DNA of 46,542 bases, from positions 1 through 46,542 of the forward strand of contig JAYKJB010000098.1 of NCBI GenBank assembly GCA_035285325.1, in the 5' to 3' direction. Below are positions 1 through 46,542 of this stretch, piece after piece. The translations under genes were made by a program, and so were the position numbers. Within the stretch, counting starts at the first letter, position 1. Every line of letters starts with the position of its first letter. The stretch comes from Candidatus Sericytochromatia bacterium (GTDB lineage Bacteria > Cyanobacteriota > Sericytochromatia > S15B-MN24 > JAQBPE01). Under the pieces are notes generated by a model. That model saw only the letters and a list, made by a program, of their open reading frames with translations. It searched no databases and was not told where the DNA came from.

Positions 1-922
1 GCGAATCAATCCAGGCGAGGGCCGCGGGGCCCGGCGCAACGGGCAAACGGCGAAGCAAACGCGGAGGAACCGGGGACAAGACCGCAATCTCATCGGCGCC
101 CCGACAAGCCAGATAAAGCTCATTGCCATCCGAGGAGAACACCCCCGCAAAGGCACCCGCCATGGGCAACTCCAGCCGGCCGAGCACCCCTTCCAGGCGA
201 GAGTCGAAGACCGTCAAACGGCTGCCTCCCAGGGAACCTGCATGCTCTGGGTCCATGCTGATCCGCAACCCCGTGTCGCCGATGCCTCCCTGGCCAGGGA
301 TGTCTCCCCGATAAGACTTGGCGACCACCACCAGATGGCCCGTTTTGGGCTGAACCAGAACCTGGGTCGGGCTGGAGTCATCGCCGAGCAAGGCCAGCTG
401 CCCCTCCGTTTGCAGCGCCTCAGGCTGCAATCGCGAGATGCGTCGCGCGCGCAGCTCCGTCACCCAGAGGGCGGCTGGAGAATGACCGAAGGCCATGCTC
501 CCAGGCAGGGAGCCGGCAATCGATTGCGCATGACAGGTCTTGCAACTTGTGGCTGCGCGAATCTGGCCCTCCCCCAACGCGCGGTGGGAGAGGTGGTCTG
601 GCAGTTCCCCCACGATGCGTTGCCGCACGGTCTTGCGCCGCAGCGGATCGATGATGCTGACACTTTGCGAACCACTCTCCAGCACGTAGACCTGCCCCTT
701 GGGGCCCAAGGAGAGTTGGTGTGGCAAGCGCCCCACCTCAATTCGCTGCACGACCTGACCGCTCGCCAGATCCACCAACGCGAGACGGTCACTCAAGGGT
801 TCGGCGATCCACAGCGTGCCCCCCTGCGGGGCCATGCCAGCGCGCCACTGGTAGGCTAGGCCCAACAACCCGGCAACCAGCAGCAGCACCCCCCAAAGAG
901 CCAAACGAGATGAACGGGGCAC
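1..922 (-). CDS. Membrane-anchored beta-propeller (YVTN-type) protein with a haem-c motif, 3' end outside window
   Basis: About 307 residues are visible and the C terminus runs off the left edge. The GTG at 922 gives a short basic start followed by a hydrophobic stretch (VLLLVAGLLGLAY), read as a signal anchor or uncleaved signal. The rest shows repeated blade-like segments such as LVDLASGQVVQRIEVG and VYVLESGSQSVSIIDP, typical of YVTN/YncE-like beta-propellers. Residues 127-131 (544-530) read CKTCH, a CXXCH covalent haem-c signature, so an extracytoplasmic redox or sensing role is possible. It starts 12 bases after the rlmB stop in the same frame and direction, so it is probably the last visible gene of the operon. 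No clear Shine-Dalgarno was seen. The substrate is unknown, and a single CXXCH could be chance. Confidence 0.65.
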   Translation of the reverse strand, partial: MPRSSRLALWGVLLLVAGLLGLAYQWRAGMAPQGGTLWIAEPLSDRLALVDLASGQVVQRIEVGRLPHQLSLGPKGQVYVLESGSQSVSIIDPLRRKTVRQRIVGELPDHLSHRALGEGQIRAATSCKTCHAQSIAGSLPGSMAFGHSPAALWVTELRARRISRLQPEALQTEGQLALLGDDSSPTQVLVQPKTGHLVVVAKSYRGDIPGQGGIGDTGLRISMDPEHAGSLGGSRLTVFDSRLEGVLGRLELPMAGAFAGVFSSDGNELYLACRGADEIAVLSPVPPRLLRRLPVAPGPAALAWIDS

Positions 923-934
923 AGAACTACGTCG

Positions 935-2029
935 TCAAGCCGGCGGAGCGGCCAGCAGCCGCTGGCGCACCGCCTCGTACATCAACACCGCCCCCGCCGC
1001 GGAGGCATTGAGACTTTCCAGCTCCCCAGCGAGCGGAAGTCTGACGCGATGATCACAGCGTTCAGCCAGCAGACGAGCCAGACCTCGCCCCTCGGCGCCG
1101 AGCACCAAGACCAGCGGACGGGTCAGGTCAAGCGCATAAGGCAGTGATTCCCCTGCCGCATCAGCACCCACCAGCCAGAAACCTGCCTCTTTCAGACGGG
1201 TGGCGGCCTGACTGAGGTTGCCCGTACGTGCGACAGGGACACGGTCCAAGGCTCCCGCCGCCACTTTGGCGACCACCGGAGTCAAGCCTACCGCCCGCCG
1301 ATTGGGGATGATCACCCCACCAAAACCCGCTCCCTCGGCGGTTCGAATCAGAGCGCCCAGGTTTTGCGGGTCCTCGATGCCATCGAGCATCAGCAAGGCC
1401 GGGTAAGGTTGCGACCGAACGCGTTCAATCAGGTCATCCAGTTCGACGTAAGTCGCCTCGGCCAGCGAGACCACCAGCCCCTGGTGATTGGCCCCAGAGG
1501 TCAAGCTATCGAGCTTCTGACGCTCCACCTGCTGAACGCTGGCTCCTTTCGCCTTGGCCAGTTGACGGACTTGCGCCACCAACGCTTGGTTTTGCAAGTC
1601 CCGCAGCACCCATACCTTGTTGACGGCGCGCTCGCCTTCCAGTGCAGCCAGCACCGGATGGCGCCCGTAGAGGATATCCGCCTGCCCGAAGTCTCTGCTT
1701 TCTTCCACCCGCGGGCGGGGCGAGGGAGGGGCAGAGGCGGGAGCGGGAGCAGCTCCCTCCCCCCTGGCCCGAGCCGCCGGCCCCACCGCCCTTCCGCGAG
1801 GCGCAGGCGCAAACTCCTTGCGAGGCGGGCGGCCGGGACGCTCAGGTTTGGCTTGCGGTGAACGTCGTGCCTCGCCGTTCGCGCGTGACGACGCGCTCCG
1901 GCCAGCGGAGGCGCTCAGCTGAGATTTCCCGGGCTTCGCCCCTTTGGCTGAACCGGGGCGAGCGGCACCCGAGCGTGAAGCGGTGGTGGGGCGTGAACCG
2001 GAACCCCGGCTGCCACGGTCATGGGGCAT
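935..2029 (-). CDS. rlmB: TrmH/SpoU-family rRNA 2'-O-methyltransferase, RlmB-like
   Basis: SPOUT-fold methyltransferase that most likely methylates a guanosine 2'-hydroxyl in 23S rRNA. The catalytic part starts near residue 117 with ILYGRHPVLAAL (substrate-binding domain). It carries the three SpoU motifs: DPQNLGALIRTAE, LGAEGRGLARL and LNASAAGAVLMYE near the C terminus. The first ~115 residues are low complexity, rich in Arg, Gly, Ser, Pro and Ala, and probably disordered or RNA-binding. The 364-residue length exceeds the usual ~250 because of this extension. The ATG at 2029 overlaps the end of mrnC by 11 bases, suggesting translational coupling. A later internal start would remove part of the tail. 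The exact target base cannot be told apart from other TrmH-family members. Confidence 0.88.
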   Translation of the reverse strand: MPHDRGSRGSGSRPTTASRSGAARPGSAKGAKPGKSQLSASAGRSASSRANGEARRSPQAKPERPGRPPRKEFAPAPRGRAVGPAARARGEGAAPAPASAPPSPRPRVEESRDFGQADILYGRHPVLAALEGERAVNKVWVLRDLQNQALVAQVRQLAKAKGASVQQVERQKLDSLTSGANHQGLVVSLAEATYVELDDLIERVRSQPYPALLMLDGIEDPQNLGALIRTAEGAGFGGVIIPNRRAVGLTPVVAKVAAGALDRVPVARTGNLSQAATRLKEAGFWLVGADAAGESLPYALDLTRPLVLVLGAEGRGLARLLAERCDHRVRLPLAGELESLNASAAGAVLMYEAVRQRLLAAPPA

Positions 2030-2423
2030 CTGTCATTTCCTCCGTCCAGGTATCGGTCAGGGCGAGCAGTTCCGCAAGGCGCCCTGGTGCCGGCTTGAGA
2101 TACAAATACCCCAGCACCGCCTCGAAGGCTGTGCTGAGTCGGTAAGCCCGTGCCGAGGCCCGGCCTGTACTGGCCATGCCCTTGTGGTTCCGTGCCCGCC
2201 GATAAATCGACTGTTCTTCTTCAGAAAGCAAAGGCAAGAGGCGCTCAGCCATCTCGGCCTGTCCCTCCGCGCTGACCCGTCGGACGGTGGTGCGGTGCAA
2301 GGCATCGACCATACCGGGGTTGGTCCGCAACACGCGCTCTCTCACGTGCATCTCGTACACCGCATCGCCCATGTAGGCCAAGGCCCGCACGTGTGCCAGA
2401 TGCCAGGCAGCGTCGGCGCTCAC
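2019..2423 (-). CDS. mrnC: Mini-ribonuclease III
   Basis: Dimeric RNase III-like enzyme without a double-stranded-RNA-binding domain. In Bacillus it trims the ends of 23S rRNA precursor. The 134-residue product contains the signature LAYMGDAVYEMHVRERVL with the acidic metal ligand, RRARNHK, and the second catalytic helix STAFEAVLGYLYL, all in family order. The start is the GTG at 2423, whose bases overlap the cysS stop (GTGA, 4 bases). A longer in-frame extension into cysS has no family similarity. Placement directly after cysS matches the common cysS-mrnC-rlmB order in Firmicutes and other groups, which supports both this call and that of rlmB. Confidence 0.93.
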   Translation of the reverse strand: MSADAAWHLAHVRALAYMGDAVYEMHVRERVLRTNPGMVDALHRTTVRRVSAEGQAEMAERLLPLLSEEEQSIYRRARNHKGMASTGRASARAYRLSTAFEAVLGYLYLKPAPGRLAELLALTDTWTEEMTDAP

Positions 2424-3865
2424 GGGAGCGCCGCTGGCGTCGCAGCCTCCCAGGTGGTGGTGCCGTCCTTCTGGTCGATCAGGCGCACGCCCAAGGCCAG
2501 CAAACGGTCCCGAATGCGATCGGCCAAGCCCCAATTGCGCTCGGTTTTGGCCTCGGCCCGCAGGGAGACCAGCAGATCGAGGAAGGCCGAAGCTTGCCCG
2601 TCAAGCGTCGCCACAGCGCGCTCCGGCGCAGAAAGATCGAGACCCAGCACCGTCGAGGCCAGGTCGCGGAGACGCGCGATGGCGGGCTGAAACACGGCGG
2701 ATGACTGACCGGAGGCGCTGCCATCAGCAAACGCCCGGCGCATATCGTGGGTGAGCGCTTGAAGATGAGCGAGGGCAGCCGCGGTATTGAGGTCCTGGTT
2801 CATGGCCTGACTGAAGCCCTGGTCCACGCGAGTCAGCCAGGCGTTCGCCTGCTCCCGCTCGTCTGGACTGTCACCGTGCGCCTGACCAGACAAGCGAGCG
2901 AGGGTGTCCCGCCAGTTCGCCAAACCGGTTGCGGCAGCCTTGACCGCCTCCTCCGTGAAGTCCAGGTCGCTTCGATAGAGCGTCTGCAGCATGAAATATC
3001 GCAGGGGTTGTGCGCCAAATGCCGCCACGACGTCGCGCGTGGTCCGAATGTTGCCGAGTGACTTGCTCATTTTCTCGGTGCCCATATTGAGGAATCCGGT
3101 GTGCATCCAGGTCCTGGCAAATGGAAGCCCGGTCAAACCTTCACTCTGCGCGATTTCATTCTCGTGGTGAGGAAACTTGAGGTCCTTGCCACCGGCGTGA
3201 ATGTCGATGGTATCGCCTAGCACCCGGCGCACCATGGCGGAGCATTCGATGTGCCAGCCCGGACGTCCCTGTCCCCAGGGGCTTCCCCAAGCAGGCTCAC
3301 CAGGTTTGGCGGCTTTCCAGAGTGCAAAATCAGCCGGTTCCCGCTTGCGGTCGTCCACCTCGACGCGAGCCCCGGCCTCGTTATCCTCCACCGCGCGCCC
3401 GGACAATTTCCCGTAATCCGGGAATCCCGCCACCCGGAAGTAGACGTCGCCATCCACCACGTAGGCCAGACCCTTTTCCAGCAAGCCTTCAATGTGCCGG
3501 ATCATGTCCCCGACGCTGTCGGTGGCGCAGGGGTAATGAGTGGCGCGCCGAACGCCCAGCGCATCCATGTCCGCAAAATAAGCCTCGGTGTAGCGTGAGG
3601 CGATCGCCTCGGCCGTCACCCCCTCGGCCTGAGCCTTCTTGATGATCTTGTCGTCGATGTCCGTGAAATTCTGGACGTAGTCGACCTGGTATCCGCAATG
3701 TTCCAGATAGCGCCGAGCGATGTCCCAGAACATGATCGTACGGGCGTTGCCGATGTGCAGCAGTCCATAGACCGTCGGGCCACACACATACATCGACACG
3801 CGCCCCGCGTGAAGCGGGATGAAGTCTTCCAGGCGTTTCGTCAAACTGTTGTATAAGCGCAACAC
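2420..3865 (-). CDS. cysS: Cysteinyl-tRNA synthetase
   Basis: Class I aminoacyl-tRNA synthetase that charges tRNA-Cys in the cytoplasm. The 481 residues match the usual length. Visible motifs are YVCGPTVYG with the zinc-binding Cys near residue 28, the HIGH-type signature HIGNART, the catalytic-domain segment GWHIECSAM, the zinc ligands in the HHENEIAQSEG region, and the KMSKS loop in EKMSKSLGN. A C-terminal DALR-type helical domain follows. The ATG at 3865 lies 8 bases after the cysE stop, and the gene overlaps mrnC by 4 bases at its 3' end, so it sits inside a tightly packed operon with serine acetyltransferase, linking cysteine synthesis and use. Confidence 0.98.
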   Translation of the reverse strand: MLRLYNSLTKRLEDFIPLHAGRVSMYVCGPTVYGLLHIGNARTIMFWDIARRYLEHCGYQVDYVQNFTDIDDKIIKKAQAEGVTAEAIASRYTEAYFADMDALGVRRATHYPCATDSVGDMIRHIEGLLEKGLAYVVDGDVYFRVAGFPDYGKLSGRAVEDNEAGARVEVDDRKREPADFALWKAAKPGEPAWGSPWGQGRPGWHIECSAMVRRVLGDTIDIHAGGKDLKFPHHENEIAQSEGLTGLPFARTWMHTGFLNMGTEKMSKSLGNIRTTRDVVAAFGAQPLRYFMLQTLYRSDLDFTEEAVKAAATGLANWRDTLARLSGQAHGDSPDEREQANAWLTRVDQGFSQAMNQDLNTAAALAHLQALTHDMRRAFADGSASGQSSAVFQPAIARLRDLASTVLGLDLSAPERAVATLDGQASAFLDLLVSLRAEAKTERNWGLADRIRDRLLALGVRLIDQKDGTTTWEAATPAALP

Positions 3866-3873
3866 GACCCCGG

Positions 3874-4557
3874 TCAGCTCCCCCGCCGAAGTTCACGGTT
3901 CTCGTGACGCAGGCGATCGACCTCTGCTTCAAGCTGGGACAGGCGGTCCTGCATTGCGGCCAACAAGGACATCACCGGGTCAGGTAGCTGGGCCTGCATA
4001 TCAGGCGTCGGCGTCTGACGCCGCCCCTCGATCGCAGCCACTTTGCCAGGGATGCCCACCACCGTGGCACCAGGGGGGACGGGCTTGGTGACCACCGAAC
4101 CACTTCCGATGAAGGAGCCATCTCCCACGTTGAACGAGCCAAGAACTTTGGCCCCGGAGCCGAGCACGACGTTGCGCCCAATCGAGGGATGGCGCTTGCC
4201 GGGTTCAAGGCTCGTCCCCCCCAAGGTCACCCCTTGGTAAATCAAACAACCGCGTCCCACCTCGGCCGTCTCTCCGATCACCACGCCCATCCCGTGATCG
4301 ATCACGACGCCTTTTTCGATGCGAGCCCCCGGATGAATTTCAATGCCCGTCAAAAAGCGGTTCACGTGGGAAATGAAGCGGGGGAGCACCGGCAACCCGA
4401 CGCGATGAAGTTCATGCGCCACGCGATGGGCTGCCAGCGCGTGAAGGCCCGGGTAACACGTCAACACTTCGACCCAGTTACGAGCCGCAGGATCCTTCTC
4501 GAAGATCGCCAGGGCGTCTTCACGAACCGCATCCATCCAGTCGAACAAGGTCGCCAA
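3874..4557 (-). CDS. cysE: Serine O-acetyltransferase with a C-terminal coiled coil
   Basis: Acetylates L-serine with acetyl-CoA, the first step of cysteine synthesis. The 227 residues hold an N-terminal helical part, then left-handed beta-helix hexapeptide repeats with IEIHPGARIEKG, the catalytic-His segment VIDHGMGVVIGETAEVG, and GKRHPSIG in the acetyl-CoA loop. The start is a TTG at 4557, favoured by a GGAGG 7 bases upstream (4569-4565). It begins 3 bases after the dnaJ stop. The C terminus is unusual: the last ~32 residues (LLAAMQDRLSQLEAEVDRLR and on) form a charged heptad-like coiled coil ending in RRGS, rather than the short Ile-terminated peptide that binds CysK in many bacteria. Confidence 0.95.
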   Translation of the reverse strand: MATLFDWMDAVREDALAIFEKDPAARNWVEVLTCYPGLHALAAHRVAHELHRVGLPVLPRFISHVNRFLTGIEIHPGARIEKGVVIDHGMGVVIGETAEVGRGCLIYQGVTLGGTSLEPGKRHPSIGRNVVLGSGAKVLGSFNVGDGSFIGSGSVVTKPVPPGATVVGIPGKVAAIEGRRQTPTPDMQAQLPDPVMSLLAAMQDRLSQLEAEVDRLRHENRELRRGS

Positions 4558-4560
4558 CGT

Positions 4561-5700
4561 TCAGCCTCCAAAGGCTTTCTTGAGCCCATCGAGTATCCCT
4601 GAATGGGAGCGTTTGTCGTGCTTGCCGACCCGCAGTTCCTCCAACCGTTCCAGCAATTCCGTTTCTTCCGCAGAGACCTGGGTTGGCACCTGCACGACGA
4701 CCTCGACATGGAGATCGCCTCGCCGGGAGGGATTGGCCAGATGGGGGACGCCGTGGCCCTTGAGGTTGAACACCATGCCGGTGGGCGTGCCGCTCGGCAC
4801 CTTCAGCAACTGCGGGTCCTCCAGGGTGGGAATCTCCAGATCGGCTCCCAATACGGCCTGGGTGTAGGAGACGGGCACCGAGATAAACAGCTCGGTGTCA
4901 CGACGTTTGAACTGCTTGTCGGCGGCGACGTGCAACACGATGAACAGATCGCCCGGCGGCCCGTTGCGACTTCCAGCATCGCCCTCTCCAGTGACGCGGA
5001 GGCGCGCCCCCGTATCGACTCCAGCAGGAATTTTGACTTTCAATTGCTTGTCAGAAGGCTTCTTGCCCTCGCCCCGGCAAGCCGGGCACGGGTGCTCGAT
5101 GCTCTGGCCCTCCCCCTTGCAGCGCGGACAAAGTGCACTTTGGGCAAACTGGCCGAACGGCGTGCGATGGACCTGCTGAACCTGACCCTGTCCCTTGCAG
5201 GTGGTGCAAGTAACGGTTTGCGTGCCCTTCTTGGCCCCGGAACCACTACAGGGTGAGCACACCTCAAGGTGCTTGATGTCAACGGTCTTCTCCGCCCCAA
5301 ACACGGCCTCGCGAAAGCCAATTTCGAGGTCCAGGCGCAGGTCGGCACCTCGTTCAGGGCCCCGGCGACGCATCCGACCGCCACCCCCGCCGCCGAAAAA
5401 GGCTTCGAAGATGTCACCCAGGCCACCGCCACCAAAGCCCGAGAAGTCGAACCCACCCTCGAAGCCACCACCGCCAAAACCGGGACCCGCATGACCGAAC
5501 TGGTCATAGTGGGCCCGACGTTGCCCATCGCCCAGCACCTCATAGGCTTCGGTGATGGCCTTGAACTTGTCTTCCGCCCCGGCTTCCTTGTTGACATCCG
5601 GGTGGTACTTGCGGGCCAGCTTGCGGTAGGCCTTCTTGATGTCGTCCTCACTCGCCGTCTTGGAGACACCGAGCAGTTCGTAGTAATCCGCCTTCATCAT
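4561..5700 (-). CDS. dnaJ: Chaperone DnaJ (Hsp40)
   Basis: Co-chaperone that stimulates DnaK ATPase and delivers unfolded clients. Residues 5-70 are the J domain with HPD at 33-35. A Gly/Phe-rich linker follows ([17 protein letters not shown]), then four CXXCXGXG zinc-finger repeats ([32 protein letters not shown]) and the C-terminal client-binding beta domains. The length of 379 residues is normal for type I DnaJ. Two adjacent Met codons stand at the start and no strong Shine-Dalgarno was seen. It lies 83 bases after dnaK, separated by a perfect hairpin (5749-5777) that may tune its level relative to DnaK. Confidence 0.98.
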
Positions 5701-5748
5701 TACTTACCAAAGGAGTGAGGTCAGCTCGGATTGAGCTCACCAAGGGAG

Positions 5749-5777
5749 CGGAGCCCGCGTCGAAGACGCGGGCTCCG
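5749..5777 (-). promoter_or_regulatory. Perfect 13-bp hairpin between dnaK and dnaJ
   Basis: Arms 5749-5761 and 5765-5777 are perfectly complementary around a three-base loop. In the minus-strand RNA the closing region reads C-UUCG-type, a stable tetraloop. No T-tract follows, so it is a poor intrinsic terminator. I infer an mRNA-stability or attenuation element that sets the dnaK:dnaJ ratio or protects processed 3' ends. Confidence 0.7.
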
Positions 5778-5783
5778 AGCGTT

Positions 5784-7673
<1,890 letters not shown>

Positions 7674-7703
7674 GGTTTTGGACTCCTTACGTTGAACTGA
7701 GGC

Positions 7704-8429
7704 TCAAGACACCGAGTCGGGTGAAGCCGTCTCTTGTGTGACTGTCTGACCTGAAGATGACTCCGATGCGGGCGCCAGCGCCGGCATCGAAGGGTTGTTG
7801 GCAATTTTGACGAGGGCGTGCCGCAAGACGCGACCGTGAAGCAGGTATCCCTTGCGAAACTCGTCCAGGACCGTCTGATCGGGCTGGTCGTCCGATTCCT
7901 CTTGCAGAACGGCCTCATGCTGGTTGGGGTCGAAGCCCTTCCCCTTGGCGTCCATCGGCGTGACGCCCTCCTTGCCGAGGAAATCGAGCACTTGCTTGTA
8001 GATCATCTGAACGCCGGTGACCACCTGTTGCGGTTCGGTGGCCCGTTCAGCCACTTGAATGGCCCGCTCGAAGTTGTCGAGCACTTCCAAAAATTGCTCC
8101 AAGACGCGTTCTGCCGCCGACTTCACCAAGGCTTCACGTTCCTGCGCCTGGCGGCGCCGGTGGTTCTCAAAGTCGGCCGCCAGCCGGCGCAGTTGCCCGT
8201 GGACATCCTGGTAGAGCTCTTCCTTGGCTGCCAACTGCGCTTCCAATTCGGCCACGCGAGAAGCCAAGATGGAGGCATCCAGGCCGCCCCCTGCCTCCGC
8301 GAAAACAGGCGTCCTCAAGGCGTCCGGGGCGTCCGCCGCTGAATCCACGTTCCCTGGAGCGGGCACCTGGGCATCCACGACGCCTTCCACGGCGCCTTCA
8401 TTGCTCTGTCGCAGTTCTTCGACACTCAC
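7704..8429 (-). CDS. grpE: Nucleotide exchange factor GrpE
   Basis: Homodimeric exchange factor that releases ADP from DnaK. The 241-residue product has a ~55-residue acidic, poorly conserved N terminus, a long coiled-coil helix (VAELEAQLAAKEELYQDVHG, then LAADFENHRRR), a four-helix segment (VLDNFERAIQ) and the beta-domain that contacts DnaK (GFDPNQHEAVLQ and GYLLHGRVLRHALVKIA). The start is the GTG at 8429, with GAGGT about 9 bases upstream. A Ser/Thr-rich tail of ~25 residues follows the beta domain. It lies between hrcA (104 bases away) and dnaK (30 bases), the standard order. Confidence 0.97.
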   Translation of the reverse strand: MSVEELRQSNEGAVEGVVDAQVPAPGNVDSAADAPDALRTPVFAEAGGGLDASILASRVAELEAQLAAKEELYQDVHGQLRRLAADFENHRRRQAQEREALVKSAAERVLEQFLEVLDNFERAIQVAERATEPQQVVTGVQMIYKQVLDFLGKEGVTPMDAKGKGFDPNQHEAVLQEESDDQPDQTVLDEFRKGYLLHGRVLRHALVKIANNPSMPALAPASESSSGQTVTQETASPDSVS

Positions 8430-8533
8430 GATGGTTGTACCTCACGCACTCGGGCAAGGGGCCCGACTCGCCAAGTTGTCCGAATGGGGAAACACGTCAT
8501 TTTAACACAAACTCAAACGCCTTTATCCCGGTT

Positions 8534-9580
8534 TCAAGGCTCTCGGTATCCGAACACCCGTGTCAGCGTGTGGCTGAGATGTCTGGCCATCGCCTCGACT
8601 GCGGCGATCGCCCGTGGATAGCCAAGCCGCGTGGGACCCATCACGCCAATCTCGCCAAACACCTGACCACCGACCGCATAGGGAGCCATCACCACACTGC
8701 AAGCTTGCAGGTCTACCAGCGGAATTTCGCGACCGATGGCCACCCGCACCGCCTCCCCCTGCTGGGAACTCACGTGCGTCAGAAGCTCAGCCAAGGCGTT
8801 TTCCCGCTCCAGCAAACTGAGCAACGAACGAATCTTGTCCAGTTCACCGAACTCCGGCTGCTCAGCCAAGTAACTGGCATTGGCGACAAAGACACGCTCG
8901 GAACCGGCGTCCGGAGCGGTGATGCGTTCCAGGAGCTGTTGCAGCACCGAGGCGTAGCGTTCCATGTCGGTCATGAGTTCCACAATCAATCGCCCCGTCA
9001 CGCCGTCCAGCGGCTGGCCGCGCAGGTGATGATTCAGGAATCCACTGAGTCGAACCAGCTCATCTTCCGACAACGGATGACCCAGCTGGACCCGACGATG
9101 CAGGGTCCCCCCCCGGTCTGTGACGATGATGACCATCGCCTCATCGGCCCCGAGCGAGACCAGCTGTAGCAATTGAACTCGCGCCGCTTGTTGACGAGGG
9201 GCGCGCACGATGGCCGTGCATCCCGCCAGCAGGGCCGTCACCTTGGCGGTCTGCTGCAGGATGTCATACAGATCGCGCTGGTCGAACGAGAAACGCGTCA
9301 ACGCACCGATTTCTTCAGCCGGAACCTGGGTCGGCCGCTCCATCAACACATCCACGAAAATGCGGTAGCCGGCATCGGAGGGAATCCGCCCGGCCGAGGT
9401 GTGCGGCTGGCGCAGCAGGCCACCTTCTTCCAGATCAGCCATCTCGTTGCGCAGGGTGGCGGGGGACAAGCCAAACCCGAATTTTTTGGCCAACAAACGC
9501 GACCCAACGGGCTCCGCCGTCAGGATGTAGTCTTCGATGATCGCCTTCAAAATGGCTTGTTGACGTGACGTCAGCAGCAT
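8534..9580 (-). CDS. hrcA: Heat-inducible transcription repressor HrcA
   Basis: Winged-helix repressor that binds CIRCE and is stabilised by chaperonins, so it links chaperone supply to chaperone transcription. N-terminal DNA-binding part: RQQAILKAIIEDYI, then PVGSRLLAKKFGFGLSPATL and LLRQPHTSAGRIPSDAGYR, followed by the GAF-like and dimerisation domains. I place the start at the ATG at 9580 (348 residues), because an alternative ATG at 9607 lies inside the CIRCE operator and close to the predicted transcription start. The GGAAG about 4-8 bases upstream of 9580 is a modest ribosome site. It is the first gene of a heat-shock operon on the minus strand. Confidence 0.95.
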   Translation of the reverse strand: MLLTSRQQAILKAIIEDYILTAEPVGSRLLAKKFGFGLSPATLRNEMADLEEGGLLRQPHTSAGRIPSDAGYRIFVDVLMERPTQVPAEEIGALTRFSFDQRDLYDILQQTAKVTALLAGCTAIVRAPRQQAARVQLLQLVSLGADEAMVIIVTDRGGTLHRRVQLGHPLSEDELVRLSGFLNHHLRGQPLDGVTGRLIVELMTDMERYASVLQQLLERITAPDAGSERVFVANASYLAEQPEFGELDKIRSLLSLLERENALAELLTHVSSQQGEAVRVAIGREIPLVDLQACSVVMAPYAVGGQVFGEIGVMGPTRLGYPRAIAAVEAMARHLSHTLTRVFGYREP

Positions 9581-9593
9581 GGCTTCCGCAATC

Positions 9594-9620
9594 TTAGCAC
9601 TCATCACTTCCGAGTGCTAA
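9594..9620 (-). promoter_or_regulatory. CIRCE operator (HrcA-binding inverted repeat)
   Basis: TTAGCACTC (9594-9602), nine-base spacer, GAGTGCTAA (9612-9620): an exact match to the CIRCE consensus. It overlaps the expected transcription start of the hrcA promoter at 9622-9650, so bound HrcA would block initiation. Autoregulation of hrcA and control of grpE, dnaK and dnaJ follow from established HrcA biology. Confidence 0.97.
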
Positions 9621-9621
9621 C

Positions 9622-9650
9622 ACAGTAAGCCTTTAGTCTGTCCGTGTCAA
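9622..9650 (-). promoter_or_regulatory. Housekeeping-sigma promoter of the hrcA operon
   Basis: On the minus strand a perfect -35 TTGACA (9650-9645), a 17-base spacer and a -10 TACTGT (9627-9622). Transcription should start near 9615, inside CIRCE. The -10 matches the consensus at three of six positions only, balanced by the ideal -35 and spacing. Confidence 0.75.
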
Positions 9651-9723
9651 GTGAAGTACTCATCGCCCATGGCGCCGGGAGCTCGTCCCAGGCGTTCCCA
9701 GCGCAAGGCACCTCGCTAGGGGA

Positions 9724-9793
9724 TGGCAGGGCCACGCAAACGGGTCAGGCCAAGAAAACTATCCCTGGCCTTGGCTTCCGAGGGGCCCTGCCA
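9724..9793 (-). terminator. Nested inverted repeat downstream of the sugar-nucleotide fusion gene
   Basis: A 10-bp outer stem (9724-9733 with 9784-9793) encloses an inner 6-bp stem (GCCAAG 9749-9754 with CTTGGC 9770-9775). It starts 11 bases past the stop of the gene ending at 9805 on the minus strand. No T-tract follows, so termination or 3'-end protection is inferred only. Confidence 0.4.
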
Positions 9794-9804
9794 CGCCAGC
9801 GCCT

Positions 9805-12312
9805 TTAGACCGCCACCTCTTCCGGTTGGGTCAGCTTGCGAATCAGTGCGGTGTAATCTTCGAGAATCTGGTCTGCGCGCATCGCCGAGGTCGCATCGAC
9901 GAACAGGTGGACCTTGGGATCAACCGGGTCGGGCAAGACCAGGGCCCAGCCGCCCTGTACGAACACCTTGACCCCGTCGATCAACTCGGTCTGACCGTGT
10001 TTGCTCTGCTCGACCAGCACCCGCATCACGGTGCCCTTTTGCTCCCAGGGGCAGGGCACTTCCTCGTGGATGTGGTGGAAGGCAGGGAGGTCATCCACCA
10101 GTTCAGCCAGAGAACGACCCGAAACCGCCAGGGCCTCGGCGAGGCGACCGGCCGTGAGCATGGCGTCATAGCCTGGGTGCAGGGCTGGGAAGATAAACTT
10201 GCCGTCCAGATTGCCGCCGAAGACCACGCCCTCGTGACGACACGACTCCATCAAGGCACGGGAATTGACCTTGGTTCGGATCACGCTGCCGCCCGACTCT
10301 GCCGCAATCGCCTCCAGGATCGAGGGGGCGCTGACCGGCACCACATACTTGCCGTCTCGATGAAGCAAGCCCATCAAGCGCACCATCAGCACCAGCAACT
10401 GAGTGGGGCCCAGAATGCGCCCGCGGGGGTCGACCAGGTGGATCCGTTCGGCATTGTCGTCGACCTGAAAGCCAAAGTTGGCCTTCAGAGCCGTCACAAT
10501 GTTGGCCAGTTGCTGGCGAAGTTCACCCCGCTGACGGGGATTCGGCGGCTGGCTCGCGGCATGCGCATTCAGCACCACCGTCTCGGCCCCCATTCGCCCG
10601 ATCAGGCCCGGCAGCATCACGCTACTGAACGAGTTGGCATAGTCGATGACGATCTTGGGACGCAGACGACGCAACGCTTCGGGCGTGATGGCCTGGTTGT
10701 AGCCGCTCGCATAATGTTCCATGACACGCGCGGGAAACGAGATGTTGCCGATGTCAGCGAGTCCCACCCGCCGAAAATCCTCTTTGAAAAAGTTCGATTC
10801 AATTTTTTTCTCTTCGGCCTTGGAGATCGTCAGCCCTCGTGCATCGAGAAACTCCAAGATGACCTCGTTTTCGGAGTCGGCCGACATTCGGATGTGAACG
10901 CCACCGCGCGCGTTCAGCTCAGGCAGAAAGAAGCGTGTGATCGGAAGGCTGGTCGACTCCAGATTGTGGACGTTGACCCCCACCGAGAGGAGGCCCGAAA
11001 TCAGACCTCGGTTGATCATCCGACTGGCCGGCGTGGAATCGCGGCTCACCGTGACCGAGCTGCCCAGGGGCAGCGTGGCACCGTAACTCGCTCCGAGCTT
11101 GACGGCAAATTCGGGCGTGATCTCGATGTTGGCCAAACCCTCCACGCCCGTAGCCCCGAACAAGGTGCGCTGGGCCTGGGAGCCCCAGATGAGCGAACTC
11201 GTCAGGGTGGCCCCCGCATCGATCGTCTTGTTGGGCCACACCTTGACCTCGGGGCGAATCTGCGCTTCTTCACCCACCACACACTCGTTGGCCACGATGG
11301 CCCCCTCCAGGATCATCGCGCCGCGCTTGACGCTGGACCCTTTGCCGATCACGCAGCCCCGCAACTGCGCTTCCTCGCCGAGGTAGACGTTGTTCCAGAT
11401 GATGGGGCGTTTGAGCGAGCAGCCCTCGCCGACAATCACGTTGTCCCCGATCACGGTCCCAGGCGTCAAAACTGCCCCAGGCCCGATCTGGCAGTTATGG
11501 CCAATCACCACCGGACCGTTGATCTTGGCACTCGGCGCGATCACGGAGCCTTCGCCCACCCAGATGTTGTCGGCATGTCGGGTGTATTCCAGGGAGACGG
11601 CCACCTTGCCGTCCAAAATGTCGTAGTGGGCCTGTCGGTAGCTCTGCAGGTTGCCGACATCCTCCCAGTAACCGTCTGCCACATATCCGTACATCGCATC
11701 CTGACGTTCCAGCAGGAGCGGGAAGAGGTCCTTGGAAAAGTCCACTTCCTTTTCGGCGGGCAGAAGCTTCAAAACCTCAGGATTCAGGATGTAGGTCCCG
11801 GTGTTGATGGTGTCCGAGAAGACCTCCGACATCGAAGGTTTTTCCAGGAACCGTTGAATCCGCCCGTCTTCGTCCGTGATGACCACGCCGAAATCCAGGG
11901 GATTCGTGACCCGCTTCAGCACGATGGTGGCCAGGCTCCCCTTCTCCCGGTGAAAGGCGATCGCCTGGGTCAGGTCAATGTCTGTCAGGGAGTCACCCGA
12001 GATGACCAGAAACGTGTCATCCAGCAGATCCTCGATCGCCTTGACGCAGCCTGCCGTGCCCAGGGGCATTTTTTCTTCGACGGCGTAGCTGATCTTGACG
12101 CCAAAGTCATGGCCGTCGCCGAAATAGTTCTGGATCACGTGGGGCAGATAGAAGAGCGTGATGATGACATCGGAAATGCCGTGCCGCTTGAGCAGGTTGA
12201 TGATATGCTCCGCCATCGGCTTGTTCAGCATGGGAACCATGGGCTTCGGAATGTCACACGTCAGCGGCCGCAATCGCGTCCCCGAGCCGCCCGCCATGAG
12301 AACTGCCTTCAT
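9805..12312 (-). CDS. Sugar-nucleotide fusion: nucleotidyltransferase, beta-helix, and a degenerate phosphomutase domain
   Basis: An 835-residue three-part protein of the mannose-1-phosphate guanylyltransferase/phosphomannomutase type. Residues 1-235 are a nucleotidyltransferase with GGSGTRLRPLT (8-18), PKPMVPMLNKP, the metal-binding GDSLTDID and YWEDVGNLQSY. Residues ~250-375 are hexapeptide repeats (WVGEGSVIAP, VIGDNVIVGEG). Residues ~385-835 have the phosphohexomutase fold, but its active site is eroded: the phosphoserine loop is RMSADSENEV (475-484), the DGDGDR metal loop is DDNAERIHLVD (618-628), and the sugar-binding GGEXSGH is GGNLDGKF. I infer that the first domain is active on a hexose-1-phosphate and that the last is structural or regulatory. 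A GGAGG-like site precedes the ATG. It lies 59 bases after a glycosyltransferase gene, probably in one operon. Confidence 0.85.
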   Translation of the reverse strand: MKAVLMAGGSGTRLRPLTCDIPKPMVPMLNKPMAEHIINLLKRHGISDVIITLFYLPHVIQNYFGDGHDFGVKISYAVEEKMPLGTAGCVKAIEDLLDDTFLVISGDSLTDIDLTQAIAFHREKGSLATIVLKRVTNPLDFGVVITDEDGRIQRFLEKPSMSEVFSDTINTGTYILNPEVLKLLPAEKEVDFSKDLFPLLLERQDAMYGYVADGYWEDVGNLQSYRQAHYDILDGKVAVSLEYTRHADNIWVGEGSVIAPSAKINGPVVIGHNCQIGPGAVLTPGTVIGDNVIVGEGCSLKRPIIWNNVYLGEEAQLRGCVIGKGSSVKRGAMILEGAIVANECVVGEEAQIRPEVKVWPNKTIDAGATLTSSLIWGSQAQRTLFGATGVEGLANIEITPEFAVKLGASYGATLPLGSSVTVSRDSTPASRMINRGLISGLLSVGVNVHNLESTSLPITRFFLPELNARGGVHIRMSADSENEVILEFLDARGLTISKAEEKKIESNFFKEDFRRVGLADIGNISFPARVMEHYASGYNQAITPEALRRLRPKIVIDYANSFSSVMLPGLIGRMGAETVVLNAHAASQPPNPRQRGELRQQLANIVTALKANFGFQVDDNAERIHLVDPRGRILGPTQLLVLMVRLMGLLHRDGKYVVPVSAPSILEAIAAESGGSVIRTKVNSRALMESCRHEGVVFGGNLDGKFIFPALHPGYDAMLTAGRLAEALAVSGRSLAELVDDLPAFHHIHEEVPCPWEQKGTVMRVLVEQSKHGQTELIDGVKVFVQGGWALVLPDPVDPKVHLFVDATSAMRADQILEDYTALIRKLTQPEEVAV

Positions 12313-12371
12313 ACCTGCTCCCTCCTGCTGTCATCCACGCCCCGTGCCTGGCTTGCGCCACACACGTGACC

Positions 12372-13634
12372 TCAATGTCTCGCTTGTGACACCACGGCCC
12401 CGACCTCGAGGGTCTTTTCCGCCTTGTCGGTGCGCGGGGCCGCCTGGGCGCCCCCCGATTCCTTCAACACCCGCCCATAGACGGCCCCTGTGGACTTGGC
12501 GATCGCCGGCCAGTTGAAGACCTGTTCCACGCGCTTGCGCCCGTTGGCGGCCAGCATCCCGGCATATTCCTGGTTTTTGAGAACCTCAAGAATCCCCCAA
12601 CCCAGGGAATCCTGATTGCCCGCAAAGGTCGTGATGCCACTCTTGGTATGTTCGACGATGCTGCCGAGACCGCCGGTATCCGAAACCACCACCGGAACCC
12701 GAGCCGCCATGCCCTCCAAGGCCACGATCCCGAACGGTTCATAAAGGCTGGGGAATACCGCCACGTCAATGACCTGGTAAAGCTTGAGCAGGTCCGCGTC
12801 AGAGACAAAGCCAGTGAAGTTGACGTAAGGAGCGACCCCCAGTTCGTTGGCCCGGCGTTTCAGGTCGGCCAGGAACCCCCCCTTGCCCACGATCACGAAG
12901 CGCGCTTCGCCGTATTCGGCCAGCACCTTGGGCACCGCTTCGAGCAGGACTTGGGCGCCCTTTTCCGGCGTCATGCGACCGACAAAAAAGACCAGTTTCT
13001 GATGGTCGGCCGCAAAATGGCGGCGGAACTGCAAGCGCTCGGTCGCCGTCATCGAGGGCGCGAATTTTTCATACTTGACGCCGTTCGGAATCACGTCGAG
13101 CTTGTCATCCGGCAGGCCGAAAGCGCCCCGAACCTCGTTCAGCATGAAGGAGCTACACACGATCACCCGCCAAGCTTCGAAGCAGAGCCGCCACTCCATC
13201 TGGTTCACGAATTTGGAGAAGTCCGACACCAGATGGCCGCGATTCCGCCCCACTTCTGTCGCATGAATCGTGGCCACCAGTGGAATCCCGAGGCCCTTCT
13301 TCAGCGTGATGCCCGCATGGGCGGTCAGCCAGTCGTGGGCATGCACCAGATCGAACGGCGCCACCGCGTGGGCCTCCAAGGCGTAGGCCACCATCCCAAG
13401 CTGTAACTGCATGACCCAAGAAAGGAAGTCGGGCGGGTCAAACGGAAAATTCTTGACGCGGTGGAGGTGTACGCCGTTGACGGTCTCTCTCTCAGCCGTT
13501 CCCGGATGGTCGGCGGTGACCACGTGCACCTCGTGGCCCTGAAGGACGAGCGCTTCGGAGATCTCCTCCACGTGGCGTGCAATGCCGCCGACAATGCGAG
13601 GGGGGTATTCCCAGGAGAGCATCAGGATGCGCAT
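12372..13634 (-). CDS. GT4-family glycosyltransferase
   Basis: Retaining GT-B glycosyltransferase of 420 residues. The N terminus MLSWEYPPRIVGGIARHVEE resembles glycogen-synthase and mannosyltransferase families. VHAHDWLTAHAG holds the domain-I His segment. The C-terminal nucleotide-sugar domain has FFVGRMTPEKGAQVLLEAV and the E-X7-E motif in EPFGIVALE. It probably transfers glucose or mannose from a nucleotide sugar to a glycan at the cytoplasmic face. The ATG at 13634 has GAAAGGA upstream. The following gene encodes a sugar-nucleotide enzyme, so donor synthesis and use are probably coupled. Donor and acceptor cannot be read from sequence. Confidence 0.88.
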   Translation of the reverse strand: MRILMLSWEYPPRIVGGIARHVEEISEALVLQGHEVHVVTADHPGTAERETVNGVHLHRVKNFPFDPPDFLSWVMQLQLGMVAYALEAHAVAPFDLVHAHDWLTAHAGITLKKGLGIPLVATIHATEVGRNRGHLVSDFSKFVNQMEWRLCFEAWRVIVCSSFMLNEVRGAFGLPDDKLDVIPNGVKYEKFAPSMTATERLQFRRHFAADHQKLVFFVGRMTPEKGAQVLLEAVPKVLAEYGEARFVIVGKGGFLADLKRRANELGVAPYVNFTGFVSDADLLKLYQVIDVAVFPSLYEPFGIVALEGMAARVPVVVSDTGGLGSIVEHTKSGITTFAGNQDSLGWGILEVLKNQEYAGMLAANGRKRVEQVFNWPAIAKSTGAVYGRVLKESGGAQAAPRTDKAEKTLEVGAVVSQARH

Positions 13635-13827
13635 GTCAATCCTTTCCAGATGGGCACGTCGTCCCCGCTCGCAACCCCATTGTTGCAGGCCATCAGGCGA
13701 ATGGTCGGAGCTCGAAACAGACGCAGAACGCTTCCACGATATACCCGGACTTCAGCCGCAGATCGCAGCCGCGAAAGGGAGCATTTTCCAGACCCGTGCG
13801 CCCGCCGGAAGGACGCAAGGGACCACT

Positions 13828-14217
13828 TTAGAAGCCGGGATCGAAGTCTCCGCCTCCTCGCCGGTCGCCGCTTCCCCAGCCGCCGCCGGCATTGTCAGAT
13901 TTAGAGCCCAACAGGCGGAAGTCGTTGGCCACGATCACGGGCATCTGCTGCTTCTGACCTGCGGCATCAGTCCACGAGGCATTTTCCAGGCGACCCGTGA
14001 TACCCAGCAACTTGCCCTTTTTGACCCATTCTGCGGCCGACTCGGCCCGTTTGTCCCACAACTCGATGCGAAACCAATCCGTGGTTTCGGCGCCCTCCGT
14101 CCGCTTGACAGGTCTGTCCACCGCCAAACTGAAGGTGGTCTTGGCCCGACCGCTCTCGAAGTACTTGATTTCCGCATCTGCGCCGGCACGTCCCACCAGC
14201 ACCACTGAATTCAACAT
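13828..14217 (-). CDS. ssb: Single-stranded DNA-binding protein
   Basis: OB-fold protein of 129 residues that coats single-stranded DNA and recruits repair and replication partners. The fold is seen in SVVLVGRAGADAEIKY, TTFSLAVDRPVKR, DWFRIELWDKRAE and GKLLGITGRLE. A short Gly-rich linker leads to the acidic tip DFDPGF, the analogue of the usual DDIPF partner-binding end. The linker is much shorter than in E. coli SSB. The ATG at 14217 is chosen because GAGGA stands 7 bases upstream and the OB fold begins at once. An in-frame ATG at 14271 would add 18 unrelated residues. It is alone on the minus strand, divergent from rne. Confidence 0.93.
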   Translation of the reverse strand: MLNSVVLVGRAGADAEIKYFESGRAKTTFSLAVDRPVKRTEGAETTDWFRIELWDKRAESAAEWVKKGKLLGITGRLENASWTDAAGQKQQMPVIVANDFRLLGSKSDNAGGGWGSGDRRGGGDFDPGF

Positions 14218-14752
14218 CGCGTGTTCCTCAAACATTCGGTGGAGGCCATCCGCGCCAGCTGGCAGCCGCACGGCGCCATCGCGAAACAGTCGTCAACCCC
14301 CAATGACAAACGCTCAGTATCCTACCATGCAGCGCCCCCCCCGCGGCCCGAATCGCCTTGCACCCGTGCGCCGAAATGGTATACTTCTCACGAGTGCTAT
14401 CAGGAGCATCCGTGTCGAAGGACACAGAAAGTCATCGCAGCGGCGACGGCAGGCTCCCTGGCCTTGGACGATGGTCCGTCATCGGATGACGAGTCGGCGA
14501 AGAAAGCCTGCCTGCGAGGTGAGGCTGCCGACCCAGCGGGTGGTTCAACCTGACACGTGCCCCACGAAACAATTTGCCTCCCGAACCTTCGGACGCGTCC
14601 TGCCCTTCCTTTATGGCGCCCCGCAGCCCTGACGTCCCTTGGTGGTCGTCGCGGCGCTCGAGCGATTGTCCCGGCCTGATGCACCAAGGTGGATTGGGCT
14701 TGCCCCCGCAGTGGGGGTCTGGACAGCGCTCCCTTCCAGCAAGCGTTGAAGA
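14218..14752. other. 535-base divergent intergenic region: ssb upstream region and long rne leader
   Basis: No credible coding sequence was seen here. The left end holds the ssb ribosome site. A plus-strand promoter at 14358-14385 leaves about 360 bases of untranslated rne leader, which contains small hairpins GTGTC-gaag-GACAC (14412-14425) and CGTCATC-g-GATGACG (14477-14491). No convincing ssb promoter was picked out. Confidence 0.6.
14358..14385 (+). promoter_or_regulatory. Promoter of rne
   Basis: TTGCAC (14358-14363), 16-base spacer, TATACT (14380-14385), with a TGG just before the -10. Four of six and five of six consensus matches. Predicted start near 14392, about 361 bases before the rne ATG. 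No better promoter was seen closer to the gene. Confidence 0.65.
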
Positions 14753-17611
14753 ATGAGGAAAACCTCTCCATCCAAGTCCAAGACCAAGGTCAACAAAGAA
14801 ATTGTCATTTGCGAGGCCAATGACCTCGCGGTCGTCTTTGAAAACGGACGCGCCTCCGAGTTTTTTCTACGACACGGTGACCAGCTGGTGGGTGACATCA
14901 TCTGGGGCCAAGTGGACGCCGTCGTTCCCGGCATCGAAGCAGCCTTCGTCAACATCGGGCAAGAACGGAACGGCTTCATCCATGTGGCGGACTTGCCTTC
15001 GATGCAAGCGCCGCGCAAGCAGTCTGCCCCCAAGAAACCGACCATCAAGGTCAGAGATCGGATTCTGGTTCAAATCGCCAAAGCGCCGACAGGCAGCAAG
15101 GGCGCGCGCTTGACCGGCCGAATCACGATTCCGGGACGTTTTTTGGTGCTGGTGCCCCACGACAACCGCGTCTCGATTTCGCGGCGCATCACGGAGGGAG
15201 CAGAGCGCGAGCGCCTACGCAACCTCACCTTGAACCTCAAGGACCCAGGTCACGGCCTGATCGTCAGAACTGAAGCGATTGGCCGCACCGAGGAGGAGCT
15301 TCGTCAGGACATCGACGAACTGATCGAGATCTGGGCCGACATCCTCCACCAGGTCCAGATTGTCGATCCTCCGGCGCTGCTGCACCGAGACAGCGACCTG
15401 ATACACCGCGTCCTGCGTGACGCGCTGACGGGCGATGTCAGCAAAATTATCGTTGATACCCATAACGGCTACCACAAGGCCTGTGAAATCCTGCAAGGTT
15501 GGATGCCTGAGGTCGTGGACCAAGTCGAGTTGCACGAGGGAGCCCCATCGATCATGGAACGCTACAAGATCAGTGAAGAGTTGGACGCTGCGATCTCGCC
15601 AAAGGTCTGGCTCCCGAGCGGGGGCTACCTCGTCCTGGAGCATACCGAAGCGCTGACCGTCATCGACGTGAACAGCGGCCGCCTCACGCAGAGCAAGTCG
15701 CTCGCGGAGACGGTCCTGAGGACCAACATCGAAGCCGCGGGCGAAATTGCGCGCCAGCTGCGCTTGCGTGACATCGGTGGCATCATCGTGATCGACTTCA
15801 TCTCGATGGATGAGAGCAAAGACCGGCAAAAGGTCTACCAGGCCTTTGTGGAAGCGCTCAAACAAGACAAGAGCCGGCCTCAGGTGACCAATTTCTCCGA
15901 GCACGGTCTGATCGAAGTGAGCCGCCGCCGTCAGGGGCAGAACCTGCTGGAGCAGCTGACCCTTCCCTGTGATCTGTGCGGGGGAACGGGCCGCAAGAAA
16001 GCCAGCCACCTGCTCTCAGAGACCCCGGTGGCACACGCGCAGCGCGTGGACCGAATGGGTGAGGAAGCCGCCGAGATCTTTGAAGAGATGGAAGCCGGCG
16101 AAGAGGAAGACCTGCTGCTTGACCTCGGCGAGGGAAGCGAGGCGGGCGTGGGAGAACGTGAGGGAGAAGACGGCCCCCGTCGCCGTCGTCGTCGCCGCCG
16201 TCGTGGCCGCGGCCGTGGCGGTGCGGAGCAGGTTTCGGTCGGGCCCATTCTGTCCGAACCTGGCGATGCGATGATCATGGAAGAAGAGCTGTTCTCGGGG
16301 GAACCGGTGCTGGTCGCGCAACCCGCCCGCGGTCGCCCGGGCCGTCCTGGCGGCGAACGCCAGGGGCGCCCAGGAAGTGACCGTCAGGAGCGCGGCCCTC
16401 GTCCCGCGCAGGCCAGCGCGCCCAGAGGGCTCGACCAAGATGAGCTCGGCCTCGTAGAAGAAGTGGATCTGTTCGGTGATGCTGGGGCCCGCGATTTGCG
16501 GGGCCGTGACGGTGGGCGCGACGGTGGTCGTGAGGGCGGGCGCGAAGGTGGCCGCCAACGTGACGGCCGGGAGGGTCGCCGCGACCGCGGCTTCGGCGGC
16601 GGGCGGGAACGCTTCGGCGATCGCGACCGATTCGGCAATCGCGATCGCGTCGGAGGACGGGAACGGTTCGGTGGTCGGGAGCGCCCCGCAGGCGGCGAAG
16701 CCCGTCCGGCGCAACCGACCGTCGCGGCTGAGGCCAGTGGCTCGTTGCACGTTTCCGCACCTGCTCCGCGGGTACGGCGGGTGGAACGTCGTCCAGAAGG
16801 GGCTGAGGCCCCGATCACGGCTCGTCGCGTGGAGCGGCACGAACCATCGGCAGCAGCCCCCGCCCCGGCGGCCAAAGCGCCGGCAGCCCCCCCGGCGTCT
16901 GCACCTGCGGCACCGAAGGCGGTCGCCCCTGTGGTGCCTGCTCAACGGAGCGTGGCCGCCGAGAAGCCCCGTCCGGCACCCAAGCCTCTGCCCGTGCCGG
17001 AAGAACTCGCTGAGACGGCTGTCCCAGGTGTGTTTGTCCTGAAGAAGAAGGGCTCCGAACGCCCCAGCCTGGATGCCCTGTTGGGCATGTCGGGTGAGGA
17101 TGCTGGACAGACCACGCCGGCGCCGACCAGCAAAACCAAAGCCGCCAGCAAGACCAAGACAGACGCCAAGGCGAGCACGGTGACCTCCGCCAAGCCGTCC
17201 GTCGCGGAAAAGGCGCCTGAAAAGACCACCAAAGCGGTCAAGAAGGCCCCAAGCGGAGCGGCCGGCAAGGCCGAGGCAACCAGCACGGATGCGGCGGGAG
17301 CGACAGCCGTCAAAGCCACCGCCAAGAAGGTTGCCGCCAAGAAACCGGCAGCCTCCAAGGTGAGTGAGGCAGCTCCGGCTGCGGAAGCGAAGACGGCCAG
17401 CAAGGCGGCGACGGCCAAGACGGCACGCACGGTCAAGGCGGAGCCCGCAACGGCGGAGGCCAAGGCACCGAGCAAGAAGACCGCGACCAAGGCTTCAGCC
17501 GAAAAGGCCACTGCCAAGGCCGCCGTCGGTACGGTAACGGCGAAAGCCGCAGCCAAGAAAACCGAGGGCAAAGCGCCGGCCAAAAAGGTGGCCGCCAAAG
17601 CGGGCTCTTGA
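14753..17611 (+). CDS. rne: Ribonuclease E/G with a long RG-rich and Lys/Ala-rich tail
   Basis: Endoribonuclease that initiates mRNA decay and processes stable RNA. The N-terminal ~415 residues carry the S1 domain with an insertion (GDIIWGQVDAVVPGIEAAFV), the 5'-sensor and RNase H-like parts, and the DNase I-like site with metal ligands Asp305 (VIDVNSG) and Asp348 (VIDFI), both shifted by two relative to E. coli. The Zn-link is C406-X2-C409 (CDLCGGTG). Beyond it, ~530 residues are disordered: an acidic stretch, nine consecutive Arg (476-484), an RG/DR-rich segment around 575-650, and from ~783 a Lys/Ala-rich tail with repeated AKK and KKT units like histone H1. The tail probably binds RNA and degradosome partners. 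The ATG at 14753 has only a weak ribosome site. Confidence 0.95.
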   Translation: MRKTSPSKSKTKVNKEIVICEANDLAVVFENGRASEFFLRHGDQLVGDIIWGQVDAVVPGIEAAFVNIGQERNGFIHVADLPSMQAPRKQSAPKKPTIKVRDRILVQIAKAPTGSKGARLTGRITIPGRFLVLVPHDNRVSISRRITEGAERERLRNLTLNLKDPGHGLIVRTEAIGRTEEELRQDIDELIEIWADILHQVQIVDPPALLHRDSDLIHRVLRDALTGDVSKIIVDTHNGYHKACEILQGWMPEVVDQVELHEGAPSIMERYKISEELDAAISPKVWLPSGGYLVLEHTEALTVIDVNSGRLTQSKSLAETVLRTNIEAAGEIARQLRLRDIGGIIVIDFISMDESKDRQKVYQAFVEALKQDKSRPQVTNFSEHGLIEVSRRRQGQNLLEQLTLPCDLCGGTGRKKASHLLSETPVAHAQRVDRMGEEAAEIFEEMEAGEEEDLLLDLGEGSEAGVGEREGEDGPRRRRRRRRRGRGRGGAEQVSVGPILSEPGDAMIMEEELFSGEPVLVAQPARGRPGRPGGERQGRPGSDRQERGPRPAQASAPRGLDQDELGLVEEVDLFGDAGARDLRGRDGGRDGGREGGREGGRQRDGREGRRDRGFGGGRERFGDRDRFGNRDRVGGRERFGGRERPAGGEARPAQPTVAAEASGSLHVSAPAPRVRRVERRPEGAEAPITARRVERHEPSAAAPAPAAKAPAAPPASAPAAPKAVAPVVPAQRSVAAEKPRPAPKPLPVPEELAETAVPGVFVLKKKGSERPSLDALLGMSGEDAGQTTPAPTSKTKAASKTKTDAKASTVTSAKPSVAEKAPEKTTKAVKKAPSGAAGKAEATSTDAAGATAVKATAKKVAAKKPAASKVSEAAPAAEAKTASKAATAKTARTVKAEPATAEAKAPSKKTATKASAEKATAKAAVGTVTAKAAAKKTEGKAPAKKVAAKAGS

Positions 17612-17617
17612 AGGCTG

Positions 17618-17631
17618 GGAGGCTGGCCTCC
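17618..17631 (+). terminator. Weak hairpin after rne
   Basis: GGAGG-ctgg-CCTCC followed by a pyrimidine-rich stretch with scattered T's. It is short and lacks a run of T's, so partial termination before rluD is only possible. Confidence 0.25.
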
Positions 17632-17650
17632 TGCTTTCCTTCCCTTCTCT

Positions 17651-18616
17651 ATGGAACCGATCAAACCTCCCACCTCCAATTGCGTTCACGCCGACGAGGG
17701 GGAGGTTTTCGTCGTTTCATCCGAGCAGTCGGGCCTCAGACTGGACCAATTTAGCCAGCTGGTCGTGGAACACGTCTCCAGAGCCCGCATTCAGGCGTGG
17801 ATCGAGGCCGGCCATATTCGCGTGAACTCACACTTGGGGAGGGCTGGTATGCGCCTCAAGGCGGGCGCACAAGTCAGCATTGCCCCACCGGTCACCGAGG
17901 ACCTGCTGACGATCCTCCCGGAGCCCATGGCGCTTGAGATCGTCTTTGAGGACGCTGACGTGCTGGTGGTCGACAAGCCTGCCGGGCTGGTGGTTCACCC
18001 GGCCCCAGGTCACCCCAGCGGAACCCTCGTGAACGGCCTGCTACATCACTGTCAAGGCCAACTTTCCGGCATCGGGGGGGTCGCCCGGCCGGGCATCGTG
18101 CATCGTCTGGACAAAGACACGTCTGGATTGATGGTGGTGGCCAAATCAGAGCGCGCCCACCTGTCATTGACGGCGCAGCTAGCCGCCAAACAGGCCTTTC
18201 GTCTTTACTGGGCAGTCGTCGGCGGGCACCTTCCCTCCCCCCGCGGTCGTGTGGATGCGCCCATCGCCAGGCATCCCCAGCACCGACAGAAGATGGCCGT
18301 GGTCGCGGGTGGGCGAGCTTCAGCCACGCAATGGGAGGTATTGCGCTCCTTTCGAGGCTACGATTGGGTTGCTTGCACCCTGGAAACTGGTCGCACCCAT
18401 CAGATCAGGGTCCACATGGCCCATCTCGGCCACCCCCTCGTCGGCGATTCGGTGTATGGTGGGGAACGCCAGCTGCCCGTCAAGTTGGCAGGCCAAGCCC
18501 TGCACGCGCGCCGTTTGCACTTCACGCACCCAGGAACCGGAGAAGACGTTCAGTTTGAGGCCGAGCCCCCCGCTCATTTCAGCAAGCTGATTGCCTGGCT
18601 GGAGCAGAACCGCTGA
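17651..18616 (+). CDS. rluD: RluD-type 23S rRNA pseudouridine synthase
   Basis: Isomerises uridines in 23S rRNA, by family probably those of helix 69. The 321 residues contain an N-terminal S4 RNA-binding domain (LRLDQFSQLVVEHVSRARIQ), the entry segment VLVVDKPAGLVVHPAPGH, the catalytic-Asp motif RPGIVHRLDKDTSGLM, and the conserved TGRTHQIRVHMAHLGHP. The ATG at 17651 has no Shine-Dalgarno, but later starts would cut into the S4 domain, so it is kept. It follows rne by 39 bases in the same direction and may be co-transcribed. A second RluA-family gene occurs at 31801-32694. Confidence 0.9.
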   Translation: MEPIKPPTSNCVHADEGEVFVVSSEQSGLRLDQFSQLVVEHVSRARIQAWIEAGHIRVNSHLGRAGMRLKAGAQVSIAPPVTEDLLTILPEPMALEIVFEDADVLVVDKPAGLVVHPAPGHPSGTLVNGLLHHCQGQLSGIGGVARPGIVHRLDKDTSGLMVVAKSERAHLSLTAQLAAKQAFRLYWAVVGGHLPSPRGRVDAPIARHPQHRQKMAVVAGGRASATQWEVLRSFRGYDWVACTLETGRTHQIRVHMAHLGHPLVGDSVYGGERQLPVKLAGQALHARRLHFTHPGTGEDVQFEAEPPAHFSKLIAWLEQNR

Positions 18617-18678
18617 TGGCAGCGCCCCCCCTCGACGAGTCGTTTGCCGAGGTGAGCGCCCCGAAGCGTGGGGAGGGT

Positions 18679-18921
18679 TCAATGGCAGCTGCACCCACCG
18701 CCACAGCCACCAGAGGGCGCCGGCGGCACGGAACCGGTCGACGATGGTGAGACGGCCTGGGAGGCTTTGTATCCCCCCGGCACACTGGCCGAAAAGGTGC
18801 TGAGCAGACGTTGCAAACGGACCCCGTGACACTTGGGGCAAACGGCTTGCTCCCCAGAGGTGGCAAGGAACACCTCGAAGGAGTGGTGGCAGGGCTCACA
18901 ACGGTATTCGTAAATAGGCAT
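18679..18921 (-). CDS. FmdB-family zinc-ribbon protein
   Basis: Small protein of 80 residues starting MPIYEYRCEPC, the hallmark of the FmdB/CxxC family. Two Cys pairs (CEPC and CPKC) form the zinc ribbon. The C-terminal third is Ser/Pro/Gly-rich and ends in GGCGGGCSCH, adding three more Cys. The ATG at 18921 has GGAG 7 bases upstream and matches the family start. A GTG two codons earlier is less likely. The function of the family is unsettled: first annotated as a regulator of formamidase genes, it is widespread and may be a general zinc or RNA-binding protein. It is convergent with rluD. Confidence 0.85.
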   Translation of the reverse strand: MPIYEYRCEPCHHSFEVFLATSGEQAVCPKCHGVRLQRLLSTFSASVPGGYKASQAVSPSSTGSVPPAPSGGCGGGCSCH

Positions 18922-19045
18922 CGTCACGCTCCGAAAAAGGGGGGCAGAGACCGCGTCGTCTCAGCACGTGGCGCAAGTCGCTCGTCGATCATAGCACGGA
19001 ATCGATGGCGAGAGGCAAGCGCATCGCAAGGCCCATTGCCTGTAT

Positions 19046-19075
19046 TGGACAGCTTTTGCAGCGCCCTGATACGAT
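19046..19075 (+). promoter_or_regulatory. Probable gcvPB promoter
   Basis: TGGACA (19046-19051), 18-base spacer, TACGAT (19070-19075). Five and four of six matches to the consensus. The predicted start leaves a ~47-base leader, too short for a glycine riboswitch. Confidence 0.5.
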
Positions 19076-19129
19076 ACCCTCGAGCCCGCGGAGCAGGTAG
19101 GTCATCGCGGGGTCCAGGAGGTCAAACCC

Positions 19130-20632
19130 GTGCCGACCGAACCCACACTGTTTGAAAAAGCCCACGCCGGTCGCCTGGGCATGCGCGTGCCCCCCGCCGG
19201 CGTCGATGCGCCGGCCTGGGAAACGAGCCTACCCGCCACGATGCGACGTAGCAAGCCACTCGCGCTGCCAGCCCTGAGCGAACCGGAGGTGGTGAGACAC
19301 TTCACCCGGCTGTCGCGCAAGAACTACGCCATCGATGCCGGATTTTATCCGCTCGGCTCCTGCACCATGAAGTACAACCCGAAGGTGAATGAGCTGATGG
19401 CGAGACTTCCCGGGTTCGCCCAGTTGCATCCCTACCAACCCGTGCATACCGTGCAGGGGGCGCTGGCCGTGATGTGGGAACTGGAACAAGCCTTGATTGC
19501 GCTGACAGGCATGGCCCGCGTCACGCTGCAACCCGCCGCCGGGGCCCACGGGGAGCTCACTGGAATTCTTGTGATCAAGGCCTACCATCAGGACCGTGGC
19601 GACCACCAGCGAACGGAGATCATCGTACCCGACTCGGCTCACGGCACCAATCCGGCCACGGCGGCCCTGGCAGGCTACAAGGTCGTCACCGTTCCATCGG
19701 ATGCACGCGGCCAGGTGGACCTCGAAGCTTTGCGGCAGGTGGTCGGACCTCAGACCGCTGGCATGATGCTGACGAATCCCAACACGGTGGGGCTTTTTGA
19801 AGAAAACATCGAAGCCATCACGGGCATGATTCACGCCGCCGGCGGGCTGATGTACTACGACGGCGCCAACTTCAACGCCATCATGGGCCTCGTGCGGCCG
19901 GGCGATATGGGCTTCGACATCGTGCATCTCAATCTGCACAAGACCATGACCACCCCCCACGGGGGAGGCGGGCCGGGCTCTGGCCCGGTGGGTGTTTCCC
20001 AGTCTCTGGTCCCCTATTTGCCGACCCCGCGGGTCATCAAGCGTGATCAGCGCTACGACCTCGACTTCGACCAACCAAAGTCGATCGGCCGGGTGAAAGC
20101 GTTCTACGGCAATTTCGGTATGCACGTGCGGGCCCTGAGCTACATCCTGATGATGGGCGGAGATGGCTTGCGACAGGCGAGTGAGGATGCCGTTCTGAAC
20201 GCCAACTACCTGCGCGTCAAATTGAAAGAAACCTACCGACTGCCCTTCGAACAGGTCTGCATGCACGAATTCGTCCTCTCTGGCGACCGTCAGAAAAAGG
20301 CGGGCGCCAACACGCTGGCGTTGGCCAAGCGCTTGATCGATTATGGCTATCACCCTCCGACCATCTACTTCCCGCTGGTCGTCCCGGAGGCGCTGATGAT
20401 CGAGCCGACCGAGACGGAAAGCAAGGCCACCCTGGATGCCTTCGTGGAGGCGATGCGGGCGATCGCGGAGGAAGTCGAGCGCGATCCCGCGCTGGTCACC
20501 CAAGCGCCTCACACGGCGCCCGTTGGTCGGGTTGATGAAGCGACGGCTGCCCGAAAGCCCAATTTCCGCTGGGCCGGCGAAGGGAACATCGACGCGGCCA
20601 CGGCGGCAGCGCGTCCAGCTGGGTGCGCTTGA
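19130..20632 (+). CDS. gcvPB: Glycine dehydrogenase (decarboxylating) subunit 2
   Basis: PLP-dependent P-protein subunit of the glycine cleavage system, which decarboxylates glycine and passes the aminomethyl group to the lipoyl H protein. The 500 residues are typical of the catalytic half in organisms with a split P protein. The N-terminal motif [15 protein letters not shown] is diagnostic. [14 protein letters not shown] follows, and the PLP lysine is Lys271 in [15 protein letters not shown]. The GTG at 19130 has GGAGG 8 bases upstream. The partner gcvPA, and gcvT and gcvH, are not within the window, so they must lie elsewhere. The following flavin reductase starts 39 bases later. Confidence 0.97.
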
Positions 20633-20671
20633 TGCCCCTGAACGGGCCAGACTGGCCAGGGGAGTGACCTG

Positions 20672-21361
20672 ATGACACCCGATAAACCCTTCGAAGTCAC
20701 GGTGCTGCAACGCGCTTGCAGCGCCGTCGATCTCGTCTCCCTGCAACTGGACGCCAGCGACCCGGCCCTGAACGACTCATTTCAAGTCCCAGGGCAGTTC
20801 GTGGTTCTCACGCCTGGAGACCAGCGCTTGTTTGTGGCCCTGGCCTCCGCGCCGGGTGCCCCGGTGTTCGAATTGTTGCTGAAAACGGGGGGGGGCGGGG
20901 CGGCCGACCAGGTCGCGTCGATGTCACCCGGTGAACGTCTCGCTGTCAGCGCCGCCCAGGGACGTGGTTTTCCACTCCATGCGTCTCGGGGTCGCCACCT
21001 GCTCCTGCTGGCAGCCGGTTCCGGCATTGCCCCGCTGCGCGCCGTGATCCAATCGATTCGCCTGACAAGGGGCGATTTCGGCCCGGTGAGCCTTGTTTGG
21101 GGCCTCAAGTCGATGGCTCACTGCCCCTATGAAGGTGAACTGGCGGAATGGCGGGAGGCAGGCATTGACACCACGCTCGTTTACAGTGCCACTCCAGCTT
21201 CCCCCGGGCTGAGGCACGTGCAGGACATCCTCGATACCATCCCCCTGGTGGCTGAGCAGACCGACGTCATGCTCTGCGGCATGAAACCCATGGTCGAAGC
21301 GGCCAAGGCAAAACTTCACGCACGTGGGATCCCACCGTCCGCCATGCATACGAATTTCTGA
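20672..21361 (+). CDS. FNR-superfamily FAD/NAD(P)-binding oxidoreductase
   Basis: Compact 229-residue flavin reductase with an N-terminal FAD-type beta-barrel and a C-terminal NAD(P) domain (LLLAAGSGIAPLRAVIQSI, VSLVWGLKS, DVMLCGMKPMVEA). It lacks the C-terminal Cys cluster found in dihydroorotate dehydrogenase electron-transfer subunits. The FAD motif usually written RXYS is here RLFVALASAPG, so flavin contacts are altered. It ends in HTNF, near the aromatic end common in this family. The ATG has GGGGAG about 8 bases upstream. It lies between gcvPB and a cobalamin adenosyltransferase with short gaps (39 and 12 bases). One idea is that it supplies electrons for cob(II)alamin reduction. This is inference from position only. 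Confidence 0.75.
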   Translation: MTPDKPFEVTVLQRACSAVDLVSLQLDASDPALNDSFQVPGQFVVLTPGDQRLFVALASAPGAPVFELLLKTGGGGAADQVASMSPGERLAVSAAQGRGFPLHASRGRHLLLLAAGSGIAPLRAVIQSIRLTRGDFGPVSLVWGLKSMAHCPYEGELAEWREAGIDTTLVYSATPASPGLRHVQDILDTIPLVAEQTDVMLCGMKPMVEAAKAKLHARGIPPSAMHTNF

Positions 21362-21373
21362 AGGGAAGCCAAC

Positions 21374-21925
21374 GTGCGCATCTACACCAAAACCGGAGAC
21401 CGCGGAGAGACCTCCCTCTACCGCGGAGGACGCGTGTCCAAAGACGCCGCCCGCCTGTCTGCATACGGAACCTTGGACGAATTGAACGCCATTCTGGGGC
21501 AGGCCCTCTCACTCGCGCCGCCCCAGGATGACCTGGAAGCACACGTTTACAGTGTGTTGCGGCGAGTTCAGCGAGATCTTTTCTGCCTCGGAGCCCAACT
21601 GGCCACCCTGGGCGATGAACCACCGGCCTGGAAAATCGAAGAGGCCGACGTGAATCGCTTGGAACAGGCCATCGACGCCATGGACGGGATCTTGCCGCCC
21701 ATGACCACCTTCATTTTGCCCGGTGGGCATCCGGTAGGCGCCACCATCCACGTGGCGCGGACGGTGGCGCGACGGGCTGAGCGGCACATTGTCACGGTGG
21801 CCCGGCAAGAGGCCATTGAGCCATTGATCGGCATCTATATCAATCGACTCTCTGACTATCTGTTCGTGGCAGCCCGTTTCACCAACCTCCAGCTCGGCCA
21901 CGCGGAGCCTCCCCTGGTCATCTGA
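21374..21925 (+). CDS. PduO-type ATP:cob(I)alamin adenosyltransferase
   Basis: Transfers the 5'-deoxyadenosyl group of ATP to cob(I)alamin to make adenosylcobalamin. The 183 residues start with the signature YTKTGDRGETSLYRGGRV and have YGTLDELNA, LPGGHPVGATIHVARTVARR and the C-terminal YINRLSDYLFVAAR, all conserved in PduO-type enzymes. The start is the GTG at 21374, with AAGGGA about 8 bases upstream. It overlaps the convergent membrane-protein gene by 8 bases at its 3' end. The cofactor is needed by the class II ribonucleotide reductase at 37896-40292, the clearest client within the window. Confidence 0.95.
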   Translation: MRIYTKTGDRGETSLYRGGRVSKDAARLSAYGTLDELNAILGQALSLAPPQDDLEAHVYSVLRRVQRDLFCLGAQLATLGDEPPAWKIEEADVNRLEQAIDAMDGILPPMTTFILPGGHPVGATIHVARTVARRAERHIVTVARQEAIEPLIGIYINRLSDYLFVAARFTNLQLGHAEPPLVI

Positions 21926-22595
21926 ATGGGGCACGCGGCCCTCTGCCGGGCCGCGGAAAACGTGTTCGATACTCAGCCAAGGGAAGCAGTTTGGCTCCCC
22001 TGGGGGGTTGGAGGCGCTTGGTCACTCCTCCCATCACCCCACCCAGCAAGGCGAGTAGCAACCAGACCGTGAGTTGAACAGAGGTGTCATCGCCAAGCAG
22101 GACTGCTCCCGCAAACGCGAGGCTGCCGGCCACGGCGCAGAAAGCCGCAGCCCAGAGCAGGCGATGGCGCCCCCCCCACAATCCATACGAAAAACCCAGC
22201 GTGAGTCCTCCCAGGCCCCAGGCGACCCACACGCTCGGGGCTCCCGGAGGCCCTGCGAACATCGGATCAGAACTCAGGCTGGGTAAGATCCATTCCTGAC
22301 AGCCCAAGGCGCTCACCCCCCCCAGTCCGCCAGCCAGACTGCCCAGCAACGCGCGCTGCAGCAATCCAGGTGCATACACGCTCACCACGGCAACGAGGAG
22401 CAGCAAGCCCAGCACCGCCCAGAGAGGCTCAAGCAGGTTCACAGCCTGCGGACAGGCCAGACGATAACACTGCGACCCGGCGAGCAACACGCCCGCACCG
22501 ACCAGCACACTGATGGCAAGACGGCGTCGCAGGGGAGAACTCCGCTGCCGACCTCTGGACGAAGAACGATTGGCGCGAGTGCTCCTCGTTTGCAC
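21918..22595 (-). CDS. Polytopic membrane protein, unrecognised
   Basis: I do not recognise this 225-residue protein. A basic, Ser/Arg-rich N terminus (~20 residues) is followed by about six hydrophobic segments, among them LAISVLVGAGVLLAGS, AVLGLLLLVAVVSVYAP, WVAWGLGGLTLGFSYGLW, FCAVAGSLAFAGAVLL and LTVWLLLALLGGVMGG, and a basic tail with RFPRPGRGPR. The even number of spans and Arg-rich ends suggest both termini in the cytoplasm. The GTG at 22595 is chosen because GGGAGGGAC stands just upstream. An in-frame extension to 22673 looks non-coding. Its 3' end overlaps the convergent adenosyltransferase gene by 8 bases. The leader carries a promoter followed directly by a terminator-like hairpin. 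Confidence 0.6.
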   Translation of the reverse strand: MQTRSTRANRSSSRGRQRSSPLRRRLAISVLVGAGVLLAGSQCYRLACPQAVNLLEPLWAVLGLLLLVAVVSVYAPGLLQRALLGSLAGGLGGVSALGCQEWILPSLSSDPMFAGPPGAPSVWVAWGLGGLTLGFSYGLWGGRHRLLWAAAFCAVAGSLAFAGAVLLGDDTSVQLTVWLLLALLGGVMGGVTKRLQPPRGAKLLPLAEYRTRFPRPGRGPRAPFR

Positions 22596-22675
22596 GTCCG
22601 TCCCTCCCCCAGCGTCAGTTCTTTCAGACGTTATACGAGAGGGCCACGTGCAACCCGAACAGGCGGTCACCAATT

Positions 22676-22737
22676 AAAAAAACCTAACCGGCGGATAGCT
22701 GACGGCAAATGTGCACAGGTCAAGCATCCCGGTTAGG
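22676..22737 (-). terminator. Terminator-like hairpin with T7 tract in the leader
   Basis: Read on the minus strand: CCTAACCGG (22737-22729), a 37-base loop, CCGGTTAGG (22691-22683), then seven T's (22682-22676). No gene lies upstream on this strand, and the hairpin begins about 10 bases after a promoter -10 box. It could attenuate the downstream membrane-protein gene or end a small RNA of about 65 bases. Confidence 0.6.
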
Positions 22738-22746
22738 CTTGTAGAA

Positions 22747-22775
22747 ACTGTAAGCGAGATACCGCAAGCTGGCAA
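22747..22775 (-). promoter_or_regulatory. Promoter upstream of the leader hairpin
   Basis: On the minus strand TTGCCA (22775-22770), 17-base spacer, TACAGT (22752-22747). Five and four of six consensus matches. The predicted start near 22740 is at the foot of the hairpin at 22676-22737. Confidence 0.6.
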
Positions 22776-22844
22776 ATTAAATTTGTGTCATCACCCTCCA
22801 AGGCGCGTGCGGGTATAAGGGGCGAGGTGACAAGGCGAAGCGGC

Positions 22845-23642
22845 ATGGCCGGACGACGAAGCGTTTTTAACTACGTCAAAGGACTTTTCGGGGGTGAGCC
22901 CTCCCGCCTGCCCTCCCCTGGGCGGCGCCCGCCTGTCGCTCCGCGGCCCATCCCGGCCGCCTCGCTGACGCCCAAACCAACTGACCCCGATGCGCTCAAT
23001 CCCGCGACCATCACCCACGTGGGTCGCGTGCCGGATGGACGCGAACTGGTTCGAACCCTGGGCCTGGGGTCCTACCTGGTCGACCGGGAATTGCCAACGA
23101 TCTGCTATTTCCTGCAAGGCCACGTGGCGGAAATTCCCACAGCCGAATTGCGGCATCTGTTCACCTGTTTGATGGAAAAACGCCACTTCGACGAATTTCG
23201 GGTCCAGTACGTGGACCTCTTGAACGCCGCCTCGTTTGAACTGCAGGCCCGCTCAGGGAGAATCAAACGTCCCAGTGAATCCAGCAAAGGCAAACCTGGG
23301 GCGGCCAAGCCGCTCCCGCGCCGACCAATGGGAGGGGCTGCGCTGCCGGCCTGGCCCGACGCGGAAAATCCCGCAACCATCACACGAGTCGGGCGGTTTC
23401 AGGGTGATGCGGAACTCATCATGACGCTCGGTTTGGGAACCTTCGTCGTGCATCGGGAACCGCCGCGCCTGCGCTACTTCGACCGCGGTCGCGAATGGGA
23501 GGTCCCGCCCCACGAGGTCAACGTCTTGATCGACTCCTTACAGGCCAAACTCGACACCGCCGCTCATCAAGCCAGCTATGATGATCTGCTGCAGGTTGCC
23601 AAAATCCTGCAACAGCAGCGCGAGAACCGCCGAAGGCCCTGA
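22845..23642 (+). CDS. Orphan protein with two ~85-residue repeats
   Basis: I do not recognise this 265-residue protein. After a basic, Pro-rich N terminus it holds two copies of one domain. Copy 1 is residues 52-136 (22998-23252), beginning NPATITHVGR. Copy 2 is residues 175-259 (23367-23621), beginning NPATITRVGR. Shared positions include TLGLG, a following RE-P, YF, E-P and Y-DLL; I count roughly 30 identities over 85. A Lys/Pro-rich linker separates them. There is no signal peptide or membrane span, so it is probably cytoplasmic. The ATG at 22845 has a -10-like TATAAG 26 bases upstream. A GTG at 22785 is possible but has no ribosome site. Confidence 0.6.
   Translation: MAGRRSVFNYVKGLFGGEPSRLPSPGRRPPVAPRPIPAASLTPKPTDPDALNPATITHVGRVPDGRELVRTLGLGSYLVDRELPTICYFLQGHVAEIPTAELRHLFTCLMEKRHFDEFRVQYVDLLNAASFELQARSGRIKRPSESSKGKPGAAKPLPRRPMGGAALPAWPDAENPATITRVGRFQGDAELIMTLGLGTFVVHREPPRLRYFDRGREWEVPPHEVNVLIDSLQAKLDTAAHQASYDDLLQVAKILQQQRENRRRP
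22998..23252 (+). repeat. Internal repeat, copy 1
   Basis: Codes for the first ~85-residue unit (NPATITHVGR to the segment before the linker). The similarity to copy 2 is at protein level, so the duplication is old. Confidence 0.7.
23367..23621 (+). repeat. Internal repeat, copy 2
   Basis: Codes for the second ~85-residue unit (NPATITRVGR onward), aligned without a gap of note to copy 1. Confidence 0.7.
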
Positions 23643-23764
23643 GGCCCGCTCCGCCTGAACCGCGCTGAGGCCTTCCGGTGTGACACGTGCCGTTTCGGGC
23701 TCGAGGGCGTCGCGTTAGTGTTGAGGCGGGCAGGGGAACGCGATCAAAGCGAGGCAACACCGCC

Positions 23765-24328
23765 ATGTTCAAGACCGTGCTCGGTCATCAGACCGCTGAG
23801 GCAGCGGCGTTTTCGCTGTTGCAAGCCCTGCGTCAGGTGCATGAAACCGAACTTGCCCCCGTTTCCCCCTTGCGTATCAGCTACCAGGGCGATGTCGACC
23901 CTTTGACATGTGGTCCATCTCAGCGAACCGGCGGGGATGTGGGACTGGTGCTCGAGGTGACGGCGGAACGCACACAGCCTGCGCGACGGCTGTGGGTGGT
24001 CGGTGGGCATCAACAGGGCACCCCTTGCCTGCACATCCAGGTAGAACACGCCCCTCGCCCCTGGCACCTGCTATTCAAGGCCCCGACCTTCGGATACGCG
24101 CAGAGCGGAGGCCTGCGACTTCAAGATCGCCTGCTCTTCCCGAGCAGCGACCCGTTGTACCGGGAACGCGGCCAGGCTGCTTTGCGCCTGGCAAAAGCCT
24201 GGCAAGTGCCCCTGAGAGACAGCTGGTGGCAACTGGGCTTCTGGCATCATCACGACGGAAGATGGAGTTCGGACAGCCCGCGTCGGGTCCTCGCCATGGC
24301 CTGGCTGCAAAGCAATCTGCAGGCCTGA
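23765..24328 (+). CDS. Hypothetical protein
   Basis: I do not recognise this 187-residue protein. It has no signal peptide or membrane span. It is Trp-rich near the end (DSWWQLGFWHHHDGRW), and its middle alternates hydrophobic and polar residues as in beta-strands (LWVVGGHQQGTPCLHIQVEH, then WHLLFKAPTF). The ATG at 23765 has GAGG 10 bases upstream; the in-frame stretch before it to 23687 is basic and looks non-coding. It follows the tandem-repeat orphan by 122 bases in the same direction and is convergent with the kinase gene. The reading frame is favoured over its shadows by its protein-like composition. Confidence 0.5.
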   Translation: MFKTVLGHQTAEAAAFSLLQALRQVHETELAPVSPLRISYQGDVDPLTCGPSQRTGGDVGLVLEVTAERTQPARRLWVVGGHQQGTPCLHIQVEHAPRPWHLLFKAPTFGYAQSGGLRLQDRLLFPSSDPLYRERGQAALRLAKAWQVPLRDSWWQLGFWHHHDGRWSSDSPRRVLAMAWLQSNLQA

Positions 24329-24407
24329 CGGCAAGTTCGACTGACGGCACCCGCATCAGCGCCCCTGCGCGCCGGTTCCGGGAGCTCTGAACTGCTGCAA
24401 CGCTGAT

Positions 24408-26246
24408 TCAGGGGACCACTGAGCGCATCCAGCGCAAACAACGGGTGGCACCGTGCCAGCGGGCCCAGCGCCCTGCCAGCAAATCAGAGGCGAGTGCGGC
24501 CGTCAGACGCTGGCGCATCGGCTGGGAGTCAGGACTGAGCAACCAACAGGTGAGGCGTCGAACGAGCCATTCTCGATCGATGCTGGGGTCGGCCAGCAGG
24601 TTCTCTCCCAGCGCGGCAATCCGCTCCCAGTCAATATCGGGGTCCCCCACAACAGCCTCGAATAGCGTCTCGCGCAGGCCAGCGCCGTCAGGGGAGAGGA
24701 ACCAGTCGACGCCGACTTGCAGGACCTCTCCGATTCGGAAATCTGGGTCCCGCCTCGCCAGCCGTAAGAGTTCCTCCAGTCGGTCCCAGTCCAGGCGCCC
24801 ATCACGCACCAGTTCCCGCAAAAAACGGTCCCGCAGGGCTTTTCCGCCCTCCGTGAGCAGCAATTTGGCCGCGAAGGGGATGGAAACATCCAGCGCATGA
24901 AAATGCGGATCAAGTTGCAGGCCTATGCCCTCCAGGGAGATCAAGGTGCGGATGATCATCGAGAACGAGACGGGAACACGCAGGCGATAGCGATAAAAAA
25001 TGTCTGCCAGCGGCTCTGTCATCTCGCGAAAGGTGGGGCGATGCCCCAGCGGTTGATAGGTGGCGTCGAGAATCCAGCGAATGGTCGGCTTCAACGGAGC
25101 CGGGTCCTTGCCTGGTTCGATAAAACCTAGCGCTGCCATGTCGCCCACCAGGGCATCCACATCCTGATCCACCAGATGCAAGAAGGTGTCGACCAGTCGC
25201 AGTTGCATCGGTCTCGGCAATTCGCCAACCAGGCCGAAGTCGATGAAGATCAGGCTGCCCGCCTGATCGACCATGATGTTCCCCGGGTGGAGATCGGCGT
25301 GGTAGAAGCCATCCTCCAGCAGTTGCTTCAAGTTGACGTGAACGGCGTGCTTGACCAGACGTGGAGGGTCAATCGCCAGGCGATGGAGGGCCGGCAAATC
25401 CGTGACCCGGACCCCGTGCATGAATTCCATGGTCAACACACGACGTGAGGAATAGGCTCGATACATCTTCGGCACCGCCACCCCAGGAAAGCGTGCGAAA
25501 TTGGCCCGAAAACGGTCAGCGTTATCGGCCTCCCGACGATAGTCAATCTCGGCGTGCAAATTCCGGTCAAACTCATCGAGAATCTCGACCAGGGGCAAAC
25601 TCCCCAGAGCGTCCGTGTACCGCGCCACCCATCCTGCCAGCAGACGCAGGGCGGCCAGGTCGACCGCGAATCGCTCGAGCAGGTCCGGCCGCTGGACCTT
25701 GACCGCGACCTCCTCGCCAGTCCGCAGGCGAGTCTGATACACCTGTCCCAGGCTTGCCGCTGCAATGGGCTCGGAGGGAAAGTCGACGAACAACTGCCCT
25801 ACCGGTTGCCCAAGTTCCTCTTCGATGAACCGACGAGCCAGTGGCGTCGAAAAGGGCGGAACGCGGTCCTGCAGGTGGGCCAGTTCCTCGATGAAGCTCA
25901 AAGGCAGCAGGTCAACCCGCGTGGAAAGGGCTTGACCGACCTTGATGAAGGTCGGGCCCAGCGCAACACACTGCTCCCGCAGCCAAGCCGCCAGCCGGCG
26001 CTCGGCGTTCTGGGAGGCCGCAGGGTCCTCGGCCAATTGCCTGGCCTGGCGACGGGCCCAGGCGAAGCGAACGGCCACCCAGACCACCTGCAAGGTGCGC
26101 CGCAGAATGCGCCGCCAGCGGGTCGCATCCGGAGCAGCACGCAGCACCGGCAACGCCACCGTAGCGGGGGAGGTGGAAGCGGGAGCGGGCAGGGCGAGGT
26201 TCGCTCGTCTCGCCGCGGGGGGATTCAGCGCTGAATCACGCCGCAC
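24408..26246 (-). CDS. ABC1/UbiB-family atypical kinase
   Basis: Member of the UbiB/ADCK/AarF family, ATPases or kinases linked to quinone and isoprenoid lipid metabolism. The 612 residues show the family-specific KXGQ motif (Lys102 in TFIKVGQALSTR), the Ala-rich nucleotide loop in IAAASLGQVY, the VAIK-like VAVKVQRP, the catalytic loop YHADLHPGNIM and the metal-binding IDFGLVG. The C-terminal ~180 residues are helical and poorly conserved. The GTG at 26246 overlaps the end of sodC by 22 bases. The first ~40 residues are Ala/Pro-rich, and a later GTG (near 26159) is also possible. A quinone-linked role fits the Rieske protein at 45620. This link is inference. Confidence 0.9.
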   Translation of the reverse strand: MRRDSALNPPAARRANLALPAPASTSPATVALPVLRAAPDATRWRRILRRTLQVVWVAVRFAWARRQARQLAEDPAASQNAERRLAAWLREQCVALGPTFIKVGQALSTRVDLLPLSFIEELAHLQDRVPPFSTPLARRFIEEELGQPVGQLFVDFPSEPIAAASLGQVYQTRLRTGEEVAVKVQRPDLLERFAVDLAALRLLAGWVARYTDALGSLPLVEILDEFDRNLHAEIDYRREADNADRFRANFARFPGVAVPKMYRAYSSRRVLTMEFMHGVRVTDLPALHRLAIDPPRLVKHAVHVNLKQLLEDGFYHADLHPGNIMVDQAGSLIFIDFGLVGELPRPMQLRLVDTFLHLVDQDVDALVGDMAALGFIEPGKDPAPLKPTIRWILDATYQPLGHRPTFREMTEPLADIFYRYRLRVPVSFSMIIRTLISLEGIGLQLDPHFHALDVSIPFAAKLLLTEGGKALRDRFLRELVRDGRLDWDRLEELLRLARRDPDFRIGEVLQVGVDWFLSPDGAGLRETLFEAVVGDPDIDWERIAALGENLLADPSIDREWLVRRLTCWLLSPDSQPMRQRLTAALASDLLAGRWARWHGATRCLRWMRSVVP

Positions 26247-26806
26247 GCGATGCGGGGCCCCCCACTGATGCCCGACTTGGGTTCTCCGGAAATGCCCTGG
26301 TCAGGGTTCTTGTGCAAGATAATGGCGCTGCCGTCCGCATCAAAGACTGACAGCGGTCCGTCCGACAGGGTCACCCGGGTGGTCCAAGCGTCCAGTCGAC
26401 CGTGTCCCCGCTCATCCACCACCAGGTTGGGCAAGTCGCCGAGGTGATAAGGATGGTTGACGTCGGGATCAGAATTGCCGGCAGGACCAGGATCGAAGTG
26501 ACCACCCGCCGACTTGAATGGGGGTGTGCAGTCCCCGACCGCGTGGATGTGTACGCCGTGGCGTCCTGGGGCCAGCTTGGCGGGGCTACCCTGAACATCG
26601 ATCACCACGCGCACCGCCCGACCATCGTCATTTTGGACCTCGATCAGGGTGGCTGAGCCCACAATGCCATCACCAGCAATCGCGGCCTGGGCACGAGCCA
26701 GTTCGCGCCCGGCCGGCGCGTGACCGTGACCTTCCTGGAACAGGACAGCACATCCAGCCAGCACAGACGCCGTCAGCAGAGCAATCACGAATCGATGGGA
26801 ACGCAT
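26225..26806 (-). CDS. sodC: Cu/Zn superoxide dismutase lipoprotein
   Basis: Converts superoxide to hydrogen peroxide outside the cytoplasmic membrane. The 193 residues start with a lipoprotein signal: lipobox LAGC with Cys19. Copper ligands are His86 and His88 (HGVHIHAVGDC), the bridging His is His103 (GGHFDPG), Zn ligands His121 and Asp124 (HLGDLPNLVV), and the last Cu His is in AIILHKNPDQ. The disulfide Cys are Cys93 and the one in ACGVI near the C terminus. The His that normally comes nine residues after the bridging His aligns with Ser112; His118 may replace it. The ATG at 26806 has AGGAGGT 3-9 bases upstream. Its end overlaps the UbiB-like gene. Confidence 0.93.
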   Translation of the reverse strand: MRSHRFVIALLTASVLAGCAVLFQEGHGHAPAGRELARAQAAIAGDGIVGSATLIEVQNDDGRAVRVVIDVQGSPAKLAPGRHGVHIHAVGDCTPPFKSAGGHFDPGPAGNSDPDVNHPYHLGDLPNLVVDERGHGRLDAWTTRVTLSDGPLSVFDADGSAIILHKNPDQGISGEPKSGISGGPRIACGVIQR

Positions 26807-26919
26807 GGGACCTCCTGGTGGGGTATTCTAACACGCCCCGCCTCCCCGGTTGGGGGCCTGCGAGACAGTCCTTCCAACGGTACAATGAGGCGTCCCCTCG
26901 GACTGGACAGGAGCTTCCC

Positions 26920-28428
26920 GTGTCACACCCGGAGCAGACCCACACCGTGAAGCCGCCTTTCGCCGCTGCGATGACAGGGAATGGGGACACCTGCGCCACC
27001 CTCGACCGAAGCGGCAGCCTGGACTGGCTGGGAGGCATCAGCCCTGGGGGAAGCCCCATGGGGTGCGACGTTCGCTTCGCATTGTCCCCGACTGAACCAG
27101 CCGAAGCCCAGTGCGAGATGGTCGGCCAGACGGCCGTCCTCCACACCACTTGGCGGCTGGGCACGGGCAGCGCGAGCGTGACGGACTTCGTGCCGCTCGT
27201 TAACGGCAGAAGAGGCGACGCAAGAGAGCCGTCGGCGCCTTGGGCGCGCTTCATTCGTTTGGTCGAGGGGCTCGACGGAGCATTGGAGCTGTCCTTTCGC
27301 CTGGCCCCCCGCCCTGGAGGACGGCGTCCGCAACTGAGCGAAGACCCGCACGGGCTGCTGTTTACGGGTGATGATACGACGCTCGTCTTGCAAACCAGCG
27401 GAGAGGTGCGTCTGGACAACGACGGGACTGCCCACGGAACGTTCTCCCTTCAACGAGGGGACACGCGCGTCTTCGTGCTGACGTGCCACCAAGGGGACGA
27501 TCCAGAGGTCAAGCCGTTGACCCAGGCTGACACCGAACGGGCGCTCGACCGAACTTTCGACCATTGGCTCACCTGGGCACAGGGCATTCCGTTTCAAGGG
27601 GTTCAGCGTTCCCATCTGCTGCATCTACTGGTCCCGCTGCGCGCGGTCGGGAATGCCCCGTGGGGTTCGCTGGCCCCCGCCGGCCAACCCTCGGCGGGAC
27701 CGATGTTCGCGGCGGCCGCGCTGGCGGCGTGGGGAGACGAGCAGGCGCTCGAGCAGTGTTTGGCCGCCTGGCGGGAGACCCAGGAGAGCGGCAGCGAGGC
27801 GGCGGAGGAAGTCGCGTGGCTGTTGGACACCCTGGCAGAGGGTGAGCGCACCGGCCTGATTCCAGCCCCGCTTTGGCTGCCGCACCGTGAGCACCTCAGC
27901 GACGCGGTGGATGACCTGGTCGAGCACACGCGGCAGTTCACGAGTGAACTCACACCGGAGTCGCGCCTGGCGCGACTGGCCGGCCTGGCAGGTGCGCTGG
28001 CGCTGGTGGAGCAAGGACTCCTGGCACCCGGAACAACGGATTGGGAGGCCGCGCTGGAGGAACAGGGGCAACAGCTGCTCGATTCGCCCAGTGCGCCGGT
28101 GGGATGGGCCGATGCCCTCGCCCTGGCCGGGCGATTCCCGGGCGGCAGCGCCGACGGCGCGGCCGCCTTGGATGATCCGGATCGGGTCCCACGCTCTCCA
28201 CGTGATGACCTCTGGGCGATCTGGCGGACCTTGGGGGGCGGCGCTTACACCCAGGCGCGACGGGCCATGGACCGCTTCTTGTTGGACTTCTCACCCGTTT
28301 GGAACGCCGACCGCTGCCCAGGTGCAGACCCCACGAGTTGGGCTCGGGCCGCCTGGCTCGCGGCGCGGATCTACCTGCAAGAGCCTCCCACGCCCGGAAA
28401 AATCGACTTGCCAGAGGAGTGGGGCTGA
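26920..28428 (+). CDS. GH15-like protein lacking the catalytic segment
   Basis: A 502-residue protein whose first ~230 residues follow the beta-rich N domain of bacterial GH15 glucoamylase/trehalase-like enzymes: DRSGSLDWLGG (usually DGSIDWLC), TTWRLGTGSASVTDFVPL, RFIRLVEGLDGALELSF and RTFDHWLTWAQGIPFQG. The following part should be an alpha/alpha barrel with an NWDYRYXWLRDA active-site motif, but that motif is missing: the sequence goes from APWGSLAPAGQPSAG straight to helices (FAAAALAAWGDEQALEQCL). It is also shorter than the usual ~600. I infer a non-catalytic or repurposed carbohydrate-binding protein. The GTG at 26920 has AGGAG 7 bases upstream; the frame stays open further upstream, but that part is antisense to sodC. 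Confidence 0.7.
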   Translation: MSHPEQTHTVKPPFAAAMTGNGDTCATLDRSGSLDWLGGISPGGSPMGCDVRFALSPTEPAEAQCEMVGQTAVLHTTWRLGTGSASVTDFVPLVNGRRGDAREPSAPWARFIRLVEGLDGALELSFRLAPRPGGRRPQLSEDPHGLLFTGDDTTLVLQTSGEVRLDNDGTAHGTFSLQRGDTRVFVLTCHQGDDPEVKPLTQADTERALDRTFDHWLTWAQGIPFQGVQRSHLLHLLVPLRAVGNAPWGSLAPAGQPSAGPMFAAAALAAWGDEQALEQCLAAWRETQESGSEAAEEVAWLLDTLAEGERTGLIPAPLWLPHREHLSDAVDDLVEHTRQFTSELTPESRLARLAGLAGALALVEQGLLAPGTTDWEAALEEQGQQLLDSPSAPVGWADALALAGRFPGGSADGAAALDDPDRVPRSPRDDLWAIWRTLGGGAYTQARRAMDRFLLDFSPVWNADRCPGADPTSWARAAWLAARIYLQEPPTPGKIDLPEEWG

Positions 28429-28459
28429 GAAACCGTGGGCGTTCCCCGCAGGGGAGGCG

Positions 28460-29212
28460 TCAGGGCGTTGCAGGCACGTGAGCGCGTCGGCGCTCGTCCA
28501 CGATGCCCAAAATGGCGTCCACCACATTTTCAATGGAGCGGTCGTCCGAATGGACAATCACCGCATCATCTGCCGGCCGCAGCGGGGCAACCGCCCGTTG
28601 GCTGTCCGCCAGGTCGCGCGCCGCGATGTCCTGCTCAAGCGCGTGCAGGTCGACCTCGATTCCCTGCGCCAGAAGTTCATTCCAGCGACGCCGGGTGCGT
28701 TCCCGGGTGGAAGCCGTCAAAAAGATCTTGACCTCGGCGTGGGGAAAAACGGCCGTTCCGATGTCTCGCCCGTCCATCACGACGCCGCCCGCCATGCCCA
28801 TGGCCTGCTGTTGTGCCGTCAAGACCGCCCGAACAGCGGGTACGGCCGCCACTCCGCTGACGTGCGCACTCACTTCCGGTAGGCGAATTTCCGCTGTCAC
28901 ATCGTGGCCATCGACCAGCACGTGCTGTTTGCCGGTCATGTCCGACGGCGGGAGGAGAGCAATGGTGGTCTCGGCCGCCATCGCGGCAATCAGGGCGCTC
29001 TCTTCAAATCCCAAGCCCAGATGCAAGGCCTTCCAGGTCACGCCTCGATACATCGCCCCCGTATCAATGTAGACATAGCCCAAGCGCGTGGCCACCCGCT
29101 GAGCCACGGTGCTCTTCCCGGCGCCCGCGGGGCCATCGATGGCGATCGTCAAGCGTCCCGCGCGTCCCGCGGCTCGTTCCACGTCCGCCTCCCTCTCTAG
29201 CAAAGTGGTCAC
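28460..29212 (-). CDS. cmk: Cytidylate kinase
   Basis: Phosphorylates CMP and dCMP with ATP. The 250 residues contain the P-loop GPAGAGKST, YIDTGAMYRGVTWKA, the NMP-binding insert and VVMDGRDIGTAVFPHAEVKI, followed by the lid with RRRWNEL. An N-terminal ~20-residue extension precedes the P-loop, a remnant-like linker when compared with the PanC-Cmk fusion of cyanobacteria. The GTG start at 29212 overlaps the panC stop by 4 bases (GTGA), so the two are translationally coupled. The final ~10 residues are variable. Confidence 0.96.
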   Translation of the reverse strand: MTTLLEREADVERAAGRAGRLTIAIDGPAGAGKSTVAQRVATRLGYVYIDTGAMYRGVTWKALHLGLGFEESALIAAMAAETTIALLPPSDMTGKQHVLVDGHDVTAEIRLPEVSAHVSGVAAVPAVRAVLTAQQQAMGMAGGVVMDGRDIGTAVFPHAEVKIFLTASTRERTRRRWNELLAQGIEVDLHALEQDIAARDLADSQRAVAPLRPADDAVIVHSDDRSIENVVDAILGIVDERRRAHVPATP

Positions 29213-30114
29213 GCGAGGCTCCCCGCGGCCTGTTCCGCGGGGCGGTCCAGCGGCGCTGGCCCCCCCAAGAACACATTATCGATCAGGCGAGTCCGCCCGA
29301 TAAAGCCCGCCAGCGCGAGCACGCCAGGACGATTCATCGTTTCGATCGGTTCCAGCGAGTCGGCGTCCACCAGTTCCAGGTACTGGGTGGACCATCCGGG
29401 CTCCTGCTCCAAGACCCGCCGCGCGGCTGCCAGGATTCCTTCGGGCGTCGCATCGGGGCCCCGGCTCGCCAACCAACCTGCCTGAAGGGCCTGCACCAGC
29501 ACCAGCGACTGTTGCCTTTCCTCAACCGACAGATACACGTTTCGGCTGCTGAGGGCCAGGCCATCGGCCTCGCGGACGGTAGGAAGCAGGCGCAATTCCA
29601 CGGGGAGAAGCAAGTCCTGCACCATCGCGCGGAGTACGGCCGTCTGCTGGAAATCTTTCAAGCCAAAGTAGGCACGCTGAGGCTGCCACAGGGCGAATAG
29701 CTTGGCCACCACCGTTGCCACCCCGATGAAATGTCCCGGGCGCCACGCGCCACAGAGTCCACGGGTCAGTGTCTCGGGAACGCAAACCTGGGTCCACCCA
29801 CCGGTCGTGCCACGGGGGTAGAGCTCGTCGGTATCGGGCACGAAGACCCACCGAACGCCCCTCGCCTGACACAAGTTCAGGTCGCGTTCGAGATCTCGAG
29901 GATAGCGCGACAGATCTTCTTGCGGGCCGAACTGGGTCGGGTTGACGAAGATGGTCACCACGGCCTCATCGGATTCCGCCACGGCCGCCTCGATCAGGTT
30001 GGCGTGCCCGGCGTGCAGAAACCCCATGGTGGGCACCATGCCGAGCGTTCGATCCTGCCGCTGCAACGCCCGAACCAGCTGGCGAACCTCCGCCGTCCCA
30101 CGAATGACCTGCAT
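29209..30114 (-). CDS. panC: Pantothenate synthetase
   Basis: Joins pantoate and beta-alanine with ATP, the last step of pantothenate synthesis. The 301 residues show the nucleotide-binding PTMGFLHAGHANLI (HIGH-type), FVNPTQFGPQEDLSRYPR, the pantoate-binding part around FIGVATVVAKLF, YFGLKDFQQTAVL (KMSKS-type) and LALSSRNVYL. The ATG at 30114 is chosen because GAGGAGG stands 5 bases upstream and the conserved start VIRGTAEVRQL follows; upstream in-frame Met codons add 6 to 55 residues without family similarity. A possible extended -10 (TGGTAAAAT) lies ~20 bases upstream. It supplies CoA synthesis together with coaD at 46362. Confidence 0.96.
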   Translation of the reverse strand: MQVIRGTAEVRQLVRALQRQDRTLGMVPTMGFLHAGHANLIEAAVAESDEAVVTIFVNPTQFGPQEDLSRYPRDLERDLNLCQARGVRWVFVPDTDELYPRGTTGGWTQVCVPETLTRGLCGAWRPGHFIGVATVVAKLFALWQPQRAYFGLKDFQQTAVLRAMVQDLLLPVELRLLPTVREADGLALSSRNVYLSVEERQQSLVLVQALQAGWLASRGPDATPEGILAAARRVLEQEPGWSTQYLELVDADSLEPIETMNRPGVLALAGFIGRTRLIDNVFLGGPAPLDRPAEQAAGSLA

Positions 30115-30241
30115 TCTTGCCTCCTCAGGCATTTTACCATGCTCCCATGGTCCGCCTCGGATGCGCCATCTGGGCCTCACAGACAACAGCGTAGCGCGAG
30201 GCCGCCCCGAGCATGCCTCCCTCTCAAGGGCTGTTCCAGCC

Positions 30242-30934
30242 ATGCAATTGAAACGGCGGCTCTTGTCCAACACCGCCATTGGCCAGCTTCGCTCCCATGC
30301 CTATCGTCAGAAGCGAAGCGCAGGGGCCACGGGGAGGACTGGAGTGGAAGCGACGCACGGGGACCGCCCGGAGATCCTGGTTCGAGATGGGAGAAATGGA
30401 GCCCACATCGGCTGGGTGAGAGCACTTTTGCGAGATGAGACAGGGAAACCCGTGCACGAGATCGTCATCTGGCGAATCGCCCTGGCGGACCGACAAACGC
30501 CGCCGGAACCTCTGTTTGAGCGTCCACTTTACGGCCCCCATCACCGCCTGGTGGGCACGATTCGCAATGCCTTGGCCGATCCGCTCGACGGCACCTTGAC
30601 CGCCCTGCAGCTTGAAACCTCCGCTGGCGACACCTGCCATCTCCCGCTTCGAGAGGGTCTTTCCTGGCAAGGCACCGGTTGGTTCCTCCCAACCAGCTGG
30701 GAGTTGAAGGACCCTCACGAGGAGGATAGCGGGATCACGAAGCGCGAGAATGGGGACTATATGATCGGGCAGGCCGCCCGCGTCACGCTAAGTGACTTCC
30801 GGGGCCACCCGATCGTTCGCGCGGGGCAACCGATCACCGCCCTCGTGATTGAACTGGCCCAACGGGCCGGTGTGCTTCATCGCCTGGAGGCCGTGGCCGA
30901 CCTTCCTTCTGACCACCGCCCCGAGGTATCTTGA
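30242..30934 (+). CDS. PRC-barrel-type domain protein
   Basis: A 230-residue cytoplasmic protein. Two segments look like PRC-barrel units: EILVRDGRNGAHIGWVRALL near residue 40-75, and MIGQAARVTLSDFRGHPIV followed by the characteristic ITALVIELAQRAGVLHRLEAV at the C terminus. PRC-barrels often serve as adaptors in RNA metabolism, photosynthetic centres or cell-envelope assemblies. The middle (GWFLPTSWEL) is unassigned. The ATG at 30242 has AAGGG 12 bases upstream. It is divergent from panC and 46 bases ahead of a lipoprotein gene, so the two may be an operon. The assignment rests on pattern resemblance and needs a profile search. Confidence 0.6.
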   Translation: MQLKRRLLSNTAIGQLRSHAYRQKRSAGATGRTGVEATHGDRPEILVRDGRNGAHIGWVRALLRDETGKPVHEIVIWRIALADRQTPPEPLFERPLYGPHHRLVGTIRNALADPLDGTLTALQLETSAGDTCHLPLREGLSWQGTGWFLPTSWELKDPHEEDSGITKRENGDYMIGQAARVTLSDFRGHPIVRAGQPITALVIELAQRAGVLHRLEAVADLPSDHRPEVS

Positions 30935-30980
30935 CGGCGGACCTGTTCCGGGCGAGCCTTGATAAGTCACAGGGGACCCC

Positions 30981-31769
30981 ATGATCGACCTCGCGCGCTC
31001 AGCTGGAATCGCCCTGAGCCTCTGCCTCCTCAACCTTTCCGGTTGCACGCCGGGAACGCGCGCTCAGCGCGTCCCAGCCATGACTCAGGGGCCCGCCGAA
31101 GCGCTGCCGGTTCCGGTGTCGAAGCTTCCCCCAGGCAGCCGCATCGTGGACCAGACCCTCAAAGAAGAGGTCACCACGACGTTCCCCGGCACGCGTTTAC
31201 CGGGCCCCGATGACGTGGCACCCTCCCCCGATGCGCTGGCCCAACGGGCCGTGCGAGGTCCGGGCGCCATCATGGCGAGCACCCTCGACTTCGCCGTGAC
31301 AAGCCCGGACCGCCTGGCGCAAACGTTCACCTTGACGGCGTCGAACCGTTTGGTCGGGACAGCCTTCCATCTTCGCCCACAGGAGGCTCGTCTGGTTCGA
31401 GGTCAGCTCACGCTGCACGCCACCACGTCGGAAGGTTACCCGTCACGAGTCCCCCTGGCTGGCCACGCCGCCTTGACCCTTCCCCCCGGTAACGCTGGAG
31501 GCTGGGTCTTGGCCAACTGGGATCCTCCGGTTTCATTGGAGGCTGGCCGCCCCTATGCTGTCGTACTGGCCCCAGAGCCAGGCATGCGTCTGCGGGTGGT
31601 GGGCGGCCCGGAGCATAGCCAACCTGAGGGCAATGGCTTTCTCTCCGCGGGAGCAGAAGGTGTTTGGATGCCCGCCAACGTCGACTTCGCGTTTCAGACC
31701 TACCTGGAGGGCCCCGCCCCAGCAGAGCCCGCAACCGTCACGCTGCCCACCGAGAATCCACCTGATTGA
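30981..31769 (+). CDS. Lipoprotein of unknown function
   Basis: A 262-residue secreted lipoprotein: signal sequence with SAGIALSLCLLNLSGC and lipidated Cys22. The first ~95 mature residues are Pro/Ala-rich and low complexity. The rest is beta-strand-like (ASTLDFAVTSPDRLAQTFTL, GRPYAVVLAPEPGMRLRVV) and reminiscent of a carbohydrate- or envelope-facing jelly-roll module, with no known motif that I can name. The ATG at 30981 has GGGGA 4-8 bases upstream. It follows the PRC-barrel gene by 46 bases and converges on the pseudouridine synthase gene. Confidence 0.65.
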   Translation: MIDLARSAGIALSLCLLNLSGCTPGTRAQRVPAMTQGPAEALPVPVSKLPPGSRIVDQTLKEEVTTTFPGTRLPGPDDVAPSPDALAQRAVRGPGAIMASTLDFAVTSPDRLAQTFTLTASNRLVGTAFHLRPQEARLVRGQLTLHATTSEGYPSRVPLAGHAALTLPPGNAGGWVLANWDPPVSLEAGRPYAVVLAPEPGMRLRVVGGPEHSQPEGNGFLSAGAEGVWMPANVDFAFQTYLEGPAPAEPATVTLPTENPPD

Positions 31770-31800
31770 CCGGCGCGAGGAGCCGGCGACCAGCGGACGA

Positions 31801-32694
31801 TCAAGGCGTGAGACGGAGGTCCGCAGGCCAGGGGGAGACGAAATTCAGGGCGGCGGCCGTCCGGGGATGGCTGAAGCCCAGTTGCACCGCATGCAATGCC
31901 TGACGAGCGAAGACGGGGGGGTGTGCCGCCCCGTAGAGGCGATCGCCCAGCAGGGGATGGCCGAGAAAGGCCATATGCACCCGAATCTGGTGGGTGCGTC
32001 CGGTCGCCAGCCTCAGCCGCACACGCGTGACCCCCTCAGGCCAGTCGGAATGCTCGTGTCGCGAGACGACTTCCCAGTGCGTCACGGCAGGCTGACCATC
32101 CTCGCGCACGCTGCGGGCAACCGGATGGTCCCCGGCCAAGCCGATCGCCGCATCGATCGTCCCGGAAGACTGAGCCAACCGGCCCCAGACGAGCGCCTCA
32201 TAAGTACGCTGGAGGGACCGCTCCCGCAACTGTGAATCGAGAGCCTGATGGGCCCAGGCGTGTTTGGCGAAGACGATCAGCCCAGAGGTGTCGCGGTCGA
32301 GGCGATGAACCGGGTGAATCCCGACGGGCTGCGCTCGGAAATACCAGGCCAGTGCATTCGCCAACGTTCCCGCGTAGACGCCGTGGGTGGGATGAACCAC
32401 CTGACCAGCAGGTTTCTCCAGAACAATCAGGTCGCGATCTTCATAGACCACCTGGATGGCGAGTGGCTCAGGTTGCACGTGGGGGGCGGGCGAAACCGGC
32501 AAGCACAACACGATCTCATCCCCGGGCCGCAGTGGGTCCACCGTACGGGTCAGCGTGCCGTTCACCCGGATGCCCTGATGGGCCTTCAGGCGACGCACCA
32601 GCGAGGTGGAGAATCGGTGGTGCCGGGTCAACCAGCGCCCCACGGTTCCACCGTCCCAGCCGGCAGGCACCGTCTCGCGCAGGAGCTCGATCAT
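31801..32694 (-). CDS. RluA-family pseudouridine synthase
   Basis: RNA pseudouridine synthase of 297 residues with an S4-like N domain (RRLKAHQGIRVNG), LIVLEKPAGQVVHPTHG, the catalytic Asp in HPVHRLDRDTSGLIVFAK, and GRTHQIRVHMAFLGHP. It is a second paralogue beside the RluD-like gene at 17651-18616; its first ~20 residues (LRETVPAGWDGGTVGRWL) differ from RluD. The target may be an rRNA or tRNA uridine and cannot be read from sequence. The ATG at 32694 overlaps the rsmA stop by 4 bases (ATGA). Confidence 0.88.
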   Translation of the reverse strand: MIELLRETVPAGWDGGTVGRWLTRHHRFSTSLVRRLKAHQGIRVNGTLTRTVDPLRPGDEIVLCLPVSPAPHVQPEPLAIQVVYEDRDLIVLEKPAGQVVHPTHGVYAGTLANALAWYFRAQPVGIHPVHRLDRDTSGLIVFAKHAWAHQALDSQLRERSLQRTYEALVWGRLAQSSGTIDAAIGLAGDHPVARSVREDGQPAVTHWEVVSRHEHSDWPEGVTRVRLRLATGRTHQIRVHMAFLGHPLLGDRLYGAAHPPVFARQALHAVQLGFSHPRTAAALNFVSPWPADLRLTP

Positions 32695-33545
32695 GTCTCC
32701 GCTTGCAACGCGTTGGCCAGCGCGGCGAACTCTTGCAGCGACAATGTTTCAGCCCGGCGCGCCAGATCGATGCCCGCCAGGGCAGCCGCGTGTTGCAATG
32801 GTTCTCGCAGCACACCACCAGCCAGCAGGCCGTTCTGCAGGGTCTTGCGTCGCTGCTGGAACGCCGAGCGAATCAGGCGAGACATCAGAGCCGGCGACGA
32901 GACGGAGACACTGGCCGTTTGGCGCGGCCGCAGCATCACCACGGCGGAGTCCACAGCAGGCCGCGGACGAAACGCGCCGGCCGGAACCCGGGTCACGATG
33001 GACACCTCCGCGGCGTACTGGGCGATCAAGCTGAGCGAGCCGTAGTCCTTGCCGCCCGGCGAGGCAGTCAAGCGCTGAGCCACCTCCCACTGCACCATCA
33101 GGATGATGCGTTCGGCGAGCGGGGGGACCTCCGCAATCGGTTCTTTGGCCAGGCGGTCGGCCTGAAGCAAACGAAGCAGAATCGGGGTGGTGATGTAGTA
33201 GGGGATGTTGGCCACCACCTTCACCGGGGAAGCCGCGGAAAAGGAGTAGGTGTCCCAGGGGGTCTTCAGAAAGTCGCCCCATACCACTGAAAAGTGGGAG
33301 GCGTCAGCAGCAATTGGCTCCAAGAAGGGCGCCAGGCTTCGGTCCAGTTCCACCGCAACGACTCGGTCCGGCCCCGCCGCCAGCAACCCAGCGGTCAGAA
33401 ACCCTCTTCCAGGACCGATTTCCAGCACCTGGTCACCGGGTTGAAGGTCTGCGGCTTCGATGATCTGCTCTCGAATCCGTGCATCACCGAGAAAGTTCTG
33501 CCCGAGTCGATGCTTGGGCCGGTGGCGCAAGGGGGGATGTTGCAC
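32691..33545 (-). CDS. rsmA: 16S rRNA dimethyladenosine transferase RsmA (KsgA)
   Basis: Dimethylates the two adjacent adenosines near the 3' end of 16S rRNA, a late 30S maturation checkpoint. The 284 residues contain HRLGQNFL, the SAM-binding EIGPGRGFLTAGLL, the acidic VVAVELDRSL, the catalytic NIPYYITTPIL and AFRPRPAVDSAVVML. The GTG at 33545 is the likely start: the conserved LGQNFL lies 15 residues in, as expected. It is 50 bases after der and overlaps the RluA-type gene by 4 bases, giving a three-gene ribosome-assembly operon. Confidence 0.96.
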   Translation of the reverse strand: MQHPPLRHRPKHRLGQNFLGDARIREQIIEAADLQPGDQVLEIGPGRGFLTAGLLAAGPDRVVAVELDRSLAPFLEPIAADASHFSVVWGDFLKTPWDTYSFSAASPVKVVANIPYYITTPILLRLLQADRLAKEPIAEVPPLAERIILMVQWEVAQRLTASPGGKDYGSLSLIAQYAAEVSIVTRVPAGAFRPRPAVDSAVVMLRPRQTASVSVSSPALMSRLIRSAFQQRRKTLQNGLLAGGVLREPLQHAAALAGIDLARRAETLSLQEFAALANALQAET

Positions 33546-33595
33546 GGGCGGTTCTCCTCGCCGATGGCAAGCCGTCGCTCAAGCTGGCGGACGGT

Positions 33596-34930
33596 TCACC
33601 GCTTGTGTCTGTCTTTTTCGCGCCGCTCCCGAAAGACCACCCGAATCGGCGTGCCGGAGAAGCCAAATGCCTCCCGCAGCTTATTTTGCAGATAGCGCGC
33701 ATAGGATTGGGACACCAGTCCGGGATCGTTGACGAAGAGCACGAAGGTGGGTGGCCCCACCCGGACTTGGGTCGCGTAGTACACCTTCATCGCCCGCCCC
33801 TTGTTGGTGGGGGGAGAATTGAGGGCGATCGCCTCGGTGATGACCTGATTCAACAACCCGGTGGTGATGCGACGTTGGGCTTCTTCGAAGGCGGCATCAG
33901 CGGCTTCCAGGACCTTCGACACGCGCTGGCCCGTGAGAGCTGACGTGAAGATCATGGGCGCGTAGTCCACATGGTGCAGTTTGTCGCGGATCTCCTTCTT
34001 GAACTGGTCCATCGTGTACGTGTCCTTGGGGACCAGGTCCCACTTGTTGACGACGAGAACGCTGGGCTTGCCGGCATCATCCGCCATGCCGGCGATCCGC
34101 TGGTCTTGCTCCGTCACGCCCGAGGTGGCATCCACCACCATCACCACCACGTCTGCACGTTCGATGGCCTTGAGCGAGCGAACGACCGAAAACTGCTCCA
34201 CGCCATAGTCAACCTTGGCGCGTTTGCGAATTCCGGCCGTGTCGACGAGCAAGTAACGCTTATCGTCGAGGGTCAGCAAGCTATCGATGGCATCTCGCGT
34301 GGTGCCGGCCACGTCGCTGACAATCATCCGTTCTTCGCCGAGCAGCCGGTTCGTGATGGAGCTCTTGCCCACATTCGGACGACCGACGATGGCCACTTTC
34401 AGTTCATCTGAGGCCTCGTCCGGGTCCACCGGCGGAAACACCTTGAGCACCTCATCCAGCAAGTCGCCAACGCCCAAGCCGTGGACGGAACTGACGCCAA
34501 ACGGCGTCCCCAGGCCCAGTTCATAAAACTCGGCTGCGTCGGCCTCCAGGCCCACGTTATCGACCTTGTTGGCCACGACGAAGATCGGCTTGTTGGCCGA
34601 GCGAAGATACTGAGCGATTTCCTCGTCCGCCGGCGTCAGGCCCTGTTTGGCGTCCACCATCAACATGATCACATCCGCCTCTTCCACGGCGGCCTCTGCC
34701 TGCTTGCGGATCGAGCGCAGGATCTCGTCCTCGCGTTCCCCGGGCACAATTCCCCCGGTGTCGATGACGATGAAATCCCGCCCATTCCAGTCGGACTTCA
34801 AGTATTGACGATCCCGCGTGACCCCAGGCTCATCATGCACAATCGCCTCGCGACGACCGACCAGACGGTTGGTGAAGGTGGACTTGCCCACATTGGGACG
34901 TCCCACGATGGCGACGGTCGGAAGAGGCAT
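33596..34930 (-). CDS. der: Ribosome assembly GTPase Der (EngA)
   Basis: Essential double-GTPase needed for 50S subunit assembly. The 444 residues have two G domains, each with a P-loop GRPNVGKS (residues ~10 and ~185), switch segments ending DTGGI and DTAGIRKR, and specificity loops NKVD and NKWD, followed by the KH-like C-terminal domain (NSPPTNKGRAMKVYYATQ). The ATG at 34930 has AAAGG about 12 bases upstream. An AT-rich 60-base stretch (34985-35030) upstream probably holds its promoter. It is the first gene of the der-rsmA-rluA-type set. Confidence 0.97.
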   Translation of the reverse strand: MPLPTVAIVGRPNVGKSTFTNRLVGRREAIVHDEPGVTRDRQYLKSDWNGRDFIVIDTGGIVPGEREDEILRSIRKQAEAAVEEADVIMLMVDAKQGLTPADEEIAQYLRSANKPIFVVANKVDNVGLEADAAEFYELGLGTPFGVSSVHGLGVGDLLDEVLKVFPPVDPDEASDELKVAIVGRPNVGKSSITNRLLGEERMIVSDVAGTTRDAIDSLLTLDDKRYLLVDTAGIRKRAKVDYGVEQFSVVRSLKAIERADVVVMVVDATSGVTEQDQRIAGMADDAGKPSVLVVNKWDLVPKDTYTMDQFKKEIRDKLHHVDYAPMIFTSALTGQRVSKVLEAADAAFEEAQRRITTGLLNQVITEAIALNSPPTNKGRAMKVYYATQVRVGPPTFVLFVNDPGLVSQSYARYLQNKLREAFGFSGTPIRVVFRERREKDRHKR

Positions 34931-35101
34931 GGTGGATGGAACCTTTCAGGGTCTACCAATCTACCACATTCACCCGAGGAGCCCCAGGAATATATTAAGT
35001 TATATTAAACATAATACTTTTTTACATAACGCGGGGTAGGAAGTCCCCGGGCCGTGCGCGCCGTCCGGGCCGCATCGCCCCTTGATAGGAGGCTTCCCCC
35101 C

Positions 35102-37201
35102 ATGCGTACACGACGCATCATTCATTCCTGGCTCCCTCTCGCCAGCGCCCTCTCCGGGCTGGCCGCGTGTCAAATCTCGCCCCCGATCGGCCCCCACCCC
35201 GACCAAGCGCAGGCAGAGGGCAGCCAGCGCAGCCTTGGCCAGGGTTCGCGGCAGTTGCTCAATATTCAGACCTTGGCCTGGGCCAAACTCAGCGCCAGTA
35301 GCAACGGGGCCAATGTGGACCTTGCCCGCGACGGAAATCTCGCCACCTGCTGGAGCAGTGGGCTGGTCTCCAACCCCACCTTCACGGGAAGACTGTCCGC
35401 GACCGCCACGTTGACCCAACTGAACATCAAGGTCAACCCGGTTGGCAGTTACGCGGTGGATGTCTCAAACGATGGTCTCCGGTGGCGGACCGTTCTGACA
35501 GGCGTCCGCAACAGCTCGTGGAATGTGGAAAGCAAACGGTTTCCCAGTGCCACGAATGCATCCTGGATTCGACTCCGTTTCTCGAACAACAGACAGAACG
35601 TGATGCTGTTCGAGTGGGTCGCCATGGGGACCCCCATGGTCTCTCCCCAGCCGTCACCGACGGCCACCCCAACCGCCATGCCCTCGCCAAGCGCGCCTCC
35701 GACAGCGTCACCGACCCCCAGCGCAACCACCAGCCCGGCTCCCAGTGCCACCCCCATGCCCTCGGCCACCCCGACCCCGATGGCCTCGGGCAGCCCAAAC
35801 CCGGCCCAGACCCGCATCCTCGTGGACACAACCCGGGTCTTGCATGCCGCGAACTCATTCCTGCTAGGGACCAACCGCAACCACGTCGAAAGCGACTTTC
35901 CAAATGGGGCCGCGAAGTTGGCCAAGATGCGGGAATTGAGCCCCACCTGGGGCCAGCGTCGCTATCTCTATCGAATCGGACACGGACCGACCGACGGGCG
36001 GAACGACTATAGCTACATGACGGGCTTCCACTTTGAGGGGGTGTGGAACAAGACCGGGGGCTACCCCTACGACGACCTTCGCTACAGCCTCAAGGATGCC
36101 AATACCTTGGGAGCCGAGCAAATGCACGTGGTGAACTACGGCACGGGCACCCCGGAGGAGGCGGGACGTTATGTCAGTTTTCTGAACCGTGCGGGCGACG
36201 CCAATCGTGCCCGCTATCCCTATGCGCAGCAGAACGTGCGCCTGTTCGAACTCGGCAACGAAATCCCCTGGACCATGGTGCGGGGACATGACACCTATGC
36301 CCCCAATGAATCGGTCTATGCCCAGCGCGCCAAGCTGTTCGCCCAACAGATGCGGGCAAACTCGGATGTGCCGATTCAGATTGGCGCGGTGGCCTCGATC
36401 AACTCGAACTGGCTGGGCAACGGTTGGAGCGGGGGCGTCACGACGGTCAAGAACATTCTGCAGATCATGGGAGACCAGGTGGACTTCCTGATCTACCACG
36501 GGTATCCCTCTTGGCCGCTCTACAAGAGTGGCGACCTGCTCACCCTGATGGCCCAGAACGAATGGAACCGGCAGAAAATCACCAATGAAATCCAGCCGGC
36601 CATTCGTCAATACGGAGCAGGGCGAGACATTCGCATCGCCAACACAGAGTTCTTCACCCACCTGTACAACGACGTGGCCCGTTCCCGCGGGCTATTCGGT
36701 GCGCTCTACGCCGCCGACTCGCTGAGTCTGGCCTTCAATCTGAACCTGTTGACGAGTGTGGAATTCTGCTTCGAGCACAAGGAACTGGCGGACGCCGCGT
36801 TCTTCTTCAACAACGACCCCAACAACACCACCGCCATCTTCAAATTCCAGAAGATGCTGGCGGAACATTGGGGCGACCAGATCGTGCAAAGCCAGGTGCA
36901 AGGCGGGCCGAGCGTCAAGGTGGCTGGGGCGGCGACCAGTCTGGACCTCCCGAAATTGGCGGTATCAGCCTCGAGCCGAGACCAGACCAGCTACGTGATG
37001 GTGGTGCATCGCCTCAATGACGCCGATGTGACTGCGGACGTCGCACTGGGCTGGACGCCCAGCCGCATCACACGCTGGACGCTGAGCGACCCGAATGGCT
37101 GGAACGCGGCGAACGCCTCGCTCAAAACCGAAACACTGGACCGGCTTGAGGGCGTGGTATTCCCCAAATCCAGCGTGACGATCCTGGAGATCACACGCTG
37201 A
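35102..37201 (+). CDS. Secreted glycosidase lipoprotein with an F5/8-type C module
   Basis: A 699-residue lipoprotein: basic start, signal sequence and lipobox LAAC with Cys23. Residues ~55-180 resemble an F5/8-type C (discoidin, CBM32-like) module: LARDGNLATCWSSG, YAVDVSNDGLRWRTV, WIRLRF. A ~50-residue Pro/Ser/Thr linker (SPTATPTAMPSPSAPPT) follows. The rest resembles a clan-A glycoside hydrolase barrel: acid/base Glu387 in ELGNEIPW and probable nucleophile Glu516 in ANTEFFTH, with VDFLIYHGYPSW between them, which suggests a GH51- or GH39-like alpha-L-arabinofuranosidase or xylosidase. An Ig-like or beta-sandwich tail ends it. AGGAGG lies 9 bases upstream of the ATG. The substrate is inferred only. 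Confidence 0.8.
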   Translation: MRTRRIIHSWLPLASALSGLAACQISPPIGPHPDQAQAEGSQRSLGQGSRQLLNIQTLAWAKLSASSNGANVDLARDGNLATCWSSGLVSNPTFTGRLSATATLTQLNIKVNPVGSYAVDVSNDGLRWRTVLTGVRNSSWNVESKRFPSATNASWIRLRFSNNRQNVMLFEWVAMGTPMVSPQPSPTATPTAMPSPSAPPTASPTPSATTSPAPSATPMPSATPTPMASGSPNPAQTRILVDTTRVLHAANSFLLGTNRNHVESDFPNGAAKLAKMRELSPTWGQRRYLYRIGHGPTDGRNDYSYMTGFHFEGVWNKTGGYPYDDLRYSLKDANTLGAEQMHVVNYGTGTPEEAGRYVSFLNRAGDANRARYPYAQQNVRLFELGNEIPWTMVRGHDTYAPNESVYAQRAKLFAQQMRANSDVPIQIGAVASINSNWLGNGWSGGVTTVKNILQIMGDQVDFLIYHGYPSWPLYKSGDLLTLMAQNEWNRQKITNEIQPAIRQYGAGRDIRIANTEFFTHLYNDVARSRGLFGALYAADSLSLAFNLNLLTSVEFCFEHKELADAAFFFNNDPNNTTAIFKFQKMLAEHWGDQIVQSQVQGGPSVKVAGAATSLDLPKLAVSASSRDQTSYVMVVHRLNDADVTADVALGWTPSRITRWTLSDPNGWNAANASLKTETLDRLEGVVFPKSSVTILEITR

Positions 37202-37280
37202 AGTCGAGGTTCCGCGACGACCCTGGAAGAATCGTCTGAGGCAGCCCCCTGCCACGCCGGGCGTGGCGGGTGGTCCGGAC

Positions 37281-37313
37281 AAAAGCAGACGGCCTCCCCG
37301 AGGGGAGGCCGTC
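37281..37313 (-). terminator. Intrinsic terminator of the HU gene
   Basis: GACGGCCTCCCC (37288-37299) pairs with GGGGAGGCCGTC (37302-37313), giving an 11-bp stem with a four-base loop. On the minus strand it is followed by TGCTTTT. It is 26 bases past the HU stop and may also end the glycosidase transcript from the other side. Confidence 0.8.
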
Positions 37314-37339
37314 CTTGAAATATCGTCCGAGCCGAAGGC

Positions 37340-37645
37340 TTACTTCTTGCCCGCTGCAGCCTTCTTCTTGGCACCAGCAACGGTTTCCTTCAGACCCTTG
37401 CCGGCCGTGAAGGCGGGCGCCTTCTTGGCAGAGATCTTCAGGACAGCACCCGTGCGGGGGTTACGGCCTTCGCGGGCGGCGCGCTCGCGCACCTGGAAGG
37501 TGCCGAAACCAACCAGCGTCACCTTGTCGCCCTTGGCCAACGCGGCCGTCACGGCATCAATGGTGGCATTGATGGTGGACTCGGTGTCCTTCTTGGACAG
37601 CTTGGTCTTGGCGGCAACGGCGTTGACGAGTTCTTCCTTGTTCAA
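37340..37645 (-). CDS. hup: HU-family DNA-binding protein
   Basis: Dimeric histone-like protein that bends and compacts DNA. The 101 residues include MNKEELVNAVAAKTKLSKK, VTLVGFGTFQVRERAAREG, and the DNA-binding arm GRNPRTGAVLKISAKKAPAF with the intercalating Pro. The last 12 residues (AGAKKKAAAGKK) extend beyond the standard ~90 and are Lys/Ala-rich, much like the RNase E tail in this window. The start is the TTG at 37645, with GGAG about 10 bases upstream. It has its own promoter (37733-37761) and terminator. Confidence 0.96.
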   Translation of the reverse strand: MNKEELVNAVAAKTKLSKKDTESTINATIDAVTAALAKGDKVTLVGFGTFQVRERAAREGRNPRTGAVLKISAKKAPAFTAGKGLKETVAGAKKKAAAGKK

Positions 37646-37732
37646 TTCCTTACTCCTTCTGACCGGGCGGCAGGCGAGCAGGCTGTCAGTGAGACCCTGC
37701 CGGGCATACAGCCCTCATCCCTAACGCAGATC

Positions 37733-37761
37733 AAGTTAGCATGGGGCTTGCGGGGATGCAA
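37733..37761 (-). promoter_or_regulatory. Promoter of the HU gene
   Basis: On the minus strand TTGCAT (37761-37756), 17-base spacer, TAACTT (37738-37733). Moderate match to the consensus. The -10 overlaps a GATCAAG half-site (37729-37735), which also occurs in the inverted repeat at 37799-37817. Confidence 0.45.
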
Positions 37762-37798
37762 GCCTTTCATGTGCAGATGAACCCTGATTTTTCCGCCT

Positions 37799-37817
37799 CT
37801 TGATCGGTGTGATCAAG
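37799..37817. promoter_or_regulatory. CTTGATC-N5-GATCAAG inverted repeat upstream of HU
   Basis: Perfect 7-bp arms (37799-37805 and 37811-37817) about 40 bases upstream of the HU -35 box, with another GATCAAG copy in the -10 region. The layout is like a dimeric regulator's operator. No regulator can be named. Confidence 0.4.
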
Positions 37818-37837
37818 GCGCAGACAGCCTTTATGAA

Positions 37838-37868
37838 AACCCCCTCCGCGAAACGCAGAGGGGGTTTT
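37838..37868. terminator. Intrinsic terminator downstream of nrdJ
   Basis: AACCCCCTC (37838-37846) pairs with GAGGGGGTT (37858-37866), with an inner GCG-aaa-CGC. T-rich flanks on both sides allow it to work in either direction. Its position 28 bases past the nrdJ stop makes it the nrdJ terminator. Confidence 0.85.
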
Positions 37869-37895
37869 TGTGTCAAAAAGGGGCGAATTCAGGCT

Positions 37896-40292
37896 TCAGC
37901 CGCACTTGGAGTAGCCGCAGCTGCGGCAGGTGACACAACCTTCGCCGAATTCCAGCCCGCTGCCACACTCCGGACACTCCGGGCTTTCGCCATAAATCCG
38001 GACCGCGTCGATGCCATAACGATCGGCGCCGGCCTTGGCCACCACCGCAGCGCTTGAGGTCACAGGCAAGACAGCGGGCTGCGCCGCCAGCACTTGGCCG
38101 AGATTCCGGGGGCTGTCCTTCAGCACCTTGCCGATGGCGTCCGGAATGCTCAGGACCTGGTTCGCCCCAAATCCGTAGGGATTTGCCCCGCGGATTCCGA
38201 TCAGGCTGCGTGAGATTTCATCCACCGGGACATTGTGCTGCAAGGCGAGGCTGATCAAACGCCCGATTGCCTCGGAGAGACTGAACAGGGTACCGCCGCT
38301 GCGACCGATGTTGGTCACCACCTCGCGAATGCCATACTCGTCGTAGTTGACCGTCGTGTAAAGCTTGCCGTCACCGGTCTGAGTCGTGCGAGTGTATCCG
38401 TACAAATCCTCAGGGCGAGGGCGTGGCTTGGCGGCGGCCACCGCATCCGACGCGGTGGGGGAAGACGTCGCAGCCGGCGTAGCGGGCGCCTGAGAGACCG
38501 AAAGGGGCTGGAACTGCCGAGAGTTGTTACGGTACACCGTGATGCCCTTGCAACCCGTCTGATAGGCGAGCAAATAGGCCGTCTCCACGTCCTCTTGGGT
38601 GGCTTCCTCCGCGAAGTTAATGGTCTTCGAGGTCGCGGAGTCGTTGTAATGCTGGAAGGCCGCCTGGATCAAGACGTGCTCGGACGGGGAGATGTCGTGG
38701 GCGGTGCGATAGATGCGAACGGCGTCCGGCGGAACGTCGAAGCCGACCAGGTCGACCAGACTACCGTGATTCGCGTCGATGGCCTCCATCAAGGCCTGAC
38801 TGTAGAAGCCCTGAGCCTTGGCATATTCCTGGAACACCCCATCCACGTCCACCATGTGCGTGTCGGCCTGCCAGCGTTTGAAGGCCAGCGCAAACACCGG
38901 TTCGCATCCACCGGAGGTGTCCGCAATGATGGACAGCGTACCGGTTGGCGCCACCGTCGTCGTGGTCGAGTTACGCAAGCCAAAGGTTTCCACTTCAGAC
39001 CAGAGTGAAGCGTAATCGGCCTCGGGATGGCGTTGTTTGCGGGCCTGACGTTCTTCGAACATGCGCTTGAAGATCGCATTGCTCTCGGCTTCGTGGCCAG
39101 CCCGAGCCGGGAAGGCCCCCCGCTTCTTGGCGAGTTGGAGACTCATGACCTTCGACTCGAAGTCGATGAAGCTCATGAGTTGTTCCGCGACCCGCAAACT
39201 CTCTTCGGATCCATAGCCAATCCCCAGCTTGAACAACATCCGGGCGAAGCCCATCACGCCCAACCCAATCTTTCGGGTGGCGTGGGTGACGTCCCGGATC
39301 TCGGCGATCGGGTAACGGTTGGCGTCGATGACGTTGTCGAGCATGTGGGTCGCGCCGTGAATCACGGTGCGCAAGCGCGCCCAGTCGACCACCGGGCCCG
39401 CCGGTGAATCCACCACAAAGCGTTCGAGATTGACCGAGCCCAGGTTGCACGACTCGTAAGGAATCAGAGGCTGCTCGCCGCACGGATTGGTCGCTTCGTA
39501 GCGGCCCATCCAGGGCACGGGGCAGTATTCGTTCATCCGATCAATGAAGACGATGCCCGGTTCACCGGTGCTCCAAGCCCTTTGCACGACTTGCTTGAAC
39601 ACGTGGCGGGCATCCAACTGAGCCACCACTTCGCCACTGCGCGGGTTGAAGAGATCGTAAGGCGTTCCAGCTTCCACAGCCTGCATGAAGGCATCCGTGA
39701 CGGCCACCGAGATGTTGAAGTTGGTCAGCTTGGTCAGGTCTTCCTTGTGAGCCACGAAGTCCATGATGTCCGGGTGGTCGACCCGCAGGATCCCCATGTT
39801 GGCGCCGCGCCGCATGCCACCCTGCTTGATGCTCTCGGTCGCAGCATTGAAAACATCCATGAAAGAAACCGGGCCCGACGAGACACCCTTGGTGCTCTGC
39901 ACCAGGTCGTTTTTCGGCCGCAGACGCGAGAAGGAGAAGCCGGTGCCCCCTCCGGTCTGGTGGATCAGGGCTGCGTGCTTGATGCTCTCGAAGATTCCCG
40001 CCAGGTCATCCGGGACCGGCAAGACGAAGCAAGCAGATAGTTGCCCCGTGCGGGTTCCAGCATTCGCCAGGGTCGGTGAATTGGGCAGGAAATCAAGCTC
40101 GGAAGTAAGCTTGAAAAAGGCTTCCGCGGTGGCATCGACCTCGGCGTCGGAGGCCCCGTAGTTGCGGTCTGGCTCGGCCAGGGCCCGGGCCACGCGCCGG
40201 AACAGGCCTTCCGGGGTCTCAGACAACTTGCCTTGCTGGTCTTTCAGCAAATAGCGCTTCTCAAGAACTGTAACCGCGTTCTTGCTCAACAT
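37896..40292 (-). CDS. nrdJ: Vitamin B12-dependent ribonucleotide reductase (class II)
   Basis: Reduces ribonucleotides to deoxyribonucleotides using an adenosylcobalamin-derived thiyl radical, with or without oxygen. The 798 residues contain LPNSPTLANAG, SACFVLPVPDD with the first redox Cys, TGGGTGFSFSRLRPKND, the radical-site segment NPCGEQPLIPYESCNLGSVN, VAPTGTLSIIADTSGG, and CKGITVYRNN. The C terminus is a Cys-rich zinc-like tail (CPECGSGLEFGEGCVTC and SCGYSKCG) used in re-reduction. The ATG at 40292 has GAGGAGA about 11 bases upstream; an in-frame ATG 18 codons earlier adds unrelated residues. The PduO-type enzyme at 21374 supplies the cofactor. Nothing like a cobalamin riboswitch was seen in the leader. 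Confidence 0.97.
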   Translation of the reverse strand: MLSKNAVTVLEKRYLLKDQQGKLSETPEGLFRRVARALAEPDRNYGASDAEVDATAEAFFKLTSELDFLPNSPTLANAGTRTGQLSACFVLPVPDDLAGIFESIKHAALIHQTGGGTGFSFSRLRPKNDLVQSTKGVSSGPVSFMDVFNAATESIKQGGMRRGANMGILRVDHPDIMDFVAHKEDLTKLTNFNISVAVTDAFMQAVEAGTPYDLFNPRSGEVVAQLDARHVFKQVVQRAWSTGEPGIVFIDRMNEYCPVPWMGRYEATNPCGEQPLIPYESCNLGSVNLERFVVDSPAGPVVDWARLRTVIHGATHMLDNVIDANRYPIAEIRDVTHATRKIGLGVMGFARMLFKLGIGYGSEESLRVAEQLMSFIDFESKVMSLQLAKKRGAFPARAGHEAESNAIFKRMFEERQARKQRHPEADYASLWSEVETFGLRNSTTTTVAPTGTLSIIADTSGGCEPVFALAFKRWQADTHMVDVDGVFQEYAKAQGFYSQALMEAIDANHGSLVDLVGFDVPPDAVRIYRTAHDISPSEHVLIQAAFQHYNDSATSKTINFAEEATQEDVETAYLLAYQTGCKGITVYRNNSRQFQPLSVSQAPATPAATSSPTASDAVAAAKPRPRPEDLYGYTRTTQTGDGKLYTTVNYDEYGIREVVTNIGRSGGTLFSLSEAIGRLISLALQHNVPVDEISRSLIGIRGANPYGFGANQVLSIPDAIGKVLKDSPRNLGQVLAAQPAVLPVTSSAAVVAKAGADRYGIDAVRIYGESPECPECGSGLEFGEGCVTCRSCGYSKCG

Positions 40293-40346
40293 AATCTTGC
40301 GGTTCTCCTCACGCGTGGGGTGTGGGGGGAGGGGATGGGACAACAT

Positions 40347-40378
40347 CGCCGGAGCTTCAACAAGGTGAATCTCCGGCG
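40347..40378 (-). promoter_or_regulatory. Hairpin in the nrdJ leader
   Basis: CGCCGGAG (40347-40354) pairs with CTCCGGCG (40371-40378), then one mismatch, then TTCA (40356-40359) with TGAA (40366-40369), loop of six bases. It sits 55 bases upstream of the start codon and ~75 bases after the predicted transcription start. Role inferred as leader structure or stability element. Confidence 0.65.
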
Positions 40379-40460
40379 TCAGGCAAGGGGTCCGAGGCAG
40401 CTATCAACACAGCGAAACACTGGTGGCGCCTTGTTTTCCAACCCTGAGGAACGAGGGAGG

Positions 40461-40489
40461 ATTATACGGGAGCCACCGAGCGAACGCAA
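40461..40489 (-). promoter_or_regulatory. Promoter of nrdJ
   Basis: On the minus strand TTGCGT (40489-40484), 17-base spacer, perfect TATAAT (40466-40461). Predicted leader ~160 bases. Confidence 0.75.
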
Positions 40490-40990
40490 TCCCCGCCCAA
40501 TCGTCACGAGCATCATGAAGGTGAACATAACGTTGATTCGGTGATCCAGATCGCAGACGCCTTGGTCGACTCAAGTCTCGCGCCTAACCCAAGGCGAAAT
40601 GGAAGGATCTGGTTGATCAGGCCGGTTGCTGATCGGATCAGATCAAAGGTTGGACAGGACACATCCCGTTACAAACTGGAGCAAGGGGGCCGACGACACG
40701 AATGGCCACGAACGCCGACATAATGGGATCATGAGTCTCCCCACCAAGTTCTTTCGAGATTGATGGTTAAGATTTCATCATCCTCCACGTTCGGTGCCTC
40801 GGGCCCGCCGATGAGGTCGCCCGCCTCCCGGAGGCGAGGCGCAGGCAGAGCCTGACAGGGGGGGCGATGCCCCGACCGCGACGTTCAGAGAATCAGTGAC
40901 CCGTCGCGCGACGTCAACCGACCGTGAAGGGGCCTTCCGATCTCATCGCTTGGGAGGGCCCCCCTGCTTACCACGAGCCGCCCAAAATGG

Positions 40991-41019
40991 TTAACAAGTG
41001 GTTAATTAATGCTTAAACA
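40991..41019 (+). promoter_or_regulatory. Promoter of the phospholipase D-type gene
   Basis: TTAACA (40991-40996), 17-base spacer, TAAACA (41014-41019), in an AT-rich patch unlike its GC-rich surroundings. The -35 matches at five of six positions. Confidence 0.5.
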
Positions 41020-41098
41020 ATTCAAAGAAAGGACAGGGGCAAGGGCCGGACGCGTATAACTCATGCAGTCCTGCCAAACCTGGGGAGCCCCACCGCCC

Positions 41099-42685
41099 AT
41101 GCCCCGCACAACCCGCCAGGTCCTCTCCCTTGCCCTCATCTGTGGCCTGCTGTTGGCAGGCTGCAGCCATCCCAGCAGCCCCCATCGTTCGCTCGCCCCG
41201 CAGGCGGGTGGCTCCCCGACGGGCGAGATGGAAGCGCAACGGGCCGCGCTGGGTGAACTGCAGGGAGTGTTGGCAGGGCCTCCCGTCACCGTCGCACAGA
41301 GCGGTCTGAGTCAGGCGACTTTTGAGGGACTCGACCAAGACAGAGACGGTCGCCTCTCTCGCGGCGAGAAACTGCAGGTCTTCCAGGATGTGTGGCGCTC
41401 GATGTCAGCCATCGCGGCAGCCCGCAGGCCGGTTGAAGGGGTCGAAAGTCGTCCCTTACCGCTGGCCCCAGGAGATTATCAGGTGGCCCATCCACTGGCG
41501 TTCGCCCCTACCCAGGCCGATGTTTTCATCGATGCCGGGCAAATCCTCCCCGCCGTCTTCCAAACGATCCAGCAAGCCCAGAAATCGGTCTGGATGGACC
41601 TTTTCCTGCTCGGCGGCAACGAGGGGCGCAAATTGGCCGAGTTGCTCGTGAACAAGGGACGAGAAGGACTCGATATCCGCATTCTGCACGACCCCGGCTA
41701 CGGACTGGCCGGCTCAGCCCACCAGCAGATCGTGCCCGTCGTCCGCTACCTGTTGGCCAACGGCATCTCGGTCAAGAGTTACCCGATCGGCTATCTCCCC
41801 CGGCGCGCGGGGCATCCCCTGGCCAACCGCTTCCAGATCGACCACAACAAGTTCGTGATCGTGGACCAGCGGGTGGCCATGCTGGGCACGATGAACCTGA
41901 TAGACCTCGGGGTGATGAACCACGATGTCTATCTCCGGGTCACGGGTGCCGCCGCCGCCGAACTGGCGGGCATTCATGCGGCCACCTGGGGGCTGCGCGG
42001 AAGTCTGCCGCCCACCTTTCCTGCCGAACCGACCCCGAAGCCCAGCAAAACCCCCAAAACCCCTTCATTTTTTGGGCTCCTGGACGTGCCCGCAAACGTA
42101 TCCAACGGACAGGCGCGCGTGACCAAGACAGACATCGATATCCAGGACACCAAGAAAGTCCTGATTGAAGCCATCCAGGGCGCCAAACGCAGCGTGCATG
42201 TGGCCATCTTTGAGTTTGGGGATGTGGAGGTGGCGCAGGCCTTGGTCGCAGCCTACAAACGCAACGTGGATGTGCGGGTACTGGCAGATAAGAACGCTAA
42301 CTACCACAAGTACCTGGATGCCTTCAAAAGCTTGAAACTGTACGGCACTCCGAACCTGTTGACGGCCAATATCCTGAGAGATGCGGGAGTCCCCATCAAA
42401 TGGTACGTGCCCCAGGTGGAAGACCAGGAGTTACATATGAAACTGGCGCTGATCGACGGAGAGCGGGCGCTGGTGGGCTCGACCAACTACACCTATCAGG
42501 CGTTCCGCACCTTCCGCGAAACCAACCTCGACCTGCTGAGTCCCTCGGTGTCCAGTGAACTGGAAGCCATGTTTGAGCGAGACTGGACCCAGCGAGGCAC
42601 CCCAGTGGTCAAACCCGATTTCTATGAACGCTGCATCATCGCGGCCGTGAGGGCCTTCGACCGGTTCCACCTGAGTTGGTGGTGA
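41099..42685 (+). CDS. Phospholipase D-family lipoprotein with an EF-hand-like loop
   Basis: A 528-residue secreted lipoprotein: lipobox LAGC with Cys22. Residues 79-90 read DQDRDGRLSRGE, a canonical EF-hand calcium-binding loop. Two HKD catalytic motifs follow: HNKFVIVDQ at His249 with a downstream GTMN, and HMKLALIDG at His446 with GSTNYT, as in phospholipase D, cardiolipin synthase and PLD-type nucleases. The region between the halves has a Pro/Lys-rich linker (PTPKPSKTPKTP). The ATG at 41099 is preferred because it gives a clean signal peptide; an ATG at 41063 has no ribosome site. The substrate (phospholipid or nucleic acid) is unknown. Confidence 0.88.
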   Translation: MPRTTRQVLSLALICGLLLAGCSHPSSPHRSLAPQAGGSPTGEMEAQRAALGELQGVLAGPPVTVAQSGLSQATFEGLDQDRDGRLSRGEKLQVFQDVWRSMSAIAAARRPVEGVESRPLPLAPGDYQVAHPLAFAPTQADVFIDAGQILPAVFQTIQQAQKSVWMDLFLLGGNEGRKLAELLVNKGREGLDIRILHDPGYGLAGSAHQQIVPVVRYLLANGISVKSYPIGYLPRRAGHPLANRFQIDHNKFVIVDQRVAMLGTMNLIDLGVMNHDVYLRVTGAAAAELAGIHAATWGLRGSLPPTFPAEPTPKPSKTPKTPSFFGLLDVPANVSNGQARVTKTDIDIQDTKKVLIEAIQGAKRSVHVAIFEFGDVEVAQALVAAYKRNVDVRVLADKNANYHKYLDAFKSLKLYGTPNLLTANILRDAGVPIKWYVPQVEDQELHMKLALIDGERALVGSTNYTYQAFRTFRETNLDLLSPSVSSELEAMFERDWTQRGTPVVKPDFYERCIIAAVRAFDRFHLSWW

Positions 42686-42726
42686 ACAGATTCAGCGCCT
42701 TGGCACGCCCGTGCGGTCTCGTCCCC

Positions 42727-43461
42727 TCAGCGGTCCGATGAGGCCGCCTCCAGCGCCGACTCCTGGGAAGTCTCCACCGCTTCCGGCCGGCGGCGAGTAA
42801 CCCAGTAGCCCCCCAAGAGCACCATCGCCGTGGCCAGGAAAGCCAGGCCATAGTCCAGATAGGGTATTCCCGTCGCGATCAGCAAGGGGCCGACCTTCTT
42901 GTCGTGCACCACCATCTCGGCGGCCGTCCAGGCCAGCACCCCCGCCCCCACATAGGCCAACAAGGGCCAGCGGCGGAGCATGCCCGTCAGAATCTGACTG
43001 CCAAACAGCACGATCGGAATACTCAACGCCAGACCGAACAGCAACAGCGTGATGTTGCCGTGCGAAGCCCCGCCGACCGCCAAGATGTTGTCGAGGCTCA
43101 TGACCACATCGGCGAGGATGATGATACGCACCGCTTCCCAGAAACTCTGGATCTCACCATGCCGCTCTTCAGCCTCTTCCTCCTCTGTCAGAAGTTTGAA
43201 GGCGATCCAGAACAGTACCAGGCCACCAATGGCCTGCAGGTAGGGCACCGCCAGGAGAAACGCGGCCAACGCAGCAAAAATCACCCGCAAACCGACAGCA
43301 CCGGCCGCGCCGATCACCGCAGCCCGACGCGCGATGGACGGGGGCAATGACTTGACCGCCATGGCAATCACGACGGCATTGTCGCCCGACAGAACCAGGT
43401 CAATCACGACGATCTTGAGCACCGCGTCAAGCGATATGCCATCGAGCGAAAGGCCAAGCAT
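42727..43461 (-). CDS. TerC-family integral membrane protein (YjbE-type), probable metal exporter
   Basis: Polytopic membrane protein of 244 residues with about seven spans. The family signatures are IDLVLSGDNAVVIAMAV near residue 20 and ADVVMSLDNILAVGGASHG in the middle, with conserved membrane Asp-Asn pairs, an acidic loop (LLTEEEEAEERHGE) between them and a GIPYLDYG near the end. TerC relatives export or load Mn2+ to metalloproteins during protein secretion, or act in tellurite resistance. The ATG at 43461 is used. The 82-base gap upstream is too short for a yybP-ykoY manganese riboswitch, and none was seen. Confidence 0.9.
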   Translation of the reverse strand: MLGLSLDGISLDAVLKIVVIDLVLSGDNAVVIAMAVKSLPPSIARRAAVIGAAGAVGLRVIFAALAAFLLAVPYLQAIGGLVLFWIAFKLLTEEEEAEERHGEIQSFWEAVRIIILADVVMSLDNILAVGGASHGNITLLLFGLALSIPIVLFGSQILTGMLRRWPLLAYVGAGVLAWTAAEMVVHDKKVGPLLIATGIPYLDYGLAFLATAMVLLGGYWVTRRRPEAVETSQESALEAASSDR

Positions 43462-43487
43462 CGTAGAAACCTCGGTGAACAGAGAAC

Positions 43488-43508
43488 AAAACCAGCAGAT
43501 GTCCTGCT
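43488..43508 (-). terminator. Weak terminator after the deoxynucleoside kinase gene
   Basis: AGCAG (43494-43498) and CTGCT (43504-43508) form a 5-bp stem followed on the minus strand by GGTTTTG. Too short to be sure. Confidence 0.35.
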
Positions 43509-43543
43509 AAATCACGTTCGACAAGGGACTGTCCCGGCTTCCG

Positions 43544-44212
43544 TCAGATGCTGGCGCGTTCGGGACGAGGGAACAGTCCGGGTAGCGTTGGAGGAAGGTC
43601 CAAGGCCGACTCCACCAGATCGAAGATGTTACAACAGTCCAGGCTGCTATGCACAAAATCGAGCTCATCGGCTGGGAGCGTCACCACGGGCGACAGGCGC
43701 CAATTGTCGATCCAGTCATCATAGAGGGTGTTCAGCTGCGCCAGATAGTCGCTGGGAATGGCCGCCTCATAATCTCTCCCCCGCATCGCGATACGCTTTT
43801 GCAAGGTGCCGAGACTGGCCTTGAGGTAGACGACCAAGTCAGGCGGCCGAAAAAACTTGCCCATGATCTCGTAAATTTGACGGTAATTGTCGTAATCACG
43901 TTCCGTCATTTGCCCCGTTCGGCGAAGGTTCTCCGCAAAGATGGCACAGTCCTCGTAGACCGAACGATCCTGAATCACACTTTCCTGGCCTTCGACGATC
44001 TGTCGGTGGCTCTCGAAGCGTTTGCCCAAGAAATAAATCTGGAGGGGGAAACTCCAGCGCGGCATGTCATCGTAAAAGTCAGCCAGGTAGGGATTCCCCT
44101 CCACCGATTCGAAACTCGGGGTAAAGCCCAGGTGCCTGGAGAGGTATCGGGTCAGCGTCGTCTTGCCGCTGCCGATGTTCCCCGCCACGACCACAAATTT
44201 CTTGGAGCGCAT
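43544..44212 (-). CDS. Deoxynucleoside kinase (dAK/dGK type)
   Basis: Phosphorylates deoxynucleosides for dNTP salvage. The 222 residues contain the P-loop GNIGSGKTT, the nucleoside-binding ESVEGNPYLADFY, the catalytic-Arg motif DRSVYEDCAIFAENL and the lid-type RIAMRGRDYE. The specificity (deoxyadenosine, deoxyguanosine or deoxycytidine) cannot be told from sequence. The ATG at 44212 overlaps the hisS stop by one base (TGATG), with AGGAGG 7 bases upstream; a GTG one codon earlier is less likely. Together with nrdJ it would supply dNTPs. Confidence 0.93.
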   Translation of the reverse strand: MRSKKFVVVAGNIGSGKTTLTRYLSRHLGFTPSFESVEGNPYLADFYDDMPRWSFPLQIYFLGKRFESHRQIVEGQESVIQDRSVYEDCAIFAENLRRTGQMTERDYDNYRQIYEIMGKFFRPPDLVVYLKASLGTLQKRIAMRGRDYEAAIPSDYLAQLNTLYDDWIDNWRLSPVVTLPADELDFVHSSLDCCNIFDLVESALDLPPTLPGLFPRPERASI

Positions 44213-45498
44213 CACTGGACCTCCTGAAGCGATGAGGTGAGGGCCGCGCGCAACGCGTCTCGTGAGATCAGCACTCGCTGCTGAGAGCGGGTCGTCAGAT
44301 TTTTCAGAATGACCTCACCCGCGGCAAGCTCGGCTTCTCCCACCACCAGGGCGAAGGGAACGCCCAAGCGCTCTGCCAGTTTGAACTGGCGTTCCAATTT
44401 TCCACCGGGCGCCATCTCCACCGATAGGCCCCAGGACCGAAGGCTGCAGGCCAAGCGGAAGGTCTCGCTGAACGGGGTGCCCGGCGGCGTGACCAACACG
44501 GCGACGGGAGGCTGGGCACCGGGCAGTTCCGTTCCCAGAACGAGCAACAACCGTTCAACGCCGAGTGCCCATCCCACTGCGGGGCTCGCGGGGCCACCCA
44601 GGTCCGCGACCAGCGCATCATAGCGCCCCCCGGCGCACAAGGTGCTCTGGGCCCCCAATCGGTCGCCGCACGCGATGAATTCGAAAACCGTCCGGCTGTA
44701 ATAATCCAAGCCCCGGACCAGGCGCGGGTTGTGGGTGAAGGGGACCCCCGCCGCGGTGAGAAATTCCTCCACCTGGGCAAATGCCTGACGACAATCATTG
44801 CACCAGGCCGTGTCCACCAGAGGTGCCTGATGGAGCTGCGAGCGGCAGGCTGGCACCTTACAATCCAATACGCGAAGCGGGTTTCGCTCGGTGCGTACCC
44901 GGCAGTCCGGACACAGGTCCGCCTGACAAGAGCGCAAAAAAAGCTGAAGGGCGTCCCGGTAAGCTGGCCGACAACCGTCGCAGCCCACGGAATTGACCTG
45001 AAGCTGCCAAGCATCCAGCGGCTTCAGACCCAATTCAGCCAGGAAATGAGCCGCCATCGCGATCGACTCGGCATCCCAACAAGGATCGGGAGCGGCCAGA
45101 CACTCGACACCGAGCTGGTGAAACTGCCTTTGACGTCCCGCCTGCACGTTCTCCGCTCGGAACATGGGACCGAAATACCAATATTTCTGTGGGGCGGGTT
45201 GGGTGTAAAGTTTGTGTTGAATGTAAGCCCGCACCACGCCCGCCGTGTTTTCCGGCCGCAAGGTGACGTGACGACCACCTCGGTCATCGAAGCTGAACAT
45301 CTCCTTGCCCACGATGTCCGTGGTCTCCCCGATGCCGCGGGCGAAGAGCTCCGTCGCCTCATAAATCGGGGTTCTGATTTCGCGATAGCCGTAGCGCGCC
45401 AGAACATCCTGCGCACGAGACTCCACGAACCGCCACCGTGGCGTCTCGTGCGGGAGAATGTCTTTGGTCCCTTTGACCGTTTGCAGTGGCTGGGTCAC
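44212..45498 (-). CDS. hisS: Histidyl-tRNA synthetase
   Basis: Class II aminoacyl-tRNA synthetase. The 428 residues have the N-terminal GTKDILPHE, motif 2 (KYWYFGPMFRAENVQAGRQ), the His-specific RGLDYYSRTVFEF and motif 3 (WALGVERLLL). A Cys-rich insertion with four CXXC-like pairs (GCDGC, CPDC, CKVPAC, CNDC) forms a zinc-binding insertion domain known in many bacterial HisRS. The C-terminal anticodon-binding domain ends LQEVQ. The GTG at 45498 has GAGGGG about 4 bases upstream. It is followed at once by the deoxynucleoside kinase gene. Confidence 0.97.
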   Translation of the reverse strand: MTQPLQTVKGTKDILPHETPRWRFVESRAQDVLARYGYREIRTPIYEATELFARGIGETTDIVGKEMFSFDDRGGRHVTLRPENTAGVVRAYIQHKLYTQPAPQKYWYFGPMFRAENVQAGRQRQFHQLGVECLAAPDPCWDAESIAMAAHFLAELGLKPLDAWQLQVNSVGCDGCRPAYRDALQLFLRSCQADLCPDCRVRTERNPLRVLDCKVPACRSQLHQAPLVDTAWCNDCRQAFAQVEEFLTAAGVPFTHNPRLVRGLDYYSRTVFEFIACGDRLGAQSTLCAGGRYDALVADLGGPASPAVGWALGVERLLLVLGTELPGAQPPVAVLVTPPGTPFSETFRLACSLRSWGLSVEMAPGGKLERQFKLAERLGVPFALVVGEAELAAGEVILKNLTTRSQQRVLISRDALRAALTSSLQEVQ

Positions 45499-45527
45499 GT
45501 GCCCCTCGGAAGCGGTGGCGCTTCATC

Positions 45528-45562
45528 AAGCCGGGGGCCTGAGTCGGTCAGGCCCCCGGCTT
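45528..45562 (-). terminator. Strong hairpin between the Rieske gene and hisS
   Basis: Perfect 15-bp arms (45528-45542 and 45548-45562) around a five-base loop, 57 bases past the Rieske stop and 30 bases before hisS. The T-tract is missing, so it is a likely terminator or 3'-end stabiliser, not a textbook one. Confidence 0.7.
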
Positions 45563-45619
45563 GGTTCAACAGATGGGCCGCATCTCGTCCGTTTGACGAG
45601 GGAAATCGCGGCATCGGCA

Positions 45620-46123
45620 TTACGCGTTGATGTAGACGTCCCCGTTTTCAACCTTCGCCTCGAAACGGGGAAGCGGGCGAGGAGGAGGTCCGGCCACGTT
45701 CGTTCCATCCTTGGTGTAAACGCCCCCGTGGCACGGGCAGAAAAACTTGCCCTTGGCTTCGTCCCAACCGGCAGGACAGCCCAGATGGGTGCAGGTATTG
45801 CTCAGCGCTTGTGGTTGGCCCGCGTCGTCCATGAACGCGTAGGCGGTGGCGTTCACGTTTTGCTTCATGAAGCCTTCCGTGCGCACGGTCTGGAAATTGA
45901 ACGCCTTGGGAGACGCCGTCAGATCGCTGGCCGGGCCCAGCTTGACCCAGTTCTTCTTGCTGGCCGAGGAGCGAACCGCCGGGTCCAGAAAGTAAGCGGT
46001 AAGGGGCACAGCCAGTATCGCGGTGATACCGGCGCCCACCACGTTGATGGCCTGGTTCAGAAATTTGCGGCGAGTGATGTCATCGCTGGTCGATGTCGGA
46101 GCGGTTCCTGCGGTGTCTGCCAT
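45620..46123 (-). CDS. Tat-exported Rieske iron-sulfur protein
   Basis: Rieske [2Fe-2S] subunit of a quinol oxidase complex (bc1 or b6f type). The 167 residues begin with a short basic N terminus, a twin-Arg motif (ITRRKFLNQA, Arg18-Arg19) and one membrane span (VVGAGITAILAVPLTAYF). The cluster ligands are Cys111 and His113 (CTHLGC) and Cys129 and His132 (CPCHGG), with the disulfide pair Cys116-Cys131. The ATG at 46123 has AAGG about 10 bases upstream; upstream in-frame sequence is not protein-like. No cytochrome b or c gene lies within the window, so the partner subunits are elsewhere. The start is not fused to cytochrome b. Confidence 0.93.
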   Translation of the reverse strand: MADTAGTAPTSTSDDITRRKFLNQAINVVGAGITAILAVPLTAYFLDPAVRSSASKKNWVKLGPASDLTASPKAFNFQTVRTEGFMKQNVNATAYAFMDDAGQPQALSNTCTHLGCPAGWDEAKGKFFCPCHGGVYTKDGTNVAGPPPRPLPRFEAKVENGDVYINA

Positions 46124-46195
46124 GACTGGACCTTCTTCTTGGTCGACAATTGGTGCGGCACTGCCCCCCCTGATCACACAAGGGAAGACGGGTCC

Positions 46196-46542
<347 letters not shown>

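What the first reader, a model, noticed from the sequence alone, without database searches (positions are those of the whole stretch)
22845..23642. Orphan tandem-repeat protein built from an unrecognised ~85-residue domain
Two diverged copies start with NPATIT and share TLGLG. I know no family with this pattern. A duplicated new domain is worth modelling.
Basis: partly seen in the sequence, partly recalled or inferred. Interest (0 to 1): 0.6.

Follow-up and report, generated by a model that had tools for sequence, protein, structure and literature searches.

The report
Tandem PipX-like protein, partner unknown
This is a real gene for a small protein made of two copies of the same ~90-residue building block, found so far in only two related bacteria of a non-photosynthetic branch of the cyanobacteria; the block may be a distant cousin of PipX, a cyanobacterial adaptor protein, but that kinship is suggested rather than proven.

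Summary
Window 22845-23642 (+) encodes a 265-aa protein with two copies (residues 49-143 and 172-265) of a ~90-residue domain, 44% identical; all 2,000 shuffles score far lower. By sequence the domain is indeed unrecognised: no significant match in Pfam, NCBIfam, PHROGs, PDB sequences, phages, plasmids or viral contigs. It is not a strict orphan: one ortholog (50% identical, same two-copy layout and neighbours) exists in a second genus of the same family, with nothing convincing in 18 class and 386 phylum genomes or the GTDB contig scan. The duplication predates the split of the two genera.

AlphaFold2 gives five strands then two helices (pLDDT 85). The top PDB fold hit is PipX, the Tudor-like NtcA/PII adaptor of cyanobacteria (top for the domain model, top three for the full-length model), but E is only 0.05-0.1 and TM 0.32. 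Profile comparison is suggestive (1 of 400 shuffles as high; best of 79 real-family segments); calibrated pairwise tests are not significant. PipX's partner-contact loop is not kept, and the window genome shows no PII, PipX or true NtcA. Best reading: a two-module protein-protein adaptor of PipX-like architecture with a different partner.

The parts
22845..23642 (+). Gene of the tandem-domain protein, 265 aa
   Evidence: ATG supported by alignment with the start of the ortholog (M at the same column)
22860..22895 (+). Conserved N-terminal segment (residues 6-17, SVFNYVKGLFGG; ortholog LFEFVKGMLGG), predicted short helix, followed by a Pro/Gly/Arg-rich linker
   Evidence: possible amphipathic or partner-binding segment (inference)
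22989..23273 (+). Domain copy 1 (residues 49-143)
23274..23357 (+). Pro-rich linker between the two domains (residues 144-171), low predicted confidence
23358..23639 (+). Domain copy 2 (residues 172-265); AlphaFold2 model: strands 6-14, 18-25, 27-33, 36-42, 45-48, helices 51-62, 71-92 of the 94-residue segment
23765..24328 (+). Downstream same-strand gene of unknown function, kept next to the tandem gene in both genomes (31% identity); likely co-transcribed
   Evidence: co-transcription is inference from the 122-nt gap

Best explanation
The gene encodes a soluble two-module adaptor. Each module is predicted to be a small five-stranded sheet (Tudor-like) followed by a helical hairpin, the same overall architecture as the cyanobacterial adaptor PipX, to which it may be distantly homologous. 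The two modules are joined by flexible Pro-rich linkers behind a conserved short N-terminal helix. Most likely the protein bridges two partners, or binds an oligomeric partner bivalently, in the way PipX binds NtcA or PII through its Tudor-like surface; here the loop TLGLG stands in place of PipX's TLYAQR, so the partner must differ. Shown: the duplication, conservation, synteny and absence of known sequence families. Predicted: fold. Inferred: adaptor function, bivalency and partner class.
For: Domain model pLDDT 85, pTM 0.75, five strands + two helices. Top PDB hit of 350,542 chains is PipX 9guk_H, 26% identity over 81 columns, prob 0.66; with the full-length model the top three are all PipX (9guk_H, 9guk_L, 2xko_D). 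PipX is a Tudor-like domain plus two C-terminal helices (PMC6243067). Profile-profile score to 50 PipX sequences 19.8, reached by 1 of 400 column shuffles; PipX was the best of 79 real-family segments, 21.1 against 15.9 for the next. Same phylum as PipX. The most conserved positions (NPATI, EL, TLGLG, RE, YxDLL) lie in predicted strands, a turn and the last helix, and no enzyme-like motif is seen.
Against: Foldseek E-values are 0.046-0.099 and TM-score only 0.32 with rmsd 9.6, so the packing does not superpose well. The full-length model has pLDDT 49. Two pieces of sequence similarity imply different strand registers: NP...ELxxTL puts predicted strand 2 on PipX's third strand, while the C-terminal half (FDRGREWE-helix-helix) matches in order. 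Calibrated pairwise tests against all PipX are weak (25, 237, 161 and 94 of 600 shuffles reach the observed score). PF12058 does not match any copy. No intermediate sequences were found.
Confidence: 0.45

Rival explanations
1. A genuinely new, lineage-restricted small domain whose likeness to PipX is chance; it would still most likely be a protein-binding module, duplicated in one family of non-photosynthetic Cyanobacteriota.
For: No significant match in any sequence library; fold hits all above E 0.01; calibrated pairwise tests weak; chance hits of the PipX profile of similar strength exist, e.g. the C-terminal part of DnaG primase in a group of small-genome members of the phylum.
Against: PipX tops two fold searches and the profile decoy tests, and belongs to the same phylum.
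Confidence: 0.38
2. A KOW/Tudor-like module of the NusG/CarD/RNA polymerase-binding or RNA-binding kind, not specifically related to PipX, acting in transcription or translation.
For: Five-stranded sheet plus helices; Tudor-like domains commonly bind RNA polymerase, and the fold is shared with NusG (PMC6243067, PMC7344720); basic C-terminal tails (RRKSRKR, RENRRRP).
Against: No NusG, CarD or Mfd chain among the 50 best PDB matches listed; no Pfam hit to KOW or CarD.
Confidence: 0.12
3. The ORF is spurious or an annotation artefact.
For: None beyond the absence of database matches.
Against: Ortholog at 50% identity with conserved layout and synteny; codon-position pattern.
Confidence: 0.01

Closest known systems
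PipX (Pfam PF12058), NtcA co-activator and PII partner of oxygenic cyanobacteria
   Same: Size per unit (~90 aa), predicted five-stranded sheet followed by two helices, best fold hit in two searches, best profile match among decoys, same phylum
   Different: Two copies in one chain, extra N-terminal segment and linkers, no Pfam match, PipX contact loop not kept, low TM-score, genome without PII/PipX/true NtcA, different gene neighbourhood
NusG/KOW and other Tudor-like transcription factors
   Same: General class of small bent beta-barrel used for protein contacts
   Different: No sequence or fold match found here
ATP synthase epsilon/delta subunit and Acb2/Tad1 hairpin proteins (next fold hits)
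   Same: Small sheet plus helical hairpin
   Different: Weaker scores, about 10% identity, no sequence match; likely analogy of shape only

Membership tests
PipX (PF12058) | Match to the Pfam profile above its cut-off (25 bits) | tested here: not met
   No match in G000 or G001 at E <= 0.1; no copy hits it in hmmscan
[quoted passage not shown]
   Model has five strands + two helices and PipX is the top fold hit, but E 0.046 and TM 0.32
PipX (PF12058) | Contact residues for PII/NtcA (E4, Y6, F12, Y32, Q34, R35, L36; PMC3340408) | tested here: not met
   Loop TLYAQRLFF is replaced by TLGLG[TS][FY] in all four copies
PipX (PF12058) | Statistically significant homology by profile-profile comparison | tested here: inconclusive
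   hhalign P = 0.005, probability 7%; 1/400 shuffles; best of 79 real segments
PipX (PF12058) | Partners PII (glnB) and NtcA encoded in the genome | tested here: not met
   No PF00543 in G000, one in G001; NtcA model matched only far below cut-off by CRP-family paralogs
PipX (PF12058) | Binding to PII or NtcA | not testable with these tools
   Needs interaction assays
KOW/NusG, CarD | Profile match | tested here: not met
   No Pfam match at E <= 5 or 10

The most novel reading that the evidence does not exclude
PipX, held to be unique to oxygenic cyanobacteria, has a distant tandem-domain relative in a non-photosynthetic sister class, working without PII and NtcA; PipX-type adaptors would then be older than, or have spread beyond, the nitrogen-control network in which they are known.
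Probability: 0.35. Interest if true: 0.65.

Novelty: new variant of a known kind. Interest (0 to 1): 0.4.

Why it matters
PipX has been described only in oxygen-making cyanobacteria, with no relatives outside, and its origin is unknown. A relative in a non-photosynthetic sister lineage would give a first outgroup for asking what a PipX-type adaptor did before PII and NtcA became its partners. If the kinship fails, what remains is a well-documented but narrow new domain family.

Tried and rejected
Pfam RVT_thumb (E 0.27) and DUF3865 (0.088), PDB MarR-family (0.4), HU and ribosomal L20 (E 0.45-1): below any threshold. Weak phylum-wide hits of the domain profile (E 0.007-0.1): scattered partial matches in unrelated or broken frames, taken as chance. 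A set of weak PipX-profile hits in a group of small-genome members of the phylum looked like a diverged PipX but is the C-terminal part of DnaG primase, a useful example of how strong a chance hit can be. A combined PipX + tandem-domain profile found no intermediate in the class. Alignment A5 vs A6 gives 99.95% but is circular, since A6 contains the A5 rows; it is not used. Five relatives of the same order were checked around their cobalamin adenosyltransferase genes, with the filters of hmmsearch off: no counterpart.

Full report
What is there. The ORF 22845-23642 (+) encodes 265 aa. A conserved N-terminal segment (residues ~6-17) is followed by a Pro/Arg-rich linker, domain copy 1 (49-143), a Pro-rich linker and domain copy 2 (172-265). 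The two copies align at 40% over 88 residues with BLASTP E = 4e-17 and score 137 against a shuffle maximum of 46 in 2,000. NPATIT and TLGLG are exact in both.

Distribution. The window lies in a 3.8-Mb, 98.6%-complete genome of the phylum Cyanobacteriota; its nearest relative with a name in the tools is the MAG 'Cyanobacteria bacterium RYN_339'. None of 18 genomes of the class has PsaA/PsaB, while Synechococcus elongatus does in the control, so this is a non-photosynthetic class; I take it to be Sericytochromatia-like (inference). An ortholog, 50% identical with both copies, is in G001, the only other genome held for the family. No other genome of the class has it, no convincing one among 386 of the phylum, none in the GTDB contig scan beyond RYN_339, none in viral contigs, plasmids or phages. 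Copy 1 matches copy 1 of the ortholog (60%) and copy 2 matches copy 2 (59%) better than the copies match within a protein (44-46%) or across (46-53%), so the duplication is older than the split of the genera. Both genomes keep the order gcvPB-like gene, NAD-binding oxidoreductase, cobalamin adenosyltransferase, an opposite-strand membrane protein, the tandem gene, and a downstream gene of unknown function; G001 has an extra acetyltransferase gene between. That order does not by itself name a pathway.

Known families. No significant match in Pfam, NCBIfam or PHROGs, or among PDB sequences, with the protein or, for Pfam and PDB, with the four copies.

Structure. The four-row alignment of the copies gives a domain model of good confidence (pLDDT 85, pTM 0.75): five strands, then two helices. 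The full-length model is poor (pLDDT 49) but repeats the same elements in both copies. Foldseek against the PDB puts PipX first for the domain model (9guk_H, E 0.046, 26% identity) and in the first three places for the full-length model. PipX is a Tudor-like domain followed by two helices (PMC6243067), described as found only in cyanobacteria (PMC8696166). The TM-score is low (0.32), so this is a lead, not a match. The two fold searches are not independent of each other, nor of sequence, since Foldseek also uses sequence.

Testing the PipX lead. I took 50 PipX sequences from the phylum. PF12058 finds none in the window's class. Profile-profile comparison gives score 19.8, P 0.005, probability 7%; 1 of 400 column-shuffled versions reaches it, and the reversed profile scores 12.1. 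Among 79 real-family segments built from the fetched loci (the tandem family itself set aside), PipX came first at 21.1, next a CRP-family segment at 15.9. On the other side, pairwise alignments calibrated over all PipX are not convincing (25, 237, 161, 94 of 600 shuffles), and the N-terminal and C-terminal similarities imply conflicting strand registers. I put homology to PipX at about 0.35-0.4 and the architecture reading somewhat higher.

Mechanism. PipX uses its Tudor-like surface, with Y32, Q34, R35 and L36 among the contacts, to bind PII or NtcA (PMC3340408). In all four copies here that loop is TLGLG[TS][FY], conserved but different. The window genome shows no PII, no PipX, and only generic CRP-family regulators far below the NtcA cut-off. 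So even if related, it cannot run the PII-PipX-NtcA switch. The most likely role is a bivalent protein-protein adaptor, with the conserved TLGLG loop and the YxDLL helix as candidate contact or core elements. This step is inference.

Verdict. It is a two-species family with a predicted PipX-like architecture. Interest is moderate: narrow distribution, and an unproven but testable link to a regulator thought unique to oxygenic cyanobacteria.

Noticed in passing
23765-24328 (+); L026:10382-10972 (+): Downstream gene of unknown function, conserved next to the tandem gene in both genomes (31% identity) and not convincingly found elsewhere in the class.
   Followed up: partly
G000 (whole genome): No PII (PF00543) found although the genome is 98.6% complete and 13 of 14 control genomes have one; most of the class also lacks it (5 of 18 have a match).
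   Followed up: partly
L099-L101 (G032, G089, G068): The PipX profile gives weak repeated matches to the C-terminal part of DnaG primase in small-genome members of the phylum; probably chance likeness, but a trap for automatic annotation.
   Followed up: yes
14753-17611 (+): Ribonuclease E/G-like protein (recognised by eye) with a long Arg/Gly-rich and Lys/Ala/Thr-rich low-complexity C-terminal half.
   Followed up: no
26225-26806 (-): Cu/Zn superoxide dismutase (PF00080) next to an ABC1/UbiB-type kinase gene (PF03109), in a non-photosynthetic member of Cyanobacteriota.
   Followed up: no
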